A stretch of 64,000 nucleotides of DNA from Flavobacterium xinjiangense (GTDB taxonomy: Bacteria; Bacteroidota; Bacteroidia; Flavobacteriales; Flavobacteriaceae). The stretch spans positions 141,091 to 205,090 of the forward strand of contig NZ_FRCL01000003.1 of assembly GCF_900142885.1 (NCBI RefSeq). The letters are read 5' to 3'. A program made the position numbers and the translations under genes. Every line of letters starts with the position of its first letter. Within the stretch, counting starts at the first letter, position 1. The notes under the pieces are model-generated. The model was given only the letters and a program-made list of their open reading frames with translations, was not told the origin of the DNA and searched no databases. Positions 1 to 64,000 of this stretch are shown here, one piece after another.

Positions 1-813
1 AACAATCAGATCGTAAAAAGTAAAAATGATTTGTCCGCTTATTTATATGCTAATGCAAAAAAATTAATGACAACTTCTGACAAGATGAATTTCCGAAAGG
101 CGTATGATGATCTGGATTATTTAAATCAAATAAATCCAAATTACAAAGACGTTTTGCAATTGATGGATGAGGCAAAATTCAAAGGTTCGGATTATGTTTT
201 TGTCAATACAAAAAACGAAACAAATATGATTATCCCAACCCGTCTGCAAAACGACTTACTGGATTTCAGCACTTATGGGCTGAATGATAAATGGACCGTT
301 TACCACAATAACAAACAAAAAGGAATTGATTATAATTACGGAATGATGATTAATTTTAGACAGATTTATATTTCGCCCGAGCAAATAAAAGAGAAAGAAT
401 TTGTAAAAGAGCGCATCATAAAAGATGGTGTTAAAAAACTTATAGATGCTAATGGAAAAGAAGTCGTTGATGAGAAAGGTAAAGTTGTAATGGTGGATAA
501 CCTTAAAACTGTAAATGCTCGTATATACGAATTTAGACAATTTAAGTCTTGTCAGATTACCGCTAAAGTGGATTATGTAAATTACAGAAGCAATCAACTT
601 TTACAATCGTTCCCAATAACTAGCGAGTTTATATTTGAAAATATTTATGCTACCCATAAAGGTGACAGACGCGCCGCTGACGACAATTATTATTCCTATT
701 TTGACAAAAGAGCAGTAGCTTTTCCTAGCAACGAACAAATGGTTTATGATACAGGTGAAGATTTGAAAGCCAAAATAAAAGAAGTAATTTCTAGAAACCC
801 GTTTAGAAACTAA
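1..813 (+). CDS. Unrecognised protein, C-terminal part (cut by window edge)
   Basis: The reading frame is open to base 1, so this is the C-terminal 270 residues of a longer protein whose start lies outside the window. The TTG at 31 is internal and not a convincing start. I do not recognise the family. The first ~50 residues look helical, with an NPNYKDVLQLMDEAK stretch resembling a tetratricopeptide-like unit. The rest is rich in beta-forming and charged residues. No membrane segment is seen in this part. A strong terminator follows within 25 bases, so it is the last gene of its transcript and separate from the arginine cluster. Function unknown. Confidence 0.75.
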   Translation, partial: NNQIVKSKNDLSAYLYANAKKLMTTSDKMNFRKAYDDLDYLNQINPNYKDVLQLMDEAKFKGSDYVFVNTKNETNMIIPTRLQNDLLDFSTYGLNDKWTVYHNNKQKGIDYNYGMMINFRQIYISPEQIKEKEFVKERIIKDGVKKLIDANGKEVVDEKGKVVMVDNLKTVNARIYEFRQFKSCQITAKVDYVNYRSNQLLQSFPITSEFIFENIYATHKGDRRAADDNYYSYFDKRAVAFPSNEQMVYDTGEDLKAKIKEVISRNPFRN

Positions 814-835
814 TTAATTAGCAACAATCTATTTC

Positions 836-874
836 AAAACCTCCTTGGGCAATCAAATTTCACAAGGAGGTTTT
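836..874 (+). terminator. Rho-independent terminator after the first gene
   Basis: A perfect 12-bp inverted repeat (836-847 with 863-874, arm AAAACCTCCTTG) encloses a 15-base loop and ends in TTTT. It lies 23 bases after the stop at 813 and upstream of the arginine-cluster promoter, so it separates the two transcripts. Confidence 0.9.
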
Positions 875-930
875 ACATTTTAAAAATACAACAATACCTT
901 AATTTTTTGTTAGAAAATGCAAAATCAGTA

Positions 931-958
931 TTGAGTTATAAAAATTAGTGTACTTTTG
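931..958 (+). promoter_or_regulatory. Bacteroidota-type promoter of the arginine cluster
   Basis: TTG at 931-933 and TACTTTTG at 951-958 match the Bacteroidota -33/-7 consensus (TTG and TAnnTTTG) with a 17-base spacer. It is the only strong promoter between the terminator at 836-874 and the GNAT gene at 1288. The predicted start of transcription is close to 964, implying a leader of about 320 bases before the first enzyme gene. Confidence 0.7.
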
Positions 959-963
959 CACCA

Positions 964-1050
964 ATGAATAACACCAGTATAAATATAACTCCTATCTCAC
1001 GGACAAACAAACCGACTACTTCTCCCGAAGTACGGATGCTATTAGTATAG
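964..1050 (+). CDS. Candidate 28-residue leader peptide of the arginine cluster
   Basis: A short open frame begins with ATG at 964, almost at the predicted transcription start, and ends with TAG at 1050. The peptide contains two arginines (residues 13 and 24), both encoded by CGG, whereas neighbouring genes mostly use AGA or CGT. The second CGG sits in the 3' arm of a hairpin (1012-1035). This could be an attenuation leader that senses arginyl-tRNA, but the peptide is not strongly arginine-rich and the ATG would be nearly leaderless. A chance ORF cannot be excluded. Confidence 0.35.
   Translation: MNNTSINITPISRTNKPTTSPEVRMLLV
1012..1035 (+). promoter_or_regulatory. Leader hairpin upstream of the arginine cluster
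   Basis: TACTTC (1017-1022) pairs with GAAGTA (1027-1032) around a TCCC loop. CCG (1012-1014) pairs with CGG (1033-1035) across an AC bulge. It overlaps the end of the candidate leader peptide. No strong U-tract follows directly, although a T-rich stretch begins about 30 bases downstream. The rest of the leader (1051-1287) is AT-rich, with nothing else I can assign. Confidence 0.45.
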
Positions 1051-1287
1051 TTTCCACAAGTCTTTTGTTTTATTTTTATTCATTTTTCATTTTGCCGTTT
1101 TGAAATCACATTTATTTCCCATTGGAATAGTATATTCCAAAATCAGTATACATTTTTCATTAATATCTTGTAATTCAATTTATTGGACTATAAATTCGTA
1201 TTTTAGTTTCTTATTTCAATGCGAGAAAGAGTGTATTTCAGAACAAACTTACAACTCATTTTATAACTCAAAAATTCAACTCTTGAA

Positions 1288-1905
1288 ATGAATATATCAA
1301 TAATTATAACTCAGGAAGAGCACTATAAGTATTCACAAGAAATATGTGAAACCATTGAATTATCAGCCTTATTGAGAGGTACTGGTATTGCAAAGAGAAC
1401 TCCTGAATACATTCAGAAAAAAATGGAAAGCAAAGATGCCGTTATCGCATTAGACAACGGAAAATTTGCTGGTTTTTGTTATATCGAAAGTTGGGAACAC
1501 GGTAAATATGTGGCGCATTCAGGATTGATTGTTCATCCTGATTATAGAAATTTAGGTTTGGCAAAACAAATCAAATCAAAAGTCTTTGAATATTCTTTAG
1601 AGAAATATCCGGATGCCAAAATATTCGGAATTACAACTGGACTAGCTGTTATGAAAATCAATTCTGATTTAGGTTATAAACCAGTTCCCTTTTCGGAATT
1701 AACAACTGATCCGACCTTTTGGGCCGGCTGTAAAACCTGTACCAATTTTGAAATTTTGCAAAGCAAAGACAACAAAATGTGCTTGTGCACCGGAATGTTG
1801 TTTGATCCAAAAGAAAAACCAAAAGATCCGCCAAAACATCCATTTAACATAAGAGTTCTCAATAGATTAAAATTAATTAAACAAGCGCTTTTCTTAAAAA
1901 AATAA
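1288..1905 (+). CDS. GNAT family acyltransferase, likely N-acylglutamate synthase
   Basis: This 205-residue protein has a GNAT core. The segment HSGLIVHPDYRNLGLAKQIK (about residues 90-110) holds the acetyl-CoA pyrophosphate-binding R/Q-x-x-G-x-A-like loop. A Cys-containing tail (GCKTC, then MCLCTG) follows. It is the first gene of the arginine cluster and ends four bases before argG. Bacteroidota lack classical ArgA and ArgJ here, so this gene is the natural candidate for acylating glutamate at the first step of arginine synthesis. Whether the donor is acetyl-CoA or succinyl-CoA is not shown; the downstream carbamoyltransferase hints at succinyl. GNAT membership is seen in sequence; the specific role is inferred from position. 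Confidence 0.75.
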   Translation: MNISIIITQEEHYKYSQEICETIELSALLRGTGIAKRTPEYIQKKMESKDAVIALDNGKFAGFCYIESWEHGKYVAHSGLIVHPDYRNLGLAKQIKSKVFEYSLEKYPDAKIFGITTGLAVMKINSDLGYKPVPFSELTTDPTFWAGCKTCTNFEILQSKDNKMCLCTGMLFDPKEKPKDPPKHPFNIRVLNRLKLIKQALFLKK

Positions 1906-1909
1906 TATC

Positions 1910-3103
1910 ATGAAAAAAGTAGTATTAGCATACAGCGGAGGATTAGATACTTCATATTGCCTAAAATATTTGAAGAACGAAAAAGGATACGAAGTTCATA
2001 CAGTCCTTATAAATACAGGAGGTTTTGATGAAGCTGAACTAGCCGCTATTGAAGAAAGAGCTTACGAATTAGGAAGTGCGCAGCATGCAAATCTTACCAT
2101 TGTAGATAAATATTATGACAAAGCCATTAAATATTTGATTTATGGAAATGTATTAAAAAACAATACATATCCATTATCAGTAAGCGCTGAACGTGTTTTT
2201 CAAGCAATTGAAGCCATTAAATATGCGAAATCTGTTGGTGCTGAAGCAATTGCTCACGGAAGTACTGGTGCAGGAAATGACCAAATTCGTTTTGATTTAA
2301 TTTTCCAAACCATTGCTCCCGAAATTGAAATCATCACTCCAATCAGAGATTTAAAATTATCAAGACAGGAAGAAGTTGATTATTTATCTAAAAACGGAGT
2401 TCATTATTCTTGGGAAAAAGCACAATATTCCATTAATAAAGGATTATGGGGAACAAGCGTAGGTGGTAAAGAAACATTGACCTCAAATCAATCTTTACCA
2501 AGTGAAGCTTATCCTTCTCAATTGCAAAAAACGGGTGAAGAGAAAGTAACACTACAATTTGAAAAAGGACAGTTAGTAGGTATCAATGGGACGCTGGATA
2601 TACCAACAAAAAACATCGTTGCATTAGAAAAATTGGCCAGCGCCTATGCTATAGGCAGAGACACGCACGTGGGAGATACTATTATCGGAATTAAGGGAAG
2701 AGTTGGTTTTGAAGCCGCCGCACCTTTAATCATCATCAAAGCGCACCATTTATTAGAGAAACATACCCTTGGGAAATGGCAACAATACTGGAAAGAACAA
2801 CTAGGGAACTGGTACGGAATGTTGTTTCATGAAGGACAATTCTTGGATCCTGTGATGAGAAACATCGAGGCTTTCCTGGAAGATACTCAAACCACTGTAA
2901 ACGGAACCGTTATCGTTTCGCTAAAACCATATCACTTTACATTGGACGGAATTGAATCTGAAAATGATTTAATGAATACCGGTTTTGGACAATACGGAGA
3001 AATGAACAACGCTTGGACGTCTGATGATGCCAAAGGATTTATCAAAATTCTGGGGAATGCCCAAAACATATTTTCATCTGTAAACAAACTAACACATGAT
3101 TAA
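1910..3103 (+). CDS. argG: Argininosuccinate synthase
   Basis: The 397-residue cytosolic enzyme joins citrulline and aspartate using ATP, the penultimate step of arginine synthesis. The N-terminal PP-loop SGGLDTS (about residues 9-15) binds ATP. The HGSTGAGNDQIRFD segment and the internal YSINKGLWGTSVGG segment are typical of the family. Length matches the usual ~400 residues. The ATG at 1910 follows the GNAT stop by four bases, and the 3' end overlaps argC by eight bases, so the three genes are translationally coupled in one operon. Confidence 0.97.
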   Translation: MKKVVLAYSGGLDTSYCLKYLKNEKGYEVHTVLINTGGFDEAELAAIEERAYELGSAQHANLTIVDKYYDKAIKYLIYGNVLKNNTYPLSVSAERVFQAIEAIKYAKSVGAEAIAHGSTGAGNDQIRFDLIFQTIAPEIEIITPIRDLKLSRQEEVDYLSKNGVHYSWEKAQYSINKGLWGTSVGGKETLTSNQSLPSEAYPSQLQKTGEEKVTLQFEKGQLVGINGTLDIPTKNIVALEKLASAYAIGRDTHVGDTIIGIKGRVGFEAAAPLIIIKAHHLLEKHTLGKWQQYWKEQLGNWYGMLFHEGQFLDPVMRNIEAFLEDTQTTVNGTVIVSLKPYHFTLDGIESENDLMNTGFGQYGEMNNAWTSDDAKGFIKILGNAQNIFSSVNKLTHD

Positions 3104-4073
3104 TATTGGAATAATTGGTGGTTCAGGTTATACAGCGGGAGAACTCATCAGAATATTGATGTTTCATCCCAATGCTACACTTGATTTTGTTTACAGCACA
3201 ACAAATGCTGGAAAACCACTTCATGTTGCGCATCATGATTTGATGGGCGATATCGAAATGAATTTTACCGATACTGTAAATCCAAATGTGAATGTTGTTT
3301 TCTTATGTTTAGGTCATGGTAAATCAAAATCATTTTTAGAGCAAAATCAATTTGCAAGTCATACCAAAATCATCGATTTAGGAAATGATTTCAGATTAAC
3401 AAAAGACAAAGATTTTGACAGTAAAACTTTCGTTTACGGCTTACCCGAATTGAATAAAGCGGTTATCAAAAACGCTCAATTTATCGCTAATCCAGGTTGT
3501 TTTGCGACAGCGATTCAATTGGCTTTATTGCCATTGGCAAAAAACGAAATGCTTACTACTGATGTCCACATCAATGCCACAACTGGAAGTACAGGAGCCG
3601 GAGTTTCACCTTCGGAAACGACGCATTTTAGTTGGAGATCGAATAATATGTCGCATTACAAAGCTTTTGAACACCAACATCTAGGGGAAATAAACCAAAG
3701 CGTAAACCAACTGCAAGCGGATTATAAAAACGAATTGATTTTTGTACCCAACAGAGGGGATTTTGCTAGAGGGATTTTCGCCACATTATACACAACAATC
3801 GAAGAAAGTCTGGAAGATGTAGTTGCAAAATATGAGGCTTTTTATAAAGACCAACCTTTCGTAACCGTTACAACTACTGGAATCAATATGAAGCAAGTAG
3901 TTCAAACGAATAAATGTATTATTAGTTTAATGAAAAAAGGAAACCGGTTATTGATTACTTCAGTAATTGATAATTTAACAAAAGGAGCCTCAGGGCAAGC
4001 CATACAAAACATGAATTTAATGTTTGGATTGGATGAAACCACAGGATTACATTTGAAACCAAGCGGATTTTAA
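3096..4073 (+). CDS. argC: N-acetyl-gamma-glutamyl-phosphate reductase
   Basis: The 325-residue enzyme reduces N-acyl-glutamyl phosphate to the semialdehyde with NADPH. The start shows the Rossmann motif GGSGYTAGE. The catalytic cysteine is in NPGCFAT (Cys135), and a conserved histidine region FEHQHLGEI follows near residue 195. Length is normal. It overlaps argG by eight bases. In this cluster the natural substrate may be the N-succinyl rather than N-acetyl derivative, given the carbamoyltransferase downstream. Confidence 0.96.
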   Translation: MINIGIIGGSGYTAGELIRILMFHPNATLDFVYSTTNAGKPLHVAHHDLMGDIEMNFTDTVNPNVNVVFLCLGHGKSKSFLEQNQFASHTKIIDLGNDFRLTKDKDFDSKTFVYGLPELNKAVIKNAQFIANPGCFATAIQLALLPLAKNEMLTTDVHINATTGSTGAGVSPSETTHFSWRSNNMSHYKAFEHQHLGEINQSVNQLQADYKNELIFVPNRGDFARGIFATLYTTIEESLEDVVAKYEAFYKDQPFVTVTTTGINMKQVVQTNKCIISLMKKGNRLLITSVIDNLTKGASGQAIQNMNLMFGLDETTGLHLKPSGF

Positions 4074-4154
4074 AATAATTGAAAGATTGAAGAATTTAAT
4101 GACTTAAAAATTATTAGGATTCTATAAACAGAAAAAGATTTAAAAACGAATTGA

Positions 4155-4186
4155 ATCTTTAAATTTTTAAATCTTTAAATCTTTAA
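4155..4186 (+). repeat. Tandem 8-bp microrepeat upstream of argD
   Basis: Four head-to-tail copies of ATCTTTAA (one copy with C to T) end ten bases before the argD start codon. The rest of the 123-base gap after argC is AT-rich. Similar unrelated microrepeats occur before other genes in this window. Confidence 0.8.
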
Positions 4187-4196
4187 ATAATTAAAA

Positions 4197-5333
4197 ATGA
4201 ACTTATTTGACGTTTACCCATTATACAACATCACTCCTGTAGAAGCACTGGATTGTACTATTACAGATGAAAAAGGAGTGGAATATTTAGATTTATATGG
4301 TGGTCATGGAGTAATTTCCATTGGACACACCCAACCGGAATATGTTGCCAAATTAAAAAATCAATTGGACAATATTGGTTTTTATTCGAATGCGATTCAG
4401 AATCCATTGCAAGTAGAATTAGCAGAAAAATTAGGGAAACTTTCAGGATTGGAAGACTATACTTTATTCTTGTGCAGTTCTGGAGCTGAAGCCAATGAAA
4501 ACGCTTTGAAATTAGCCTCTTTTCACAACATTAAATCGCGTGTAATTGCTTTTGACAATTCTTTCCACGGAAGAACTTCGGCGGCAGTTGCGGTTACAGA
4601 TAACAAAAAAATTGTTGCGCCAATCAATGCACAACAAATCGTTACTTTTTTACCATTGAATAATATCGAGTTGGTAGAAAACGAACTAAAAAAAGGAGAT
4701 GTTTCTTCTGTTATAATTGAAGGAATTCAAGGAGTTGGTGGTTTAGACCAAGGAACAACTGAATTTTTTCAGGCATTAGAAAAACTATGCGAGGCTTATG
4801 ATGTTGTATTGATTTTGGACGAAGTGCAATCCGGATACGGAAGAAGCGGAAAGTTTTTTGCACACCAACACCATAACATCAAAGCAGATATTATTTGTCT
4901 GGCGAAAGGAATGGGTAACGGATTTCCTATTGGCGGAATCTTGATTTCTCCAAAATTTACAGCGAGTTACGGATTATTGGGAACTACTTTTGGTGGAAGC
5001 CATTTGGCTTGTGCTGCCGGAATTGCTGTTTTGGATGTGATTGAAAGCGAAAAATTAATGGATAACGTAAATGACGTTTACGCCTATTTTTTAGAAGCAA
5101 TCAAACAAGTTCCTGAAGTTATTAAAGTAAAAGGAAGAGGATTAATGCTTGGTGTAGAATTTGATTTTGACGTAAGTACGCTTCGTAAAAAAATGATTAT
5201 TGACAAACATATTTTTACCGGAAACGCTAATAATAAAAACTTATTAAGAATCCTTCCTCCAATGACAATCAAGAAGGAAGCAATCGATACCTTTATCATA
5301 GCTTTAAAAGAAGCATTAGCAGAATTGAAATGA
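4197..5333 (+). CDS. argD: Acetylornithine/succinylornithine aminotransferase
   Basis: This 378-residue class III PLP-dependent aminotransferase converts N-acyl-glutamate semialdehyde to N-acyl-ornithine. Family features are CSSGAEANENALKLA (phosphate-binding), FHGRT, LDEVQSGYGRSG, and the PLP lysine in LAKGMGNG (Lys237). Length is close to the ArgD norm of ~400. It lies between argC and proA in the same direction, with an 86-base gap after it. The arginine context supports ArgD rather than ornithine or GABA aminotransferase, but substrate specificity cannot be read directly. Confidence 0.93.
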   Translation: MNLFDVYPLYNITPVEALDCTITDEKGVEYLDLYGGHGVISIGHTQPEYVAKLKNQLDNIGFYSNAIQNPLQVELAEKLGKLSGLEDYTLFLCSSGAEANENALKLASFHNIKSRVIAFDNSFHGRTSAAVAVTDNKKIVAPINAQQIVTFLPLNNIELVENELKKGDVSSVIIEGIQGVGGLDQGTTEFFQALEKLCEAYDVVLILDEVQSGYGRSGKFFAHQHHNIKADIICLAKGMGNGFPIGGILISPKFTASYGLLGTTFGGSHLACAAGIAVLDVIESEKLMDNVNDVYAYFLEAIKQVPEVIKVKGRGLMLGVEFDFDVSTLRKKMIIDKHIFTGNANNKNLLRILPPMTIKKEAIDTFIIALKEALAELK

Positions 5334-5419
5334 TTTTTAACATAAAAGTCATATTAGCTCTTAAAATCATATGACTTATATTTTTAGATTTTCCTTCTAA
5401 AATAGTAAAACCAAAAGCA

Positions 5420-6616
5420 ATGAACCACTTATTACCAATAGAAAAACGAAATGCAGTTTTAAAGCGTATGGCCGAACTTCTCGAACTAGAAAGAGCCAAT
5501 CTTAAGACTATAAATCAACAGGATATCAATAATTATTCTGGAGATGACTTGGCCATGGAAAAACGTTTATTGGTTGATGATGCCAAAATTGACGGAATGA
5601 TTTTATCCATGCAACAATTAGCAAGTCAAGAAGATCCTATTGGTGTGGAGCGTTTTAATTTCAACCATGAAAACGGAATGAAAATCATCAATAAAACAGC
5701 GGCTTTTGGGACCATAATGATTATTTATGAATCCAGACCTGATGTTACCGTTGAAGCTGGTGGAATCGCTTTTAAATCCGGAAATAAAATTTTATTAAAA
5801 GGCGGAAAAGAATCTTTACTATCCAATTTAAAAATTGTGGAATTGTGGCATCAGGCTTTAACAGCAAATAATGTTGCGACAGAATGGGTAGAATACCTGA
5901 ATTACAATCGGGAAGAAACGCAGGCATTTTTGGAGAAACCAACACAAAAAGTAGATTTAATCGTTCCTCGTGGTGGTGAAAACCTAATTGCTTTTGTAAA
6001 AAAACACGCAACCTGCCCGCTGATTATAAGTGGTCGAGGAAATAATTTTGTTTATGTAAATAAGGAAGCCGATTTGAAAAAAGCGCTTGATATTATTATT
6101 AACGGAAAGACCTCAAATATATCTGTTTGCAATGCTCTAGATAAAGTATTAATTGATACAAATCTTGAAAATTGGGAAGCTTTTGCAAAGAAAACAATTG
6201 CCGAATTACAACAAAGAAACGTAACCGTTTTAGGAGATGAAAATATTTCAAGAGTAACAAATGTTCCTCAGATCGAATCGGATTTAATTTGGTATGAAGA
6301 GTTTTTAGATTATAAAATTGTCATAGGAACAACAAATTCAGACCAAGAAGCGATTGACAAAATAAATAAATATTGTGGCGGACATTCGGCTTCGATAATC
6401 ACAAAGAATGATGCAATTGCTCAGGAATTCATGGAAAATGTAGATACTGCAGCCGTATATCAAAACGCCTCTACCCGATTCACTGATGGAGGACAATTTG
6501 GTTTAGGAGGAGAATTGGCGATTAGCACAGACAAATTACACCAACGTGGACCAATTGGTTTGCAACATTTAGTTACTAATAAGTGGTATATTTACGGAAA
6601 TGGACAAATTAGATAG
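5420..6616 (+). CDS. proA: Glutamate-5-semialdehyde dehydrogenase
   Basis: The 398-residue NADPH-dependent enzyme makes glutamate-5-semialdehyde from glutamyl phosphate for proline. An aldehyde dehydrogenase fold is indicated by IIYESRPDVTVEAGG, the NAD-binding VPRGGENL region and the catalytic cysteine in ISVCNALDKVL (Cys237). The C-terminal FGLGGELAISTDK segment is typical of ProA. It lies inside the arginine cluster next to proB, so proline and arginine synthesis from glutamate are probably co-expressed. Confidence 0.95.
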   Translation: MNHLLPIEKRNAVLKRMAELLELERANLKTINQQDINNYSGDDLAMEKRLLVDDAKIDGMILSMQQLASQEDPIGVERFNFNHENGMKIINKTAAFGTIMIIYESRPDVTVEAGGIAFKSGNKILLKGGKESLLSNLKIVELWHQALTANNVATEWVEYLNYNREETQAFLEKPTQKVDLIVPRGGENLIAFVKKHATCPLIISGRGNNFVYVNKEADLKKALDIIINGKTSNISVCNALDKVLIDTNLENWEAFAKKTIAELQQRNVTVLGDENISRVTNVPQIESDLIWYEEFLDYKIVIGTTNSDQEAIDKINKYCGGHSASIITKNDAIAQEFMENVDTAAVYQNASTRFTDGGQFGLGGELAISTDKLHQRGPIGLQHLVTNKWYIYGNGQIR

Positions 6617-6622
6617 TAGTCG

Positions 6623-6649
6623 TAAAGTCGAAAGTCATAAAGTCGAAAG
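6623..6649 (+). repeat. Tandem TAAAGTCGAAAG microrepeat after proA
   Basis: Two identical 12-base copies lie at 6623-6634 and 6638-6649, 15 bases apart, just after the proA stop. They belong to the same class of flavobacterial intergenic microrepeats seen before argD and argF'. Confidence 0.7.
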
Positions 6650-6754
6650 ATTATAAAAAAGAAGGATTCAGAATATTAACAAAACACTTTGCTTACATAG
6701 CGTTTAACGATGTTACGTTTGAAAATTAACTTTGCGCACTTTGCGGTTAAAAAA

Positions 6755-7516
6755 ATGGCTAAAAAAAGAATTTTATTAAAGTTAGGAAGCAATACGTTAA
6801 CCAAAGAAACCAATCACATTTCGAGAGGAAAGATTGAAGATATTGGGATGCAAATAGCGGCTTTACAAGACGATTACGAGTTTATCATTGTTAGTTCCGG
6901 TGCCATTGCTGCAGCAAAACAGTTCGTAAAACTGGAAAATCAAGATAAAGATGTTTTTGTAAAACAAGCGTTGGCTTCAATTGGTCAGCCTCATTTAATG
7001 CGGATTTATCATGAAAACTTCAGCGATTTAGGATTACTCATTTCGCAGTGTTTGCTTTCTTATTCTGATTTCGAAAAAGAACAATCTAAAGTAAATATTG
7101 TGAACACCATCAATGTGTTGGTAAAAAACAATTACATCCCAATTATCAATGAAAATGATACGGTGGCTACGGATGAGATTCGGTTTGGCGATAATGACAA
7201 ATTAGCCGCTTTAACGGCCGTTTTATTAAATGTTGACATTCTGATAATTGCTACCAATACGAACGGGATTTACACTAAAACATCCATCCATGATGCCGTT
7301 CCTGAAACGATTTCTCTAGTAACCGATTTAAAAGTATTGGAAAAAGAGATTGGCGATTCTAAATCCTCGCACGGAACCGGCGGAATGCAATCTAAAATAG
7401 AAGCCTCAGCGATTGCCAAAGCAGCCAATATCGAAACCTGGATAGTCAACGGATTAGAAGACAATTTTATTTTGAAAGCTTTAAAAAACGAAATACCTTT
7501 TACTAAAATAATTTAA
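6755..7516 (+). CDS. proB: Glutamate 5-kinase, short form without PUA domain
   Basis: This amino-acid kinase fold protein phosphorylates glutamate in the first step of proline synthesis. Motifs are KLGSNTLT near the start, SSGAIAAA, NENDTVATDEIRFGDNDKLA, and the GTGGMQSKIEA segment near residue 210. I chose the ATG at 6755, preceded by an A-rich stretch, over an in-frame ATG 45 bases upstream. This gives 253 residues, beginning MAKKRILLKLGSNT. The enzyme lacks the C-terminal PUA domain of long ProB proteins such as that of E. coli (~367 residues). Confidence 0.93.
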   Translation: MAKKRILLKLGSNTLTKETNHISRGKIEDIGMQIAALQDDYEFIIVSSGAIAAAKQFVKLENQDKDVFVKQALASIGQPHLMRIYHENFSDLGLLISQCLLSYSDFEKEQSKVNIVNTINVLVKNNYIPIINENDTVATDEIRFGDNDKLAALTAVLLNVDILIIATNTNGIYTKTSIHDAVPETISLVTDLKVLEKEIGDSKSSHGTGGMQSKIEASAIAKAANIETWIVNGLEDNFILKALKNEIPFTKII

Positions 7517-7546
7517 TTCGAATAGTGGATTGTTTGATTTTTGGAC

Positions 7547-7567
7547 AATTCATAATTCATAATTCAT
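7547..7567 (+). repeat. Three tandem AATTCAT heptamers before argF'
   Basis: Perfect copies at 7547-7553, 7554-7560 and 7561-7567 end eight bases before the argF' ATG. A change in copy number would alter the distance between start codon and upstream signals. Confidence 0.85.
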
Positions 7568-7574
7568 AACTATA

Positions 7575-8522
7575 ATGAACTACATCTCCATACAAAAAAT
7601 AGATTCACTTGATAAATGGGTGAAACAAGCGCTAAAAATCAAGAAAAAACCACTTAAAAACAAAAAACTGGGTAAAAATAAAACCTTAGGAATGTTATTT
7701 TTTAATTCCAGTTTGAGAACGCGTTTGAGCACGCAAAAAGCAGCTCTTAATTTAGGAATGAACGTTATGGTAATGAACTTTACCAGTGAAGGTTGGACAC
7801 TTGAATTTGAAGATGGAGCCATCATGAACTCCGGTGCTTCGGAACATATCAAAGAAGCAGCCGCGGTAGTTTCTCAATATTGCGATATTGTTGCTATTAG
7901 GGCTTTTGCCGGATTGGTAGACAAAGAAAAAGACAATGCCGAAATCGTACTTTCCGGCTTCCTAAAATATGCCACTGTGCCTGTTGTGAATATGGAAAGT
8001 GCGACAGGACATCCTTTACAATCCCTTGCCGATGCCATTACTATGGCTGAACACAAAACAAAACACAGGCCAAAAGTAGTTTTGACTTGGGCGCCACACC
8101 CTAAAGCGTTACCTCAAGCAGTTCCTAATTCGTTTGTGGAAATGATGCAGTTACAAAATGCTGAATTCGTGATTACACATCCCGAAGGTTACGAATTGAA
8201 TCCTGAAATCACTAAAGATTCCAAGATTGAATACGACCAAGACAAAGCATTTGAAAATGCCGATTTTATCTATGCTAAAAACTGGAGCAATTACAAGGAA
8301 TATGGTCAGATTACAAATTCAGATCCAAATTGGACTGTAACTGCAGATAAAATGAAACTAACGAACAATGCTAAATTCATGCACTGTTTGCCGGTAAGAC
8401 GTAATGTAATTGTTACTGATGAAGTGATTGACAGCGAAAATTCAATTGTTATCGAACAAGCCAACAATAGAACCTACGCTGCACAATTAGTGTTGCAAAA
8501 AATATTGAAAAATGGAAAATAA
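7575..8522 (+). CDS. argF': N-succinyl/N-acetyl-L-ornithine carbamoyltransferase
   Basis: This 315-residue transcarbamylase acts on N-acylated ornithine, as known for Bacteroides and Xanthomonas. The carbamoyl phosphate loop is NSSLRTR (residues 44-50), and the C-terminal catalytic motif is HCLPVRRN. At the position that separates acetylornithine enzymes (Glu92 in Xanthomonas) from succinylornithine enzymes (Pro90 in Bacteroides fragilis), this protein has Ser89 in NSGASEH. The absence of Glu favours N-succinylornithine; this is inference from established mutational work on the family. It overlaps argB by 11 bases. Confidence 0.93.
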   Translation: MNYISIQKIDSLDKWVKQALKIKKKPLKNKKLGKNKTLGMLFFNSSLRTRLSTQKAALNLGMNVMVMNFTSEGWTLEFEDGAIMNSGASEHIKEAAAVVSQYCDIVAIRAFAGLVDKEKDNAEIVLSGFLKYATVPVVNMESATGHPLQSLADAITMAEHKTKHRPKVVLTWAPHPKALPQAVPNSFVEMMQLQNAEFVITHPEGYELNPEITKDSKIEYDQDKAFENADFIYAKNWSNYKEYGQITNSDPNWTVTADKMKLTNNAKFMHCLPVRRNVIVTDEVIDSENSIVIEQANNRTYAAQLVLQKILKNGK

Positions 8523-9297
8523 AACACCGGTAACGCTAATAAAAATTGGTGGAAACATAATTGATAATCCAACGGAATTATCACAGTTTTTATCTGATTT
8601 TTCTAAGATTGAAGGGTACAAGATACTCGTTCATGGCGGAGGAAAATCAGCTACCAAAATGGCCGAAAGTATAGGATTAGTACCTCAAATTATTGATGGA
8701 AGACGCATCACCGATGCCGCTATGCTTGATGTAGTTGTGATGATTTATGCGGGCCAAATCAACAAAAATATCGTTGCTCAATTACAAGCAAATTCCACCA
8801 ATGCAATGGGTTTTTCCGGTGCTGATGGGAATTTAATTCAATCCGACAAAAGAAACCACCCAACAATCAATTATGGTTTTGTAGGCGATGTCAAAAAAGT
8901 GAATACACAATTATTGGAAACATTGCTTTCAAATGGAATAGTTCCTGTATTTTGTGCAATAACACACGATGGAAAAGGACAATTATTAAACACGAATGCA
9001 GATACCATTGCCAGTGAATTAGCGATTGCTTTATCGGAAGTTTTTGATGTCACTTTGAATTATTGCTTCGAAAAACCTGGCGTTTTATTTGATGCCGAAG
9101 ATGATTCTTCCGTAATTGAGAACATCAATCAAGAATTATATTCCAAATTAAAAGCCGAAAAAGCGATACATTCCGGTATGATTCCTAAATTAGACAACTG
9201 TTTCAATAGTTTAACTAAAGGAGTTCAAAAAATAAAAATTGGTCATCACCGCATGTTGCAAGACATGACCGCTTTGTACACTACAATTACACTATGA
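8512..9297 (+). CDS. argB: Acetylglutamate (acylglutamate) kinase
   Basis: The 261-residue amino-acid kinase phosphorylates N-acyl-glutamate, the second step of arginine synthesis. Motifs are IKIGGNIID at the start, LVHGGGKSAT near residue 40, and NTNADTIASELA near residue 163. It begins inside the 3' end of argF' and shares four bases (ATGA) with argE, so translation is coupled. I see no N-terminal extension of the kind associated with arginine feedback inhibition, so allosteric control is uncertain. Confidence 0.95.
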   Translation: MENKTPVTLIKIGGNIIDNPTELSQFLSDFSKIEGYKILVHGGGKSATKMAESIGLVPQIIDGRRITDAAMLDVVVMIYAGQINKNIVAQLQANSTNAMGFSGADGNLIQSDKRNHPTINYGFVGDVKKVNTQLLETLLSNGIVPVFCAITHDGKGQLLNTNADTIASELAIALSEVFDVTLNYCFEKPGVLFDAEDDSSVIENINQELYSKLKAEKAIHSGMIPKLDNCFNSLTKGVQKIKIGHHRMLQDMTALYTTITL

Positions 9298-10364
9298 AGA
9301 GTATAGAAATTCTTACACAAGAAGCCATTGCGCTATTAAAATCGCTGATTGAAACGCCTTCCTTTTCAAGTGAAGAAGACCAAACAGCCCTTTTAATCGA
9401 AAATTGGTTTACACAAAATAATATCCCTTTCGAAAGAGAGAATAATAATGTTTGGGCTTTCAATAAACATTTTGACGCTGACAAACCAACGCTTTTACTG
9501 AATTCGCACCACGATACCGTAAAACCAAACCAAGGCTATACCAACGATCCATTTGAAGCCATCGTAAAAGACGGTAAATTATTTGGACTGGGAAGCAATG
9601 ATGCGGGCGGTTGTCTGGTTTCGCTTTTAGCCACTTTTGTACATTTTTATTCTAATGAAAATCTGCCATACAATATTGTGATGGTCGCTTCAGCCGAAGA
9701 AGAAAGCAGCGGGAAAAGTGGATTAAACAGCGTATTGAAACATTTACCGGAACTGGAATGTGCCATTGTTGGTGAGCCTACATTGATGCAATTGGCCGTA
9801 GCCGAAAAAGGTTTGTTGGTGCTGGATGTCATCGTAAAAGGTACCGCCAGTCACGCCGCGCATAACAATCCTGATAATCCAATTTACAATGCGATTCCCG
9901 TTATCGAATGGTTTAACAGCTATCAATTCGGAAAAATATCGGAGGTTTTAGGTCCCGTAAAGATGACTGTAACACAAGTGACTGCTGGAAAACAACACAA
10001 TGTAGTCCCTGCGGAATGTCATTTGGTTGTCGATATCAGGGTGAATGATTGCTATAACAATCAAGAAATATTAGATACCGTAAAAAAACATTTGACTGCC
10101 GAAATTAATCCGCGTTCGATGCATTTGAATGCATCATCGATTCCTGTTGCACACGGATTAGTACAGGCCGGAATTGCCCTAGGAAGAACCACGTATGGCT
10201 CGCCTACCCTTTCGGATCAATCGGTTTTGAGTTGTCAATCCTTGAAATTAGGACCTGGCGAAACCCTGCGGTCACACTCGGCAGACGAATTTATATTTAT
10301 AAACGAAATAGAAGAAGGAATCCAATTGTACATCAAAATACTAACTGATTTTTTCAAACAATAA
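9294..10364 (+). CDS. argE: M20 family N-acyl-ornithine/citrulline deacylase
   Basis: This 356-residue zinc aminoacylase of the ArgE/DapE group removes the N-acyl group. Metal and catalytic motifs are NSHHDTVKPN (His and catalytic Asp), GSNDAGG, ASAEEESSGKSG (catalytic Glu pair) and VGEPT. Because the carbamoyltransferase acts on acyl-ornithine, the product formed upstream is N-acyl-citrulline, so this enzyme probably deacylates citrulline rather than ornithine. It overlaps argB by four bases. A 121-base gap holding a dispersed repeat separates it from argH. Confidence 0.9.
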   Translation: MKSIEILTQEAIALLKSLIETPSFSSEEDQTALLIENWFTQNNIPFERENNNVWAFNKHFDADKPTLLLNSHHDTVKPNQGYTNDPFEAIVKDGKLFGLGSNDAGGCLVSLLATFVHFYSNENLPYNIVMVASAEEESSGKSGLNSVLKHLPELECAIVGEPTLMQLAVAEKGLLVLDVIVKGTASHAAHNNPDNPIYNAIPVIEWFNSYQFGKISEVLGPVKMTVTQVTAGKQHNVVPAECHLVVDIRVNDCYNNQEILDTVKKHLTAEINPRSMHLNASSIPVAHGLVQAGIALGRTTYGSPTLSDQSVLSCQSLKLGPGETLRSHSADEFIFINEIEEGIQLYIKILTDFFKQ

Positions 10365-10373
10365 AATAATTTG

Positions 10374-10448
10374 GAGCTAATCCCGCTATCCGCTATATCT
10401 TTTCCTGGCTAAAGAAGCCAGAAAAAGGATGTCGCTTCTATCGGGGCT
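10374..10448 (+). repeat. Dispersed structured repeat, copy 1
   Basis: The segment starts GAGC, contains CCCGCTATCCGC and ATCTTTT, a short inner hairpin (TGGCT...AGCCA), then AAAAGGAT and ends ATCGGGGCT. A second copy with the same outer blocks but a different inner hairpin is at 16964-17050. Conserved ends with a variable hairpin centre suggest a mobile or RNA-like intergenic repeat. It lies between argE and argH. Confidence 0.8.
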
Positions 10449-10485
10449 AAAAATCTAACATTCTAAAAATCTAATTATCCACAAT

Positions 10486-11766
10486 ATGAAACTTTGGGAA
10501 AAAGGAATACCAACCGATAAGCAAATTGAACATTTTACCGTTGGAAACGACAGAGAACTGGATTTAGTTCTAGCCAAATATGATGCTTTAGGTTCTATCG
10601 CACATGCAAAAATGCTCGGACAAATTGGTCTTTTAACAGACTCAGAAACCGTTTCTTTGGTTTTGGCTTTGGAAGAAATTATAAAAGACGTTGAAAACGG
10701 AAAATTCGAAATCGAAGACAGTTTTGAAGACGTACATTCCAAAATCGAATATTTGCTGACGGTAAAACTTGGTGATGCCGGAAAAAAAATCCACACTGCG
10801 CGTTCTCGTAACGACCAAGTTTTGGTAGACGTTAATTTATACTTGAAAGATGTCGTTCAAGAGTTGAAAGAGCAAGTAAAAAGCCTTTTTGATTTACTGA
10901 TGGAATCCGCAGATAAACACCAAAATGTGTTATTGCCAGGATACACGCACCTTCAAATTGCGATGCCTTCCTCTTTTGGAATGTGGTTTTCCGCTTACGC
11001 CGAAACTTTGATTGATGATATTACGATGCTGAATGCCGCTTTGAAAATTGTGGACCAAAACCCATTAGGTTCAGCTGCTGGATATGGAAGTTCATTTCCT
11101 ATCAACAGAACATTCACTACTCAGGAATTGGGTTTTGAAACTTTAAAATTTAATTCGGTTGCCGCTCAAATGAGCCGAGGAAAATCAGAAAAAACAGTTG
11201 CGTTTGCAATGAGCAGCGTGGCTGCAACTTTGGCTAAATTTTCGATGGATGTTTGTTTGTATATGAGCCAGAATTTTGATTTCATCACCTTGCCCTCGCA
11301 TCTTACAACAGGTTCGAGCATCATGCCTCACAAGAAAAATCCGGATGTTTTTGAGTTAATCCGTGGAAAATGCAATAAAATTCAAGCGCTACCCTACGAA
11401 ATTACTTTAATCACCAATAACCTTCCAAGTGGCTATCACAGGGATTTGCAATTGTTGAAAGAAGGATTATTTCCAGCAATTCAAAACCTGAAAGCCTGTT
11501 TGGATATTGCTATTTTTGCAATCAAAGACATTAAAGTAAAAGACAATATTCTTGCGGATCAAAAATACAATTATTTGTTTACGGTTGACACCTTAAACGA
11601 AATGGTTGTCGCAGGAATGCCTTTTAGAGATGCCTACAAAGCGGTTGCTGAGCAACTGGAAAATGGTACTTTTCAATCTCCGAAAGAAACCAAACATACA
11701 CATGAAGGAAGTATCAACAACCTTTGTTTGGAGGAAATAAAAGAGAAAATGAAGGATTCTTATTAA
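10486..11766 (+). CDS. argH: Argininosuccinate lyase
   Basis: The 426-residue fumarase/aspartase superfamily enzyme splits argininosuccinate into arginine and fumarate, the last step. It shows TARSRNDQV near residue 104, GYTHLQIAMP near residue 146 and the superfamily signature GSSIMPHKKNPD near residue 281. Length is slightly shorter than E. coli ArgH (457). It is the last gene of the arginine cluster and is followed by a strong hairpin terminator shared with the opposing gene. Confidence 0.96.
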   Translation: MKLWEKGIPTDKQIEHFTVGNDRELDLVLAKYDALGSIAHAKMLGQIGLLTDSETVSLVLALEEIIKDVENGKFEIEDSFEDVHSKIEYLLTVKLGDAGKKIHTARSRNDQVLVDVNLYLKDVVQELKEQVKSLFDLLMESADKHQNVLLPGYTHLQIAMPSSFGMWFSAYAETLIDDITMLNAALKIVDQNPLGSAAGYGSSFPINRTFTTQELGFETLKFNSVAAQMSRGKSEKTVAFAMSSVAATLAKFSMDVCLYMSQNFDFITLPSHLTTGSSIMPHKKNPDVFELIRGKCNKIQALPYEITLITNNLPSGYHRDLQLLKEGLFPAIQNLKACLDIAIFAIKDIKVKDNILADQKYNYLFTVDTLNEMVVAGMPFRDAYKAVAEQLENGTFQSPKETKHTHEGSINNLCLEEIKEKMKDSY

Positions 11767-11790
11767 TTCAAAACCACAATAATTATTACA

Positions 11791-11826
11791 AAAAAAATCC
11801 ATTCGTTGAAGCGAATGGATTTTTTT
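11791..11826. terminator. Bidirectional terminator between argH and the bacilliredoxin gene
   Basis: A perfect inverted repeat pairs 11791-11805 with 11812-11826 (core ATCCATTCG) around a six-base loop, flanked by A and T runs on the two sides. It can stop transcription from argH on the plus strand and from the gene ending at 11854 on the minus strand. Confidence 0.92.
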
Positions 11827-11853
11827 ATATTTCAAATTTAAATTTGTAGGTCT

Positions 11854-12243
11854 TTAAACTCTTTTACCTAATTCTTCCGCATCAATATCGCTGTGCGAAA
11901 CATTATAAACAGCTTTTCCTTCTTTAATTAATATCAATTGTGGCGATTGATGTGTCACTCCAAAACGATTGGCAATTTCATTAGAAATAGCTCTATATTC
12001 TATTAAATCTAAAAAATAAGGCGTAACTTTATCTGAGCTATTAAACTCATTTTCAAACTGTTTCAGCGCCATCCTACTTACGCTGCATCGGGTACTGTGT
12101 TTGAAAATCGCTACCGGTTTTTCATTCGAAATAGCAATAATTTCATTCAGTTGCCCTAAATCGGTTAGTTCATTCCAGTTGATTTTGTTTTCGGTTGAAT
12201 CTTTTTCTTCTGAACTGTTGAACATATTTTTAAAAAAACTCAT
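11854..12243 (-). CDS. ytxJ: Monothiol bacilliredoxin, YtxJ/BrxC family
   Basis: A 129-residue thioredoxin-like protein with a single cysteine in the active-site segment HSTRCSVSR (near residue 53), matching the monothiol YtxJ (BrxC) family of bacillithiol-using bacteria. The cis-proline region THQSPQLILI lies near residue 100. It likely removes bacillithiol from oxidised protein thiols in the cytosol. It is transcribed alone on the minus strand, convergent with argH and divergent from clpB. The family call is firm; bacillithiol as the partner is inferred from known biology of related species. Confidence 0.85.
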   Translation of the reverse strand: MSFFKNMFNSSEEKDSTENKINWNELTDLGQLNEIIAISNEKPVAIFKHSTRCSVSRMALKQFENEFNSSDKVTPYFLDLIEYRAISNEIANRFGVTHQSPQLILIKEGKAVYNVSHSDIDAEELGKRV

Positions 12244-12386
12244 AATTGTCTTGTTTTAAGACATTTTGACTTTGAAACATGATAAAAATCATGAAATTTC
12301 TGTCAATTTGTCTGTATTATTGTATTGGAATATATATTGAATATTGATTCGCAAAGTTAAGTAAATAACATAAACAATATAAAGTC

Positions 12387-14990
12387 ATGAACATAAATAA
12401 ATTCACCATCAAATCACAGGAGGCCATACAGCTTTCACAGCAATTGGTTCAAACTTTAGGTCAACAACAAATAGAAAACGAACATATTTTCAAGGCAATT
12501 TTTGAAGTCGATGAAAATGTGGCTCCTTTTATTTTGAAAAAATTAAATGTAAATGTTCCGCTATTTCTTCAAATATTAGACAGTACGATTCAGAGCTTTC
12601 CGAAAGTTTCCGGTGGCGAAATAATGCTTTCCAGAACCGCTAACACAACGTTGAACGAAGCAGAAATTATTGCACAAAAAATGAACGATGAATTCGTTTC
12701 CGTGGAGCATCTGATTTTAGCGATTTTTGATTCAAAAACTAAGGCTGCCCAAATCCTAAAAGACCAAGGCGTAACCGGAAAAGGATTGAAAGCTGCAATA
12801 GAAGAATTGCGAAAAGGAGAAAGAGTAACATCTGCCTCGGCCGAAGAAACCTATAATTCATTAAATAAATATGCCAAAAACCTGAACGAACTGGCACGAT
12901 CCGGCAAACTGGATCCAGTTATTGGTCGTGACGAGGAAATTCGCAGGGTATTACAAATTCTAACTCGAAGAACGAAAAACAACCCAATGCTCGTGGGAGA
13001 ACCCGGAGTGGGAAAAACTGCTATCGCTGAAGGTTTAGCACATAGAATCGTAGACGGAGATGTTCCTGAAAACCTAAAAGATAAAATTGTGTATTCTCTT
13101 GATATGGGAGCGCTGATTGCCGGTGCCAAATACAAAGGAGAATTTGAAGAGCGATTGAAATCCGTGGTGAAAGAAGTAACTTCTGCGGAAGGGGATATTG
13201 TTTTATTCATTGACGAAATCCACACGCTTGTGGGTGCCGGCGGTGGCGAAGGTGCTATGGATGCAGCTAACATTCTGAAACCTGCCTTAGCTCGTGGAGA
13301 ACTTCGTGCTATTGGTGCGACAACATTAGACGAATATCAAAAATACTTTGAAAAAGACAAAGCACTCGAAAGACGTTTTCAAAAAATAATGATTGAGGAA
13401 CCGGATACTGAAAGTGCCATTTCGATTTTACGTGGGATCAAAGAAAAATACGAAACACACCATAAAGTTCAGATAAAAGATGATGCAATTATTGCGGCTG
13501 TCGAATTATCACAACGCTATATTACCAATCGCTTTCTTCCGGACAAAGCCATTGATTTAATGGACGAGGCAGCATCAAAAATACGTATGGAAATCAATTC
13601 AAAACCAGAAGAACTGGATGTTTTGGATCGAAAAGTAATGCAGTTGGAAATCGAAATTGAAGCGATTAAAAGAGAAAAAGACGAAAGTAAACTCAAAGTT
13701 TTAGGAATGGATTTGGCCAACCTAAAAGAAGATCGAAACGAAATTTACGCCAAATGGAAATCAGAGAAAGATGTAGTTGATAATATTCAAGCCGTAAAAA
13801 CGGAAATTGAAGACTTCAAATACGAAGCAGAACGTGCAGAACGTGAAGGCGATTATGGAAAAGTAGCCGAAATTCGTTACGGTAAAATCAAAGAAGCCCA
13901 AGAACGTTTAGCTATTTTACTCAAAGAATTACAAGAAAACCAATCGGGAACTTCGTTGATAAAAGAAGAAGTGACCCGCGAAGATATTGCCGAAGTTGTG
14001 GCCAAATGGACTGGAATTCCAGTGATGAAAATGCTTCAGGGCGAACGAGAAAAACTATTAAAACTGGAAGACGAACTGCATCATAGAGTCGTAGGACAGG
14101 AAGAAGCGATTGAGGCAGTGAGTGACGCCGTACGCAGAAGCCGTGCCGGTTTACAGGATATGAAGAAACCAGTTGGAACTTTCCTATTCCTCGGAACAAC
14201 GGGAGTTGGAAAAACGGAATTGGCAAAAGCATTAGCCGAATATTTATTTGATGATGAAAATGCGATGACCCGTATTGACATGAGTGAATACCAAGAACGC
14301 CACAGCGTAAGCCGCTTGGTTGGTGCGCCTCCTGGATATGTAGGTTATGATGAAGGCGGACAATTGACCGAAGCCGTTCGAAGAAAACCGTATTCTGTGA
14401 TATTATTGGATGAAATAGAAAAAGCGCATCCGGACACCTTTAATATCTTGCTGCAAGTCTTGGATGAAGGACGATTGACAGATAACAAAGGACGTTTAGC
14501 CGATTTCAAAAACACAATTATCATCATGACTTCTAATATGGGAAGCCAGATAATTCAGGAAAAATTCGAAAATATAAAAGGAAGCGTAGAAGCCGCCACC
14601 GAAGCTGCAAAAGTGGAAGTGCTGGGATTATTGAAACAAACGGTGCGTCCAGAATTCATAAACCGTATTGATGAGATTGTAATGTTTACGCCGTTAACCA
14701 ATGAAAATATTACAAAAATCGTAGGTCTGCAACTAAAAAGCGTGACAAAAATGTTAGCGCTTCAAGGTATCACTATGGACGCCACTCCAGAAGCTGTCGC
14801 CTATTTAGCTGACAAAGGATATGATCCGCAATTTGGAGCCAGACCAGTGAAAAGAGTCATTCAAAGAGACGTACTCAATGAATTATCTAAAGAAATTCTA
14901 TCTGGAAAAATAACTACAGACAGCATCGTTCTAATCGATGCGTTCGATGGAAAACTGGTTTTTAGAAATCAAAGCGAGTTAGTTTCTTAA
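12387..14990 (+). CDS. clpB: ATP-dependent chaperone ClpB
   Basis: The 867-residue disaggregase has the full ClpB layout. The Clp N-terminal domain spans about 1-145. AAA+ domain 1 has Walker A GEPGVGKTAIAEG near residue 205. A coiled-coil middle domain spans about 405-525. AAA+ domain 2 has Walker A GTTGVGKTELAKA near residue 608, and a ClpB C-terminal domain follows. The M-domain separates it from ClpA/ClpC. It is a single-gene transcript ending at the hairpin at 15015. It rescues aggregated proteins with DnaK after heat stress. No recognisable heat-shock operator was found in the 143-base upstream region. Confidence 0.98.
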   Translation: MNINKFTIKSQEAIQLSQQLVQTLGQQQIENEHIFKAIFEVDENVAPFILKKLNVNVPLFLQILDSTIQSFPKVSGGEIMLSRTANTTLNEAEIIAQKMNDEFVSVEHLILAIFDSKTKAAQILKDQGVTGKGLKAAIEELRKGERVTSASAEETYNSLNKYAKNLNELARSGKLDPVIGRDEEIRRVLQILTRRTKNNPMLVGEPGVGKTAIAEGLAHRIVDGDVPENLKDKIVYSLDMGALIAGAKYKGEFEERLKSVVKEVTSAEGDIVLFIDEIHTLVGAGGGEGAMDAANILKPALARGELRAIGATTLDEYQKYFEKDKALERRFQKIMIEEPDTESAISILRGIKEKYETHHKVQIKDDAIIAAVELSQRYITNRFLPDKAIDLMDEAASKIRMEINSKPEELDVLDRKVMQLEIEIEAIKREKDESKLKVLGMDLANLKEDRNEIYAKWKSEKDVVDNIQAVKTEIEDFKYEAERAEREGDYGKVAEIRYGKIKEAQERLAILLKELQENQSGTSLIKEEVTREDIAEVVAKWTGIPVMKMLQGEREKLLKLEDELHHRVVGQEEAIEAVSDAVRRSRAGLQDMKKPVGTFLFLGTTGVGKTELAKALAEYLFDDENAMTRIDMSEYQERHSVSRLVGAPPGYVGYDEGGQLTEAVRRKPYSVILLDEIEKAHPDTFNILLQVLDEGRLTDNKGRLADFKNTIIIMTSNMGSQIIQEKFENIKGSVEAATEAAKVEVLGLLKQTVRPEFINRIDEIVMFTPLTNENITKIVGLQLKSVTKMLALQGITMDATPEAVAYLADKGYDPQFGARPVKRVIQRDVLNELSKEILSGKITTDSIVLIDAFDGKLVFRNQSELVS

Positions 14991-15014
14991 GAATCGAGAA
15001 CATTTAAACTTATG

Positions 15015-15045
15015 AAAACACTGGTCGAAAGGCTGGTGTTTTTTT
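15015..15045 (+). terminator. clpB terminator
   Basis: AACAC (15017-15021) pairs with GTGTT (15036-15040) around a GGTCGAAAGG-type loop, followed by seven T residues. The same GTCGAAAG loop word appears in the terminator after the DUF808 gene. Confidence 0.8.
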
Positions 15046-15148
15046 ATGTTGTCCTTTTTTTAGAAGTAAACCTGCTGATTTAATTACTGTTTTATAATTA
15101 AGTAATGGCTAAAATTTAATATCGTATTTTAATAAAGCACTAAATTTC

Positions 15149-15234
15149 TTTGCCACAGATTTCACAGATTACCACAGATTAATTCGTTATGTAATTTTAA
15201 AAATCTTTTTAATCCTTCCAATCTGTGGCAAAAA
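15149..15234. repeat. Intergenic inverted-repeat element
   Basis: TTTGCCACAGATT (15149-15161) is inverted at the other end as AATCTGTGGCAAA (15220-15232), with inner direct CACAGATT copies. The 86-base element sits between clpB and the OsmC gene. The rest of this ~260-base gap shows nothing else. Confidence 0.75.
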
Positions 15235-15306
15235 CTCTTTTAATAATTGCGACTATATATCTTTCTTGCTACTTAGTATAAAAAAAAGTAAAAATGCGTT
15301 CCAACT

Positions 15307-15774
15307 TTAATTTGTAGCCGCAATTTCACAAGTTGGAAAATGCAGAATGGGAAAATTACACGAATTGGCTATAAAACAGAGTTGGTTGGCTTTTTTATGC
15401 AAGCTAAGCGCCTCCTCTATTTTTTCTTTGTTGCTGATACAAACTTTCGGATTCAGTTTAATAGCAATAAAACGTCCGCTACCGTCTTCCAAAACCTCCA
15501 GAGTCGCCTCCGCTTCGTCTGTATAAGACACCACGTCGATATCATTTTGTTTACAAACATACAAGTAAGACATCATGTGACAGGAAACAACACTGCTCAA
15601 TAGCAGGTCTTCAGGATTGTATAAAGCGGGATCTCCTTTGAAAGCTTTAGCAGCCGAAACATGTAAAACAGCCTTACCGTCAATCGTTACGGTATGACTT
15701 TTAGCATACGTAGCCGCTTCCTTTTTCGAAAAAAGCCAATCTAATTTAGCTTTAAATACATGTTTATAACTCAT
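15307..15774 (-). CDS. OsmC family protein
   Basis: This 155-residue protein has the OsmC/Ohr fold. There is a first conserved cysteine in SSVVSCHMMSYLYVC (near residue 65) and a second in ANSCNFPI (near residue 143). These pairs form the thiol peroxidase site in the family, which reduces organic hydroperoxides. The sequence is closer to the general OsmC group than to classical Ohr. It is a single gene on the minus strand. Substrate not determinable here. Confidence 0.87.
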   Translation of the reverse strand: MSYKHVFKAKLDWLFSKKEAATYAKSHTVTIDGKAVLHVSAAKAFKGDPALYNPEDLLLSSVVSCHMMSYLYVCKQNDIDVVSYTDEAEATLEVLEDGSGRFIAIKLNPKVCISNKEKIEEALSLHKKANQLCFIANSCNFPILHFPTCEIAATN

Positions 15775-15973
15775 ATTATTTTTATTTCAAAAGTAAATAA
15801 AAACAATGCTACAAATACAGAAAGGTTTTGAGTGAATATTAACTAAAAATTCACCCATTTTATAAATAGAGTAAATAAAAAAAGTTTTAGATTCGCAGGA
15901 ATAAACAAACAAAGCGCCAGAACAGAATTTCGTTTAAAAAAAATAATTCAGCGCAGTTTCTAAAACAATCAAA

Positions 15974-16843
15974 ATGGCATCAGGTTTTTTCGCACTATTG
16001 GATGATATCGCAGCAATTATGGATGATGTTGCCGTAATGAGTAAATTTGCAGCCAAAAAAACGGCTGGTATTTTAGGTGATGATTTAGCCGTAAATGCCG
16101 AGAAAGCTTCCGGATTTATCTCATCGCGAGAACTTCCCGTATTGTGGGCAATTACTAAAGGCTCTTTCCTAAATAAATTAATCATTTTACCAATCGCATT
16201 TCTATTGAGTGCTTTTTTACCGGTAGCCGTAATTATAGTCTTAGTGCTTGGCGGACTTTATTTAGCCTACGAAGGCGCCGAAAAAATATACGAATACTTC
16301 TTTCCTCATGAGCATTCAAAGCACGAAATTTCTTTGGAACCAATGACCGAAGAAGAAATTTTGACTTTAGAAAAAGCAAAAATAAAATCAGCAATCGTGA
16401 CTGATTTTATATTATCAGTAGAAATTGTAATTATTGCGCTCGGCACCGTAATTGGAAAACCCATCGTATCACAAATTCTTGTTGTTTCCATCATTGCAAT
16501 AATAGCAACCATGGGTGTTTACGGCATTGTAGCCCTAATTGTAAGAATGGATGAAGCAGGTCTTAAACTAATTCAATTGAATAGTAAAGAGCAAAGTTTT
16601 ACAAATAAGTTGGGGAACATTCTCGTCAAAGCATTGCCAAAAGTCATCAAAAGTTTATCCTTTATAGGTACCATCGCCTTACTGTTAGTAGCAGGCGGCA
16701 TATTTGTACACAATATCGGTTTTTTACATGGCGTATTACCCCAATTACCTTCCATCATAACCGAATTTATAGTCGGAATTGTAATAGGAGGAATTGTTTT
16801 GGGAATTGTAACGGTGTTCAAAAAGATAATTGGCAAAAAGTAA
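15974..16843 (+). CDS. DUF808 family inner membrane protein (YedI-like)
   Basis: The 289-residue protein begins MASGFFALLDDIAAIMDDVA, the typical start of the DUF808/YedI family. At least five or six hydrophobic segments are visible (about residues 75-100, 135-160, 165-185, 225-250, 260-285), with a charged His/Glu-rich cytoplasmic loop (HEHSKHE) near residue 115. It is an integral membrane protein of unknown function. It is the last backbone gene before the mobile island and is followed by a hairpin terminator. Confidence 0.88.
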   Translation: MASGFFALLDDIAAIMDDVAVMSKFAAKKTAGILGDDLAVNAEKASGFISSRELPVLWAITKGSFLNKLIILPIAFLLSAFLPVAVIIVLVLGGLYLAYEGAEKIYEYFFPHEHSKHEISLEPMTEEEILTLEKAKIKSAIVTDFILSVEIVIIALGTVIGKPIVSQILVVSIIAIIATMGVYGIVALIVRMDEAGLKLIQLNSKEQSFTNKLGNILVKALPKVIKSLSFIGTIALLLVAGGIFVHNIGFLHGVLPQLPSIITEFIVGIVIGGIVLGIVTVFKKIIGKK

Positions 16844-16892
16844 GCAGCAATTGAATACACTTTAGCTGTATAAATAATTTAAAAATAAGGAG

Positions 16893-16921
16893 AACATCAG
16901 TCGAAAGTCTGGTGTTTTTTT
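16893..16921 (+). terminator. Terminator after the DUF808 gene
   Basis: AACATCAG (16893-16900) pairs with CTGGTGTT (16909-16916) with one G-U pair. The loop is TCGAAAGT and a T run follows. It closely resembles the clpB terminator. Confidence 0.85.
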
Positions 16922-16963
16922 GTGTCTTTTTTTAGGAGCAGAACATTTCTAATTTTTCATCAC

Positions 16964-17050
16964 GAGTTGTCCCGCTGTCCGCAGTATCTTTTTATAAACG
17001 CAACCTATCGGGTTACATTTATAAAAAGGATACTTACTCCCATCGGGGCT
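16964..17050 (+). repeat. Dispersed structured repeat, copy 2
   Basis: Same outer blocks as copy 1 at 10374-10448: GAG, CCCGCTGTCCGC, ATCTTTTT, then AAAAGGATAC and ATCGGGGCT. The centre is different: TTATAAA...TTTATAA around ACCTATCGGGTT. It lies in the 659-base gap between DUF808 and the integrase, just outside the likely island boundary. Confidence 0.8.
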
Positions 17051-17197
17051 ATTTGACAACGAGTTTTTTCCAGAATAAAGTTTTCGAAAAAAGTGCTTTA
17101 TTAAAGTTTAGAATCCGTTATAAATCAAATTGCATTAAAAAAGTTGATTACTAATTTGTAAGAAAATTTTAATATATTTGAGAAAATATAATGCAAA

Positions 17198-17246
17198 ACA
17201 AACCTTCGACAATCTGCCCATATTTGGGTGTATAGTCGAAAGTTTG
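17198..17246 (+). other. Long hairpin upstream of the integrase
   Basis: CCTTCGACAAT near 17203-17213 pairs with ATAGTCGAAAG near 17232-17242, and an inner CCCA-TATT-TGGG hairpin (17217-17228) closes it. It lies ~255 bases before the integrase ATG and directly before the candidate attachment site. It could be an RNA leader structure or a recombinase-related site; no T run follows, so it is not a simple terminator. Confidence 0.5.
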
Positions 17247-17253
17247 TATCGCC

Positions 17254-17267
17254 TATAGACAAGTTAT
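17254..17267. other. Candidate left attachment site (attL)
   Basis: TATAGACAAGTTAT is repeated exactly at 45781-45794, just past the last plausible island gene. The left copy lies between a backbone gene and the integrase. Fourteen bases of AT-rich identity can arise by chance, so the evidence is positional. Confidence 0.4.
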
Positions 17268-17502
17268 CTACAACTTTTCATTCAACCCTCCCATTTGCAC
17301 TTAAAGTGTTGTATTCATTGACTTTATAAAAATGAACAATGCAATTTTAAGCAACAAAAAGCAACGAAATACTTGTTTTGTTGTACCCAATGTTGTACCT
17401 TCGTATCACGATGCACCCGATTGAAAACCCTTTATTTACAATACTTTCACTGGTTTGCATTACTTTACAAAAGTAGTATAACATTTCTAAATTCCTAATC
17501 TT

Positions 17503-18720
17503 ATGGCATCAGTAAAACTAATTTTAAGAACATATCAGGTAGACCAAACCGGACACAGCCCTTTGTATATCCGAATTATAAAAGATAGAAAAACGAAATT
17601 TATCACTGCTGGAGTGAAGCTAAAAGAGAACGAGTGGGATGAAGCAAAGCAGAAAGTAAAAAAGAACCATTCCAACAGTGCCAGGATGAATGCTGCATTA
17701 TCTCAAAAGATTGCAGATGCCGAAGGTCAGGTTGCCGATATGGAACGCAAAATAAAAACGGTGTCCGTCAAAAAACTAAAAGAAGCCATCAAGGGTAAAG
17801 AAGTGCCTAATTTTTTTGAATATGCCAGAAAGAGATTAGAGAAAATCAAAAACACTGTTTCTTATTCCACTTACAGAGCATACACCTCCCAGATTGATAA
17901 ATTTGAAAAATATATGGGAACAAAGGATGTCTATTTTGATGAAATTACGGTAGCTTTATTAAACGACTATAAATTTCATTTAGGCAATACATTAGGCAAC
18001 GGAGATACAACTCAACGACTTTCAATCATTGTACTTGGAACCATTTTCAGAGATGCTATAAAAGAAGAAGTAATTCCCGAAACGATGTTTCCTTTTAACA
18101 AAATAACACTCAAAATTAGCGCTTCTAAAAGATTATTTCTTAATAAAGCACAGATTGACAAACTAACAAATGAAAAGCTTATGGAAGGCAAAAAAGCGGT
18201 GTTGTGGAGGGATTTATTCCTTTTCTCTATCTATGCCGGAGGATTGCGTTTTAGTGATGTAATCGAAATGAAATATGCTAATTATAATGAAGCAGAACAT
18301 AAAATAAATAAACTCATTCGTAAAACTGGAAGAGTACACCAGTTCAAAATCGGTAAAGTGGCTATCGATATTCTGGAAAAATACAAAAAAGAAAACGCCA
18401 ATCACGATGACTTTATCTTTCCGATTATTGAAGATAAAGAAGGTTATGAAAAAAGCGAAGCCAAACGTTATTCGCAAACTGCAAAATTCAATAAATTGGC
18501 AAATTGGCACCTGAATAAATTAGGAAAAAAAATTGAACTCCCTTTCGACCTTTCTTTCCACTTATCAAGACACAGTTTTGCGACCAATGCCTTAAATAAT
18601 GGAATGAGAATTGAACACGTTTCTAAATTGATGGACCACAGAGACATTGGCACAACGCAGATATATGCCAAGATCATCAGTGAGGAACTCGACAAAGCGG
18701 TTGACAACTATATTTTTTAA
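17503..18720 (+). CDS. Tyrosine recombinase / site-specific integrase
   Basis: The 405-residue integrase has three parts: an N-terminal arm-binding domain (residues ~1-75), a SAM-like core-binding domain (~105-200) and a catalytic domain. The catalytic set is visible: Arg249 in GGLRFSD, His353 and Arg356 in HLSRHS, His379 in LMDHRD and Tyr388 in QIYAK. This matches Bacteroidota mobile-element integrases. It is the first gene of the island, next to the candidate attL, and is followed by its own terminator. It probably integrates and excises the element. Confidence 0.95.
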   Translation: MASVKLILRTYQVDQTGHSPLYIRIIKDRKTKFITAGVKLKENEWDEAKQKVKKNHSNSARMNAALSQKIADAEGQVADMERKIKTVSVKKLKEAIKGKEVPNFFEYARKRLEKIKNTVSYSTYRAYTSQIDKFEKYMGTKDVYFDEITVALLNDYKFHLGNTLGNGDTTQRLSIIVLGTIFRDAIKEEVIPETMFPFNKITLKISASKRLFLNKAQIDKLTNEKLMEGKKAVLWRDLFLFSIYAGGLRFSDVIEMKYANYNEAEHKINKLIRKTGRVHQFKIGKVAIDILEKYKKENANHDDFIFPIIEDKEGYEKSEAKRYSQTAKFNKLANWHLNKLGKKIELPFDLSFHLSRHSFATNALNNGMRIEHVSKLMDHRDIGTTQIYAKIISEELDKAVDNYIF

Positions 18721-18788
18721 TTTCGAATTAAACAACACACAATCAATTAACAATCAAATACTTACTAAATTGTTGATAACTTAAACTG

Positions 18789-18815
18789 AAATCCTTTAAC
18801 AAGGATTTTTTTTTA
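18789..18815 (+). terminator. Integrase terminator
   Basis: AATCCTT pairs with AAGGATT around TAAC (stem within 18790-18807), followed by a long T run. Confidence 0.88.
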
Positions 18816-19001
18816 TATCTACATTTACGTTGAAGAAAATTAGTAAATTCTAAAGCATTCTAAACGAGGAAGAAACGATTCATAGTTGAAAACACTATAG
18901 TTCGTTCCAAATTGAAAATAAGAGTACAATATTAATAGACTTTAATACCACAATGAAGTACTTAAATAAAATAATATCATTTGAACGCAAAGGATCAAAA
19001 T

Positions 19002-19889
19002 ATGCAAACAGCCCCGTTTGTAGAATTATTGGCAGTGCCTGCAGCACTGGCCAAAAATCCTTTATTTGATATAATCGTTGAAGATAAAATCACCATTCAA
19101 AATTATTGCAACGCATTAATAAGTAAAATTTTAGAGCTGCGCCAATCCCAATTCCCAGCTTTTATAGACTATCAATTTAACCAGGTGAAGAATCCAGAAA
19201 TATGGTTAAACAAATTTGAAAAGTTACTGGCGAATAATGCCGAACAATTTGAAGGCATCCGTAACAATTCGAAATTCATAAAACTATACACTTTAATCGA
19301 GAAAAAAAGAACACACCTGCAATCTTCGAGCGTAAAAGAACCTATAACAAAAACCCCAAAAAGACTTATTAACGCCGAAAGTGAAGACCGTTATTTTTCG
19401 TTTTCAGAAGTAAAAATCCATATTGGAGCACTAACAAATTATCCAGATAAAATCCTTTATTTGAATGAGGAAATTTGCGAGTACAAACAATCAGAAGTGT
19501 ATTTCATCAATAATAAACTGTTGGATTACAGAAAGCAATGCAAAGCTTTATTGAAGCAAATTCAGAATGAAAAAATCTTAAAATGTCAATTAGAGAAAGA
19601 GCAAGCAGACGAGAAAAATAAAATGGCTTTAGAGATAAAACCTACTTTCAAAATCCGTATAAATGGTCCAATCAATATTTTGACAGATGCTTACAAACAA
19701 ATGATGAATGATGTAAAACCAAATGGAAAACCGTACATCGAATATAAAATTATAGAAATAGCAAAATTCATTTGTGATAATTATTTAGATGAAAATGGAA
19801 ATGAGCTTTCGATGCTTACTATTCAAACCTATTTATCGCCAACGCGAACCGACAAGAATCCAAATAATGATTGGAAAATTAAACTGTAG
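19002..19889 (+). CDS. Mobile-element protein of unknown function
   Basis: I chose the ATG at 19002 over an upstream in-frame TTG at 18981, giving 295 residues. The protein is mostly helical, with a charged lysine/glutamate-rich middle and a C-terminal segment (IKINGPINIL-like, then LSPTRTDKNPNNDWKI) that resembles the C-terminal region of RteC-like element regulators. That resemblance is weak. It lies between the integrase and a helix-turn-helix gene, and two palindromic hairpins follow. I cannot assign a function; a regulatory role in the element is a guess from position. Confidence 0.7.
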   Translation: MQTAPFVELLAVPAALAKNPLFDIIVEDKITIQNYCNALISKILELRQSQFPAFIDYQFNQVKNPEIWLNKFEKLLANNAEQFEGIRNNSKFIKLYTLIEKKRTHLQSSSVKEPITKTPKRLINAESEDRYFSFSEVKIHIGALTNYPDKILYLNEEICEYKQSEVYFINNKLLDYRKQCKALLKQIQNEKILKCQLEKEQADEKNKMALEIKPTFKIRINGPINILTDAYKQMMNDVKPNGKPYIEYKIIEIAKFICDNYLDENGNELSMLTIQTYLSPTRTDKNPNNDWKIKL

Positions 19890-19950
19890 TCCGATTTTTT
19901 ACAAAATTAACATTTCAACTTCTCAACACCCATAAGGCCTAACAAACTAT

Positions 19951-19990
19951 TTAGTCCAATCGGACTAAATAAGTCTAATCGGACTTTTTT
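19951..19990 (+). terminator. Tandem palindromes with terminator
   Basis: TTAGTCC-AATC-GGACTAA (19951-19968) is a perfect 7-bp hairpin. A second, AAGTC-TAATCG-GACTT (19971-19986), runs into eight T residues. The second is a terminator for the upstream gene. The near duplication of the AGTC-AATC-GGACT core also suits a protein-binding operator ahead of the helix-turn-helix gene at 20034. Confidence 0.75.
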
Positions 19991-20033
19991 TTATTTCTTC
20001 CATTTGCACCATAACAATTTAAAACATTTAAAA

Positions 20034-20315
20034 ATGGATGCAATTATCTTCACAAAAGACCAGTTCACAGATCTAATGTCAAAATTAGACACGATTCAAA
20101 ACCAAATTTCTTTCAAGGCAGACCCAAAAAAAGAAACCTTTCTGGACAATCAGGAATTCCTGTTGCTATTGAAAATCTCAAAACGTACCGCACAAACCTG
20201 GAGAGACGAAGGGAAAATTTCCTTTAGCCAAGTGGGGAGCAAAATCTACTACAAATTGTCCGATGTGGAAAAGCTAATGCAAGAGCATTACAACAAAGCT
20301 TTCAAAGGAAGATAA
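20034..20315 (+). CDS. Helix-turn-helix protein, excisionase/MerR-like
   Basis: A 93-residue protein with an N-terminal coiled segment and a C-terminal winged helix-turn-helix of the helix_turn_helix_17 type. The segment LLLLKISKRTAQTWRDEG (~residues 46-63) followed by GSKIYYKLSDVEKLM is typical. I use the ATG at 20034, in an A-rich context, rather than an in-frame ATG 30 bases upstream. Such proteins precede primase/helicase genes in Bacteroidota mobile elements and may act as excisionase or regulator. Confidence 0.85.
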   Translation: MDAIIFTKDQFTDLMSKLDTIQNQISFKADPKKETFLDNQEFLLLLKISKRTAQTWRDEGKISFSQVGSKIYYKLSDVEKLMQEHYNKAFKGR

Positions 20316-20316
20316 G

Positions 20317-20436
20317 ATGAGCAGCTGCAACGGAACCTGCGAAAGCTGTGATTGCAAAGCGATCCCCACTTCCCCTCCTTTGGAGGGGTGCCTAAAGGGC
20401 GGGGTGGTTGAAACAACTTTAAACCCTAAACTTTAA
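20317..20436 (+). CDS. Candidate 39-residue Cys-rich peptide interrupted by a repeat
   Basis: An ATG one base after the stop of the helix-turn-helix gene opens a 39-codon frame whose first 13 residues contain four cysteines in a CNGTCESCDC arrangement, suggesting metal binding. The second half is encoded by the GC-rich intergenic repeat at 20364-20407 and ends only in TAA at 20434. It may be a real small gene whose 3' half has been overwritten by the repeat, or a chance ORF. Confidence 0.35.
   Translation: MSSCNGTCESCDCKAIPTSPPLEGCLKGGVVETTLNPKL
20364..20407. repeat. GC-rich palindromic repeat, copy A
   Basis: CCCCTCC (20372-20378) and GGAGGGG (20382-20388) form a perfect hairpin around TTT, followed by TGCCTAAAGGGCGGGGTGG. 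Related hairpins with the same TTT loop occur at 22643-22655 and 57699-57711. GC content is far above the surroundings. Confidence 0.75.
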
Positions 20437-20445
20437 ATTATTCTT

Positions 20446-22578
20446 ATGGTAACAATATTCAAAAACTTCAACGAGGTTGTAGAACACAAACCGATTCCAA
20501 CAATTTTAGAAGAAATCAAAACAGGAAAATACAAACATGCAATTGTTTATTTGCGAAAATCTTTAGCTGAAAAAAAAGAGGAAGCGTATAACAAAGCCAA
20601 AAAATCACTGCCGGCATTTACACCTTCCGGCAAGTTTGTAGGTGGTAGAAAATTGGAATTTTTAGCAGAATATTCCAATACCATCATTTTGGACATTGAC
20701 AAATTAAGCAAAGAAGACCTGACAAAAGCCAGTCATTTAGCCAACCAATCCGAGTTCACTTATGCAAGTTTCATTAGTCCATCAGGAAACGGATTAAAAA
20801 TTTTAGTCAAAATCAACACGCTAAAAACGGAACACAACGAAACGTTTCTAAAAGTCCAGGCACATTATGAAGATATTCTGAAACTGGAAATAGACAAATC
20901 CGGCAAAGATCTAACCAGATTATGTTTTTATTCTTCTGATGAAAATTTATATCTAAATGAAAGTGCTAAAATCTTTTTCACAACTATTTACAATCAGAGC
21001 GCGTCATCCAGAGCGCAGTCGAAGGATGAGATGCCTTTAATTGAAGATGCTTCAAAACTGAAAACTGCGAATGCGACTGAAAACTTGGATAGCGATGCAA
21101 TCTACAACCACTGCATAAATTTCACTGAAAAAAAAGTGCAATATGTGAATGGCAGTCGCAATGTATTTGTGCATCAATTAGCGTGTAATCTAAACCGCAA
21201 AGGAGTTGCATTACAAGAAGCATTAGGTTATATTCTGACAGATTTTGGATATGACGAAAAAGAAGTAACACAAGCAGTTAATAGTGCTTACGGAAATATT
21301 CACGAGTTTGGGCAGAATGAAAAATTTGAAGCTCCTAAAAAGGCAAAACAAAAAAAGGATTTCTCAATAACTGATAATATCGATGAAGACGACGAAGACA
21401 AACCAAAACCAACTCAAATAGACCGTTTAGAGCTGTTTTTATCAAACAAATACATCTTTCGTCACAACATTGTTTCAGGTAAATTAGAGTTTCAATATTT
21501 CGGAAAAAAGAAGTGGAATGTAATGAACGATTTTATTGAAAATTCAATGCTTCGGGAATGTTTAAAAGCACGAATTAGAACAAACATTTCTTCATTGCGA
21601 AACTTGCTTAACTCTGATTTTTGCCCGTTATACAATCCATTTGAAGATTACTTTTTCAATTTACCTAATTACGATGAAAAGACGGATTATATTACCGAAT
21701 TAGCCAACACTATAACCACAACAAAGCAGGATTTGTGGCAGCAATGTTTTAAAAAATGGATGGTGGCAATGGTCGGCTGCGTATTGGACGAAAAAGTAAT
21801 CAATCATACCGTAATCGTATTCAGCGGCAAACAAGGATTAGGGAAAACAACTTGGGTTGAAAAGCTCGTTCCAAAACAATTGAAAGAGTATTTATTTTCC
21901 GGAACCATAAACCCGAACAATAAAGATACTTTAGTTCAACTGGCGGAATGTATGTTGATCAATTTGGACGAGTTAGAAAACCTAAACCGTTCCGAAATTG
22001 GATCACTCAAAGAAATCATCACAAAAACCCAAATCCGAATGCGAAAAGCCTACGGACACAACAACGAAACAATGCCCAGACGGGCATCATTTGCCGGAAG
22101 TGTCAACACGGCTCAGTTCTTAAACGACACTACCGGCAGCAGAAGATTCCTTTGTTTTGAATTGGAAGGTATCCAATACCAACACAAGGTGGATATCAAC
22201 ATGGCATTTTCACAGGCTTTGTTTCTTTTCAAAAGTGGTTTTAGGCATTGGTTTGACCAGGAAGAAATCAAATTAATTACTGAGAATAACGAACAATACC
22301 AGCTACACAGCCCAGAAGAAGAATTATTGTTAACGTGGTTTGAACCTTGCGAAAGAGAAATTGCCACATTGTTTCTAAATGCCTCACAAATTGGAGCTAA
22401 ATTAGCAGAAAAGGCAAAGATTAATTTGAATGACGGAACAATAAACAAAATTGGCAAGGCACTCAAAAAACACAATTTCGTAAAACTGATGAGGAAAGGA
22501 AGTCCAGTCTATGCTTTAAAAGAGTTTTCTTATGAAGAAGTAGATGAAGCTAACAAAAAATCCGAAACAGAAAAGTAA
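20446..22578 (+). CDS. VirE-type primase/helicase of the mobile element
   Basis: This 710-residue protein has the Bacteroidota mobile-element replication layout. An N-terminal BT4734/VirE_N domain (about 1-180) is related to archaeo-eukaryotic primases, with IILDIDKLSKED and ISPSGNGLKILVKI motifs. A primase C-terminal-like helical region spans about 215-285. A C-terminal VirE P-loop helicase domain has Walker A GKQGLGKTT near residue 461 and LINLDELENL as a Walker B-like segment near residue 504. It probably initiates replication of the excised element. It follows the helix-turn-helix gene, as is usual in such elements. Confidence 0.88.
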   Translation: MVTIFKNFNEVVEHKPIPTILEEIKTGKYKHAIVYLRKSLAEKKEEAYNKAKKSLPAFTPSGKFVGGRKLEFLAEYSNTIILDIDKLSKEDLTKASHLANQSEFTYASFISPSGNGLKILVKINTLKTEHNETFLKVQAHYEDILKLEIDKSGKDLTRLCFYSSDENLYLNESAKIFFTTIYNQSASSRAQSKDEMPLIEDASKLKTANATENLDSDAIYNHCINFTEKKVQYVNGSRNVFVHQLACNLNRKGVALQEALGYILTDFGYDEKEVTQAVNSAYGNIHEFGQNEKFEAPKKAKQKKDFSITDNIDEDDEDKPKPTQIDRLELFLSNKYIFRHNIVSGKLEFQYFGKKKWNVMNDFIENSMLRECLKARIRTNISSLRNLLNSDFCPLYNPFEDYFFNLPNYDEKTDYITELANTITTTKQDLWQQCFKKWMVAMVGCVLDEKVINHTVIVFSGKQGLGKTTWVEKLVPKQLKEYLFSGTINPNNKDTLVQLAECMLINLDELENLNRSEIGSLKEIITKTQIRMRKAYGHNNETMPRRASFAGSVNTAQFLNDTTGSRRFLCFELEGIQYQHKVDINMAFSQALFLFKSGFRHWFDQEEIKLITENNEQYQLHSPEEELLLTWFEPCEREIATLFLNASQIGAKLAEKAKINLNDGTINKIGKALKKHNFVKLMRKGSPVYALKEFSYEEVDEANKKSETEK

Positions 22579-22640
22579 TTTTTAACCAGAGTGGAAATCA
22601 AAAGTTTCCACTTTTTTTCATGCTTTCTACTCCTTTTTTA

Positions 22641-22670
22641 TTCCCCCTTTGGGGGTTAGGGGGCGTGGGG
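22641..22670. repeat. GC-rich palindromic repeat, copy B (partial)
   Basis: CCCCC-TTT-GGGGG hairpin (22643-22655) then TTAGGGGGCGTGGGG. It is the same family as the repeat at 20364-20407. The surrounding non-coding stretch 22579-23137 is AT-rich and otherwise shows no gene I can support. Confidence 0.65.
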
Positions 22671-23137
22671 TGTAAGGGGTGTAACCACTTTTCCTCACAA
22701 ACATTTTTACTTTTTTTTATTTTCAAACTTTCGGGCAACATAAGACCATTACAATGCAGTTTGGTAAAGCAGTTGGATTAGTTTGCGCCAATACAGCCGT
22801 ATGAATCCGTTTTTTTTATTTCTAAAAAATAAAAAATGTTTTACACGTTTTTCCCTTACACCCTACACCCTGCATTTATTTTCATTTATTTTCATCCGTT
22901 TACGGTTTTCCTCAATTGTTCTCGATTGCTTTTTCGTACTATTGTATCTAGTAAAAGAATGTTAAAAAACTATATTCAAGAACATTAATTATTCTGTAGA
23001 GAATGCCTCAATCAAGGAATACATAACTATGAAAACTATTTTAAGCAGTACTATTTGCAGCGCAATTATTTAAAATTATTATAGAAAAAGACCATAAATG
23101 GATTACATTATATTAACGCAATTCCCATATTAAGTTA

Positions 23138-23323
23138 TTGGTATTTGTTGAAATAAATAAAAGATTACCCTCTACAGGCAAAAAAGAAGAACATAATCTA
23201 TATAATTTTTTCTACAAACAAAGAAAACGATTTGAAGAAACGGATTTAGATAGTGAAGAAAAATTAAAATTTATTCAAATTACAAATTTACTGCAACAAT
23301 ATAAAAGTGAAAATCCTTATTAA
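23138..23323 (+). pseudogene. Possible gene remnant, helicase-associated-like fragment
   Basis: A 61-codon frame starting at a TTG with a stop 21 bases upstream. The translated order NKRLPSTGKKEEHNLYNFFY, then KRFEETDLD, resembles the repeated helicase-associated domain of Bacteroidota superfamily II helicases (R-x-P, E-x-x-L-Y-x-W/F). No helicase core is nearby, so it is probably a decayed fragment, or a short unknown gene. The resemblance is by eye only. Confidence 0.35.
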
Positions 23324-23400
23324 AACTGGCTATGTAGCACCTTAACTTTTATCTTTTATTAAAATAAATAGATTTTAGAATAACTCTACAACGAAATAAA

Positions 23401-23431
23401 TTTGCATATCTCATTATTTTGCTTACATTTG
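23401..23431 (+). promoter_or_regulatory. Promoter of the defence operon
   Basis: TTTG at 23401-23404 and TACATTTG at 23424-23431 with a 19-base spacer match the Bacteroidota consensus closely. It lies 35 bases upstream of the first ATG of a nine-gene run with gaps of 64 bases or less up to 34798. It is the only strong promoter seen in that run. Confidence 0.75.
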
Positions 23432-23465
23432 CATTGAAAATGAATATTATTACAAATATAATCAA

Positions 23466-24023
23466 ATGGAAGTTAAGTTAAAGGAAATAGCAAATATTCA
23501 GTTCGGTTATTACGGGCAGCCAAGTAAAAACGGCACTATTCCGTATTTACAAGCCAAACATTTCAATGAATTTGGGCAATATAGTGGCGTAAATGACACC
23601 TTTTTGGAAGAAGATTCAAAAATAACAGCTAATCTATTACAAGATGGAGATGTGCTTTTTGTGGCAAAGGGGTTTCGTTTTTTTGCCACATTATATAAGG
23701 AAGAACTTGGTAAAGCCATTGCGTCTTCCATATTTTTTATTTTACGGACTGATAAAACTAAAATTATCCCTGCTTATTTGGTTTCAGTACTCAATCTTCC
23801 AAAAAACTTATTGCATTTTCAGCAGTCGGGTGCCGGAAGTACAATCCCATCCATTCGTAAAAACGAATTAGCCGACTTTACTTTTAATCTAATACCATTA
23901 GAACAACAACAAAAAGTGGTAGCATTACAAGACTTGTATTTTAAAGACATTCAAATTACAGAAACATTAATCAAAGAGAAACAAAAACTTTTTCAAACAA
24001 CAATTTCAAAAATTATAAATTAG
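23466..24023 (+). CDS. hsdS: Type I restriction specificity subunit, half-size (one target domain)
   Basis: A 185-residue HsdS-like protein with a single target recognition domain (about 1-145) followed by one conserved helical region (LIPLEQQQKVVAL, ~residues 147-185). Normal HsdS proteins have two such halves and ~400 residues. A full-length HsdS is encoded at 27290 in the same operon. Half-subunits can work as dimers or modulate specificity. There is no in-frame continuation; hsdM starts five bases after the stop. It may be functional or a relic of recombination. Confidence 0.85.
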   Translation: MEVKLKEIANIQFGYYGQPSKNGTIPYLQAKHFNEFGQYSGVNDTFLEEDSKITANLLQDGDVLFVAKGFRFFATLYKEELGKAIASSIFFILRTDKTKIIPAYLVSVLNLPKNLLHFQQSGAGSTIPSIRKNELADFTFNLIPLEQQQKVVALQDLYFKDIQITETLIKEKQKLFQTTISKIIN

Positions 24024-24028
24024 GAACT

Positions 24029-25561
24029 ATGGCAGAGAATAAAATTACTCAAAAAGAAATCAATAACATTGTTTGGAAAGCTTGTGATACTTTACGCCCG
24101 GTAATGGGAAGTGAACAATACAAGGATTATATACTTACACTATTATTTATAAAATACTTGTCTGATGTTTGGAAAGACAAAGTAGAACAATACCGCATTA
24201 AGTATCCGGATAATGAAGAAATGGTACAACGCCAATTACAAAGAGAGCGGTTTATATTGCCCGAAATAAGCAATTTTGAATACCTATATGAAAACCGTAG
24301 CGAACCGAATATTGGAGAAATAATTGATATTGGATTAACAGCTCTAGAGGATGCCAACCGTTCCAAATTAGCGATGGTATTCCGTAGTATATCTTTTAAT
24401 TCCGAAACGGTGTTTGGTCAAACCAAACAACGTAACGCTATCATGAAAAACTTATTGGTAGATTTTTCTGCTCTTGATTTGCAACCCTCCCATTTAGAAG
24501 GTAACGATATAATTGGCGACAGTTACGAGTTCCTAATCTCAAAATTTGCTGGAGAAAGTGGTAAAAAATCGGGCGAATTTTATACCCCAAGCGAAGTCAG
24601 CACACTATTAGCTAAATTACTTGACCCACAACCAGGTAACAGGATGTGTGATCCCACAGCGGGATCGGGTTCGCTGTTAATTAAAATGGGAAATGAAGTA
24701 GAGGGAAAAAATTATTCGCTTTACGGTCAGGAAAATAACGGAAGTACTTGGGCCTTGTGTCGTATGAATATGTTTTTGCACGAACAAGACAGTGCGACCA
24801 TAGAATGGGGTGATACCATCAACAATCCAAAGCTGTTGGAAAATGACAAATTGATGAAATTCCATATTGTGGGAGCGAATCCACCCTTTTCACTTGACAA
24901 ATGGGGTGCCGATACTGCCGCTTCTGACCAGTTCAACCGTTTCCATAGAGGTGTTCCTCCAAAGAGCAAAGGAGATTATGCTTTTATCAGTCATATGATA
25001 GAAACCACCTATGAAGATGTCGGTAAAGTGGGTGTAATTGTGCCACACGGCGTATTGTTTCGTAGCAGTAGCGAAGGACAAATTCGTAAAAAACTAATTG
25101 ACGAAAATTTATTGGAAGCAGTTATAGGTTTACCTGCCAACCTGTTTTTTGGCACAGGAATTCCAGCTGCCATATTAATTTTCAACAGAGGAAAAGGAAC
25201 GAATAAAGACATTTTATTTATTGATGCCAGTCGTGAATTCGAGAATGGTAAAAACCAAAATAAGTTAAGAGAAATTGACATTGAGCATATTGTAACAGCA
25301 TTCAAGGCATTTAAATCTGCCACACCTTTAACTACTGAAAAAGGAGCTATTGTGGAAGACAAATATAGCTATCGTGCAACAATGGCTGACATTATAGAAA
25401 ACGATTACAACCTTAATATTCCTCGTTATGTAGATACATTTGAAGAAGAGGAAGAGGTAGATATTAAGGCCACGCATACCAATATTACCGAGCTAAAAAA
25501 ACAACTAACTGAAGTAGAAAACCAAATGGAAAACTACTTGAAGGAGCTAAACTTAATATAA
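24029..25561 (+). CDS. hsdM: Type I restriction-modification DNA methyltransferase subunit
   Basis: The 510-residue N6-adenine methyltransferase has an N-terminal HsdM helical domain (about 8-145) and a methyltransferase core. The SAM-binding region reads DPTAGSGSLLI (~residues 211-221) and the catalytic motif is NPPF (284-287). A C-terminal coiled segment (TNITELKKQLTEVENQ) probably contacts HsdS. It methylates host DNA for self-protection. The next gene, a CD-NTase, begins two bases after its stop, so the methylase and CBASS genes are tightly coupled. Confidence 0.96.
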   Translation: MAENKITQKEINNIVWKACDTLRPVMGSEQYKDYILTLLFIKYLSDVWKDKVEQYRIKYPDNEEMVQRQLQRERFILPEISNFEYLYENRSEPNIGEIIDIGLTALEDANRSKLAMVFRSISFNSETVFGQTKQRNAIMKNLLVDFSALDLQPSHLEGNDIIGDSYEFLISKFAGESGKKSGEFYTPSEVSTLLAKLLDPQPGNRMCDPTAGSGSLLIKMGNEVEGKNYSLYGQENNGSTWALCRMNMFLHEQDSATIEWGDTINNPKLLENDKLMKFHIVGANPPFSLDKWGADTAASDQFNRFHRGVPPKSKGDYAFISHMIETTYEDVGKVGVIVPHGVLFRSSSEGQIRKKLIDENLLEAVIGLPANLFFGTGIPAAILIFNRGKGTNKDILFIDASREFENGKNQNKLREIDIEHIVTAFKAFKSATPLTTEKGAIVEDKYSYRATMADIIENDYNLNIPRYVDTFEEEEEVDIKATHTNITELKKQLTEVENQMENYLKELNLI

Positions 25562-25562
25562 T

Positions 25563-26795
25563 ATGCTAACAATACAACAGAAAACAGAATTCAGCGAAAT
25601 ATTAGATGAATTAGGAGAAACTTTAGACATAACTGAAAGTCAATTTAATGCAGCCGTAACCAGCTATAATGCAGTTGGTAATTGGCTATGTAATGATGAT
25701 TCCAAATTAAAACCTTATAGTCCAAGTGTAAAACCTCAAGGCTCATTTTTAATTGGTACAACTATTCAGCCTTATACAGATGGTCAGGATATTGATATTG
25801 ATTTAGTATGTGAATTAACAGGTAAAAATCCTCGATGGACACAAAAAGACTTAAAGGATATTGTCAAGGAACAATTAGAATCTCATAAAAAATATGAATC
25901 AATTCTTGATGAAGAAGGAAGAAGATGTTGGACTTTAAAGTACAGAGAAAACTCTATAAATAACGACCAGTACCATATGGATATTCTTCCGGCTGTTATT
26001 GCAAATGGCTACAATGTTGTATTGACCAAATTTTTTTCAGAATCAAGAAACATTAATTTTGATAGTTTGGCAATCAGAATAACGGATAAAGAATTATTAA
26101 ACTATGAAGTTGCAACTGATCCTGATCATTGGTTACAAAGTAATCCTTTTGGTTATGCAAAATGGTTTATTGACAGAGCAGAAACCAGTAGACTTAAACT
26201 TTTCTCTTTAAACGAATCAATTCAACCTGTTCCTAAATTTCAAAAAGGTAGATTGCCTTTACAAAGAGTGGTTCAGATTTTAAAACGTCATAGAGATATG
26301 ATGTTTAAAGATGATAAAGAAAAACCAATTTCAGTAATTATTACCACTTTAGCAGCTTATGCTTATGAAGGACAAACTAATGTTCTTGATGCTTTGGTTG
26401 GAGTAATTGACAGAATGCACTTATTTGTTGAAGATGAAATAGACCAAGATACTAGAGAAGCATACAGATTTGTAGGTAATCCTGTAAATCTTTCTGAAAA
26501 TTTTGCTGACCGTTGGAGAGACACTCCAGCCAAAGAAAGAAAGTTTAATGATTGGTTGAAAAAGGTGAAATTTGATATTAATAATGCTGCACAACAAAAT
26601 GGTCAACATAATATTATTAGAACCCTTTCAGAATCATTTGGAGATAATGCCGTTAAAAAAACATTCAGCAATATTGGAAATCGTAAACAATTATTAACCG
26701 AACAGGGAAATAATCGTTTTGATGCAGCGGTAGGTTTGTCAACAGCTGGAGCAAGTGCAATTAAACCACACAAATTTTATGGCTCAAAAGATTAA
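25563..26795 (+). CDS. CD-NTase (CBASS cyclic nucleotide synthase)
   Basis: This 410-residue nucleotidyltransferase belongs to the cGAS/DncV-like group. The donor site is QGSF (Gly60, Ser61), followed by QDIDIDL with catalytic acids Asp76/Asp78 (Asp80 adjacent). The third acid is Asp140 in YHMDILP. A helical domain follows (~200-370). The C terminus ends FYGSKD with Gly407; in CBASS systems with an E2-like partner, the CD-NTase C-terminal tail is the site of thioester or conjugate formation. It is expected to make a cyclic oligonucleotide on phage infection that activates the Cap5 effector at 28525. The product cannot be predicted. Confidence 0.9.
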   Translation: MLTIQQKTEFSEILDELGETLDITESQFNAAVTSYNAVGNWLCNDDSKLKPYSPSVKPQGSFLIGTTIQPYTDGQDIDIDLVCELTGKNPRWTQKDLKDIVKEQLESHKKYESILDEEGRRCWTLKYRENSINNDQYHMDILPAVIANGYNVVLTKFFSESRNINFDSLAIRITDKELLNYEVATDPDHWLQSNPFGYAKWFIDRAETSRLKLFSLNESIQPVPKFQKGRLPLQRVVQILKRHRDMMFKDDKEKPISVIITTLAAYAYEGQTNVLDALVGVIDRMHLFVEDEIDQDTREAYRFVGNPVNLSENFADRWRDTPAKERKFNDWLKKVKFDINNAAQQNGQHNIIRTLSESFGDNAVKKTFSNIGNRKQLLTEQGNNRFDAAVGLSTAGASAIKPHKFYGSKD

Positions 26796-27225
26796 ACCAA
26801 TCTCAATTGCAATTCAGGCACTGAATATCAAGAAAATGTTTCCTGGTACTAAAGTGATGAACCATCGGGACCAATTATTAACTTGGACACACACCATCAC
26901 TCCTTCGCCATTGGGAGATCATTATGATATAAAATTAGTTTATCAAATAACAGATAGACCTAAAATATATGTAATAAATCCTAAACCTTTAGTATTGGCT
27001 ACCGATGAAAAAAAGCTACCACATTGCTATGATCAAAAGTTACAGTATTTGTGTTTATATTATCCTGATGGGAAGGAATGGAATAAATCAATGCTATTGG
27101 CTACAACCGTTATACCTTGGGCTTATGAATGGTTATACCATTACGAAATTTGGTTAGGAACAGGACAATGGACTGGCGGAGGTGTTCATCCTATTAAAAA
27201 CAAACCTAAAGTGTCTGGTAAATAA
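26779..27225 (+). CDS. E2-like conjugating enzyme of short type II CBASS
   Basis: With the ATG at 26779, inside the 3' end of the CD-NTase gene, this gives 148 residues. The candidate catalytic cysteine is Cys92 in QYLCLYYPDG, with His82 in LPHCY upstream as an HPN-like position. A conserved aromatic tail follows: IPWAYEWLYHYEIW, then GTGQWTGGG. This is the pattern of stand-alone E2 proteins next to CD-NTases. No E1 or JAB protease gene is present, so it is the short form. Its role is to prime the CD-NTase through the C-terminal tail. Confidence 0.85.
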   Translation: MAQKIKPISIAIQALNIKKMFPGTKVMNHRDQLLTWTHTITPSPLGDHYDIKLVYQITDRPKIYVINPKPLVLATDEKKLPHCYDQKLQYLCLYYPDGKEWNKSMLLATTVIPWAYEWLYHYEIWLGTGQWTGGGVHPIKNKPKVSGK

Positions 27226-27289
27226 AAACAATTCAAGAAACAAAACAATTAGCCAATCAATTTATTGGGCTAGTAAAATAAAAAGCTTT

Positions 27290-28519
27290 ATGATAGAAAC
27301 AATTAAATATAAACAAACTTCATTTGGTCTTATTCCAATTGATTGGGAGGTCAAAAAGTTAGGTAATTTAGGAAAAGTAATTTCAGGCTTAACATATAGC
27401 CCTGATGATATTTGTGAAGAAAGTGGAACTTTAGTTTTGCGTTCATCAAATGTTCAAGATGGACAAATAAAATTGGGAGATAATGTTTTTGTAAAAGTAA
27501 AAACCGGCGAGTATAATCCTGTAAATAAAGAGGATATTTTAATTTGTGTTAGAAATGGAAGTAAATCTTTAATTGGAAAAAATGCCTTAATAACAGAAGA
27601 AGCAGCAGGAATGGCTTTTGGGGCTTTTATGGCAATTTACAGAAGTGATTTTAATAATTATTTATATCAAATATTTAACACGGATATCTATTATAGAGAA
27701 ATTCATAAAAATCTAGGTGCAACTATAAATTCAATTAATGGTAGCGATTTAAAAGAAATCAAAATTCCCATTCCACCTCTTCCAGAACAAAATCAAATAG
27801 TATCAATCCTAGCTACTTGGGATAAAGCAATTGATAACTGTAAAGGGATTGTTGATAATTTAAAAGTTAGAAATAATGGCTTAACTCAACAATTACTTTC
27901 CGGAAAAATGCGAGTAAAAGGTTTTGATAAAAAATGGAAAGTAAGAGTTTTGAGTGAATGTTTAAATTTTACTCCCAGACCAATTTTAAAACCTTCTGAA
28001 AATTATTTGGCACTTGGTTTAAGAAGTCACGGAAAAGGGATTTTTCATAAAAATGATTTTGACCCTGCCTCTATTGCAATGGAAACAATGTATGAAGTAA
28101 GGGAAAATGACTTAATTATAAATATCACATTTGCGTGGGAACACGCTGTAGCAATAGTTAGCAAAAAAGATGAAGGTGGTTTAGTTTCACATCGTTTTCC
28201 AACATACACATTCAATTCTCAAAATGCAATTCCTGAATATTTTAGACATTTTATTTTACAAAAAAGATTCAAATTTTTATTGGAGCTAATTTCTCCAGGC
28301 GGTGCAGGACGAAACAGGGTAATGAGTAAAACTGATTTCTTAAAATTAGAACTTAAAATTCCTGATGTAGAGGAGCAAAAAGCAATTGCAAATATTTTAG
28401 ACAAAGCTACTTCAGAATTAAACCAATATCAAGAAAAACTGCAAACCTTGCAATTACAGAAAAAAGGCTTAATGCAACAATTATTAACTGGGAAAGTGAG
28501 AGTAAAAACCAATAATTAA
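27290..28519 (+). CDS. hsdS: Type I restriction specificity subunit, full length
   Basis: The 409-residue HsdS has two target recognition domains: about 10-160 (starting TSFGLIPIDWEVKKLGNLG) and 210-360. Each is followed by a conserved helix (IPIPPLPEQNQIVSILATWD, and LKIPDVEEQKAIANILD). I use the ATG at 27290; a long in-frame extension upstream would overlap the E2 gene and lacks domain support. A 64-base gap with a small hairpin (27249-27273) separates it from the E2 gene. It sets the DNA sequence recognised by the restriction complex. It splits the CBASS genes from their effector. Confidence 0.94.
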   Translation: MIETIKYKQTSFGLIPIDWEVKKLGNLGKVISGLTYSPDDICEESGTLVLRSSNVQDGQIKLGDNVFVKVKTGEYNPVNKEDILICVRNGSKSLIGKNALITEEAAGMAFGAFMAIYRSDFNNYLYQIFNTDIYYREIHKNLGATINSINGSDLKEIKIPIPPLPEQNQIVSILATWDKAIDNCKGIVDNLKVRNNGLTQQLLSGKMRVKGFDKKWKVRVLSECLNFTPRPILKPSENYLALGLRSHGKGIFHKNDFDPASIAMETMYEVRENDLIINITFAWEHAVAIVSKKDEGGLVSHRFPTYTFNSQNAIPEYFRHFILQKRFKFLLELISPGGAGRNRVMSKTDFLKLELKIPDVEEQKAIANILDKATSELNQYQEKLQTLQLQKKGLMQQLLTGKVRVKTNN

Positions 28520-28524
28520 AAGCT

Positions 28525-29655
28525 ATGAGTGTTACAAGTATAACAGATAAAAACAAATATTTGCTTTGGGTAAAATCTGGTGGTCGATGCCAATATAGAG
28601 GGTGTAATTGTTCTTTGACACAAGATATTTTAACTAAACGAAATTTCAATCAGTCATATATTGCTCATATTGTAGCTGATGTTCCAGGTGGTCCAAGAGG
28701 TGACGTTGTTCGTTCTCCTTTATTAAAAGATGACATTACTAATTTAATGTTGCTTTGCGATACACACCATAGATTAATTGACAGAGCAGATGTTGGTGGA
28801 AACCCGGAAACGTTGTTATTAGCAATGAAAAAAGAACACGACGAACGCATTGAGAATGCTACTGCAATTTCACCAAATATGCAAAGTCATATACTTACAT
28901 ATAAAGCCAATGTAGGTGCATTTACGCCAGAAATGAGTTACCAAACAGTAAGTCAATTCCTTATGCCTACTTATTATCCAGCTAAGGCAGACACTATTGA
29001 TTTAAGTTTATCCAATAGTATACAAAGAGATAGAGACACTGCCTTTTGGACAACAGAAATAGCTAATTTGGAAGCACAATTTGATAAAAAATTATTTCAG
29101 AATTATACAAAAGGAGAAATTAAGCATTTATCAGTTTTTGCTTTTGCTCCAATCCCATTACTGGTAAAATTAGGCACATTGATTAATGATATTTACCCCT
29201 GTCAAATTAACCAAAAAGTACGTAATCCGGATACTTGGACTTTAAACGATGACACCACAGAAGTAAAATATACGGTAGTAGAACCAGAGAATAAATACAG
29301 AACGGTGGCTCTAAATATTTCTTTAAGTGCAACTATTACTAATGATAGAATTATTCAGGTATTGGGTGATGAATGTGATATTTACACTATCACAATAGAT
29401 GCCCCATTCAATGATTATTTAAAAAGCAAAAAACATTTAGAAGATTTCAGTATTACTATTAGAAGATTATTTAATCAAATAAAAGCTCGTTATAACGAAC
29501 AAACACCTATTCATATTTTCCCTGCGATGCCTATTGCCAAAGCAGTAGAATTGGGTAGAGTTTGGATGCCAAAAGCTGATATGCCTTTGTATCTTTATGA
29601 CCAAAATACAGCAAATAGTGGGTTTGTAAAAGTGATAGAAATAGTAAACAGTTAA
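28525..29655 (+). CDS. cap5: HNH-SAVED CBASS effector Cap5
   Basis: A 376-residue protein with an N-terminal HNH nuclease (about 8-110) and a C-terminal SAVED domain (about 165-376). The HNH shows Cys22/Cys27 in RCQYRGC, His48 in IAHIV, Asn73 in TNLMLLC and His81/His82 in CDTHHRLID. The SAVED part contains FAFAPIPLLVKLG, LNISLSATIT and HIFPAMPIAKAVELGR. In known Cap5 proteins, the SAVED domain binds the cyclic nucleotide and switches on non-specific DNA cleavage. It starts five bases after hsdS and ends three bases before the DUF1016 gene. Confidence 0.92.
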   Translation: MSVTSITDKNKYLLWVKSGGRCQYRGCNCSLTQDILTKRNFNQSYIAHIVADVPGGPRGDVVRSPLLKDDITNLMLLCDTHHRLIDRADVGGNPETLLLAMKKEHDERIENATAISPNMQSHILTYKANVGAFTPEMSYQTVSQFLMPTYYPAKADTIDLSLSNSIQRDRDTAFWTTEIANLEAQFDKKLFQNYTKGEIKHLSVFAFAPIPLLVKLGTLINDIYPCQINQKVRNPDTWTLNDDTTEVKYTVVEPENKYRTVALNISLSATITNDRIIQVLGDECDIYTITIDAPFNDYLKSKKHLEDFSITIRRLFNQIKARYNEQTPIHIFPAMPIAKAVELGRVWMPKADMPLYLYDQNTANSGFVKVIEIVNS

Positions 29656-29658
29656 ATT

Positions 29659-30864
29659 ATGAGCAACATTCAAAATCCTGAATTTGGAAATATAGTAAAA
29701 ATAATACAAGAAGCACAAGGCAGAGTTAGGCAATATACCAATACGGCTTTGGTAACATTATACTTTGATATTGGTAAAATAGTAAGCCAAAAAGTAGCGA
29801 AAGGCACTTGGGGACAAGGTACAGTGCAACAATTAGCTGATTTTGTCAAAGATGAAATACCTACATTAAAATCCTTTAATCGTAGGGGTTTATACCGTAT
29901 GAAACAGTTTTACGAAACCTATTGTCCAGGATCGGAATTTGATATTGCATTTCAAAATAGTATTGCTCTAAATGCTGAAAATCAAAACAGTAAAAATGGG
30001 TCAGCACCACCGACACATTTAAGTTTTGAGTTTGTGTCAACAGCGTTGACACAAACTCAAAAACCGCAAAATGAAAAAGTGCCACCACCGGTGACACAAT
30101 TAGAAAACGACACAAATTCTAGTGATATTCAATTTGTGCCACCACTGGTGACACAAATAGCTTGGGCATCACATTTAGAGATTCTAAGCAGTTGCAAAAG
30201 TGCCGAAGAAAAAATATTTTACATTGTTCTTACTGCAAGAGAAAAATGGACTAAAAGAGAATTGAACCGTCAAATAGCAAGCTGTTTTTTTGAACGCTAT
30301 GCTCTTAGTAATACAAAATTGTCGGCACTGCCGACACAATTACCCGCCAAGATAAACGAACACCTAAAAGACATTTATTCATTAGAATTTTTAGAATTAG
30401 GCGATGATTTCAGCGAAAGCGATTTGCAAAAATCAATAGTAAAAAACCTGAAGAAATTCATTCTGGAAATAGGAAACAACTATTCTTTTGTTGGAGAAGA
30501 ATACAGAGTACAAGTAGCCAACAGAGATTACGAAGTAGATTTATTGTTTTACCACAGAGCATTACAATGTTTGGTGGCTTTTGAATTAAAAATTACTGAT
30601 TTCAAACCAGAGTATTTAGGTAAAATGAACTTCTATTTAGAAGCACTCGACAGAGAACACAAACAACCACACGAAAACCCAAGCATTGGGATAATTCTTT
30701 GTAAAAGTAAAGACGATGAAATAGTTGAAATAGCAATGAGTCGTTCACTATCTCCAACAAAAGTAGCAGAATATACCACTAAATTAATTGACAAAAAACT
30801 CCTGCAAGCCAAATTACACGAATTGGGAGAGTTGTATAATCAATCAAAAAACATAGAGTCATAA
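29659..30864 (+). CDS. DUF1016/YhcG-type PDDEXK nuclease
   Basis: The 401-residue protein has a DUF1016 N-terminal domain (about 8-105: YTNTALVTLYFDIGKIVSQK, then RRGLYRMKQFY) and a C-terminal PDDEXK nuclease domain (about 255-390). The catalytic region reads DYEVDLLFYH then CLVAFELKI (Asp and E-x-K). Between the two lies a linker (~114-228) encoded by DNA with several hairpin palindromes. Similar genes often sit inside type I restriction operons. It shares TAATG with hsdR. Its exact role is unknown. Confidence 0.88.
   Translation: MSNIQNPEFGNIVKIIQEAQGRVRQYTNTALVTLYFDIGKIVSQKVAKGTWGQGTVQQLADFVKDEIPTLKSFNRRGLYRMKQFYETYCPGSEFDIAFQNSIALNAENQNSKNGSAPPTHLSFEFVSTALTQTQKPQNEKVPPPVTQLENDTNSSDIQFVPPLVTQIAWASHLEILSSCKSAEEKIFYIVLTAREKWTKRELNRQIASCFFERYALSNTKLSALPTQLPAKINEHLKDIYSLEFLELGDDFSESDLQKSIVKNLKKFILEIGNNYSFVGEEYRVQVANRDYEVDLLFYHRALQCLVAFELKITDFKPEYLGKMNFYLEALDREHKQPHENPSIGIILCKSKDDEIVEIAMSRSLSPTKVAEYTTKLIDKKLLQAKLHELGELYNQSKNIES
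29998..30341. repeat. Coding palindromes inside the DUF1016 linker
   Basis: Four hairpin units lie in frame. Unit A (30024-30062) has perfect 18-bp arms around AGC. Unit B (30079-30097) and unit C (30132-30158) share GTGCCACC/GGTGACAC arms with one mismatch; C extends to 12-bp arms. Unit D (30317-30341) has CGGC-ACT-GCCG with flanking AATTGT/ACACAATT. A degenerate fifth unit starts at 29998. They share a TTTGTGnCA...TG-CACAAA pattern and encode variants of a V-P-P-x-V-T-Q peptide. Confidence 0.85.
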
Positions 30865-33800
30865 TGAGTATTCCATCATATATAGAAGACCATATCAGTC
30901 AAATTCCAGCATTGCAGTTACTTATAAAAATGGGCTATCAATATGTGTCGCCAGACGAAGCAATGGAATTACGTGGCGGTAGAACCAGTAATGTATTGCT
31001 TGAACCAATTTTGAAGAAACAACTCGAAAAAATAAACAGCATTCAATACAAAGACAAAGAGTTTTCTTTTTCAGATAGCAATATCAATGCGGCAATTATT
31101 GCCTTGCGAGAATTACCAATACAAGATGGTTTTATAAAGGCAAATCAAGCATTTTATGACTTAATAACTTTGGGTAAAAGTTTGGAACAAACCATTCTAA
31201 ACGATAAAAAAAGTTTCTCTTTTCAATACATCGATTGGAAAAATATAGAAAATAATACCTTTCATGTTACAGAAGAATACGCAGTATTGCGAAGTGAGAG
31301 GAATGATACCTATCGTCCGGATATTGTTTTGTTCATCAACGGTATTCCAATGGTAGTAATTGAATGCAAAAGCAATGTCATAAAAGACCCGGTAAACGAA
31401 GCAATTTCTCAACATTTACGCAACCAACAAGAAGATGGAATAAGAGGATTATACCAATATGCTAACATCGTGATGTCATTAGCAGTAAACGAAGCAAGAT
31501 ATGCCACCACAGCCACCCAAAAAGTGTTTTGGAGTGTATGGAAAGAAGTATTCCGAACCAAAGAAGAAGGACTGCATTATGGCGATGCAATTAGACAACT
31601 AAAAAATAGTGAATTGCCTAATACAGAACGAACAGCAATTTTCAAACAACGATTTAGTAATGTATTGCATTATTTCAATCAACTGGAAAAAGAAGAAGTA
31701 ATCGTAACCGAACAAGATAAATTAGTATTCAGTTTATGTCAAAAATCAAGAATATTAGACCTAATTTTCAATTATATAGTCTATGATGATGGCGTTAAGA
31801 AAATAACCCGATACCAACAATATTTTGCAATAAAAGAAACGCTCAAAAAAATTAGTGTTGCCGATGCTAATGGTAAGCGAATTGGTGGCGTAATTTGGCA
31901 CACACAAGGAAGTGGAAAATCATTGACAATGGTAATGTTGGCCCAACTAATTGCAACCCAAAAAACCATAAAAAACCCAAAAATAATCCTGGTTACCGAT
32001 AGAATAGACTTAAACACGCAAATAACAGAGACATTCCAAAAATGCCACGTTGATGTAGAAGAAGCACAAACTGGAAAACATTTAGTAGAATTAATAAACA
32101 GTCCAACCGATGCTGTAATTACAACACTGATACACAAATTTGAAGCGGCTATAAATCAAGTAAAAGACGGATTTACTTCGCCTAATATTTTTGTACTAAT
32201 CGATGAAGGACACCGAAGCCAATATGGTACATTTAATGTAAAAATGCAAAAGGTTTTCCCAAATGCTTGTTTTGTAGCATTTACAGGGACGCCATTAATG
32301 AAAAAAGAAAAAAGCACAGCTAATAAATTTGGTGGATTAATTGATGTGTATTCTATAACCGATGCCGTTGAAGATAAGGCAGTAGTACCATTGCTTTACG
32401 AAGGAAGACATAATTTAATCGAAGTAAACGAAAAACCATTAGACACTTTTTTTGATAAGGTTTCCGAACCGCTTACACCTTATGGGAAAGCTGCACTAAA
32501 AAGAAAATACAGTTCAACTAATCAGCTGAACAAAGCCGACCAAGTGATTTATGCAAGAGCTTGGAATATTAGTGAACATTTTGAAGATAACATTCAAGGA
32601 ACTGGTTTCAAAGGGCAATTAGTGGCACCAAATAAAACTACAGCTATAAAATACCGAGAATATTTAAAAGAAATTGGCAAAGTAAGTTGTGAAGTATTAA
32701 TTTCTGCACCCGATACAAGAGAAAATTACGAAGATGCTTTTGAAGAAAACGAAGATGTGGTATTGAAGTTTTACAAAGCAATGATGAGTAAATACGGTAA
32801 ACAATCCGATTACGAAAAATCAGTAATTAGTGCTTTCAAAAAACAAGAACAACCCGAAATAATAATTGTAGTAGATAAATTATTAACAGGATTTGATGCT
32901 CCAAACAATCAAGTATTATACATAACCAGAGCATTAAGAGAGCATACTTTGCTTCAAGCTATTGCAAGGGTAAACAGGGTAGCACCAGGAAAGGAATATG
33001 GTTTTATAATTGATTATTTTGGAAATTTAGAAAACCTCGATAGTGCATTAAATACTTACAGCGGCTTAAATGATTTTGAACAAGAAGAACTATCAGGAAC
33101 TATAATAAACATCAATAAAGAAATAGAAAAATTACCACAAGCGCACAGCGAGTTATGGGATATTTTCAAAACTATAAAAAACAAATACGATGCCGAAGCC
33201 TATTCAGAATTATTGAGTGACGATAGTATTAGACATCCTTTTTATGAAAAGTTATCTGCTTTTATCCGTTTGTTCAAATTAGCAATGGCATCAATAGAGT
33301 TTAATGATATTGAAAACGAAAAAACCATTGACAAATACAAAAAAGACAGTAAATTTTTCTTGCAATTAAGAGTAGATGTTAAGCGACGATATTTTGATGA
33401 TTTAGATTATGCAGCTTATGAGCCACAAGTACAAAAGTTAATAGATAAGCATATTACAACGGAAGGTGAAGTATTAAAAATAACAGAACTGGTAAATATT
33501 TTTGATAGAGAAAAAAGAGAAGCTGAAGTAGAAAAAGTAGTAGGAAAAGCGGCAAAAGCGGATCATATTGCAACCCGTACCGTTAAAGCGATTAATGTTA
33601 AAATGAATGAAGATCCAATCTTCTACAAAAGTTTATCCGCATTAATAAGAGAAGCTATTAACGATTACCATCAGCATCGAATTGATGAGGCCCTATACTT
33701 GAAAAAGGCAAAAGAATACGAAAACCAATTTCTTACCGGAAAACAAAATAATGTTCCCATTGCAATTCAAGACAAACCAAATGCAATTGCATTTTACAAT

Positions 33801-34088
33801 CTGATAAATGCGGTTTTAGAAAATAGCTTTAGCAATACTCCAGAGCCAAAAGAAGTACAAGCCAATACAGCATTAGAGGTAGAAGATTGTATCAAGAATA
33901 TTGTGTATGAAAACGGTACGCTAATTATCGATTGGCAAACCAATACAGAGATTGAGAAAGAATTGAAAAATAATCTCGATGATTTGCTTTTCGAAAAACA
34001 ACAACAATACGATACACAATTCTCTTTTGATAAAATTGATGAATTAATAGAAGAAGTAATTAAAATTGCTAAACTAAAATACGTTTAA
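30864..34088 (+). CDS. hsdR: Type I restriction endonuclease subunit R
   Basis: The 1074-residue motor/nuclease subunit begins with an HsdR_N PD-ExK nuclease domain (about 20-250). Its catalytic residues are in YRPDIVLF and VVIECKS (E-x-K). Superfamily II translocase lobes follow, with Walker A QGSGKSLTM near residue 350 and the helicase motif II LIDEGHRSQYG near residue 448. VDKLLTGFDAP and a C-terminal helical region (LKITELVNIF onward) complete it. Together with hsdM and hsdS it forms a complete type I system. It shares one base with both neighbours. Confidence 0.96.
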   Translation: MSIPSYIEDHISQIPALQLLIKMGYQYVSPDEAMELRGGRTSNVLLEPILKKQLEKINSIQYKDKEFSFSDSNINAAIIALRELPIQDGFIKANQAFYDLITLGKSLEQTILNDKKSFSFQYIDWKNIENNTFHVTEEYAVLRSERNDTYRPDIVLFINGIPMVVIECKSNVIKDPVNEAISQHLRNQQEDGIRGLYQYANIVMSLAVNEARYATTATQKVFWSVWKEVFRTKEEGLHYGDAIRQLKNSELPNTERTAIFKQRFSNVLHYFNQLEKEEVIVTEQDKLVFSLCQKSRILDLIFNYIVYDDGVKKITRYQQYFAIKETLKKISVADANGKRIGGVIWHTQGSGKSLTMVMLAQLIATQKTIKNPKIILVTDRIDLNTQITETFQKCHVDVEEAQTGKHLVELINSPTDAVITTLIHKFEAAINQVKDGFTSPNIFVLIDEGHRSQYGTFNVKMQKVFPNACFVAFTGTPLMKKEKSTANKFGGLIDVYSITDAVEDKAVVPLLYEGRHNLIEVNEKPLDTFFDKVSEPLTPYGKAALKRKYSSTNQLNKADQVIYARAWNISEHFEDNIQGTGFKGQLVAPNKTTAIKYREYLKEIGKVSCEVLISAPDTRENYEDAFEENEDVVLKFYKAMMSKYGKQSDYEKSVISAFKKQEQPEIIIVVDKLLTGFDAPNNQVLYITRALREHTLLQAIARVNRVAPGKEYGFIIDYFGNLENLDSALNTYSGLNDFEQEELSGTIININKEIEKLPQAHSELWDIFKTIKNKYDAEAYSELLSDDSIRHPFYEKLSAFIRLFKLAMASIEFNDIENEKTIDKYKKDSKFFLQLRVDVKRRYFDDLDYAAYEPQVQKLIDKHITTEGEVLKITELVNIFDREKREAEVEKVVGKAAKADHIATRTVKAINVKMNEDPIFYKSLSALIREAINDYHQHRIDEALYLKKAKEYENQFLTGKQNNVPIAIQDKPNAIAFYNLINAVLENSFSNTPEPKEVQANTALEVEDCIKNIVYENGTLIIDWQTNTEIEKELKNNLDDLLFEKQQQYDTQFSFDKIDELIEEVIKIAKLKYV

Positions 34089-34798
34089 TGCTACATTCAA
34101 TCCAAAAAGTAAATTATGGTAGCAAAAGCATTGAATATAAATTGTCTTTTGCAGCAAGAAAATCACTAGGTATAAAAGTATTACCTGATGGTTTGGTAAA
34201 AGTTATTGCACCTAATGACACCAGCATAATTGACATCAATAAAAAAGTAAAATTAAAAGCCAATTGGATATTAAAACAGCAGGCATTCTTTTGTAGTTAC
34301 AAACCAAATACGCCGGAACGTAAATATGTTAATGGGGAAACACATTTGTATTTAGGAAGACAATATAAGTTGCAAATCATAGAAGATACTATAAATGAAA
34401 TAAAGATTTATAGAGGTGCAATGATTATGAAAACTAAAAAAACCAATCCAGAATATTTAGAAAAAAAACTAAACGAATGGTACAAGGAAAAAGCAATCAT
34501 TCATTTCGAAGAATTGTTAAATAGTTCTTTAGAAAAATTCAATAAGTATAAAATTGAAAAACCTGTTTTAGACATAAGATTAATGCAAAAACGTTGGGGC
34601 AGTTGCACTAAATCAGGCAAAATAATACTAAATACAGAATTGATAAAAGCGCCGAAAGGAAGCATAGAATATGTTGTCATTCATGAATTATGTCATTTGA
34701 TTCATCACAATCACAACAAAAACTTTTATGATTTGCAAAACAGCTTATCTCCTAATTGGGAAAAATGGAAAGAAAAACTAGAGCATGCTTTAGTTTGA
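34088..34798 (+). CDS. YgjP-like M48 family metallopeptidase
   Basis: This 236-residue protein carries the zinc motif HELCHLIHHNH (HExxH, near residue 198), preceded by MQKRWGSCTKSGKIILN. This is the standard layout of YgjP/DUF45 proteins, which frequently follow hsdR in type I operons. Translation is coupled to hsdR by TAATG. It is a likely cytosolic protease whose target is unknown; a role in controlling the restriction complex is speculative. It is the last gene of the tightly packed defence operon. Confidence 0.9.
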   Translation: MLHSIQKVNYGSKSIEYKLSFAARKSLGIKVLPDGLVKVIAPNDTSIIDINKKVKLKANWILKQQAFFCSYKPNTPERKYVNGETHLYLGRQYKLQIIEDTINEIKIYRGAMIMKTKKTNPEYLEKKLNEWYKEKAIIHFEELLNSSLEKFNKYKIEKPVLDIRLMQKRWGSCTKSGKIILNTELIKAPKGSIEYVVIHELCHLIHHNHNKNFYDLQNSLSPNWEKWKEKLEHALV

Positions 34799-34846
34799 TT
34801 TATAAAAAAGTAATGTGTATTTTTAGAAACCAAAATTTTAATAGAT

Positions 34847-37800
34847 ATGTCTGAACATGTGATTAGATTGAACAAAGTTTTAAGAGAATTAAATATTTCT
34901 TTATATACAGCTTGTGATTTCTTAAAAAGAAGAAATATTATCATAGTTGCAAATCCAAACACAAAAATTGATGAACATATTTATAATCTTTTAGCTAAAC
35001 AATTTAATGCTGAATATTATAGAAAGAAACATATACTATTAGAATTGGATAGTAAAAAACCGAGTGTAACAAGTAATTCGATATCAAAAATAATGATCAA
35101 TAGCCATAGGGCTTTTACTGTATTAGAGCAAAAAGAAAGAAGTACAATCTTAAAAGATTGTCTTACACACACAACCTACCCATATAGAAAAATTTCAAAA
35201 TTAGTTGGGGATTATGTAAAAATGCAGGTTACTTCTTTGGAAGACCCTGAAAAACCAAAGTTTAGTTATAGTGTATTGAATGATTTTATTGAAAACAAAG
35301 AATATGATTTTGATATAGTAGAAAAAAAAGAAAACGGTTTTAGAATTGAAAATTCGGAGGACTTTACATCTTTTATACCACTATCTTTTGAACGTTATAT
35401 TGAGAATGGTAAAAAAATAAAATTAACCGTTGAAAAAATAGATTTAGAAAAAAATCAGTTGAAGTTCAAATCTTTTGAAGTAAAAAAACAAGAAACTGGT
35501 AGATCTCAATATCCAATTAATAATATTAACCCTGAAAATATATTTTCTCAAGGAGAAAAATATGTTTTTAATGTGAATGGATTTAGGATAATTGATGAGA
35601 ATACTTCTATATTATTAGTCGAAAACCTAGGGTTTTCAGCAACTGTTAAAGCTTTTGATTTCCAAAACGAAAACAATTTACCAGAAAAAGTTACCTGTTT
35701 GGTATCTCAGGTTTTAGAAAACAAAATATACCTGCAACAGGACCGCTTTTCTATATTCTCTGAACTCTATAAAGAAGGGAAATCATATAATTTTACAATA
35801 TTAAGTTTAGAAAATGATTATAAAACCAATGCGCAATACTATTTATTAGTAGATAATTATGGTTTTAATCATAAACTTTACTACCACGAATTTGATAGTT
35901 CCGGTTTTGACACAATTAAAATTGAAAGTCAACAATCTTTATATCTTAGAAAAATTGACGAAAAAGGACATTTAGTTTTAAATCTTAATACGCTATCAAG
36001 TCTAGGTGTATTTGTAACTGTTTATTCGGTCTTTGAAAGCATTAATCAATCAGATAATGTAAACAAATATTTTTTTGACCTTAAAGAAGAATTAAAAAAG
36101 AGTATATACAAAGAACAACCTTTCGCGCAGCTTTTTGAAGATTATACAAACAAAGAAAATCTTTGGGTCTTCTCCTATTTAAGTTTTTTGGATGCATCTA
36201 TCCAAAATTATGTTAAAGAAAATAAGTTAGAAAAAGCGCTTGAATTCAATAAAATCTATATTGCCATTGAAGAATGGATGTTAGAAGGGTCAGATTTTCT
36301 TCAAAAATTTAGTCCGGAAAAAAAACAAAACATTATTATTAAAGCAGAAGACCAATTGGTAAAAGCTAAAGCTAGAGAAGAAGCTTTAAATCTAATATTA
36401 GAAGAAAAGAGTGAAAGTTACATTCAGGAAGTTTTAAAAACACTTAGATTAAGTGGCCATTTAAGAGGTAATAAAATAAATGTCTTTAAATATATCATTT
36501 TTTCATCGAAAGATAGTATTAATAAGAAAACAAGTGAAATTATTGAAATAGTCTTGCTTTTAATAAAAGGAGACATAATGGATACCTATGATATAAATAA
36601 TTTCTTAGACTTGCTCCAGAAAAGAATTTATTTTGAAAGTTATGAACTCAATCATAATTTCATTCGAAATAAAATAGACAATTTTAATGATGATGCAAAG
36701 TTAGGTATCCTAAATATTGTTAAAGTATTAGGATTGCAGATTTTATTATTTCAAAAATCTAATAGTAACCAGAAGGCAGTAACTAAATCGGCCATAATGT
36801 GTCGTTATCTAAGTTTTTTAACAGAAGATATTTCAACAAAAAAAATGTTTTTGAATAAAGCAATTAATTGCATAACAAGTAATGTACAGATTGAACTTTC
36901 TCCTGAAATGATTACAAAATTTGATTTAAATAATTATACACAATCATTTAAAGACTCAATAAAACCATTTTTAAGTAAGTACTATTCTGGTAAACTTATA
37001 TATAGTTTAAATGGTGCTATATACAGCTCTATAAATGGTTGGACGCTTTTATCTCGGCAACAATTTTCAAATTTACATAGCAAAAAAGAAATTAATCTAA
37101 ATTCATTGGCTACTTTTTTTAATAATAAAATAGCAGTTGCTTCTCCTTTTGATTTAAAATTAAAATTACAAAATACTGACAGTATTGAAGAATGCAATAC
37201 CAATTGGCAAAATTACTATTCAATTACTGAAGATCAACACAAAAAGGTCAGCCATAGAAATGGAAAAGACATCTTGGGTATGAATGTCAGCGTAATAGCT
37301 AAAAATTATTTAAAAGGAAATTACAATATATTATTTCTTAAAATAAGTGATTCCGCTCTAGAGGGTGAAGGAATATTACCTATTAATGAAGTTACAAATA
37401 TTCATTTTGAGGGTCTTAATGATATTATCAATCCTGGTGATGAATTTAATGCAGAAATAATTAACATTACAGAAAAAGGAATATCATTTTCTATTGCCGA
37501 TGAAGTATGGAAACAGACAGTTAAAGAAGTTAATGAAGGGGATTTAGTAGATGCTAAAGTGCTTAATATTTCGGGTAATAACATTTTTATTATTACAGAG
37601 AATGGTCATTATGCACATATAAAAAAGGATATCAACACAAATACCATTGAAGAACGAAAAGTATATAAATTTAAAATTGAAAGCTTAAATTATAATGAAA
37701 AGAAACTAAATTTGATATTTTTAGCTAATTCAGAAAGAATTTTTAATGAAAAAGTCATTTTAAGAACATTTTTTGAAAGAACTAATATTATAAAAATTAC

Positions 37801-39583
37801 CGAAACAATTGATGATGAAAATAATAACTTTAATTATTCACAGCTGATTTATGAATTAATATTATGTATTGAGAGTTTAATGATTTTTGAGATTGATAAT
37901 ATCAAAAAAATGGAAAATTTTGAGTTATTAAAACTTTTGGCATCAATTTCTAGAAATAATAAATCCTATTATTTTGATGCTCATATTAATTACCTTCTCA
38001 ATATAAATAAGTTCAAAAATGCAGATTATAAAACCAATAATTTACAATTTGACCTGATTGATGAAAAAACAACCATGCTCTTTAAAAATTTAGAACAGAT
38101 TAACGGTATATATAAATATCTTAATTATTACAATCAACCAGATAATTTTGACGAACTAAATCAGTTAAGGAAAGATGAGAAAGATGAAGGTAATATTAAA
38201 TTAATTAAAATGTTACTGGCCCATAATTTATTACTTTCTGAAAATCCTGATGAAATTATTCTGCAAAGAACCAAAGATTTAATTTACGAATATCTATCAA
38301 ATGAAAAAGTGAATACTTTCAATAATATAATTTCGCCAATTCAGAATGAGGAGTATATTGAAATTGAAAAAGAAATCGAAAAAGAAGTTGAAGAGGTACA
38401 AATTGAGCTAACTAACTTAGGTAAAGAAGGAACCTATCGTGAATTTAAAACATCATTCTTGTATTATGCAGGTTCAAATACCATAGATATAGAGAAGCAA
38501 TCTTTTATTATAGTGAAAACAATTGCAGGCTTCTTAAATGCTAAAGGGGGAAGTTTATTTTTGGGTGTAAATGATAAAGGTGATATTATTGGATTAGAAA
38601 ATGAATATAAACACTTCGGTTCATCAGCAAATCACGATAAATACGAAAGAGAAATCAGAAGTGCAATTGTAAATTTATTTAATAAAGATGTGAATAGTCA
38701 AATTGAATTTAAATTTCATAGGTCAAATAATATAGAGTATTGTGAAATAATTATTCCTGAATATGAAAAACCAATTCCATTACAAAATAATTTCTACCAA
38801 AGACAAGGCAATGAAACTAGAATAATTACAGGCCACGATTTGGTTTTGTTTTTCGAAAGAAAACTACAAGCCAATTTGGTTTTAGATAGATTAACATTTA
38901 ATATCAATAAGGAAAGTAATAATGGGAAAAACATAAAATTGTATCCTTTAGTAGAACAACCTCTGGAGTTAGATCTTTTCCAGGAAAACCTTGATTTTTA
39001 TGTTGACCAGAAATCTGCTAATGATCAATTAATAATAGATTATAATAGTAAAACCCCTAAAATATTAGCACACTTATATATATTTATAAACGGTAAATAT
39101 TTGCTCAACCGTGAAAAATTAATTGATTTTAAAGGTGCTGAGGAAATAGTTATTTATGACAATATGAGAAAGGGCTTTCTACTTCAATGTTATGATAATG
39201 GTTGTGTTAACAAAGTTGAAGTTCGAACTTTATTAGATAAAACATTTAATTTTCCTTATAGTGGTGCTTTTAGTCCTGAAGGTAATCTAATTGGTCTGTT
39301 TTTAATAAAAGAAGATTGTCTTATACAAGTTAATACCACAAGAAATCAAATTCAATATGTTAAGCTTTACAAAACAATAGATATAACAACTCATAGCCAT
39401 TTAAAGTTAAAGGGGAATAATATTGTTCAAGAGGATTATGATAAACTAGACAATTATAAAATAATAGACAATTTTCATAAAGATAAGCTATCCAGAGTAA
39501 CTTATTCTTCAAAACAAAGTTTGGGAGTAAAAGTTGATAATACTTCTTATAAAGAGGAGATCAAATATTTAAACTTGTTATAG
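34847..39583 (+). CDS. Giant multidomain protein: IF2-N-like, OB/S1-like modules, Schlafen AlbA_2
   Basis: This 1578-residue protein starts MSEHVIRLNKVLRELNIS, which closely resembles the N-terminal segment of Bacteroidota translation initiation factor IF-2. Beta-rich OB/S1-like segments appear at about 148-208, 225-300, 307-380 and again 805-970, separated by long helical regions (~400-800 and 970-1160). After a Glu-rich stretch (~1165-1190), a Schlafen AlbA_2 domain spans about 1190-1330, with YREFKTSF and AGFLNAKGGSLFLGV. The C-terminal ~250 residues are beta-rich and unassigned. It lies 48 bases after the metallopeptidase gene and before a kinase. I know no named system with this layout; an RNA- or ribosome-directed defence role is an inference. 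Confidence 0.8.
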   Translation: MSEHVIRLNKVLRELNISLYTACDFLKRRNIIIVANPNTKIDEHIYNLLAKQFNAEYYRKKHILLELDSKKPSVTSNSISKIMINSHRAFTVLEQKERSTILKDCLTHTTYPYRKISKLVGDYVKMQVTSLEDPEKPKFSYSVLNDFIENKEYDFDIVEKKENGFRIENSEDFTSFIPLSFERYIENGKKIKLTVEKIDLEKNQLKFKSFEVKKQETGRSQYPINNINPENIFSQGEKYVFNVNGFRIIDENTSILLVENLGFSATVKAFDFQNENNLPEKVTCLVSQVLENKIYLQQDRFSIFSELYKEGKSYNFTILSLENDYKTNAQYYLLVDNYGFNHKLYYHEFDSSGFDTIKIESQQSLYLRKIDEKGHLVLNLNTLSSLGVFVTVYSVFESINQSDNVNKYFFDLKEELKKSIYKEQPFAQLFEDYTNKENLWVFSYLSFLDASIQNYVKENKLEKALEFNKIYIAIEEWMLEGSDFLQKFSPEKKQNIIIKAEDQLVKAKAREEALNLILEEKSESYIQEVLKTLRLSGHLRGNKINVFKYIIFSSKDSINKKTSEIIEIVLLLIKGDIMDTYDINNFLDLLQKRIYFESYELNHNFIRNKIDNFNDDAKLGILNIVKVLGLQILLFQKSNSNQKAVTKSAIMCRYLSFLTEDISTKKMFLNKAINCITSNVQIELSPEMITKFDLNNYTQSFKDSIKPFLSKYYSGKLIYSLNGAIYSSINGWTLLSRQQFSNLHSKKEINLNSLATFFNNKIAVASPFDLKLKLQNTDSIEECNTNWQNYYSITEDQHKKVSHRNGKDILGMNVSVIAKNYLKGNYNILFLKISDSALEGEGILPINEVTNIHFEGLNDIINPGDEFNAEIINITEKGISFSIADEVWKQTVKEVNEGDLVDAKVLNISGNNIFIITENGHYAHIKKDINTNTIEERKVYKFKIESLNYNEKKLNLIFLANSERIFNEKVILRTFFERTNIIKITETIDDENNNFNYSQLIYELILCIESLMIFEIDNIKKMENFELLKLLASISRNNKSYYFDAHINYLLNINKFKNADYKTNNLQFDLIDEKTTMLFKNLEQINGIYKYLNYYNQPDNFDELNQLRKDEKDEGNIKLIKMLLAHNLLLSENPDEIILQRTKDLIYEYLSNEKVNTFNNIISPIQNEEYIEIEKEIEKEVEEVQIELTNLGKEGTYREFKTSFLYYAGSNTIDIEKQSFIIVKTIAGFLNAKGGSLFLGVNDKGDIIGLENEYKHFGSSANHDKYEREIRSAIVNLFNKDVNSQIEFKFHRSNNIEYCEIIIPEYEKPIPLQNNFYQRQGNETRIITGHDLVLFFERKLQANLVLDRLTFNINKESNNGKNIKLYPLVEQPLELDLFQENLDFYVDQKSANDQLIIDYNSKTPKILAHLYIFINGKYLLNREKLIDFKGAEEIVIYDNMRKGFLLQCYDNGCVNKVEVRTLLDKTFNFPYSGAFSPEGNLIGLFLIKEDCLIQVNTTRNQIQYVKLYKTIDITTHSHLKLKGNNIVQEDYDKLDNYKIIDNFHKDKLSRVTYSSKQSLGVKVDNTSYKEEIKYLNLL

Positions 39584-39644
39584 TTTCAAAATAAAATTAT
39601 TCCGAAAATAATAAACCCTCGGATTTTTTATAAAAAAACAATTG

Positions 39645-41396
39645 ATGTTAAATTTCAAGAAAATAACAAATATACTGATGAACCTTTACGATAACAAATA
39701 CACTTTTATAAAAGACCTTGGCTCAGGTGGTTTTGGCAAGGTTTTTTTAGCGAAAGAAAAAGTATCAAATCGTTTTGTAGCAATTAAACAATTAAAAAAC
39801 ACCAATAAGTCGGAACAAGAAGATATAATCCACGAAATAGAAATAGTTTCAAAGTTTGAAAATCCAAATATTGTTACCTACTACCATCATTTTTACGAAG
39901 AGGATATTTTGTATTTAGTAATGGAATATTGTTCAGGCGGTAGTTTAAGAGATAAAATTTCAAGTAGTAAGATTACAAACTCAGAAGTAATAGAATGGAT
40001 TCAGACATTGGCTTCTTGCCTTAGAGTAATTCATAAAAAGGGAATAATTCATCACGACATTAAACCAGATAACATTGTTTTTACTCAAAACGGTACTATT
40101 AAAATTGCTGATTTTGGTGTTGCGAACAAAGACATAGGTACTAGAGCATATATGAGTCCAGAAGCCTTCCGATGGGACATAGACAGCACAAAAGATCCTA
40201 GGATTGACATTTATGCTTTAGGAGTTACTTTAATGGAGTTGCTTACAAGTCAAAATCCCTTTTTGGGTTTATCAAGAGAGGAAATAATTGAAAAACACCA
40301 AGCAGCAGATTTCCCAATTCAGGAACTTCCAAATTGGCAACAGGAAATAATTTTAAAAGCAATCAACAAAGTACCCGAACTCCAATTTCAGTTTATGATT
40401 GAATTGGAAGAGGCTTTAAAAGCCAGATCAGTCCCAATAATATTCAACAAAGACAATCTAAAAGCAGCTGAATTAATTGCATTGGCAGATAAAGCTTTAA
40501 AAACTAATAAATGGCGTAATGCTTTGAAATTTTTAGAATTAGCGCACAAAAGATATGATAATAACGTTACCGTATTACAGGCTTTAGGAAAATACAATCT
40601 AAAAATTCAAAAGATTGATGCTGCTAAATTTTTCTACGATAAAGCACTAAAACTCAATCCAAGATTAGACATTCAAAAGGATTTAGGTTGGATAAATTTA
40701 GAAGCAAAAAAATACCCTATTGCTATTGGTTTATTGTCAGATCATCTTCACAGAAACCCCGCTGACTATGAAGCCTACAATCTACTAATTCGTTGTTATT
40801 ACGAAACGACAAGATACGAAGCCGCTATGGAAGTATCAAAAATGATAATGGTAGCCAATCCATCATTTCCTTGTTTTGCAAACAATTACTTCATTGCTTT
40901 TGTATTGAACAGTAACGGCAAATCGATTCCTCCAAAATCAAACTACGACCATAGCAACAATCCCTTTATTGCTTATAATCTTTCAGTAATCGAAGAAGAA
41001 GTGTTAAGTCATAATTATAAAAAAACGCCAACATTAAAATCAAAATTATTGTTTATGGACTTTCAATTCAACACATTGAAAGAAAATTCAATAACGATTT
41101 TGGAAACGAATAATAGAAATGATACACCAATATCCATATCAGAACCAATAATAAAATTTGGTAGAACAGAATACAATCAAAACAATATCGAAGTATCGGG
41201 AGGAAATGCAGTAAGCAGAAGGCATTGTGTAATTATAAACAACAAAGACAATGTTTGGCTTTATGATTTAGAGAGCACCGGTACTGATGTAAATGATGAA
41301 AAAGTTACAAACAAAGTGCCATTAATTGGTTTCAATAAAATAACCATAAATGAAGTGAATTTCACAATTACAACGGATAAAAGCAAATTACTTTAA
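39645..41396 (+). CDS. Ser/Thr protein kinase with TPR and FHA regions
   Basis: A Hanks-type kinase (about 15-270) with glycine loop LGSGGFGKV, lysine in VAIK (Lys48), catalytic HHDIKPDN (~137-144), DFG (~156) and a SPE in place of APE. Tetratricopeptide-like repeats (~280-420) follow. A C-terminal FHA phosphothreonine-binding domain has FGRTE (~503) and SRRHC (~523). No transmembrane segment is seen, so it is cytosolic. The start may be ATG 39645 or ATG 39678; the second begins nearer the kinase fold. It follows the 1578-residue gene by 61 bases, across a weak hairpin (39601-39623). It could phosphorylate that protein. Confidence 0.88.
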   Translation: MLNFKKITNILMNLYDNKYTFIKDLGSGGFGKVFLAKEKVSNRFVAIKQLKNTNKSEQEDIIHEIEIVSKFENPNIVTYYHHFYEEDILYLVMEYCSGGSLRDKISSSKITNSEVIEWIQTLASCLRVIHKKGIIHHDIKPDNIVFTQNGTIKIADFGVANKDIGTRAYMSPEAFRWDIDSTKDPRIDIYALGVTLMELLTSQNPFLGLSREEIIEKHQAADFPIQELPNWQQEIILKAINKVPELQFQFMIELEEALKARSVPIIFNKDNLKAAELIALADKALKTNKWRNALKFLELAHKRYDNNVTVLQALGKYNLKIQKIDAAKFFYDKALKLNPRLDIQKDLGWINLEAKKYPIAIGLLSDHLHRNPADYEAYNLLIRCYYETTRYEAAMEVSKMIMVANPSFPCFANNYFIAFVLNSNGKSIPPKSNYDHSNNPFIAYNLSVIEEEVLSHNYKKTPTLKSKLLFMDFQFNTLKENSITILETNNRNDTPISISEPIIKFGRTEYNQNNIEVSGGNAVSRRHCVIINNKDNVWLYDLESTGTDVNDEKVTNKVPLIGFNKITINEVNFTITTDKSKLL

Positions 41397-41570
41397 TAAC
41401 TCTACCAATAATTATTCTATTAATTTTAAATAGGAGTTATGGTATAAAAATTCACTATCTCATTCAACTTTACAGAATCCTCTTTTAATCAAAGTATTTC
41501 TAAACACACTGTGATCCCGCGTGCAGTCGAACGATTTGTTTATTTCATTTCACTAATTTTATATTAAAAA

Positions 41571-41888
41571 ATGGAAAATCCTTTTGAACTTATTTTAGAA
41601 AGACTTGATAGAATTGAAAAAGCTATCGAAAAACTGAATGCCAGCGGTCCATTAGCTCAGTTTAATGATCCAATGGACATTAAAGACCTGGCAACATACC
41701 TAAAAATGAGTGTATCTGCCATTTATAAATTTACTTCCACGGATACAATTCCCCATTATAAAAATGGTAAAAGACTCTATTTCAAGAAAGAAGAAATAAA
41801 CCAATGGATATTCTCCAACAAAAATAAAACCACCGATGATATCGATAGAGAAGCAAATGAATACATAAGAAAACATCCACGTCACTAA
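41571..41888 (+). CDS. Helix-turn-helix protein, excisionase-like
   Basis: The 105-residue protein has an N-terminal coiled segment (LILERLDRIEKAIEKL) and a helix_turn_helix_17/excisionase-type domain (~35-90: DIKDLATYLKMSVSAIYKFT, then GKRLYFKKEEINQWI). This is the second such protein in the island, after 20034. A short unknown gene follows at 41907. These pairs are common in Bacteroidota mobile elements. The preceding gap (41397-41570) is AT-rich with nothing assignable. Confidence 0.87.
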   Translation: MENPFELILERLDRIEKAIEKLNASGPLAQFNDPMDIKDLATYLKMSVSAIYKFTSTDTIPHYKNGKRLYFKKEEINQWIFSNKNKTTDDIDREANEYIRKHPRH

Positions 41889-41906
41889 CCTTAAAAATAA
41901 TTACAA

Positions 41907-42158
41907 ATGAAACTATTTGATTTCCTAAAACTTTCAGATGAAGAGCAATTTAAGGTAACTTGGAATAAGGGAGTTTATGTTGACCTGTATTTAAAAGATA
42001 ATATTGCTATCATTCTTTACACAGTTAATGATTTTTATGTCGAAATTTATTATGAACGTAATACAACTGAAAGACTTTATAAGAAGACTTTTAAACAAGG
42101 GGAACTTTTAGACAAATATCTTGACCGGATTAAAGCAGAAATAACCTCAATTCTTTAA
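41907..42158 (+). CDS. Small protein of unknown function
   Basis: An 83-residue protein that begins 18 bases after the helix-turn-helix gene. Alternating beta-type segments (KVTWNKGVYVDLYLKDNIAI, YTVNDFYVEIYYERN) suggest a small beta-sheet protein. There is no signal peptide or membrane segment. I do not recognise the family. Similar small genes follow excisionase-like genes in flavobacterial elements, so it is probably an element gene. Confidence 0.65.
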   Translation: MKLFDFLKLSDEEQFKVTWNKGVYVDLYLKDNIAIILYTVNDFYVEIYYERNTTERLYKKTFKQGELLDKYLDRIKAEITSIL

Positions 42159-42164
42159 AACAAC

Positions 42165-42960
42165 ATTTCCGTTATCAACAACACGCGCAATCAAGTTGTC
42201 TCTCTTCGGTCGTTCTCTTTGTTCCGTTCGGCAGCTCCAGTCGGTTGTCGGCAAAAAAGCCTCCTCCCTCCATTCCGCAGACTCTACGCAGCACAATAAA
42301 AATAGCAGCTTGAAAATAAGCAACTATTTTTATTGCGCCGCTTCGTTCCTCATCTTCACACGTTCTCTTCCTGCGTTCGGCAGGGCTTTTACATCCACAA
42401 TACAGCTTCATTCCGTTTCGCTCCGCAAGCTACGCTCCACTGCATTCCAGCCGTATCATGTCTGTCGCCCTTTATTTTTTCAGCGGTTGCTCCTTCGCCC
42501 AGCCATCGGGGTTGGCTCCGTTCCGTGAAAAACGTCACTTCGCCCTAAATCAAGGTACTCCGCCGAAAAGGCGGATGATTTTAATTTTCCCCCCGCCGTT
42601 TCACGCTCATATCCGCTACGTTTCGCTCCGTACCTCCGCTCAACTCTCGCGTCTATGGTGGCTGTTCGATTGCCGCAACACCGCCACTGCGCTCCTCGAA
42701 AAATAATAATTTCCGCTATCGCTACAATTATTATTTTCTGCGGTGCTTGGGGGTGTTTGATTGCCGTTTCCATAAGAACTCCCCCGAAAAAAGGAAAACA
42801 AGAACGCCCGTCTTCGAAAAAAAATAAAAAAAAGAAAGTAAAGGTAAGCTCCGGTTTCAAAAAGTAAAGTTCAAGCCCTACGGGTTTTTGAAAAAATCTC
42901 CACCTTTGCATTTCCATAATAACTTTCGATTATACGATGGCGTTTCCGCTTCTTAAGAAA
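42165..42960. other. GC-richer, pyrimidine-biased non-coding block with inverted repeats
   Basis: About 800 bases are clearly richer in GC than the neighbours and dominated by TTC, CGCT and TCCG words on the plus strand. Overlapping frames on both strands are open but have no protein-like composition. It holds CAATAAAAATAG inverted at 42294-42305/42324-42335, a TCCGCC-GAAAA-GGCGGA hairpin (42559-42575), AAAATAATAATT inverted at 42700-42711/42726-42737, and near-direct copies of CGTTCTCTT...CGTTCGGCAG at 42211 and 42361. A T-rich, A-rich tail runs to about 43220 with no gene. Function unknown; a transfer or replication origin is possible. Confidence 0.6.
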
Positions 42961-43229
42961 TGGTAGAGTAGTATTTTTTCAAAAAAACTTGACTTCTTTT
43001 GAAACCTCCACTATTACGACGACTTTCTTTTTTTTCTTTTTTTCTTTTGAAGATATTTAGAAGAAAAAAAATTGCCTTGCCCGAACTGACTCTGGAATAT
43101 ACAAAAGCAAGCAGCCACCCGACTGCACTCCATTCCCGACCAAACCACAACATAAGTGCCATACAAAAGCCCTACCTAAATAAATCAGTAAAAAGTAAAG
43201 CAAATACCTATTATTTACTACCAAAAACG

Positions 43230-43256
43230 AAAAAAGCCCCGAATATTCGGAGCTTT
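43230..43256 (-). terminator. Terminator of the minus-strand small-protein cluster
   Basis: AAAGC-CCCGAATATTCGG-GCTTT inverted repeat, followed on the minus strand by a T run. It lies 20 bases beyond the stop of the gene at 43277-43519. Confidence 0.85.
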
Positions 43257-43276
43257 GGAAATAGATTTTAGTTTTT

Positions 43277-43519
43277 TTATTTGATTGGTTGCGGTTCTTC
43301 TTCGCTTTTTACTCCAGTTTGAGAAACTGCCGAAATAATACTTCCGCCCAGGACTAAATATCCTGCTGCCGACACTAATCCGACAGGCAAAATAACTGGA
43401 GAAGCAAGAATAACCCCACCAACAGTGGCCAAAGCAATGCCAACATTCCTGATAATTTTAAACCATTTTGGAGTGGGTGCTTTTACTCTTTCTACGAGAT
43501 TCATATTGTTATTTTTCAT
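43277..43519 (-). CDS. Small membrane protein of unknown function
   Basis: 80 residues with two hydrophobic segments, about 24-45 (VGIALATVGGVILASPVILP) and 48-66 (VSAAGYLVLGGSIISAV), and an acidic C terminus. Length and topology recall phage holin-like or small inner-membrane proteins, but this is not diagnostic. It overlaps the upstream gene by 11 bases, so the two are co-translated. It lies in a minus-strand group of phage-like genes opposite to the rest of the island. Confidence 0.65.
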   Translation of the reverse strand: MKNNNMNLVERVKAPTPKWFKIIRNVGIALATVGGVILASPVILPVGLVSAAGYLVLGGSIISAVSQTGVKSEEEPQPIK

Positions 43520-43772
43520 GATCAGTTTTTTTTAAAATTGTTAGTTCGATGATATTCACTCTTTTTTCTAAATATTCTACCTTTTGGTTTAACAAATCGC
43601 TGCCGCTTTTAAACTCGGTTTTGATGATTAAAGCCATTGTTTTTACTTCAACCAAATCTTTTTCCATACTCTTAAAATCGGTGTGTAACTGCTTGATAAA
43701 ATAAGCCACAACCGAAAGCAATAAGGTGATTAATGTTCCAAAAAGTACCGTGATGTTATTGATGTTTTCCAT
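43509..43772 (-). CDS. Small protein with one membrane helix and a coiled coil
   Basis: 87 residues: an N-terminal membrane segment (about 7-26, VLFGTLITLLLSVVAYFI) followed by a heptad-like coiled coil (about 30-80, including VEYLEKRVNIIELTI). This layout is common in small phage lysis or structural accessory proteins and also in unrelated membrane proteins, so no function is assigned. It sits between the DUF5675 gene and the small membrane protein, all on the minus strand. Confidence 0.65.
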   Translation of the reverse strand: MENINNITVLFGTLITLLLSVVAYFIKQLHTDFKSMEKDLVEVKTMALIIKTEFKSGSDLLNQKVEYLEKRVNIIELTILKKTDHEK

Positions 43773-43784
43773 TTGTTTATGGTT

Positions 43785-44237
43785 TTAAAATTGGAAATTG
43801 TTTTCAATGGTTATTATATTGGTTTGAAGTTTTGACAATACAACCAACTTTGGATAAATCATTTTGTAAGCTGCAACACTTTGGGAAACTTGAAAATTGC
43901 CATCAACAAACTGGAAACCAAAACCACAAAGCGGACACCCGGCAGTTTCTTTGATGGTATTTCCGGTATGGATATACACAAAACTGAAGTTGGGTAAACC
44001 GGAAATCTCAATCATTCCTTCGTGCAGCTTTCCAAAAGCTTTTTTGTAATCCACGTTTTTAGCTCCGTAAGTGTTCAGTTTTAAACTAAAAATACCTTTT
44101 GGAATGGCAGTTTCAGAAGCAATTTTCACTTCTCTGATTTTATCTTCCAACAAATAGCACTGGAATATTCCGTTAATGTATAACTGGCTCAATGTGCTTT
44201 CTTTGCCTTGGGCGACTCTTATGATTTTACTTTCCAT
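43785..44237 (-). CDS. DUF5675 family protein
   Basis: 150 residues matching the DUF5675 pattern: STLSQLYINGIFQCYLLEDK near the start, TAIPKGIFSLKLN, then SFVYIHTGNT and ETAGCPLCGF with conserved His, Cys and Gly. The family is often seen in prophages and element remnants; its activity is unknown (a peptidoglycan-linked role has been suggested from context). It is followed by two small membrane protein genes, which makes a lysis-like module conceivable but unproven. Confidence 0.75.
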   Translation of the reverse strand: MESKIIRVAQGKESTLSQLYINGIFQCYLLEDKIREVKIASETAIPKGIFSLKLNTYGAKNVDYKKAFGKLHEGMIEISGLPNFSFVYIHTGNTIKETAGCPLCGFGFQFVDGNFQVSQSVAAYKMIYPKLVVLSKLQTNIITIENNFQF

Positions 44238-44265
44238 AGTAGTGTTGTTGATGGTTTTAAATAAG

Positions 44266-44290
44266 AAATCCCTCGTTTTTGGCGAGGGAT
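44266..44290 (-). terminator. Terminator of the MARQKG-family gene
   Basis: ATCCCTCG (44268-44275) pairs with CGAGGGAT (44283-44290) around TTTTTGG; on the minus strand it is followed by a T-rich run. It lies 16 bases beyond the stop of the gene at 44306-45109. Confidence 0.85.
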
Positions 44291-44305
44291 CTTCTGGAAT
44301 TGTTT

Positions 44306-45109
44306 TTAGAAAACTTCCTCAACTTTCAAGCAACTTCCACTTGAAAATAAGTAGTAATTAGGTCCTACTTGTTGGTAGAATTCAATTCCGATACATTGCA
44401 GAATTGAAGTGTCAGCTGTTGCAGCTGCACCACCTGGTAAAGTCGCAGTGATTGTAGTTTCGGGAACCGGAGCATACAAATCTAAAAAATCGCTGAACTG
44501 AACATCATTCACTTCGTTGATTTCCGGATGCATAGGATCGTAGCTGTTTGTGACAGCGTTGTACTCAAAATCACTGATTACTGATACCGAAGTAATCAAA
44601 CGGAAATGAGTGGCACCAGCCGGAGCACTGATCAAGTTTGCAGGATTGAACGCAGGAACGATAAAATCGCCTCCATCTCTTGCCACGGTATGTGTCAAAG
44701 AATAGGGAGCATTCAAAATACCATTAAGGGAAATGTTTTTGTTGAATTCAAACCCTTTAAGGTAGTTTTGCTGTGTACTGATTTCGATTTTGCGATACCC
44801 TCTCGCTTCGGTTTGATCTTCCAGATTGATTTTCTTCATGATGGAAGTCAAACGCCCGGTCACTTGACTGTCCGACATTTGTTTCATCAACTGGGAAAGT
44901 CCTGATCGAACTGATTTACCGGCTTTTGCGCAAGCGCCAAACTCGTTCATGTTCTCACGGGTTCTCTCAAATTCAGGAGCAGTTAAAACTTGATCTCCAG
45001 TAGGACCGCCAACCATTCCGGCGAAGTAGCCTTCTTGTCCTTTAATTTTGAAATGTCGGATATCTCCAAGAGTTCCAACATACTTGATAACACCTTTCTG
45101 TCTTGCCAT
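44306..45109 (-). CDS. Bacteroidota-specific MARQKG family protein, unknown function
   Basis: I chose the start at 45109, giving 267 residues that begin MARQKGVIKYVGTLGDIRHF. This N terminus is a hallmark of a common but uncharacterised Bacteroidota family (MARQKG, then a G-T/S-x-G-D/G segment, then RTRENMNEFG). The second half is beta-rich, with an Ala/Pro/Thr-rich stretch near 210-245. An in-frame upstream ATG at 45157 would add 16 residues but would place the start within the divergent promoter region. It is transcribed away from the SNase gene and has its own terminator. Confidence 0.75.
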   Translation of the reverse strand: MARQKGVIKYVGTLGDIRHFKIKGQEGYFAGMVGGPTGDQVLTAPEFERTRENMNEFGACAKAGKSVRSGLSQLMKQMSDSQVTGRLTSIMKKINLEDQTEARGYRKIEISTQQNYLKGFEFNKNISLNGILNAPYSLTHTVARDGGDFIVPAFNPANLISAPAGATHFRLITSVSVISDFEYNAVTNSYDPMHPEINEVNDVQFSDFLDLYAPVPETTITATLPGGAAATADTSILQCIGIEFYQQVGPNYYLFSSGSCLKVEEVF

Positions 45110-45145
45110 TTTGTAAAGATTTAAATTGTTAATATTTTCTTGCAA

Positions 45146-45176
45146 TTGCTTAACCAAAGTTCAATTATTATCTTTG
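45146..45176 (+). promoter_or_regulatory. Promoter of the SNase-like gene
   Basis: TTG at 45146-45148 and TATCTTTG at 45169-45176 with a 20-base spacer fit the Bacteroidota consensus. The ATG of the nuclease gene is 31 bases downstream. Confidence 0.6.
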
Positions 45177-45206
45177 AATATCACTAATTTAAAATACTGT
45201 AAACCA

Positions 45207-45698
45207 ATGAAATACAACGCAAAAGCACCGTGTACAGTGGAAACCCACTGGCAAATTGAAGAAGTCCTGGATGGAGACAGCATCATCATTAGCCATAGAT
45301 TCTCTAAAATGCAAAAAGAGATTCGGCTTTATGGTTTAGATGCACCGGAAATAAAGATCAACAGGAAGATGAAAGAGGATGAAGAGAAAAGCCATTTACC
45401 GGCTCAGATATTGATCCAATTTGGTTTGCAATCCTTACACTTCGTTTTGTCGGTTGCACCGCCAAAAACGAACGTAACCATCATTACTGAACAGGAGAAT
45501 TACTTTGACTATTGGAACAGGCAATTGGGATATGTATTTCTTCCCAGTGGGGAATGTTTAAATGAATTGCTTTTACAAAATGGCTATGCAAAAGCTGCTA
45601 ATCAATATTATTGTGGTAAACTTGCGGAGTATCAAACAATGAACCGCCATGCGCAGCTCAATGGTGTCGGTATCTATAGTGTAGTAAAAGTATTCTGA
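45207..45698 (+). CDS. Staphylococcal-nuclease-like (SNase/TNase) protein
   Basis: With the ATG at 45207 it has 163 residues. It shows the thermonuclease pattern: VLDGDSIIISH, then IRLYGLDAPEI (catalytic Arg and Ca-binding Asp region), then WNRQLGYVFLPSGECLNELL and NGYAKA. There is no signal peptide, unlike many secreted members, so it would act inside the cell. It is the last gene before the candidate right attachment site and has its own promoter. It may be a cargo nuclease of the element. Confidence 0.85.
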   Translation: MKYNAKAPCTVETHWQIEEVLDGDSIIISHRFSKMQKEIRLYGLDAPEIKINRKMKEDEEKSHLPAQILIQFGLQSLHFVLSVAPPKTNVTIITEQENYFDYWNRQLGYVFLPSGECLNELLLQNGYAKAANQYYCGKLAEYQTMNRHAQLNGVGIYSVVKVF

Positions 45699-45700
45699 TT

Positions 45701-45719
45701 TGTTGTACTTATGTTGTAC
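45701..45719. repeat. Paired TGTTGTAC words at the right island end
   Basis: TGTTGTAC occurs at 45701-45708 and 45712-45719. The left end of the island has the same word twice, at 17379-17386 and 17391-17398, ~105 bases before the integrase ATG. Paired octamers at both ends could be integrase arm or core binding sites. Confidence 0.45.
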
Positions 45720-45780
45720 TATAGGAGTTTGAAAATCAATGATTATCAATAAATATAGCTCCTTACAGGCGCTAAGAGGA

Positions 45781-45794
45781 TATAGACAAGTTAT
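45781..45794. other. Candidate right attachment site (attR)
   Basis: TATAGACAAGTTAT, identical to 17254-17267. It falls between the SNase gene and the RES gene. If real, the element would span about 28.5 kb. Confidence 0.4.
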
Positions 45795-45812
45795 GGCTTA
45801 TTATAAAAGAAG

Positions 45813-46781
45813 ATGACAACAAACATTGAAAATTTTGCAGATATTGATACGGTTAAATTAGCAATCCAAAAATTTCAAGAGATTGGTTGGCCTAGCTTTA
45901 GTGAAACTGATAATATTGATGAATTCGTTGAAAAGATAACAAAACAAATTACTGAGGAGTTAGGCAAATTTCCTAACTATTTAATGCCATTAAAACCGAA
46001 AAACTTCCCTTTTGGTATTTTTAGAGTTAGAGAAATGACAGAGTCTACTAATTTTGATTTATATGCAGGAAATTCTTATCCACCAGTAGCATTTACAAAA
46101 CTTGGAAGATGCAATTTTCCCAAACATCCTGTTTTTTACGCCTCTAATAACCCAATAACAGCGCTTTCGGAAGTTGTTAGGAATGAAGAATTCAAAGGCA
46201 AGAAATTTTGTATTTCATCATGGGAAATAATAAAGTCAAATGACACATTCATATTTGAAAATTTTCTTCAAACATCCTTGCATCCAAATAATCATTTTGC
46301 TGTATTAGCAAAAGCCTTAGTAAATAGAGTAAATGAGCCTTTCGATATTAAGCTCTCCGAGGAACAAACACAGGGAATAGTAGAATTCTTAAAATACATT
46401 GACAGTCAATTTATTAGTGATGAAAATTATTCCTTTTCTGCATCTTTAGCGCACAGACGTATTTATGGAAAACATAATTTCTGTACAGATATTCTAATGT
46501 ATCCTAGTGTCCAAACATTAATGCAAGGTGTTAATCTCGCAATTAACCCAAACTTTGTTGATAATCACATGCGCGTAAAAAGATTTTATGTAATTGAACT
46601 ACAGAGTTTTGATAAGCAAAGTGGTAAATTTATAATTACATTTCATAAATATGGAGAGATAAAGAAAAACGTAATTTTTTGGAAAAAAATACATCCAGAA
46701 GATAAACTATATCAAAAATATGTGAAATTAGATTTTAAAAGTTTTATAAGTGACGATTTTAAATTTGACTTTATAAAATAA
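45813..46781 (+). CDS. RES-domain protein
   Basis: 322 residues. The RES core (about 65-270) shows GIFRVREM, GRCNFPKHPVFYASNN and TALSEVV, giving the family Arg, Tyr/Ser and Glu positions. RES toxins degrade NAD+, normally held by an Xre-type antitoxin with a DUF2384 domain. No such antitoxin gene is adjacent on either side, so this is either an orphan, a different RES subfamily, or controlled from elsewhere. It lies immediately right of the candidate attR. Confidence 0.8.
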   Translation: MTTNIENFADIDTVKLAIQKFQEIGWPSFSETDNIDEFVEKITKQITEELGKFPNYLMPLKPKNFPFGIFRVREMTESTNFDLYAGNSYPPVAFTKLGRCNFPKHPVFYASNNPITALSEVVRNEEFKGKKFCISSWEIIKSNDTFIFENFLQTSLHPNNHFAVLAKALVNRVNEPFDIKLSEEQTQGIVEFLKYIDSQFISDENYSFSASLAHRRIYGKHNFCTDILMYPSVQTLMQGVNLAINPNFVDNHMRVKRFYVIELQSFDKQSGKFIITFHKYGEIKKNVIFWKKIHPEDKLYQKYVKLDFKSFISDDFKFDFIK

Positions 46782-46961
46782 CAAGCCATAACATACTCTA
46801 CAAGCAATTTGGGTTTTAGGCTTAATTTGAAGTTGGTTTTGTATTTGGAAGATTTGGCAAATCGTCGCTCCAAAGCTTCCCGACTTCAGAATCGTAATGA
46901 GGAAATCCAAATAAGAAATATCCACAGACTATTTAAAACCAACCAAATAAAACAAAAAAAT

Positions 46962-48035
46962 ATGAAAAAAATAATACTACTCCTTGCCTATTTTACTGTT
47001 AGTAATTTTGCTTATTCTCAAGCTGACAAAGTGGATGTTGCAATAAAAGATTTGATGCAAAAAAATAGAATTGTTGGTTTACAATTAGCAGTAATTAAAG
47101 ACAATGTGATTGTTAAAACAAGTCATTACGGATTAGCATCAGTCGAAGATTCAATTGCGGTGGATAGCCAGACTATTTTTAGCATTAATTCCATTACTAA
47201 AGCATTCACAGCAGTTGCTATTATGCAATTAGTAGAAAATGGTAAATTAAATCTTGACGAACCTATTTCAAAATATTTGGATAAGCTGCCTAAAACTTGG
47301 CAAAATATTACAGTAAAACAAATAGTGACTCATCAATCGGGACTTCCTGAAATTTGGGATGCACAAGGAAATATGTTATCTGAAAATAGTGAAACTTTAT
47401 TCCAAAAAATAAAAGAATTGCCTCTTATTTTTAAACCTGGTAAAGAATTCAGAGACAGCCAAGCCAATTACCTGCTACTTGGAATGCTTATTGAAAAAAT
47501 AAGTGGACAGCCATTTGAAAAATTCATTACAGAAAACCAGTATAAAAAAGCGGGAATGAAGAATTCCATCAAAGCTGGGATAGGCGATTTTTACAACATA
47601 ATTAAGCACTCCGCAAAGCCATATTCTTATTTTAGAAATAATGTTCTAACCAATGTGTATCAACCGATACCTTCAAATTTGTATCCAGCCGGCGGAATCT
47701 ATTCAACGGCAACTGAAATGGCACAATGGGTAATCGCATTACAAAGTAATCAATTAATTAATGCCGAAAATCTTAATACGCTTTGGACTCCAATACGATT
47801 AGATAATGGAGAAATATATCAAGAAAACGGTTTTCTGAATCAAAGTTCGATTGGTTTTTATTCCTCTTCAAGAGTTAAAAACCCTGTAATTGCCTCTCTC
47901 GGTGGAAATAGAAATGCTTTATACATTTATCCAAAAGACAATGTTTCTGTAGTGATTTTGACAAATTTAGTGGGTTCGCGCCCAGAAAATTTTATTGAAG
48001 ATTTAGCAAATTTATATCTAACAGAAAATAAATAA
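46962..48035 (+). CDS. Serine hydrolase of the beta-lactamase family
   Basis: I use the ATG at 46962, which starts a clear signal peptide (MKKIILLLAYFTVSNFAYSQ), giving 357 residues. The catalytic S-x-x-K is SITK (~residues 69-72, FSINSITKAFTA). The Tyr-containing motif lies in SQANYLLLGMLIE and a GG-containing motif in PAGGIYSTATEMA. It belongs to the class C/penicillin-binding protein-like group, exported to the periplasm. The substrate is unknown; true beta-lactamase activity is not implied. The 180-base upstream gap carries a conserved-looking non-coding segment. Confidence 0.87.
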   Translation: MKKIILLLAYFTVSNFAYSQADKVDVAIKDLMQKNRIVGLQLAVIKDNVIVKTSHYGLASVEDSIAVDSQTIFSINSITKAFTAVAIMQLVENGKLNLDEPISKYLDKLPKTWQNITVKQIVTHQSGLPEIWDAQGNMLSENSETLFQKIKELPLIFKPGKEFRDSQANYLLLGMLIEKISGQPFEKFITENQYKKAGMKNSIKAGIGDFYNIIKHSAKPYSYFRNNVLTNVYQPIPSNLYPAGGIYSTATEMAQWVIALQSNQLINAENLNTLWTPIRLDNGEIYQENGFLNQSSIGFYSSSRVKNPVIASLGGNRNALYIYPKDNVSVVILTNLVGSRPENFIEDLANLYLTENK

Positions 48036-48136
48036 CAATACTGCCAAGCGTCCCGCTCGTGAACACGAACATAAGCAAGCAGCTTATTGACAAATATCAA
48101 AAGGGCTTTAACTATTATAATTTCAACACAATAAAT

Positions 48137-48541
48137 ATGAAAATATTTAAACCAACCCATAAATTACTGACTGTTGTAGTCACTTTATTTATACTTTCCT
48201 TTATCACAAATACTCTGGCTCAGGAAAAAATTCAAATGGTAAGATTGGCAAAAATTAAAGTTGATCCATTGCAATTGGACAAGTATAATATTGCGTTAAA
48301 AGAACAAATGACTACTGCAGTTCGTCTTGAACCAGGAGTGTTAACGTATTACGCTGTTGCTGACAAAAACGAACCATCACACATCACAATACTTGAAATA
48401 TATGCTGATACAACGGCATACAAATCTCATATAGAAACAACTCATTTTAAGAAATATAAGGAGACAGTTAAAGATATGGTTAAATCTTTGGAACTTGTAG
48501 ATGTAACTCTAATTGGCTCGGCTAATAAGATGGAAAAATGA
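48137..48541 (+). CDS. Secreted ABM-domain protein (putative quinol monooxygenase-like)
   Basis: The ATG at 48137 starts 134 residues with a signal peptide (LLTVVVTLFILSFITNTLAQ). An antibiotic biosynthesis monooxygenase domain follows (about 35-125: VRLAKIKVDPLQLDKYN, EPGVLTYYAV, ILEIYADTTAYKSHIETTHF). This ferredoxin-like dimeric fold is shared by quinol monooxygenases and heme-degrading proteins, so the exact reaction cannot be named. It follows the serine hydrolase gene after a 101-base non-coding stretch. Confidence 0.82.
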   Translation: MKIFKPTHKLLTVVVTLFILSFITNTLAQEKIQMVRLAKIKVDPLQLDKYNIALKEQMTTAVRLEPGVLTYYAVADKNEPSHITILEIYADTTAYKSHIETTHFKKYKETVKDMVKSLELVDVTLIGSANKMEK

Positions 48542-48568
48542 CCTTCCCAAATAATTAAAGAATATACA

Positions 48569-48850
48569 CTAAAACAACTTGTATATTCTATGAATTGGAA
48601 TCATCACTCCTTGTTTTAACATCACATTTTTGTCTGTAACACCCCAAACGGTAGTATCTACTATTTTTTTGGATTCGTCATCTTCAAAGAAAATTTTAAT
48701 TTTTGAATGTTCTAAATTTCCCAATGATAAAGCCCTATTGATATCGCTTATTCTGGTTTTTATTTCGTCAACATCGTCAAGAACATCTGTTGTCGGAAAT
48801 TTAAGAAGTGCGATGTCTTCTTTATCGATGATTGTGAATTCTTCTGTCAT
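48569..48850 (-). CDS. Conserved-looking hypothetical protein
   Basis: 93 residues, acidic N-terminal half (MTEEFTIIDKEDIALLKFPT, then VLDDVDEIKTRISDINRAL) and a beta-rich C-terminal half ending KQGVMIPIHRIYKLF. It has no signal peptide or membrane segment. I do not recognise a named family; the sequence looks like a small cytosolic flavobacterial protein. It stands alone on the minus strand. The following ~250 bases up to the next gene contain no feature I can support. Confidence 0.65.
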   Translation of the reverse strand: MTEEFTIIDKEDIALLKFPTTDVLDDVDEIKTRISDINRALSLGNLEHSKIKIFFEDDESKKIVDTTVWGVTDKNVMLKQGVMIPIHRIYKLF

Positions 48851-49107
48851 AATGGTGAAAATTTAATGAATACTAAATTACTTGTATTGTAGTAAAACTT
48901 AACCCGTTTTATTAGCCATAATACGCTATACAAAAATAAAACCTCCTTGACTTTGTTAATGCCAATTTTATATTAATTTTTTCTTTGGCTTAATTCCTAA
49001 AAATTCAATACAATGAACCTACAGACAATTTAAAACCTAAAAAACGCATTGCCTCTATTTTCTACTCTTTATAAAATTCACTATTTTTGCAATCTAAAAT
49101 TTTAGTC

Positions 49108-49995
49108 ATGCCAAACAAAAAATACAAAATAGCGGTCATTCAATTGAATCTTAATGATATTGCCGAAAACAACTTGAAAAAATGTATCAGTTGGGTTCGT
49201 GATGCCGCCAACCTTGGTGCCGAAGTAATTTCGTTACCGGAATTATACAGCAGTCATTATTTTTGTCAGAGCGAAGATGTAGATAATTTTGCTTTGGCAG
49301 AACCATTGTACAGTACTTCGTTTATTGCTTTTAGCGCTTTGGCAAAAGAATTAGGCGTGGTGATTATTGTTCCTTTCTTCGAAAAAAGAATGGCAGGAAT
49401 TTACCATAATAGTGCGTACATCATTGACACAGACGGTTCAGAAGCAGGATTGTACCGCAAAATGCACATTCCGGACGATCCTCATTTTTATGAAAAATTC
49501 TATTTCACGCCTGGTGATTTGGGTTTCAAAACAATTCCAACCAAAAAAGGAAAAGTGGGAACCTTAATCTGTTGGGATCAATGGTATCCTGAAGCGGCTC
49601 GTTTGACTGCTTTACAAGGTGCTGAGGTGTTGTTTTACCCAACAGCAATTGGATGGCATCCACAAGAAAAAGAACAGTACGGTGAAAACCAACATGGCGC
49701 TTGGATGAGTGTTATGAAAGGTCATGCCGTTGCGAATGGCGTTTATGTTGCTGCAGCAAACAGAATTGGTTTAGAGCAATACTTGCCAGATACGGCGGGA
49801 ATTCAGTTTTGGGGATCTTCGTTTATAGCGGGACCACAAGGCGAAATTTTGGCGCAAGCCTCACACGACGAAGAGGAAATCCTGATTGCCGAAGTAGATT
49901 TAGACTTACAAGAAAATGTACGTCAAAACTGGCCGTTTTTTAGAGACAGAAGAATTGACGCTTTTGGAGATATTACGAAAAGAGCAATCGACTAA
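49108..49995 (+). CDS. aguB: N-carbamoylputrescine amidase
   Basis: A nitrilase-superfamily amidase of 295 residues from the ATG at 49108. The catalytic triad is visible: Glu in SLPELYSSHYF, Lys in LYRKMHIPDDP and Cys in GTLICWDQWYPEAAR. It hydrolyses N-carbamoylputrescine to putrescine. It is followed two bases later by agmatine deiminase, the preceding enzyme in the same pathway, which makes the assignment strong. Together they convert agmatine to putrescine. Confidence 0.95.
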   Translation: MPNKKYKIAVIQLNLNDIAENNLKKCISWVRDAANLGAEVISLPELYSSHYFCQSEDVDNFALAEPLYSTSFIAFSALAKELGVVIIVPFFEKRMAGIYHNSAYIIDTDGSEAGLYRKMHIPDDPHFYEKFYFTPGDLGFKTIPTKKGKVGTLICWDQWYPEAARLTALQGAEVLFYPTAIGWHPQEKEQYGENQHGAWMSVMKGHAVANGVYVAAANRIGLEQYLPDTAGIQFWGSSFIAGPQGEILAQASHDEEEILIAEVDLDLQENVRQNWPFFRDRRIDAFGDITKRAID

Positions 49996-49997
49996 TT

Positions 49998-51041
49998 ATG
50001 AGCACTACCAATAACAGACGATTCCCTGCCGAATGGGAAAAACAACAAGGAATTTTACTTTGTTTTCCGCACAACGGTAAGGATTGGCCAGGAAAATACG
50101 AAGCGGTTCAATGGGCTTTCGTAGAATTCATTAAAAAAGTAGCTACTTTCGAAACTGTTTTTTTAGTGGTTGCCGATGAAAATCAGAAAGAAAAAGTCAA
50201 TACGATGCTGGAAACAGCTCATGTTGAACTCCCTAACATTTCGTACATCATACACAAAACTAATAGAAGTTGGATGCGTGATTCCGGTCCGATAATAGTA
50301 AAAAACGGAACCGAAAGAGAAGCTTTAAACTTTAATTTTAATGGTTGGGCAAAGTATAAAAACATTCAATTGGACAAATTTGTTCCAGCCAAAGTGGGTG
50401 AATTTCTGAATATTCCTGTGACTCAAGTCATGTACAAAGGAAAACCGGTAATTGTAGAAGGTGGCGCGATTGACAGTAACGGTCGTGGAACTTTATTGAC
50501 TTCAGAAGAATGTTTGATGCATCCGGATATTCAGGTTCGGAATCCAAATTTCTCCAAAGCAGATTACGAAGCGGTTTTCAAGGAATACCTTGGAATTACG
50601 AATGTGATCTGGCTAGGCGACGGAATTGAAGGTGACGATACCCACGGTCATATTGATGATTTATGCCGATTTATAAATGAAGACACGATCGTGACTATTG
50701 TAGAAACAGATCCAAAGGATAATAACTACAAACCGCTGCAAGATAATTTAAAACGCTTGCAAAATGCTAAACTGGAAAATGGTAAATCTCCAATAATTGT
50801 TGCTTTACCAATGCCTAAACGCTTGGAATTTGATGGTTTAAGATTGCCAGCGAGTTATGCGAATTTCCTGATTTTAAACAATTGTGTTTTGGTTCCTACT
50901 TTTAACGACAGTAATGACAGAAAAGCATTAAACATACTTGCAGAATGTTTTCCTGATAGAGAGATTATCGGGATTAGCGCGACTGATTTTATTTGGGGTT
51001 TTGGAACTTTACATTGCCTTAGTCAACAAATTCCAGAATAA
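49998..51041 (+). CDS. aguA: Agmatine deiminase
   Basis: The 347-residue guanidino-group hydrolase converts agmatine to N-carbamoylputrescine and ammonia. Family motifs are RDSGPIIV, VEGGAIDSNGRGTLL, EGDDTHGHIDDLCRF and the catalytic cysteine near the C terminus in GFGTLHCLSQQIPE. It follows aguB by two bases in one operon and ends at a strong bidirectional terminator. Confidence 0.95.
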   Translation: MSTTNNRRFPAEWEKQQGILLCFPHNGKDWPGKYEAVQWAFVEFIKKVATFETVFLVVADENQKEKVNTMLETAHVELPNISYIIHKTNRSWMRDSGPIIVKNGTEREALNFNFNGWAKYKNIQLDKFVPAKVGEFLNIPVTQVMYKGKPVIVEGGAIDSNGRGTLLTSEECLMHPDIQVRNPNFSKADYEAVFKEYLGITNVIWLGDGIEGDDTHGHIDDLCRFINEDTIVTIVETDPKDNNYKPLQDNLKRLQNAKLENGKSPIIVALPMPKRLEFDGLRLPASYANFLILNNCVLVPTFNDSNDRKALNILAECFPDREIIGISATDFIWGFGTLHCLSQQIPE

Positions 51042-51073
51042 AAATTAAGCATTTACTTTTAAATATAAAGCAA

Positions 51074-51105
51074 AAAAAACGCCAACTTCACAGTTGGCGT
51101 TTTTT
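51074..51105. terminator. Bidirectional terminator between aguA and the M1 peptidase
   Basis: AACGCCAACT (51078-51087) pairs with AGTTGGCGTT (51092-51101) around TCAC, with A and T runs on either side. It serves aguA on the plus strand and the peptidase on the minus strand. Confidence 0.93.
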
Positions 51106-51122
51106 GTACATAAATACAAAAA

Positions 51123-53375
51123 TTATTTATCTCTTGTGAATAGGAAACTTTGTCCGTTTACTTCCAATGTAAATTCACTTTTATTTTCATTAAACTGAAT
51201 GGTAAGACCGGCTTGATTAGCCAAGAACTTATCCTTTCCAGACGGCCCAAAACTCAAATTAGGCTGACCTTCAGATTTCCCTATCAAAACACCTTTATCT
51301 TCAGAAAAAACAATTTTTACAGGAATTTGCTTACTCGAAAATGTACCTAAATAAGCATCCAAGATTACATCTTTCTCTAATTCTCCTTTTCCGGCAGTCC
51401 AAGTATCATTATCTGAATTTACATCAGGGAAAACATGTCCTGGATCTAGCGTAATTGTTTCAATTTCTTCAGTTGTATTAGATTTGAAAGACCAACTTTT
51501 GTTACGTTCCCATATTTCTACCGGAAGATTAACTCTAGTTACTTTACCTGATTTGGATTTAATATCCATGATAACTGGAAAAGGCATTTTTTCTAAATTC
51601 TCGATAGTAATAATAGCTCCTTTAGTTGCATCATTTTTTACATATTTCACTTTAGAAACCGCTTGATCAAAACGCCAGTTGTTAATAATCCAACCTCTCC
51701 AAAACCAGTTTAAATCTTCTCCGGCTACATTCTCCATCGTACGGAAAAAGTCATCTGGTGTTGGATGTTTGAAAGCCCAACGCTCCGTATACGTTCTAAA
51801 AGCATAATCAAAACGTTCTTTTCCTAGAATTTGCTCACGTAACATAGTAAGACCTGAAGCCGGTTTGTAATACGCTAAAATACCTAAGTTAGCTTCTTTC
51901 AATCCATCTGGAGCTGAAAAAACAGGCTCTAAATCAGGATTTGTCAATCTGTTTGAAGAACGATGTAAGTCTGAAGCAGGTTGTTTGTATTCGCCATTGT
52001 TAAAATCAACTGAACTCAATGAGTTGATAAATGTATTGAATCCTTCGTCCATCCAAGCAAATAATCTTTCGTTTGAACCTACAATCATAGGAAACCAACC
52101 GTGACCAAATTCATGATCTGTTACGCCCCATAAATCATCCTTTTTAGATTCCCATCCACAAAAAACAATTCCTGGATATTCCATTCCACCTTCGTTACCA
52201 GCAACATTAGTAGCCGATAAATAAGGATATTCGAACCAACGTTTTGAATAATTTTCAACCGATGTTTTAGTGTATTCTGTTGCACGACCCCATGCATCCT
52301 GTCCTTCACTTTCAACTGGATAAGCAGAGATGGCAATAGATTTTTTTCCGCTTGGTAAATTAATTTTGGCAGCATCAATAATAAAAGCAGCTGATGATGC
52401 AAAAGCAACGTCTCTGGAATTTTTAATTTTAAATTTCCAAGTTAAAGTAGTTTTTCCAGCTGGTCTAGAACTTGCATTGGTAACTTCCGCAGCGGTACGA
52501 ATCATAATCGTTTTGTCACTGGCAGCAGCTTGAGCCCAACGTTTTTGCTGTTCAGCAGTGTAAACTTCTGAAGGGTTTTGTAAATCCCCAGAGCAAACTA
52601 CAATATGATTTGCAGGTACTGTAATCGAAACATCAAAATCTCCATATTCTAAATAAAACTCCCCTGCACCTAAATAAGGTAACGTGTTCCATCCTTTTAC
52701 ATCGTCATACACACACATTCTAGGATACCATTGCGCAATAGTAAAAATTTTACCGTTTTTAGTATCTAAAACTCCTGTTCTGTCTGAACCGTATTTTGGT
52801 GAAATATAAGAAAATTCAATTTTCACTTTAATTGAAGTACCATTACCATTTAATTCTTGTGGCAAAATAATTTGCATACGAGTATCTGCGATAGTGAATT
52901 TTGCTTCTTTTTCAACAGATTTCCCACCTATAGTGGCAATTACTTTGATAGATTTAATTTTGTGACCTCCATCAAAATCTTCTCCGTCAGCTCCATTGCG
53001 ACTACCGCTTACTGGGATAACTGAAATTCCACGAGAATCTTTTTTGAATAAGTTTTGGTCAACATTCATCCATAGAAAAGCCAATTTATCAGGGCTATTA
53101 TTGGTATACGTTAATGTTTCAGTTCCAATGATTTCGCTGGTTTTATCATTTAAATTTGCTGTTAACTGATAATCAGCTCTATTTTGCCAATACTTTGCTC
53201 CCGGCTGTCCACTTGCAGAACGAGTTTCGGTTCCATTTTTAGTATAAAAACCTGGCACAAATGCATCATGATAATCGTACTTTGATACGTTTGTTTTCGT
53301 GTCCTGAGCCTGTAGCGAGGAAACTCCACAAAATAAAGCTAAACAGAATGTAGCTTTAAAGAAATTGTTTTTCAT
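51123..53375 (-). CDS. M1 family metallopeptidase, exported
   Basis: 750 residues with an N-terminal signal peptide ([20 protein letters not shown]). The catalytic zinc site is HEFGHGWFP (HExxH) followed 18 residues later by the third ligand in [10 protein letters not shown]. The substrate-binding GGMEYP (the GxMEN-like motif) lies about 25 residues before it. It is likely a periplasmic aminopeptidase used in peptide uptake. A short C-terminal beta-rich region follows the catalytic part. It is a single gene. The ~290-base upstream region up to 53662 is AT-rich, with no promoter I can name. Confidence 0.92.
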
Positions 53376-53662
53376 AATTTGATTGATTTTTTATTTTTTT
53401 ATTTGTTTGATTACCGATAAGTATAAAAGTGAATCCTTTTGTTACACTATTTATTGAAATTAAAAAGGGATTCATTGGTTCTCAAAAATTGAAAACGGTT
53501 TAAAATCAAATAAATATTATAATAAATAAAAAATTACTCATATTATAACAAGAAAAGGGAATTATTGAAAAGCTAATAACTATTTAACTTAAATAGATTT
53601 CACCTGATTTATATTTTTAAACAAATTTTAAAATATATTTACATTTTAAAATTTAAACCTGA

Positions 53663-54520
53663 ATGGCTTTGAAAACAGTAATTAAAAATGCCTTTTTAAC
53701 CGCTACAATAAATAGTTTTGGCGCGGAATTATGTTCGCTGAAAAATAAGGATAATAAAGAATACATCTGGGAGGGAAATCCTGATTTTTGGGGCAAGCAC
53801 TCTCCTATTTTGTTTCCAATTGTAGGTACACTAAAAAATAATTCATTTCATTACAATGCCAAAGAATATCATTTATCTCGACATGGTTTTGCACGTGATA
53901 TGGATTTTGAAATAGTTGATGAAAAAGATAATTCTGTTACTTTTTCGATACATTCATCTGAAGAAACAGTAAAAGTTTATCCGTTTGAATTTGAATTGCA
54001 AATCATTTATACTTTAGATAATTATAATTTAAGCATTGAATATAAAGTTATAAACAAGGGCAATTCGAAGATGCCTTTTTCTATTGGGGCTCATCCCGCT
54101 TTTGCTTTACCAGGAAATTTTGAAGATCATTCCATTCAATTTGACAAAGAGGAATCTTTAGAGTATTATCTTTTAGAAAATGATTTAATTTCAAATCAAA
54201 CAAAAAAACTAGAAACACAAGAAGGACAAATTCCGTTGACATATGAATTATTTAAAAATGACGCTTTAATATTTAAAACATTAAACTCAAAGTCACTAAC
54301 TATTTTAGAAGATAGAAATCCGGTTTTAAGAGTAAACTTCAAAGATTTCCCAAGTTTAGGAATTTGGACCAAAATGAATGCTCCATTTCTTTGCATAGAG
54401 CCCTGGTTTGGTTATTCAGATACAAATGAGAATTCAGGAAATCTTTTTGAGAAGGAAGGGATTCAAGTCCTTGAAGAAAAAGCAACTTTCAGATCAGAAT
54501 TTAGTGTTGAAGTTCTATAA
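53663..54520 (+). CDS. Aldose 1-epimerase family protein
   Basis: 285 residues of the galactose mutarotase superfamily, LacX-like subgroup. Motifs are FGAELCSLKNKDNKEYIW, FPIVGTL, LSRHGFARDMDF, GAHPAF (catalytic His) and CIEPWFGYSD (catalytic Glu region). It probably interconverts the anomers of a sugar or sugar phosphate in the cytosol. The gene to its right starts 24 bases later in the same direction. Confidence 0.9.
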   Translation: MALKTVIKNAFLTATINSFGAELCSLKNKDNKEYIWEGNPDFWGKHSPILFPIVGTLKNNSFHYNAKEYHLSRHGFARDMDFEIVDEKDNSVTFSIHSSEETVKVYPFEFELQIIYTLDNYNLSIEYKVINKGNSKMPFSIGAHPAFALPGNFEDHSIQFDKEESLEYYLLENDLISNQTKKLETQEGQIPLTYELFKNDALIFKTLNSKSLTILEDRNPVLRVNFKDFPSLGIWTKMNAPFLCIEPWFGYSDTNENSGNLFEKEGIQVLEEKATFRSEFSVEVL

Positions 54521-54544
54521 ATTATTAAAATAAATTAACAAGAT

Positions 54545-55093
54545 ATGTTGACTATAAATTTCACTCCATTTCCCATTTTAGAAACCGAACGATTACTGTT
54601 GAGAAGAGTCAACGAGAATGATGTAGACGAAGTTTTCGCTTTGCGTTCTAATCGAGAAACCATGAAATATATTCCAAGACCATTAGTAAAAACGGTTGAA
54701 GATGCTTTGGAACACATAGCAATGATTGATACAAAAATTGAAACTAATGAAGGAATCAATTGGGCAATTACATTAAAAGATGATCCGAAGCTAATAGGGA
54801 TTATAGGTCATTACAGAATTAAACCTGAGCATCACAGAGCGGAAATTGGTTATATGTTGCATCCGGAATACAATGGAAAAGGTATTATTACAGAGGCCGT
54901 TCAAGAAGTGGTAAAATATGGTTTTAATGAAATGAAGCTGCATTCTATTGAAGCTGTTATTGACCCTGAAAATCAAGGATCAGAAAAAGTTTTGCAAAAA
55001 TGCGGTTTTATTAAAGAAGCTCATTTTAAGGAAAATGAATTCTTCGAAGGACGCTTTTTAGATAGTGTTATATATTCTATTTTGAATAAATAG
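54545..55093 (+). CDS. GNAT family N-acetyltransferase (RimJ/RimL-like)
   Basis: 182 residues beginning with the typical FPILETERLLLRRVNENDVDEVF. The acetyl-CoA binding segment is GYMLHPEYNGKGIITEAVQEV (~100-120) and a conserved ENQGSEKVLQKCGF follows (~140). These are the marks of the ribosomal-protein-alanine acetyltransferase-like group, though its substrate may be another protein or a small molecule. It probably shares a transcript with the mutarotase gene upstream. Confidence 0.88.
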   Translation: MLTINFTPFPILETERLLLRRVNENDVDEVFALRSNRETMKYIPRPLVKTVEDALEHIAMIDTKIETNEGINWAITLKDDPKLIGIIGHYRIKPEHHRAEIGYMLHPEYNGKGIITEAVQEVVKYGFNEMKLHSIEAVIDPENQGSEKVLQKCGFIKEAHFKENEFFEGRFLDSVIYSILNK

Positions 55094-55229
55094 CGCTTTG
55101 AATCTTTACTAAATCATTACAGATTATTTATTACAAAAAACCGTATTAATACCTATTTGAAAGAATAATCTTTACATTTGCAACCAAAAAAATGTTACAC
55201 CATTGAAAAAGCATTATTCAACCTTCATT

Positions 55230-55781
55230 ATGAAAAATTTATTATTAGTTACTATCTTTTTATTTTCTATCCATTCCCAAAGTCAAACCTATGTAAAAGT
55301 AAATGCTTTGACTACTTTATTGGGCGTGCCAAATGTAGGTATTGAAACTAGTATTGGAAAAAAATCAACTTTACAATTAGATCTTTTAGCCTCACCTTGG
55401 AAATCCGTAGATGGTAAGCCACTTCAATTTTATATTTTTATTCCTGAATATCGTTACCATTTTAAAGAAAAATATAACGGTTTTTATGTAGGAGCACACA
55501 TAGGAGCAACTGCATTTAATTTCCAAAAATGGAACTATCTAAATACTGACATGTATGAAAAGGGGTTTGGTTACGTTATAGGAGCCACAATTGGATATCA
55601 AGCTAAAATAAATGATAAGTTTCTATTAGATTGCTTTTTAGGAGGTGGAAACCAGCAGGGATTTTACCATGGCTATTATTTAAGTACCGGAGAACGCTAC
55701 GAGACTGCTCAACATTGGAATAAAAGTGGCGAATGGTTACCTTACCGAGGTGGTGTTATGGTTTCCTATCGTATCCAATAA
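55230..55781 (+). CDS. DUF3575 family outer-membrane-like protein
   Basis: The ATG at 55230 starts a signal peptide (MKNLLLVTIFLFSIHSQSQ), giving 183 residues. The mature part has alternating beta strands and glycines: NVGIETSIGKKSTLQLDLLA, EYRYHF, FYVGAHIGATAF, YVIGATIGYQ and GGVMVSYRIQ at the C terminus. This fits a small beta-barrel of the DUF3575 family. Location would be the outer membrane; function unknown. A TACATTTG -7-like box at 55173-55180 precedes it. Confidence 0.82.
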   Translation: MKNLLLVTIFLFSIHSQSQTYVKVNALTTLLGVPNVGIETSIGKKSTLQLDLLASPWKSVDGKPLQFYIFIPEYRYHFKEKYNGFYVGAHIGATAFNFQKWNYLNTDMYEKGFGYVIGATIGYQAKINDKFLLDCFLGGGNQQGFYHGYYLSTGERYETAQHWNKSGEWLPYRGGVMVSYRIQ

Positions 55782-55788
55782 ACGGAAA

Positions 55789-56019
55789 CTATTTGGCAAA
55801 TTTAGACAAAGACTGAACATACAAATCCTCAACTTGTTTTCTTGCCCAATCTGTTTTTCGTAAAAAAGTTAAAGAAGATTTTATACTGGGATTATCTGTA
55901 AAACATTTAATTTTGACTAATTCTCCTAATGTATCAAATCCATAATAATCTACTAATTGTTCCAGGATTCTTAGCAGGGTTGTTCCGTGAAGGGGATCTT
56001 TTGATTTTAAATTTTCCAT
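55789..56019 (-). CDS. VF530 / DUF2132 family protein
   Basis: 76 residues matching the VF530 family: DPLHGTTLLRILEQLVDYYG near the start, CFTDNPSIKSSLTFLRKTDWAR in the centre. The family has a small helical fold related to DNA-binding domains, and its role is not established. The gene ends eight bases from the convergent DUF3575 gene and is divergent from smpB. Confidence 0.88.
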   Translation of the reverse strand: MENLKSKDPLHGTTLLRILEQLVDYYGFDTLGELVKIKCFTDNPSIKSSLTFLRKTDWARKQVEDLYVQSLSKFAK

Positions 56020-56050
56020 TTTGCAAATTTAAGTATTTATATAAAAACAA

Positions 56051-56081
56051 TTGGTGTTTCGTAGATTTGTTTCTACCTTTG
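56051..56081 (+). promoter_or_regulatory. smpB promoter
   Basis: TTG at 56051-56053 and TACCTTTG at 56074-56081 with a 20-base spacer fit the Bacteroidota consensus. The ATG of smpB lies only eight bases downstream, so the transcript would be almost leaderless. Confidence 0.65.
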
Positions 56082-56088
56082 TATTCCT

Positions 56089-56541
56089 ATGCTGAAAACA
56101 ATAAATATCTACAATAAAAGAGCCAAATTCGACTACGAAATAATCGAAACATTTACTGCTGGAATTGTTTTAGCAGGCACTGAAATTAAATCCATTCGAT
56201 TAGGAAAAGCTAATATTACGGAGAGTTTCTGTGAATTTAGCAATAATGAGCTTTTCGCAATCAATACTTATATTGAAGAATATACTTTTGGTAATCAATT
56301 TAACCACAAAGCGAGAAGCGAACGTAAGTTACTTTTGAACAAAAGAGAATTGAAAGGGTTAATTAAAAGTGTTCAAGCAAAAGGACTAACAATTGTTCCT
56401 TTGAAATTGTTTACTAATGAAAAAGGAATGGCTAAACTACAAATTGGTCTTTGTAAAGGGAAGAAAACCTATGACAAACGTGAATCCCTAAAAGAACAAG
56501 ATACTAAAAGAGATCTTGATCGAATCAAAAAAGCATTTTAA
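56089..56541 (+). CDS. smpB: SsrA-binding protein SmpB
   Basis: 150 residues of the tmRNA partner used in trans-translation. Signature segments are INIYNKRAKFDYEI at the start, GTEIKSIRLGKANITESFC, and the C-terminal GLCKGKKTYDKRESLKEQD followed by a basic tail. It delivers tmRNA to stalled ribosomes with EF-Tu. Length is normal. The tmRNA gene itself is not in the window. Confidence 0.97.
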   Translation: MLKTINIYNKRAKFDYEIIETFTAGIVLAGTEIKSIRLGKANITESFCEFSNNELFAINTYIEEYTFGNQFNHKARSERKLLLNKRELKGLIKSVQAKGLTIVPLKLFTNEKGMAKLQIGLCKGKKTYDKRESLKEQDTKRDLDRIKKAF

Positions 56542-56593
56542 ATAAAAAATGAAGTTAAAAATAGTTACACTTTTTTATTTATAAAAAAATGAC

Positions 56594-56610
56594 TAAATTT
56601 GTCAAGACAA
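56594..56610 (+). promoter_or_regulatory. Candidate -7 box and operator of the HTH-Fic gene
   Basis: TAAATTTG (56594-56601) matches the -7 consensus and overlaps the perfect inverted repeat TTGTC-AA-GACAA (56599-56610). It lies 21 bases before the ATG of a gene with an N-terminal Xre-type helix-turn-helix, so autoregulation is plausible. No clear -33 TTG was seen at standard distance. Confidence 0.4.
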
Positions 56611-56630
56611 TTTTAAACTTAATCTAAAAA

Positions 56631-57680
56631 ATGAAAACACTACTCAAAAATGCAAGAGAACAAAAAGGACTCAAAACCAGAGAAGTGGCTCAACTTTTAG
56701 GAATTGATCAAGCCTTAATTAGTAAATTTGAAAGTGGCAACAGAAAACCCACCAGAGAGCAAGTTACAAAACTAGCATCGTTATTGGAAATTGATTTAGA
56801 AACAATAATGGTAGCTTGGCTAAAAGAAAAAATTCTTTATGAAATAGGTCAAGATGAATTTGCACTGAAAGCATTATTAGTTGCTGAAGAAGAAATAAGA
56901 TATCAAAGTAAATCTTCAAAGAAAAAAATATCTACGACGTTACAAAAAATCTTAGATGAAATAGATGCTTTAAAGACAAAACTGGATGGTTTTCGTCAAT
57001 TTGACAGCTATCGAATCGCTCAGGCATTAGAACTGGAATACACTTTTGAAAGTAACCGTATCGAAGGAAATACGATGACACTTCGAGAAACTGATTTGGT
57101 TATTAATGAAGGTCTGACAATTTCAGGCAAAAGTATGCGGGAACATCTTGAGGTAATTAATCATCAGGAGGCGATTGCTTATATCAAAGATTTGATGCAA
57201 AAAAATACTTCTATAAATGAAAGAGAGGTCTTATCAATTCACAATCTAATTTTAAGAGGTATCCATCCCGAAGATGCAGGTCGCTATAGAAAAGTGCAAG
57301 TGATGATACAAGGAAGCAGTCATATGCCACAGCAACCATTTCTTGTTGCCAAAGAAATGGAAGATTTTTTCATTTGGTATGAAACCAACAAAAACAATCT
57401 TCATCCTATCGTTTTGGCTGCCGAAATACACGAGCGATTAGTCACTATTCATCCGTTTATTGATGGAAACGGCAGAACTTCTCGTTTAGTGATGAACTTA
57501 ATTTTGTTGCAACATGGCTACATCATTGCTAATATAAAAGGTGATTATGAAAGTAGAATGCAATACTATCAGGCACTTGAAACAGCTCAGACTAAAAACA
57601 ATAAGGAAGATTTTTTACAGTTTATCGCTCAAATGGAAAAAGAAAGCTTGGAACGATATCTAAGTATTATTGGTCAATAA
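56631..57680 (+). CDS. Fic family protein with N-terminal helix-turn-helix
   Basis: 349 residues. An Xre-type helix-turn-helix (about 1-60: GLKTREVAQLLGIDQALISK) is fused to a Fic domain. The Fic core is HPFIDGNGRTSRL (~residues 273-285), the full HxFxDGNGRxxR motif. An inhibitory-helix-like TFESNRIEGN lies near residue 145, suggesting a self-inhibited AMP-transferase. The target is unknown. It stands as a single gene between smpB and the convergent pcm gene. Confidence 0.9.
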   Translation: MKTLLKNAREQKGLKTREVAQLLGIDQALISKFESGNRKPTREQVTKLASLLEIDLETIMVAWLKEKILYEIGQDEFALKALLVAEEEIRYQSKSSKKKISTTLQKILDEIDALKTKLDGFRQFDSYRIAQALELEYTFESNRIEGNTMTLRETDLVINEGLTISGKSMREHLEVINHQEAIAYIKDLMQKNTSINEREVLSIHNLILRGIHPEDAGRYRKVQVMIQGSSHMPQQPFLVAKEMEDFFIWYETNKNNLHPIVLAAEIHERLVTIHPFIDGNGRTSRLVMNLILLQHGYIIANIKGDYESRMQYYQALETAQTKNNKEDFLQFIAQMEKESLERYLSIIGQ

Positions 57681-57690
57681 AAAATATCTT

Positions 57691-57725
57691 CAGCTCCGTT
57701 CCCTTTGGGAAGGATTGGGGATGGG
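57691..57725. repeat. GC-rich palindromic repeat, copy C (degenerate)
   Basis: TTCCC-TTT-GGGAA hairpin (57699-57711), then GGATTGGGGATGGG. It shares the TTT loop and G-rich tail of the copies at 20364 and 22641, and lies between the convergent Fic and pcm genes, where it might also aid termination. Confidence 0.6.
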
Positions 57726-57728
57726 ATT

Positions 57729-58406
57729 TTAATTTTTATCTTCTAATAATGGTACAAATCGAAACTCTCCAAACTCATGTTTCTCAAATTGCTTCTCATT
57801 TTTTCTGATTAACAAAGTCATAATTTGGACCTCTTCTCCTAACGGAATAACTAGTCTTCCTCCTATTTTCAGTTGCGCCATCAAAGGCTGAGGAATAAAA
57901 GGAGCTCCTGCCGTAACAATAATACTATCAAAAGGCGCATAACTTGGTAATCCTTTATAACCGTCGCCAAAAGAAAGATGTTTGGGACGAATACTTATTT
58001 TTGGAAATAAATTGGATGTTTTTTTAAATAATTCATTTTGTCTTTCCACACTATAAACCTTTGCTCCCATCGTACACAAAACTGCAGTTTGATAACCTGA
58101 ACCCGTTCCAATTTCTAATATTTTGTGTTCTTTTTTTACTTCTAATAATTGCGATTGAAAAGCTACAGTGTATGGTTGAGAAATAGTTTGACCAGCACCA
58201 ATAGGGAATGCCATGTCCTGATAAGCATAATCCTCAAAACTGGAATCTAAAAATAAGTGTCTTGGGATCTTTTTTATCGCATCCAAAACATTTATATCGG
58301 TAATCCCTTTTTGTTCCAAAGCGCTTACTAATTGATTTCGAAGTCCTTGATGCTTGGCTTTATCTTTCAAAATTTGATGTTTTATTTTGGTAAAAATAGA
58401 AAACAA
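57729..58406 (-). CDS. pcm: Protein-L-isoaspartate O-methyltransferase
   Basis: 225 residues of the PCMT repair methyltransferase family. Motifs are FLDSSFEDYAYQDMAFPIG, AGQTISQPYTVA, the SAM-binding EIGTGSGYQTAVL, and ITAGAPFIPQPLMAQLK-like VTAGAPFIP, then GGRLVIPLGE. It methylates isoaspartyl residues in damaged proteins. Cytosolic, single gene on the minus strand. Confidence 0.94.
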   Translation of the reverse strand: MFSIFTKIKHQILKDKAKHQGLRNQLVSALEQKGITDINVLDAIKKIPRHLFLDSSFEDYAYQDMAFPIGAGQTISQPYTVAFQSQLLEVKKEHKILEIGTGSGYQTAVLCTMGAKVYSVERQNELFKKTSNLFPKISIRPKHLSFGDGYKGLPSYAPFDSIIVTAGAPFIPQPLMAQLKIGGRLVIPLGEEVQIMTLLIRKNEKQFEKHEFGEFRFVPLLEDKN

Positions 58407-58514
58407 TTTTTAATATTAAATAGTGAATATTAAATATTAAATTGGTTAAATAATTGTTTGATATCCTTAAAAAAGTAATCAATTTATTGCTATTTTTGTA
58501 CAAATTAAATCATT

Positions 58515-59480
58515 ATGCTGAAAATTGGAGTGTTAGGTGCTGGTCATCTGGGTAAAATACATTTGCGTTTATTACAACAATCTGAAAAATATGAATTAGT
58601 TGGTTTTTATGACCCAAACCAAGAAAATGCCGAAAAGGTTTCTAAAGAATTTGGCTATAAACATTTTAGCACCATAGCGACCCTCATTCATGCTGTTGAC
58701 GTTATTGATATTGTAACCCCCACTCTTTCCCATTATAAATGTGCCAAAGTCGCCATCAAATCAGGCAAGCATGTTTTTATAGAAAAACCGATTTCAAATA
58801 CCGTTGAAGAGGCCGAAGAAATTATTGCTTTAGCAAAAGAATACAATGTTAAAGGGCAAGTTGGACATGTAGAGCGTTTCAACCCTGCATTTATTGCAAC
58901 TAAAAACATGATTGAGAACCCAATGTTTATTGAAACACACCGATTAGCGGAATTCAATCCTCGTGGTACGGACGTTCCTGTAGTTCTCGATTTGATGATA
59001 CATGATATCGATGCTATTTTAAGCGTTGTTAAATCTAAAGTAAAAAGCATCAATGCAAGCGGAGTTTCGGTTATAAGTGATACCCCAGATATTGCAAATG
59101 CCCGAATCGAATTCGAAAATGGATGTGTCGCTAATTTGACAGCGAGTAGGATTTCGATGAAAAATATGCGAAAATCTCGCTTCTTCCAGAAAGATGCTTA
59201 CATCTCTGTCGATTTTTTAGAGAAAAAATGCGAAGTGGTAAAAATGAAAGATGCGCCAGAAGTTCCTGGTGATTTTGACATCATTTTGCAAAATGCGGAA
59301 GGAGTAAAAAAACAAATATACTTTTCAAATCCAGATGTGGAACAAAACAACGCAATTCTTGACGAATTAGAGTCATTTGCTGATGCTATTAGTAATGATA
59401 CAACTCCTGTTGTAACGCTAGAACAAGCGACTGAAGCATTAAGAGTTGCCTACCAAATTATCGATTGTTTTAAAAAATAA
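58515..59480 (+). CDS. Gfo/Idh/MocA family oxidoreductase
   Basis: 321 residues. N-terminal Rossmann fold GVLGAGHLGKIHLRLL, the family EKPI motif (HVFIEKPISNT, ~residues 91-101) and a C-terminal alpha/beta domain with DLMIHDIDAIL. It is an NAD(P)-dependent oxidoreductase; the substrate is not evident, though sugar or cyclitol derivatives are typical. An inverted AT-rich repeat separates it from the dehydrogenase gene that follows. Confidence 0.9.
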   Translation: MLKIGVLGAGHLGKIHLRLLQQSEKYELVGFYDPNQENAEKVSKEFGYKHFSTIATLIHAVDVIDIVTPTLSHYKCAKVAIKSGKHVFIEKPISNTVEEAEEIIALAKEYNVKGQVGHVERFNPAFIATKNMIENPMFIETHRLAEFNPRGTDVPVVLDLMIHDIDAILSVVKSKVKSINASGVSVISDTPDIANARIEFENGCVANLTASRISMKNMRKSRFFQKDAYISVDFLEKKCEVVKMKDAPEVPGDFDIILQNAEGVKKQIYFSNPDVEQNNAILDELESFADAISNDTTPVVTLEQATEALRVAYQIIDCFKK

Positions 59481-59490
59481 ATTAAATTTC

Positions 59491-59554
59491 TTTAAAGTTT
59501 AAGGTTTAAAGTTTCTCAAAAGAACTTTAAACTTTAAACTTTTAAACTTTAAAC
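59491..59554. repeat. AAAGTTT/CTTTAAA inverted microrepeat cluster
   Basis: AAAGTTT-type words at 59491-59514 are inverted as several CTTTAAA words at 59524-59553 around CTCAAAAG. It ends 10 bases before the next start codon, like the other microrepeats of this window. Confidence 0.7.
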
Positions 59555-59563
59555 CAAAAAAAA

Positions 59564-60451
59564 ATGAAAAACATAGCCGTAATCGGAGCAGGAACAATGG
59601 GTAACGGAATTGCTCACACATTTGCCCAAAGTGGTTTTACCGTAAAATTAATAGATGTTTCCGAAAAATCTTTAGACAAAGGAATAGCTACTATTGCTGC
59701 AAATCTGGACAGAATGTTGGCAAAAGGAACTATAACCGAAGAAGATAAAGCAAGAACAATTACTAATATAATCACCTATACGGACATAAAAGATGGTGTT
59801 GTTGGTGTAGATTTAGTTATTGAAGCAGCTACCGAAAATGTAGAGTTAAAACTTAATATTTTCAAGCAATTGAATGAGGCTTGTTCTCACAATACTATTT
59901 TAGCAACCAATACTTCTTCCATTTCTATTACACAAATTGGAGCTGTTGTAGCACATCCGGAGCGCGTTATCGGTATGCACTTTATGAATCCGGTGCCAAT
60001 TATGAAATTAGTTGAAATCATCCGTGGTTATACTACTTCTGATGAAGTGACTAAAACTATCATGGATTTATCTGAAAAATTAGGAAAAACGCCTGTTGAA
60101 GTAAACGATTACCCTGGATTTGTAGCCAATAGAATTTTGATGCCCATGATCAATGAAGCTATTGAAACTTTGTACAACAAAGTTGCAGGTGTTTATGAAA
60201 TTGATACTGTAATGAAATTAGGGATGGGTCACCCAATGGGACCTTTACAATTAGCTGACTTTATAGGTCTTGATGTATGTTTGGCTATTTTAAACGTAAT
60301 GTACGATGGTTTCAAAAATCCAAAATACGCACCGTGTCCTTTATTGGTAAATATGGTTCGCGCAGGAAAAATGGGTGTGAAATCTGGCGAAGGTTTCTAT
60401 GATTATTCTGAAAGCAAAAAAGCAGAGAAGATTTCTAAACAATTTATATAG
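59564..60451 (+). CDS. 3-hydroxybutyryl/3-hydroxyacyl-CoA dehydrogenase
   Basis: 295 residues of the NAD-dependent family. Rossmann motif VIGAGTMGNGIAHTFA, ETNTS-like ATNTSSISITQI (near residue 120), GMHFMNPVPIMKLVEII with the catalytic His, and NDYPGFVANRILMPM. It oxidises or reduces 3-hydroxyacyl-CoA in fatty acid or butanoate metabolism. It is a stand-alone short enzyme, not fused to a hydratase. Confidence 0.93.
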   Translation: MKNIAVIGAGTMGNGIAHTFAQSGFTVKLIDVSEKSLDKGIATIAANLDRMLAKGTITEEDKARTITNIITYTDIKDGVVGVDLVIEAATENVELKLNIFKQLNEACSHNTILATNTSSISITQIGAVVAHPERVIGMHFMNPVPIMKLVEIIRGYTTSDEVTKTIMDLSEKLGKTPVEVNDYPGFVANRILMPMINEAIETLYNKVAGVYEIDTVMKLGMGHPMGPLQLADFIGLDVCLAILNVMYDGFKNPKYAPCPLLVNMVRAGKMGVKSGEGFYDYSESKKAEKISKQFI

Positions 60452-60463
60452 TCTCAATATTAA

Positions 60464-60507
60464 AAAGTCGAAAGTCTTAAAGTTAATTTCTTTAGACATT
60501 CGACTTT
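60464..60507. repeat. AAAGTCGAA inverted microrepeat
   Basis: AAAGTCGAA (60464-60472) is inverted as TTCGACTTT (60499-60507) in the 74-base gap before the DUF1015 gene. The same AAAGTCGAAAG word forms the direct repeat after proA. Confidence 0.7.
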
Positions 60508-60525
60508 AGGACTTATGACATAATT

Positions 60526-61746
60526 ATGGCTATAATAGTTCCTTTTAAAGCAGTTCGTCCTACTCGTGATAAAGTCTGCCTTGTCACCTGTCGTTCTTAT
60601 GAAGAATATGTGAATGCCGAGTTAGCAGCACAATTAGATTTTAATCCATTGTCTTTTTTGCACATTCTAAAACCGGCCTATACCAATCAGGAAACTGTTT
60701 CTTTTGAAAAAAGATACAGACAAGTACATCAAAAATATCAGGAATTCAAAAATGAAATTATTTTAGTTAAAGATAATAAGCCTGCTATCTATATTCATAA
60801 GATTGTTACCAAAACACATTCTTTCACCGGAATTATTGTGGGAACAAGTGTTGAAGATTACCGCAATAATGTCATAAAAAAACACGAAGATATCCTAGCT
60901 TTCAGAGTTCAGTTGCTTAAAGATTATATGAAATATGCAGAGTTCAACACAGAGCCTGTTTTAATGACATATCCTGATAATAAGACAATAGAAAACTGGA
61001 TTTATAACTGCACGCAAAAATTAGCCGATTTCGAATTCTCGACTACCAAAAAAGAGATTCATTACCTTTGGAAAATTGAAGATTCATTAGAGATTAGCTG
61101 GTTACAAAATATATTTGAAAAAACAGAAAGTCTTTATATTGCTGACGGTCATCATCGCACGGAAGCTTTAAAATTATTATCTGAAGAGAATACAGACCCA
61201 GAAAACACTGCAAAAGATTATATTCTAAGTTATTTAATTTCCGAAAATAATGTCAAAATTTATGAATTTAATCGATTGGTAAAAGATTTGAATGGTTTCT
61301 CGAAAGAGGATTTTATAAATGAATTAAGTGGGAGTTTTATTATTGAAAATAAACATAAGCAACCTTTTCAGCCTTCTGAAAAACATCAGTTCGGAATGTA
61401 TCTTGACAATGATTTTTATAGCCTGGTTTTACAAAAAGACAACGAAGTTTTCGAAACTGCTTTGGAAAGTTTAGATACACAAATTCTGTACAAAAAAGTA
61501 CTTTTGCCTCTTCTTGGAATCGAAGATTTACGCAATGATGAACGCATCGAGTATATCTCGGGAAAGCAATCCATTTTAGAAGTAAAACAAAAAATTGATC
61601 TGGGAGAATTTGAACTTGGTTTTATTCTCTTTCCTTCAAATATAGAAGAAATAAAAGCTTTGGCTGATAATAATTTGATTATGCCTCCAAAAAGCACTTA
61701 CATCGAACCGAAGTTTAGAAGTGGTTTAGTAATTTATGAACTTTGA
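60526..61746 (+). CDS. DUF1015 family protein
   Basis: 406 residues of the DUF1015 family: FKAVRPTRDKVCLVTCRSYEE at the start, KPAYTNQETVSFEKRYRQ, LYIADGHHRTEAL (the conserved DGHHR motif, ~residues 204-216) and MPPKSTYIEPKFRSGL at the C terminus. The family is widespread and of unknown function, often near amino-acid or phosphoserine metabolism genes. It is cytosolic and 30 bases upstream of yggS in the same direction, so co-transcription is likely. Confidence 0.9.
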   Translation: MAIIVPFKAVRPTRDKVCLVTCRSYEEYVNAELAAQLDFNPLSFLHILKPAYTNQETVSFEKRYRQVHQKYQEFKNEIILVKDNKPAIYIHKIVTKTHSFTGIIVGTSVEDYRNNVIKKHEDILAFRVQLLKDYMKYAEFNTEPVLMTYPDNKTIENWIYNCTQKLADFEFSTTKKEIHYLWKIEDSLEISWLQNIFEKTESLYIADGHHRTEALKLLSEENTDPENTAKDYILSYLISENNVKIYEFNRLVKDLNGFSKEDFINELSGSFIIENKHKQPFQPSEKHQFGMYLDNDFYSLVLQKDNEVFETALESLDTQILYKKVLLPLLGIEDLRNDERIEYISGKQSILEVKQKIDLGEFELGFILFPSNIEEIKALADNNLIMPPKSTYIEPKFRSGLVIYEL

Positions 61747-61776
61747 TTTCACACAAATAAATTAAAAGATTAAAAA

Positions 61777-62439
61777 ATGTCGATAGCTCAAAACTTACTT
61801 TCTATAAAAGCCACATTACCGGAGCACGTAACCTTAGTGGCTGTTTCTAAAACCAAACCAATTCCTGACTTGATGGAAGCTTATCAAGCAGGGCAACGCA
61901 TTTTTGGAGAAAACAAAATCCAGGAAATGGCAGAGAAATGGGAACAAATGCCAAAAGACATTCAGTGGCATATGATTGGTCATGTACAGACGAATAAAGT
62001 CAAATTTATGGCACAATTTGTGAGCTTGATTCATGGAGTAGATAGCCTGAAATTACTACAGGAAATCAACAAACAAGCTCAAAAAAACAATAGAGTTATC
62101 GATTGTTTATTGCAAATACATATTGCTGAAGAAGAAACTAAATTTGGTCTTGATGAAGAGGAATTATCTTCTCTCTTATCTTCCAATGAATTTCAGGAGA
62201 TGAAAAACATTAGAATTGTAGGATTGATGGGAATGGCGACTTTTACTGATAACAAAAACCAAATCAAAAAAGAATTCACACACTTGAAATCTATTTTTGA
62301 TGGATTGCACCCACTGAAAACTGTAAACTGTAAACTGAAAACTATTTCTATGGGAATGTCTGGAGATTATAAACTCGCAATTGAATGCGGAAGCACAATG
62401 GTTCGAATAGGAAGTAGTATCTTTGGGGGAAGAAATTAA
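61777..62439 (+). CDS. yggS: YggS family PLP homeostasis protein
   Basis: 220 residues of the PLP-binding TIM-barrel family. The PLP lysine is in VAVSKTKPI (~residue 26), with FGENKIQEM, WHMIGHVQTNKVK, LMGMATF and MGMSGDYKLAIECGSTMVRIG. It buffers pyridoxal phosphate in the cell. Oddly, residues ~179-188 are encoded by four tandem heptamers (ACTGAAA, ACTGTAA twice, ACTGAAA; 62313-62340) in a loop that is shorter in E. coli YggS. Confidence 0.94.
   Translation: MSIAQNLLSIKATLPEHVTLVAVSKTKPIPDLMEAYQAGQRIFGENKIQEMAEKWEQMPKDIQWHMIGHVQTNKVKFMAQFVSLIHGVDSLKLLQEINKQAQKNNRVIDCLLQIHIAEEETKFGLDEEELSSLLSSNEFQEMKNIRIVGLMGMATFTDNKNQIKKEFTHLKSIFDGLHPLKTVNCKLKTISMGMSGDYKLAIECGSTMVRIGSSIFGGRN
62313..62340 (+). 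repeat. Four tandem 7-bp repeats inside yggS
   Basis: ACTGAAA, ACTGTAA, ACTGTAA, ACTGAAA head to tail, followed by ACT. Because the unit is not a multiple of three, gain or loss of one copy would shift the yggS frame before the conserved MGMS motif. Confidence 0.9.
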
Positions 62440-62513
62440 TTTTTAATTTCAGATTAACGATTTTTGATTTCAGATTTTTCACATCCTGAAAACTTAAACA
62501 ATAAATACAAAAT

Positions 62514-63875
62514 TTGTACGCAATACTAGACATAGAAACCACAGGAGGACAATTTAACGAAGAAGGAATAACTGAAATCGCCATCTATAAATTTGACGGC
62601 CATGAGGTTGTAGACCAATTTATTAGTTTAGTGAATCCCGAAATTCCAATTCAGCCGTTTGTAGTTAAATTGACTGGAATCAATAATGAAATGCTGCGCT
62701 CCGCTCCCAAATTTTTTGAAGTAGCAAAACGCATTATCGAAATGACTAATGATTGCGTAATTGTAGCACATAATGCTTCTTTTGATTATAGAATTCTTCG
62801 AACTGAATTTAGACGATTAGGCTATAATTTTGAGGCAAGAACACTTTGTACCGTTGAATTGTCAAAAAAATTATTACCGGAGCAACCTTCGCATAGTTTG
62901 GGCAAACTGGTGCGTGCCCTTGGAATCCCAATGGCAGATAGACACAGAGCTAGCGGTGATGCTCTGGCAACAGTGAAATTATTTAAAATTCTTTTGGAGA
63001 AAGATTTAGAAAAAGAAATTGTAAAAGATTTCATTAAGCTAGAAATCGAAAAAGGAATCGCTCCCAAATTATTAGACATTATATCAAATTTACCCGCAAA
63101 AACCGGAACTTACTATATTCATAACGAAAAAGGCAATCTGATTTATATTGGCAAAAGCCTAAACATAAAAAAACGTGTCAACCAGCATTTCACGGGAACT
63201 ACAACTAAATGCAAAAAAATTCAAGCAGAAGTTTTCACGGTAACTTACGATGAAACAGGAAGCGAATTGATTGCTCTATTGAAAGAGAGCGAAGAAATAA
63301 AAATCAATAAGCCTATTCATAACCGAGCGCAAAGGAAGAGTATTTTCCAACTGGCTTTGTATGCGGAAAAAGATGAAAAAGGATATTTGAATCTGAAATT
63401 GCAAAAAGCAGACGGTCGTAAAAAAGAAATCACCTCATTTACTTCGTTGCAAGAAGGAAAAAATACATTGTTTAGAATTACTTCGGCGTATCATTTGTGC
63501 CAAAAATTAACGGGTTTATATGCCTCCAAAACAAACTGTTTTCAATATACTATAAAAGAATGTGATGGAGCTTGTATTGGACAAATTACTCCCGAAGAAT
63601 ACAACACAAGAGTTCAAGGTTTCATTGACAAAAACAGCTTTGACAATCAAAATATGGTATTGGTTGACAAAGGGAGAACCATCAACGAGCGAAGTGCCAT
63701 ATTAATAGAAAACGGAATTTATAAAGGGTATGCATTTTATGATTTGAATTATCAAATTCACAATATTGAAATTCTTAAAAATATTATTATACCAATGCAA
63801 AATAACAGGGATACTAAGAATATTATTCAAGGTCATGTTCGAAAAAGTAAAACATTGAAAATTATCAAGTTTTAA
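62514..63875 (+). CDS. DEDDh exonuclease fused to GIY-YIG nuclease domain
   Basis: 453 residues starting at TTG 62514. No in-frame ATG precedes the conserved YAILDIETTGGQFNEEG, so the TTG start is required to keep the DEDDh motif DIETTG. The exonuclease domain (about 1-170) is DnaQ-like, with VAHNASFDYRIL and HRASGDALAT. A UvrC-type GIY-YIG domain (about 195-280) shows TYYIHNEKGNLIYIGKS, followed by a UvrC/Cho-like C-terminal region. This fusion is known in bacteria and links proofreading-type exonuclease with UvrC-like incision; the role is probably in DNA repair. Confidence 0.9.
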   Translation: MYAILDIETTGGQFNEEGITEIAIYKFDGHEVVDQFISLVNPEIPIQPFVVKLTGINNEMLRSAPKFFEVAKRIIEMTNDCVIVAHNASFDYRILRTEFRRLGYNFEARTLCTVELSKKLLPEQPSHSLGKLVRALGIPMADRHRASGDALATVKLFKILLEKDLEKEIVKDFIKLEIEKGIAPKLLDIISNLPAKTGTYYIHNEKGNLIYIGKSLNIKKRVNQHFTGTTTKCKKIQAEVFTVTYDETGSELIALLKESEEIKINKPIHNRAQRKSIFQLALYAEKDEKGYLNLKLQKADGRKKEITSFTSLQEGKNTLFRITSAYHLCQKLTGLYASKTNCFQYTIKECDGACIGQITPEEYNTRVQGFIDKNSFDNQNMVLVDKGRTINERSAILIENGIYKGYAFYDLNYQIHNIEILKNIIIPMQNNRDTKNIIQGHVRKSKTLKIIKF

Positions 63876-63918
63876 GTTTTATTTTGAAGTCAATTTTAGC
63901 CATTCGTTATAACAAAAC

Positions 63919-64000
63919 ATGAAATACTTAATTACTATAGTTGGCCCTACAGCGATTGGAAAAACTTCTTTGAGCATTGTTTTAGCAGATTATTTCAATT
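63919..64000 (+). CDS. miaA: tRNA dimethylallyltransferase, N-terminal fragment
   Basis: The frame from ATG 63919 runs off the window after 27 codons. MKYLITIVGPTAIGKTSLSI carries the P-loop GPTAIGKT typical of MiaA, which adds a dimethylallyl group to A37 of tRNAs. The fragment is too short for further proof, but the motif and spacing from the start are characteristic. Confidence 0.85.
   Translation, partial: MKYLITIVGPTAIGKTSLSIVLADYFN

Follow-up and report, generated by a model that had tools for sequence, protein, structure and literature searches.

The heptad array of yggS and its counterparts in the genome

The 64,000-nucleotide stretch of Flavobacterium xinjiangense DNA analyzed here (the window) contains a yggS gene whose coding region carries a short tandem repeat. 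The features considered are as follows.

61777..62439, plus strand: yggS (PLPBP), pyridoxal phosphate homeostasis protein, 220 aa (TIGR00044, PF01168, AlphaFold2 model)
62308..62328, plus strand: codons of the coil, residues 178 to 184, between helix 160-177 and strand 185-193 (AlphaFold2 model)
62313..62343, plus strand: 7-bp array, ACTGAAA ACTGTAA ACTGTAA ACTGAAA ACT
62347..62370, plus strand: conserved SMGMSGDY, residues 191 to 198, just 3' of the linker (sequence and homologue alignment)
62438..62476, minus strand: second AAYYNNN array, unit AATCNNN, which overlaps the stop codon of yggS and lies in its 3' spacer
7547..7571, plus strand: intergenic AAYYNNN array, for comparison (pattern search)
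20415..20439, plus strand: intergenic AAYYNNN array, for comparison (pattern search)

The 220-aa product scored 206.4 bits against the TIGR00044 profile (cutoff, 106.25), which places it in the YggS/PLPBP family (TIGR00044, COG0325), and it also matched PF01168 (Ala_racemase_N). Its AlphaFold2 model (mean pLDDT, 92.2) has a fold like that of Escherichia coli YggS (1w8g; TM score of 0.89 by query length), and the segments AVSKTKP and SMGMSGD are conserved in YggS homologues in a structure alignment of 35 rows. The protein is predicted to bind vitamin B6. Between F174 and S191, no column of the 35 aligned homologues is invariant or nearly so; this linker is loosely conserved. In the model, the array codes for residues 179 to 189, i.e., most of the coil and the first residues of strand 185-193.

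As the sequence-only reading had stated, 7-bp units lie within the open reading frame (ORF) ahead of the MGMSGDYK motif (ISMGMSGDYK in full). They start at 62313 (ACTGAAA), 62320 (ACTGTAA), 62327 (ACTGTAA), and 62334 (ACTGAAA), and a trailing ACT runs to 62343; in AAYYNNN phase, the array reads CACTGAA AACTGTA AACTGTA AACTGAA AACT. Tandem Repeats Finder reports it with a period of 7, 4.4 copies, 91% matches, and a score of 48. Only two adjacent units are identical, and the tract is thus short and imperfect. That reading also proposed insertion into a loop of the protein, with residues added relative to E. coli YggS. The location is right, since the array occupies a loop-like helix-to-strand linker; the added residues are not, since phmmer aligned this linker to 1W8G without gaps, that is, with no gain in length over the E. 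coli protein.

Could such a repeat be a low-complexity coincidence in an AT-rich genome? At its lowest threshold, Tandem Repeats Finder gives 61 rows in the 64 kb, many of them weak. However, the 42-nt segment before SMGMS has a combined lag-7 and lag-14 score of 38, which was reached by 0 of 1,000 synonymous recodings of its peptide for the window and by 1 of 1,000 for L001, the same gene drawn again. Recodings averaged 26, and the maximum elsewhere in the gene was 28. For the array alone, 22 of 26 lag-7 comparisons were identities, a value reached in 0 of 2,000 recodings. Furthermore, the pattern AAYYNNN repeated four times had 53 + 54 matches in the window's genome versus 3 + 5 for the pattern read backwards (107 versus 8). 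Coincidence is therefore extremely improbable.

These counts agree with the earlier suggestion that the repeat resembles intergenic microrepeats of the genome. The 58 places examined were taken from 100 listed of the 107 matches, plus additional stretches without a match; 48 of them are not wholly inside an ORF of at least 150 aa, and the yggS array is an exception, 10 being wholly inside. Seven-base-pair tandem units thus recur at many places of this genome above chance, as expected of dispersed heptanucleotide repeats, a group to which the cyanobacterial STRR belong. AAYYNNN arrays exceeded the reversed control in 41 of 44 genomes; those of L072, L077, and L085 showed no excess, and that of L074 barely did so (2 versus 1). 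Besides yggS, eight of the nine other intragenic places were tested for periodicity (L170, which repeats that of L169, was left out). The yggS array was the most periodic (22/26), followed by a CobS-like gene (22/32), a glycosyltransferase gene (15/20), and the end of a PyrF-like gene (13/20), with 9 to 12 of 20 lag-7 identities in the rest.

Several further arrays were noted. A 25-nt part of the second array at 62438..62476, AATCTGAAATCAAAAATCGTTAATC, recurs exactly at G000:C18:246730, and arrays also lie 3' of yggS in L033, L043, and L057. The CobS-like gene (L139:1060-1887) contains the heptad-like stretch NPKFIIYNPQFII, and the PyrF-like gene (L123:7824-8648) ends in a heptad array that encodes its final residues. 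Paired arrays on opposite strands close by, minus and then plus, occur at 59491-59554 of the window and at L136:1538-1595, L139:2520-2593, L145:1483-1580, and L146:1557-1625.

Periodicity and reading frame of the linker among homologues

Homologues were sampled unevenly: 30 loci were fetched from the matches that 59 of 60 genomes around the window gave, and the best 80 of 580 named contigs were added. A single open frame spans both anchors (GLMGMA and SMGMS, in these or closely similar forms) in 110 of 111 sequences; L024, which escaped the initial anchor pattern and is not counted in the 110, is likewise open and periodic (0.76). L001 is the window's own gene, and L002/L032, L012/L044, L013/L046, L014/L050, and L029/L076 are duplicates, so that the 110 rows, counts over which include six repeated genes, represent 104 distinct, mostly flavobacterial genes. 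Twenty further homologues were collected, of which 19 were used (four of the window's genus and fifteen of other families), L182 being without the anchor. Separately, a YggS homologue with one in-frame TGA is present in a 1.5-Mb genome (G041:C4:9063-9695), and one split by TAA is present in a 0.3-Mb genome (G051:C1:46863-47491). The linker of L022 (G036) is 13 residues longer than usual and not periodic.

Over the 110 rows, the 42 nt before SMGMS had a mean identity of 0.466 at lag 7 and 0.439 at lag 14, with only 0.236 to 0.318 at the remaining lags between 3 and 15. The linker was more periodic than every window in the rest of its own gene in 57 rows, and synonymous recoding reached its score in at most 10 of 1,000 draws in 32. 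Among 103 distinct 36-nt linkers, identity exceeded that of column-shuffled sequences at lag 7 (0.504 versus 0.390; z, 17), lag 14 (0.485 versus 0.388; z, 13), and lag 21 (0.481 versus 0.376; z, 12), these z values being inflated by relatedness, as some of nine control blocks of yggS, all with lag-7 z values from −4.8 to 1.7, depart from expectation elsewhere (|z| reaching 10.1 at lag 6, 7.5 at lag 8, and 4.1 at lag 14; lag 21 was not run). Column composition common to the rows does not explain the linker periodicity. At the protein level, three of five residue pairs seven apart agreed beyond all 1,000 shuffles, and the remaining two were equaled or exceeded by 35 and 279 of 1,000; the agreeing residues were L-L (34), P-P (6), and F-F (3); E, K, S, and Q; and T and I.

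Two positions upstream of SMGMS are restricted. Of the 104 genes, 103 have P or a hydrophobic residue at position −4, and 100 have T, I, or V at position −2; among the 19 further homologues, both rules hold in 18, with V, W, and M allowed at −4. N at −7 occurs in 52 of 58 heptad linkers, 20 of 39 nonperiodic linkers, 0 of 7 palindrome linkers, and 3 of the 19 further homologues; the last two counts rule it out as a required residue, and it appears to be a remnant of the array. L183 has the sole periodic linker among the 19 (0.80); its register is different, so that it would be an independent case.

Such restrictions raise the possibility that constraint on the protein (a hydrophobic residue at −4, T or I at −2, and often N at −7), combined with AT-rich codons, is what produces the periodicity. 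Consistent with this, positions −4 and −2 are kept alike in periodic, nonperiodic, palindrome, and outgroup linkers, the synonymous null alone yields 26 of the 38 observed in the window, and recoding reaches the linker score in more than 10 of 1,000 draws in 78 of 110 rows. Nonetheless, column composition accounts for only 0.390 of the lag-7 identity of 0.504, the array's third fixed residue, N at −7, is dispensable, and units are uniform within a linker and different between species. We therefore consider this explanation improbable.

Because the unit length is not divisible by three, the sequence-only reading held that gain or loss of a unit would shift the frame and could switch yggS off. 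The frameshift holds by computation: if one or two units are lost or gained, the protein is cut short at 180 to 187 aa, and if three copies of the first unit are added, a stop arises at 184; with three units fewer, the gene stays in frame (213 aa). The switch itself finds no support. All 111 sequences, from different species, are open through the linker; they were found as proteins, one per species, so that an uncommon or recently disrupted allele would have escaped detection, and they do not amount to a population test. Loop length, the comparison proposed for related species, is equal from anchor to anchor in 65 of 104 distinct genes; L026 and L064 are shorter than most rows by 21 nt, or three units, with the frame open, and resemble the computed minus-three-unit form, yet the array itself is gone from them. 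Simple-sequence contingency loci carry tandem units not divisible by three within a coding region, and the yggS array is like them in this respect; it differs in its short, imperfect tract and in the lack of out-of-frame length variants among the 111 sequences. It is thus very improbable that gain and loss of units turns YggS off and on. Since relatives have other small repeats at the same spot, yggS looks tolerant of repeat DNA in its linker rather than equipped with an on-off switch.

Unit classes, palindromes, and genomic pools

Linker units vary between species, including AACTGNN, AATTRTC, AACTTCT, AATTCAC, AACTCAA, and AACCNNN. By thresholds set in this analysis, the 104 distinct genes comprise 15 AACTG, 8 AACCNNN, 6 AATTRTC, 5 AACTTGA, 3 AACTTCT, 3 AATTCAC, and 3 AACTCAA linkers, 15 other heptads (some weak), 7 palindromes, and 39 linkers that are not periodic. 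A linker-free tree was built by a quick method (104 rows, 216 columns), and 50 of its 101 inner branches are open. On it, the distribution of the ten classes requires 53 changes, compared to 60.6 with shuffled labels, so that clustering of classes is present but slight. The named heptad classes together with the palindrome need 25 changes; the palindrome alone needs 6, of which 2 are forced by starred branches.

Close relatives can carry different classes in this segment. L031, the nearest row to the window and 94% identical to it outside the linker, has a palindrome in its linker, and L015 (array) and L028 (palindrome) are sisters with an SH-aLRT value of 99. In seven hand-picked near pairs of differing class, the upstream coding DNA is 77 to 89% identical and the downstream DNA is 84 to 95% identical, compared to 39 to 60% for the linker; in two hand-picked pairs of like class, the linkers are 71 and 88% identical.

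The palindromes in the linkers of 7 of 104 distinct genes are of the GTAG type, and all except that of L028 end in CTAC (GTAG on the other strand). AGACGCN8GCGTCTCTA was found in 16 of the 44 genomes searched, and the reversed control was found in none; the window's genome had no exact match. Outside yggS, on both strands, there were 13 matches for L031, 20 for L047, 38 for L055, and 7 for L057, and no other exact copy in the genome of L056; the palindrome is thus multicopy in four of the five palindrome-linker genomes searched (those of L004, whose copy is decayed, and L028 were outside the search). L037 carries another palindrome in its linker, TCCGATAACTATCGGA; TCCGATANNTATCGGA has five sites in that genome, including the linker, and was found in 15 of 44 genomes. 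Y1_Tnp genes are present in 10 of 12 genomes tested, the window's included. At each of four places fetched for closeness of palindrome and Y1_Tnp (L200 to L203), the palindrome lies inside a transposase-like ORF with the motif MPNHIHLL (MPDHLHII in L202). These Y1_Tnp (RAYT-like) ORFs (L200:448-1164, L201:237-785, L202:420-842, and L203:447-1232) contain it in frame, as ETHCCAS- or ETRLIAS-like peptides, and the palindrome thus sits inside its possible mobilizer.

To relate linker units to each genome's own repeats, we counted unit triples in 44 genomes with the linker's own hits removed; because pattern hits overlap, a single long array contributes several matches. All 4 genomes with an AATTRTC linker contained AATTRTC triples, compared to 8 of 40 others (P = 0.004), a count that includes L062, earlier deemed a variant; without L062 it is 3 of 3 versus 9 of 41. 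AACTTCT triples were present in 3 of 3 versus 9 of 41 (P = 0.017). The match failed for AACTG (1 of 5 versus 18 of 39), AATTCAC (0 of 3 versus 4 of 41), and AACTCAA (0 of 3 versus 18 of 41). For AACTG, the five rows of the class were used (the window, L032, L036, L046, and L072); L033, L066, and L068, originally named as well, are classed elsewhere or, in the case of L066, lie outside the 44 genomes. L072 has a near-perfect AACTGCA array in its linker, and its genome is otherwise devoid of AACTGNN triples. Jointly, the five families gave a P value of 0.006 by permutation over 18 linkers, with AACCNNN left out and with a grouping fixed after the AACTG and AATTRTC counts and before the other three, of which one passes. 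Altogether, two of the five families support import of the unit from the repeats of the same genome, and the other three do not.

The register of the arrays bears on how they arose. Among 45 strong arrays of distinct genes, AAYY is in one register in 39 and in a neighboring one in 2, and 4 have too few AAYY (42 of 48 are in the one register with repeated genes counted); in 8 strong arrays, the core is AATT, and the strand is thus ambiguous. A stop-codon filter was rejected as the cause of the fixed register: 95 distinct genomic arrays are open in 36, 30, and 33 cases in the three forward frames and in 26, 26, and 27 in the reverse frames. The fixed register reflects either an old array changing in place or selection for the residues encoded at −4 and −2.

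Proposed recurrent overwriting and its alternatives

The single register in 39 of 45 arrays favors in-place change of an old array over fresh random insertion, and it is one point against overwriting of the linker. An ancestral heptad array could have been inherited and have changed only by slippage and homogenization, with no import. L072, L077, and L085, which hold arrays in genomes without enrichment, and the 21-nt shortening of L026 and L064 also fit this possibility. On the other hand, length-preserving replacement of all units would be hard to achieve by 7-bp slippage without frameshifted intermediates. Moreover, AATTRTC and AACTTCT linkers sit in genomes rich in those units, and AATTRTC linkers are on scattered branches. 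We regard change in place alone as rather unlikely.

Our preferred explanation, which we hold to be somewhat probable, is that small repeats repeatedly overwrite or homogenize the YggS linker in Flavobacterium and close allies, subject to filtering by the reading frame. The array would be an in-frame microrepeat in a loosely constrained helix-to-strand linker, where AAYYNNN heptads may change unit in concert. The analysis shows the position of the arrays, their periodicity, the diversity of units, the occurrence of palindromes in the corresponding place, and the open frame; from these we infer copying, a direction of change, and a selective filter. The most likely route would be copying from other heptad arrays, with the common AAYY core as the site of template switching or ectopic conversion, and homogenization in place probably acting alongside; in several lineages, a GTAG-type, REP-like palindrome occupies the site that holds the array in others. 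Selection would keep the frame, the absence of stops, a hydrophobic residue or P at −4, and T, I, or V at −2 before SMGMS, and AAYYNNN in the yggS register may simply happen to encode the required −4 and −2 residues. A stronger form appears doubtful: heptad arrays would constitute a dispersed, interconverting family, the YggS linker would receive copies of whichever unit is current, always in one register, and the protein would follow the repeat pool instead of the species tree.

With recurrent overwriting, the linker would be one orthologous coding site where tiny dispersed repeats of two or more classes recur, with the reading frame as the filter. The spreading mechanism of bacterial heptad repeats thereby becomes testable by comparison of closely related strains at one site that aligns readily. 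It also gives a warning that the YggS linker sequence has little phylogenetic signal. A partial literature search (flavobacterial or Bacteroidetes heptads; yggS with repeats or Flavobacterium) found no paper on YggS linker repeats.

Tolerance of small repeats inside genes, of both heptad and REP kinds, is already known (PMC4679880, PMC3733652, PMC10969869, and PMC4692102). GTAG-tagged REPs are associated with RAYT transposases, and intragenic REPs have been reported (Di Nocera and others 2013, PMC3733652); no word beginning with Flavobacteri occurs in that text. The yggS palindromes resemble these elements, as described there, in their CTAC ends (six of seven linkers), in being multicopy in some relatives, and in the Y1_Tnp genes of 10 of 12 genomes; a difference is that the window's genome has no exact match to the palindrome. 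Rickettsia palindromic elements (Ogata 2000, 2002, via the review PMC10969869) are likewise small repeats lying in frame within unrelated genes. However, they are insertions of about 150 bp, whereas the linker elements of yggS are 21 to 30 nt and fill or replace an existing linker, which in the window is no longer than that of E. coli.

The closest counterparts are dispersed heptanucleotide repeats. TAACTGA repeats are dispersed in bacteria and mostly intergenic, with occasional copies in ORFs, and intragenic sets are reported to lie mainly at the protein periphery (MacGregor 2015, PMC4679880); GGGAATC repeats (PMC4692102) are another such family. The arrays described here share with them the 7-bp units, the mostly intergenic location, the many places per genome, and the occasional copies in ORFs, and TAACTGA, read as AACTGAT, fits the AAYYNNN pattern of the window's genome. 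Unlike those repeats, the arrays in yggS occupy one orthologous linker of a conserved gene, with different heptad units across the family.
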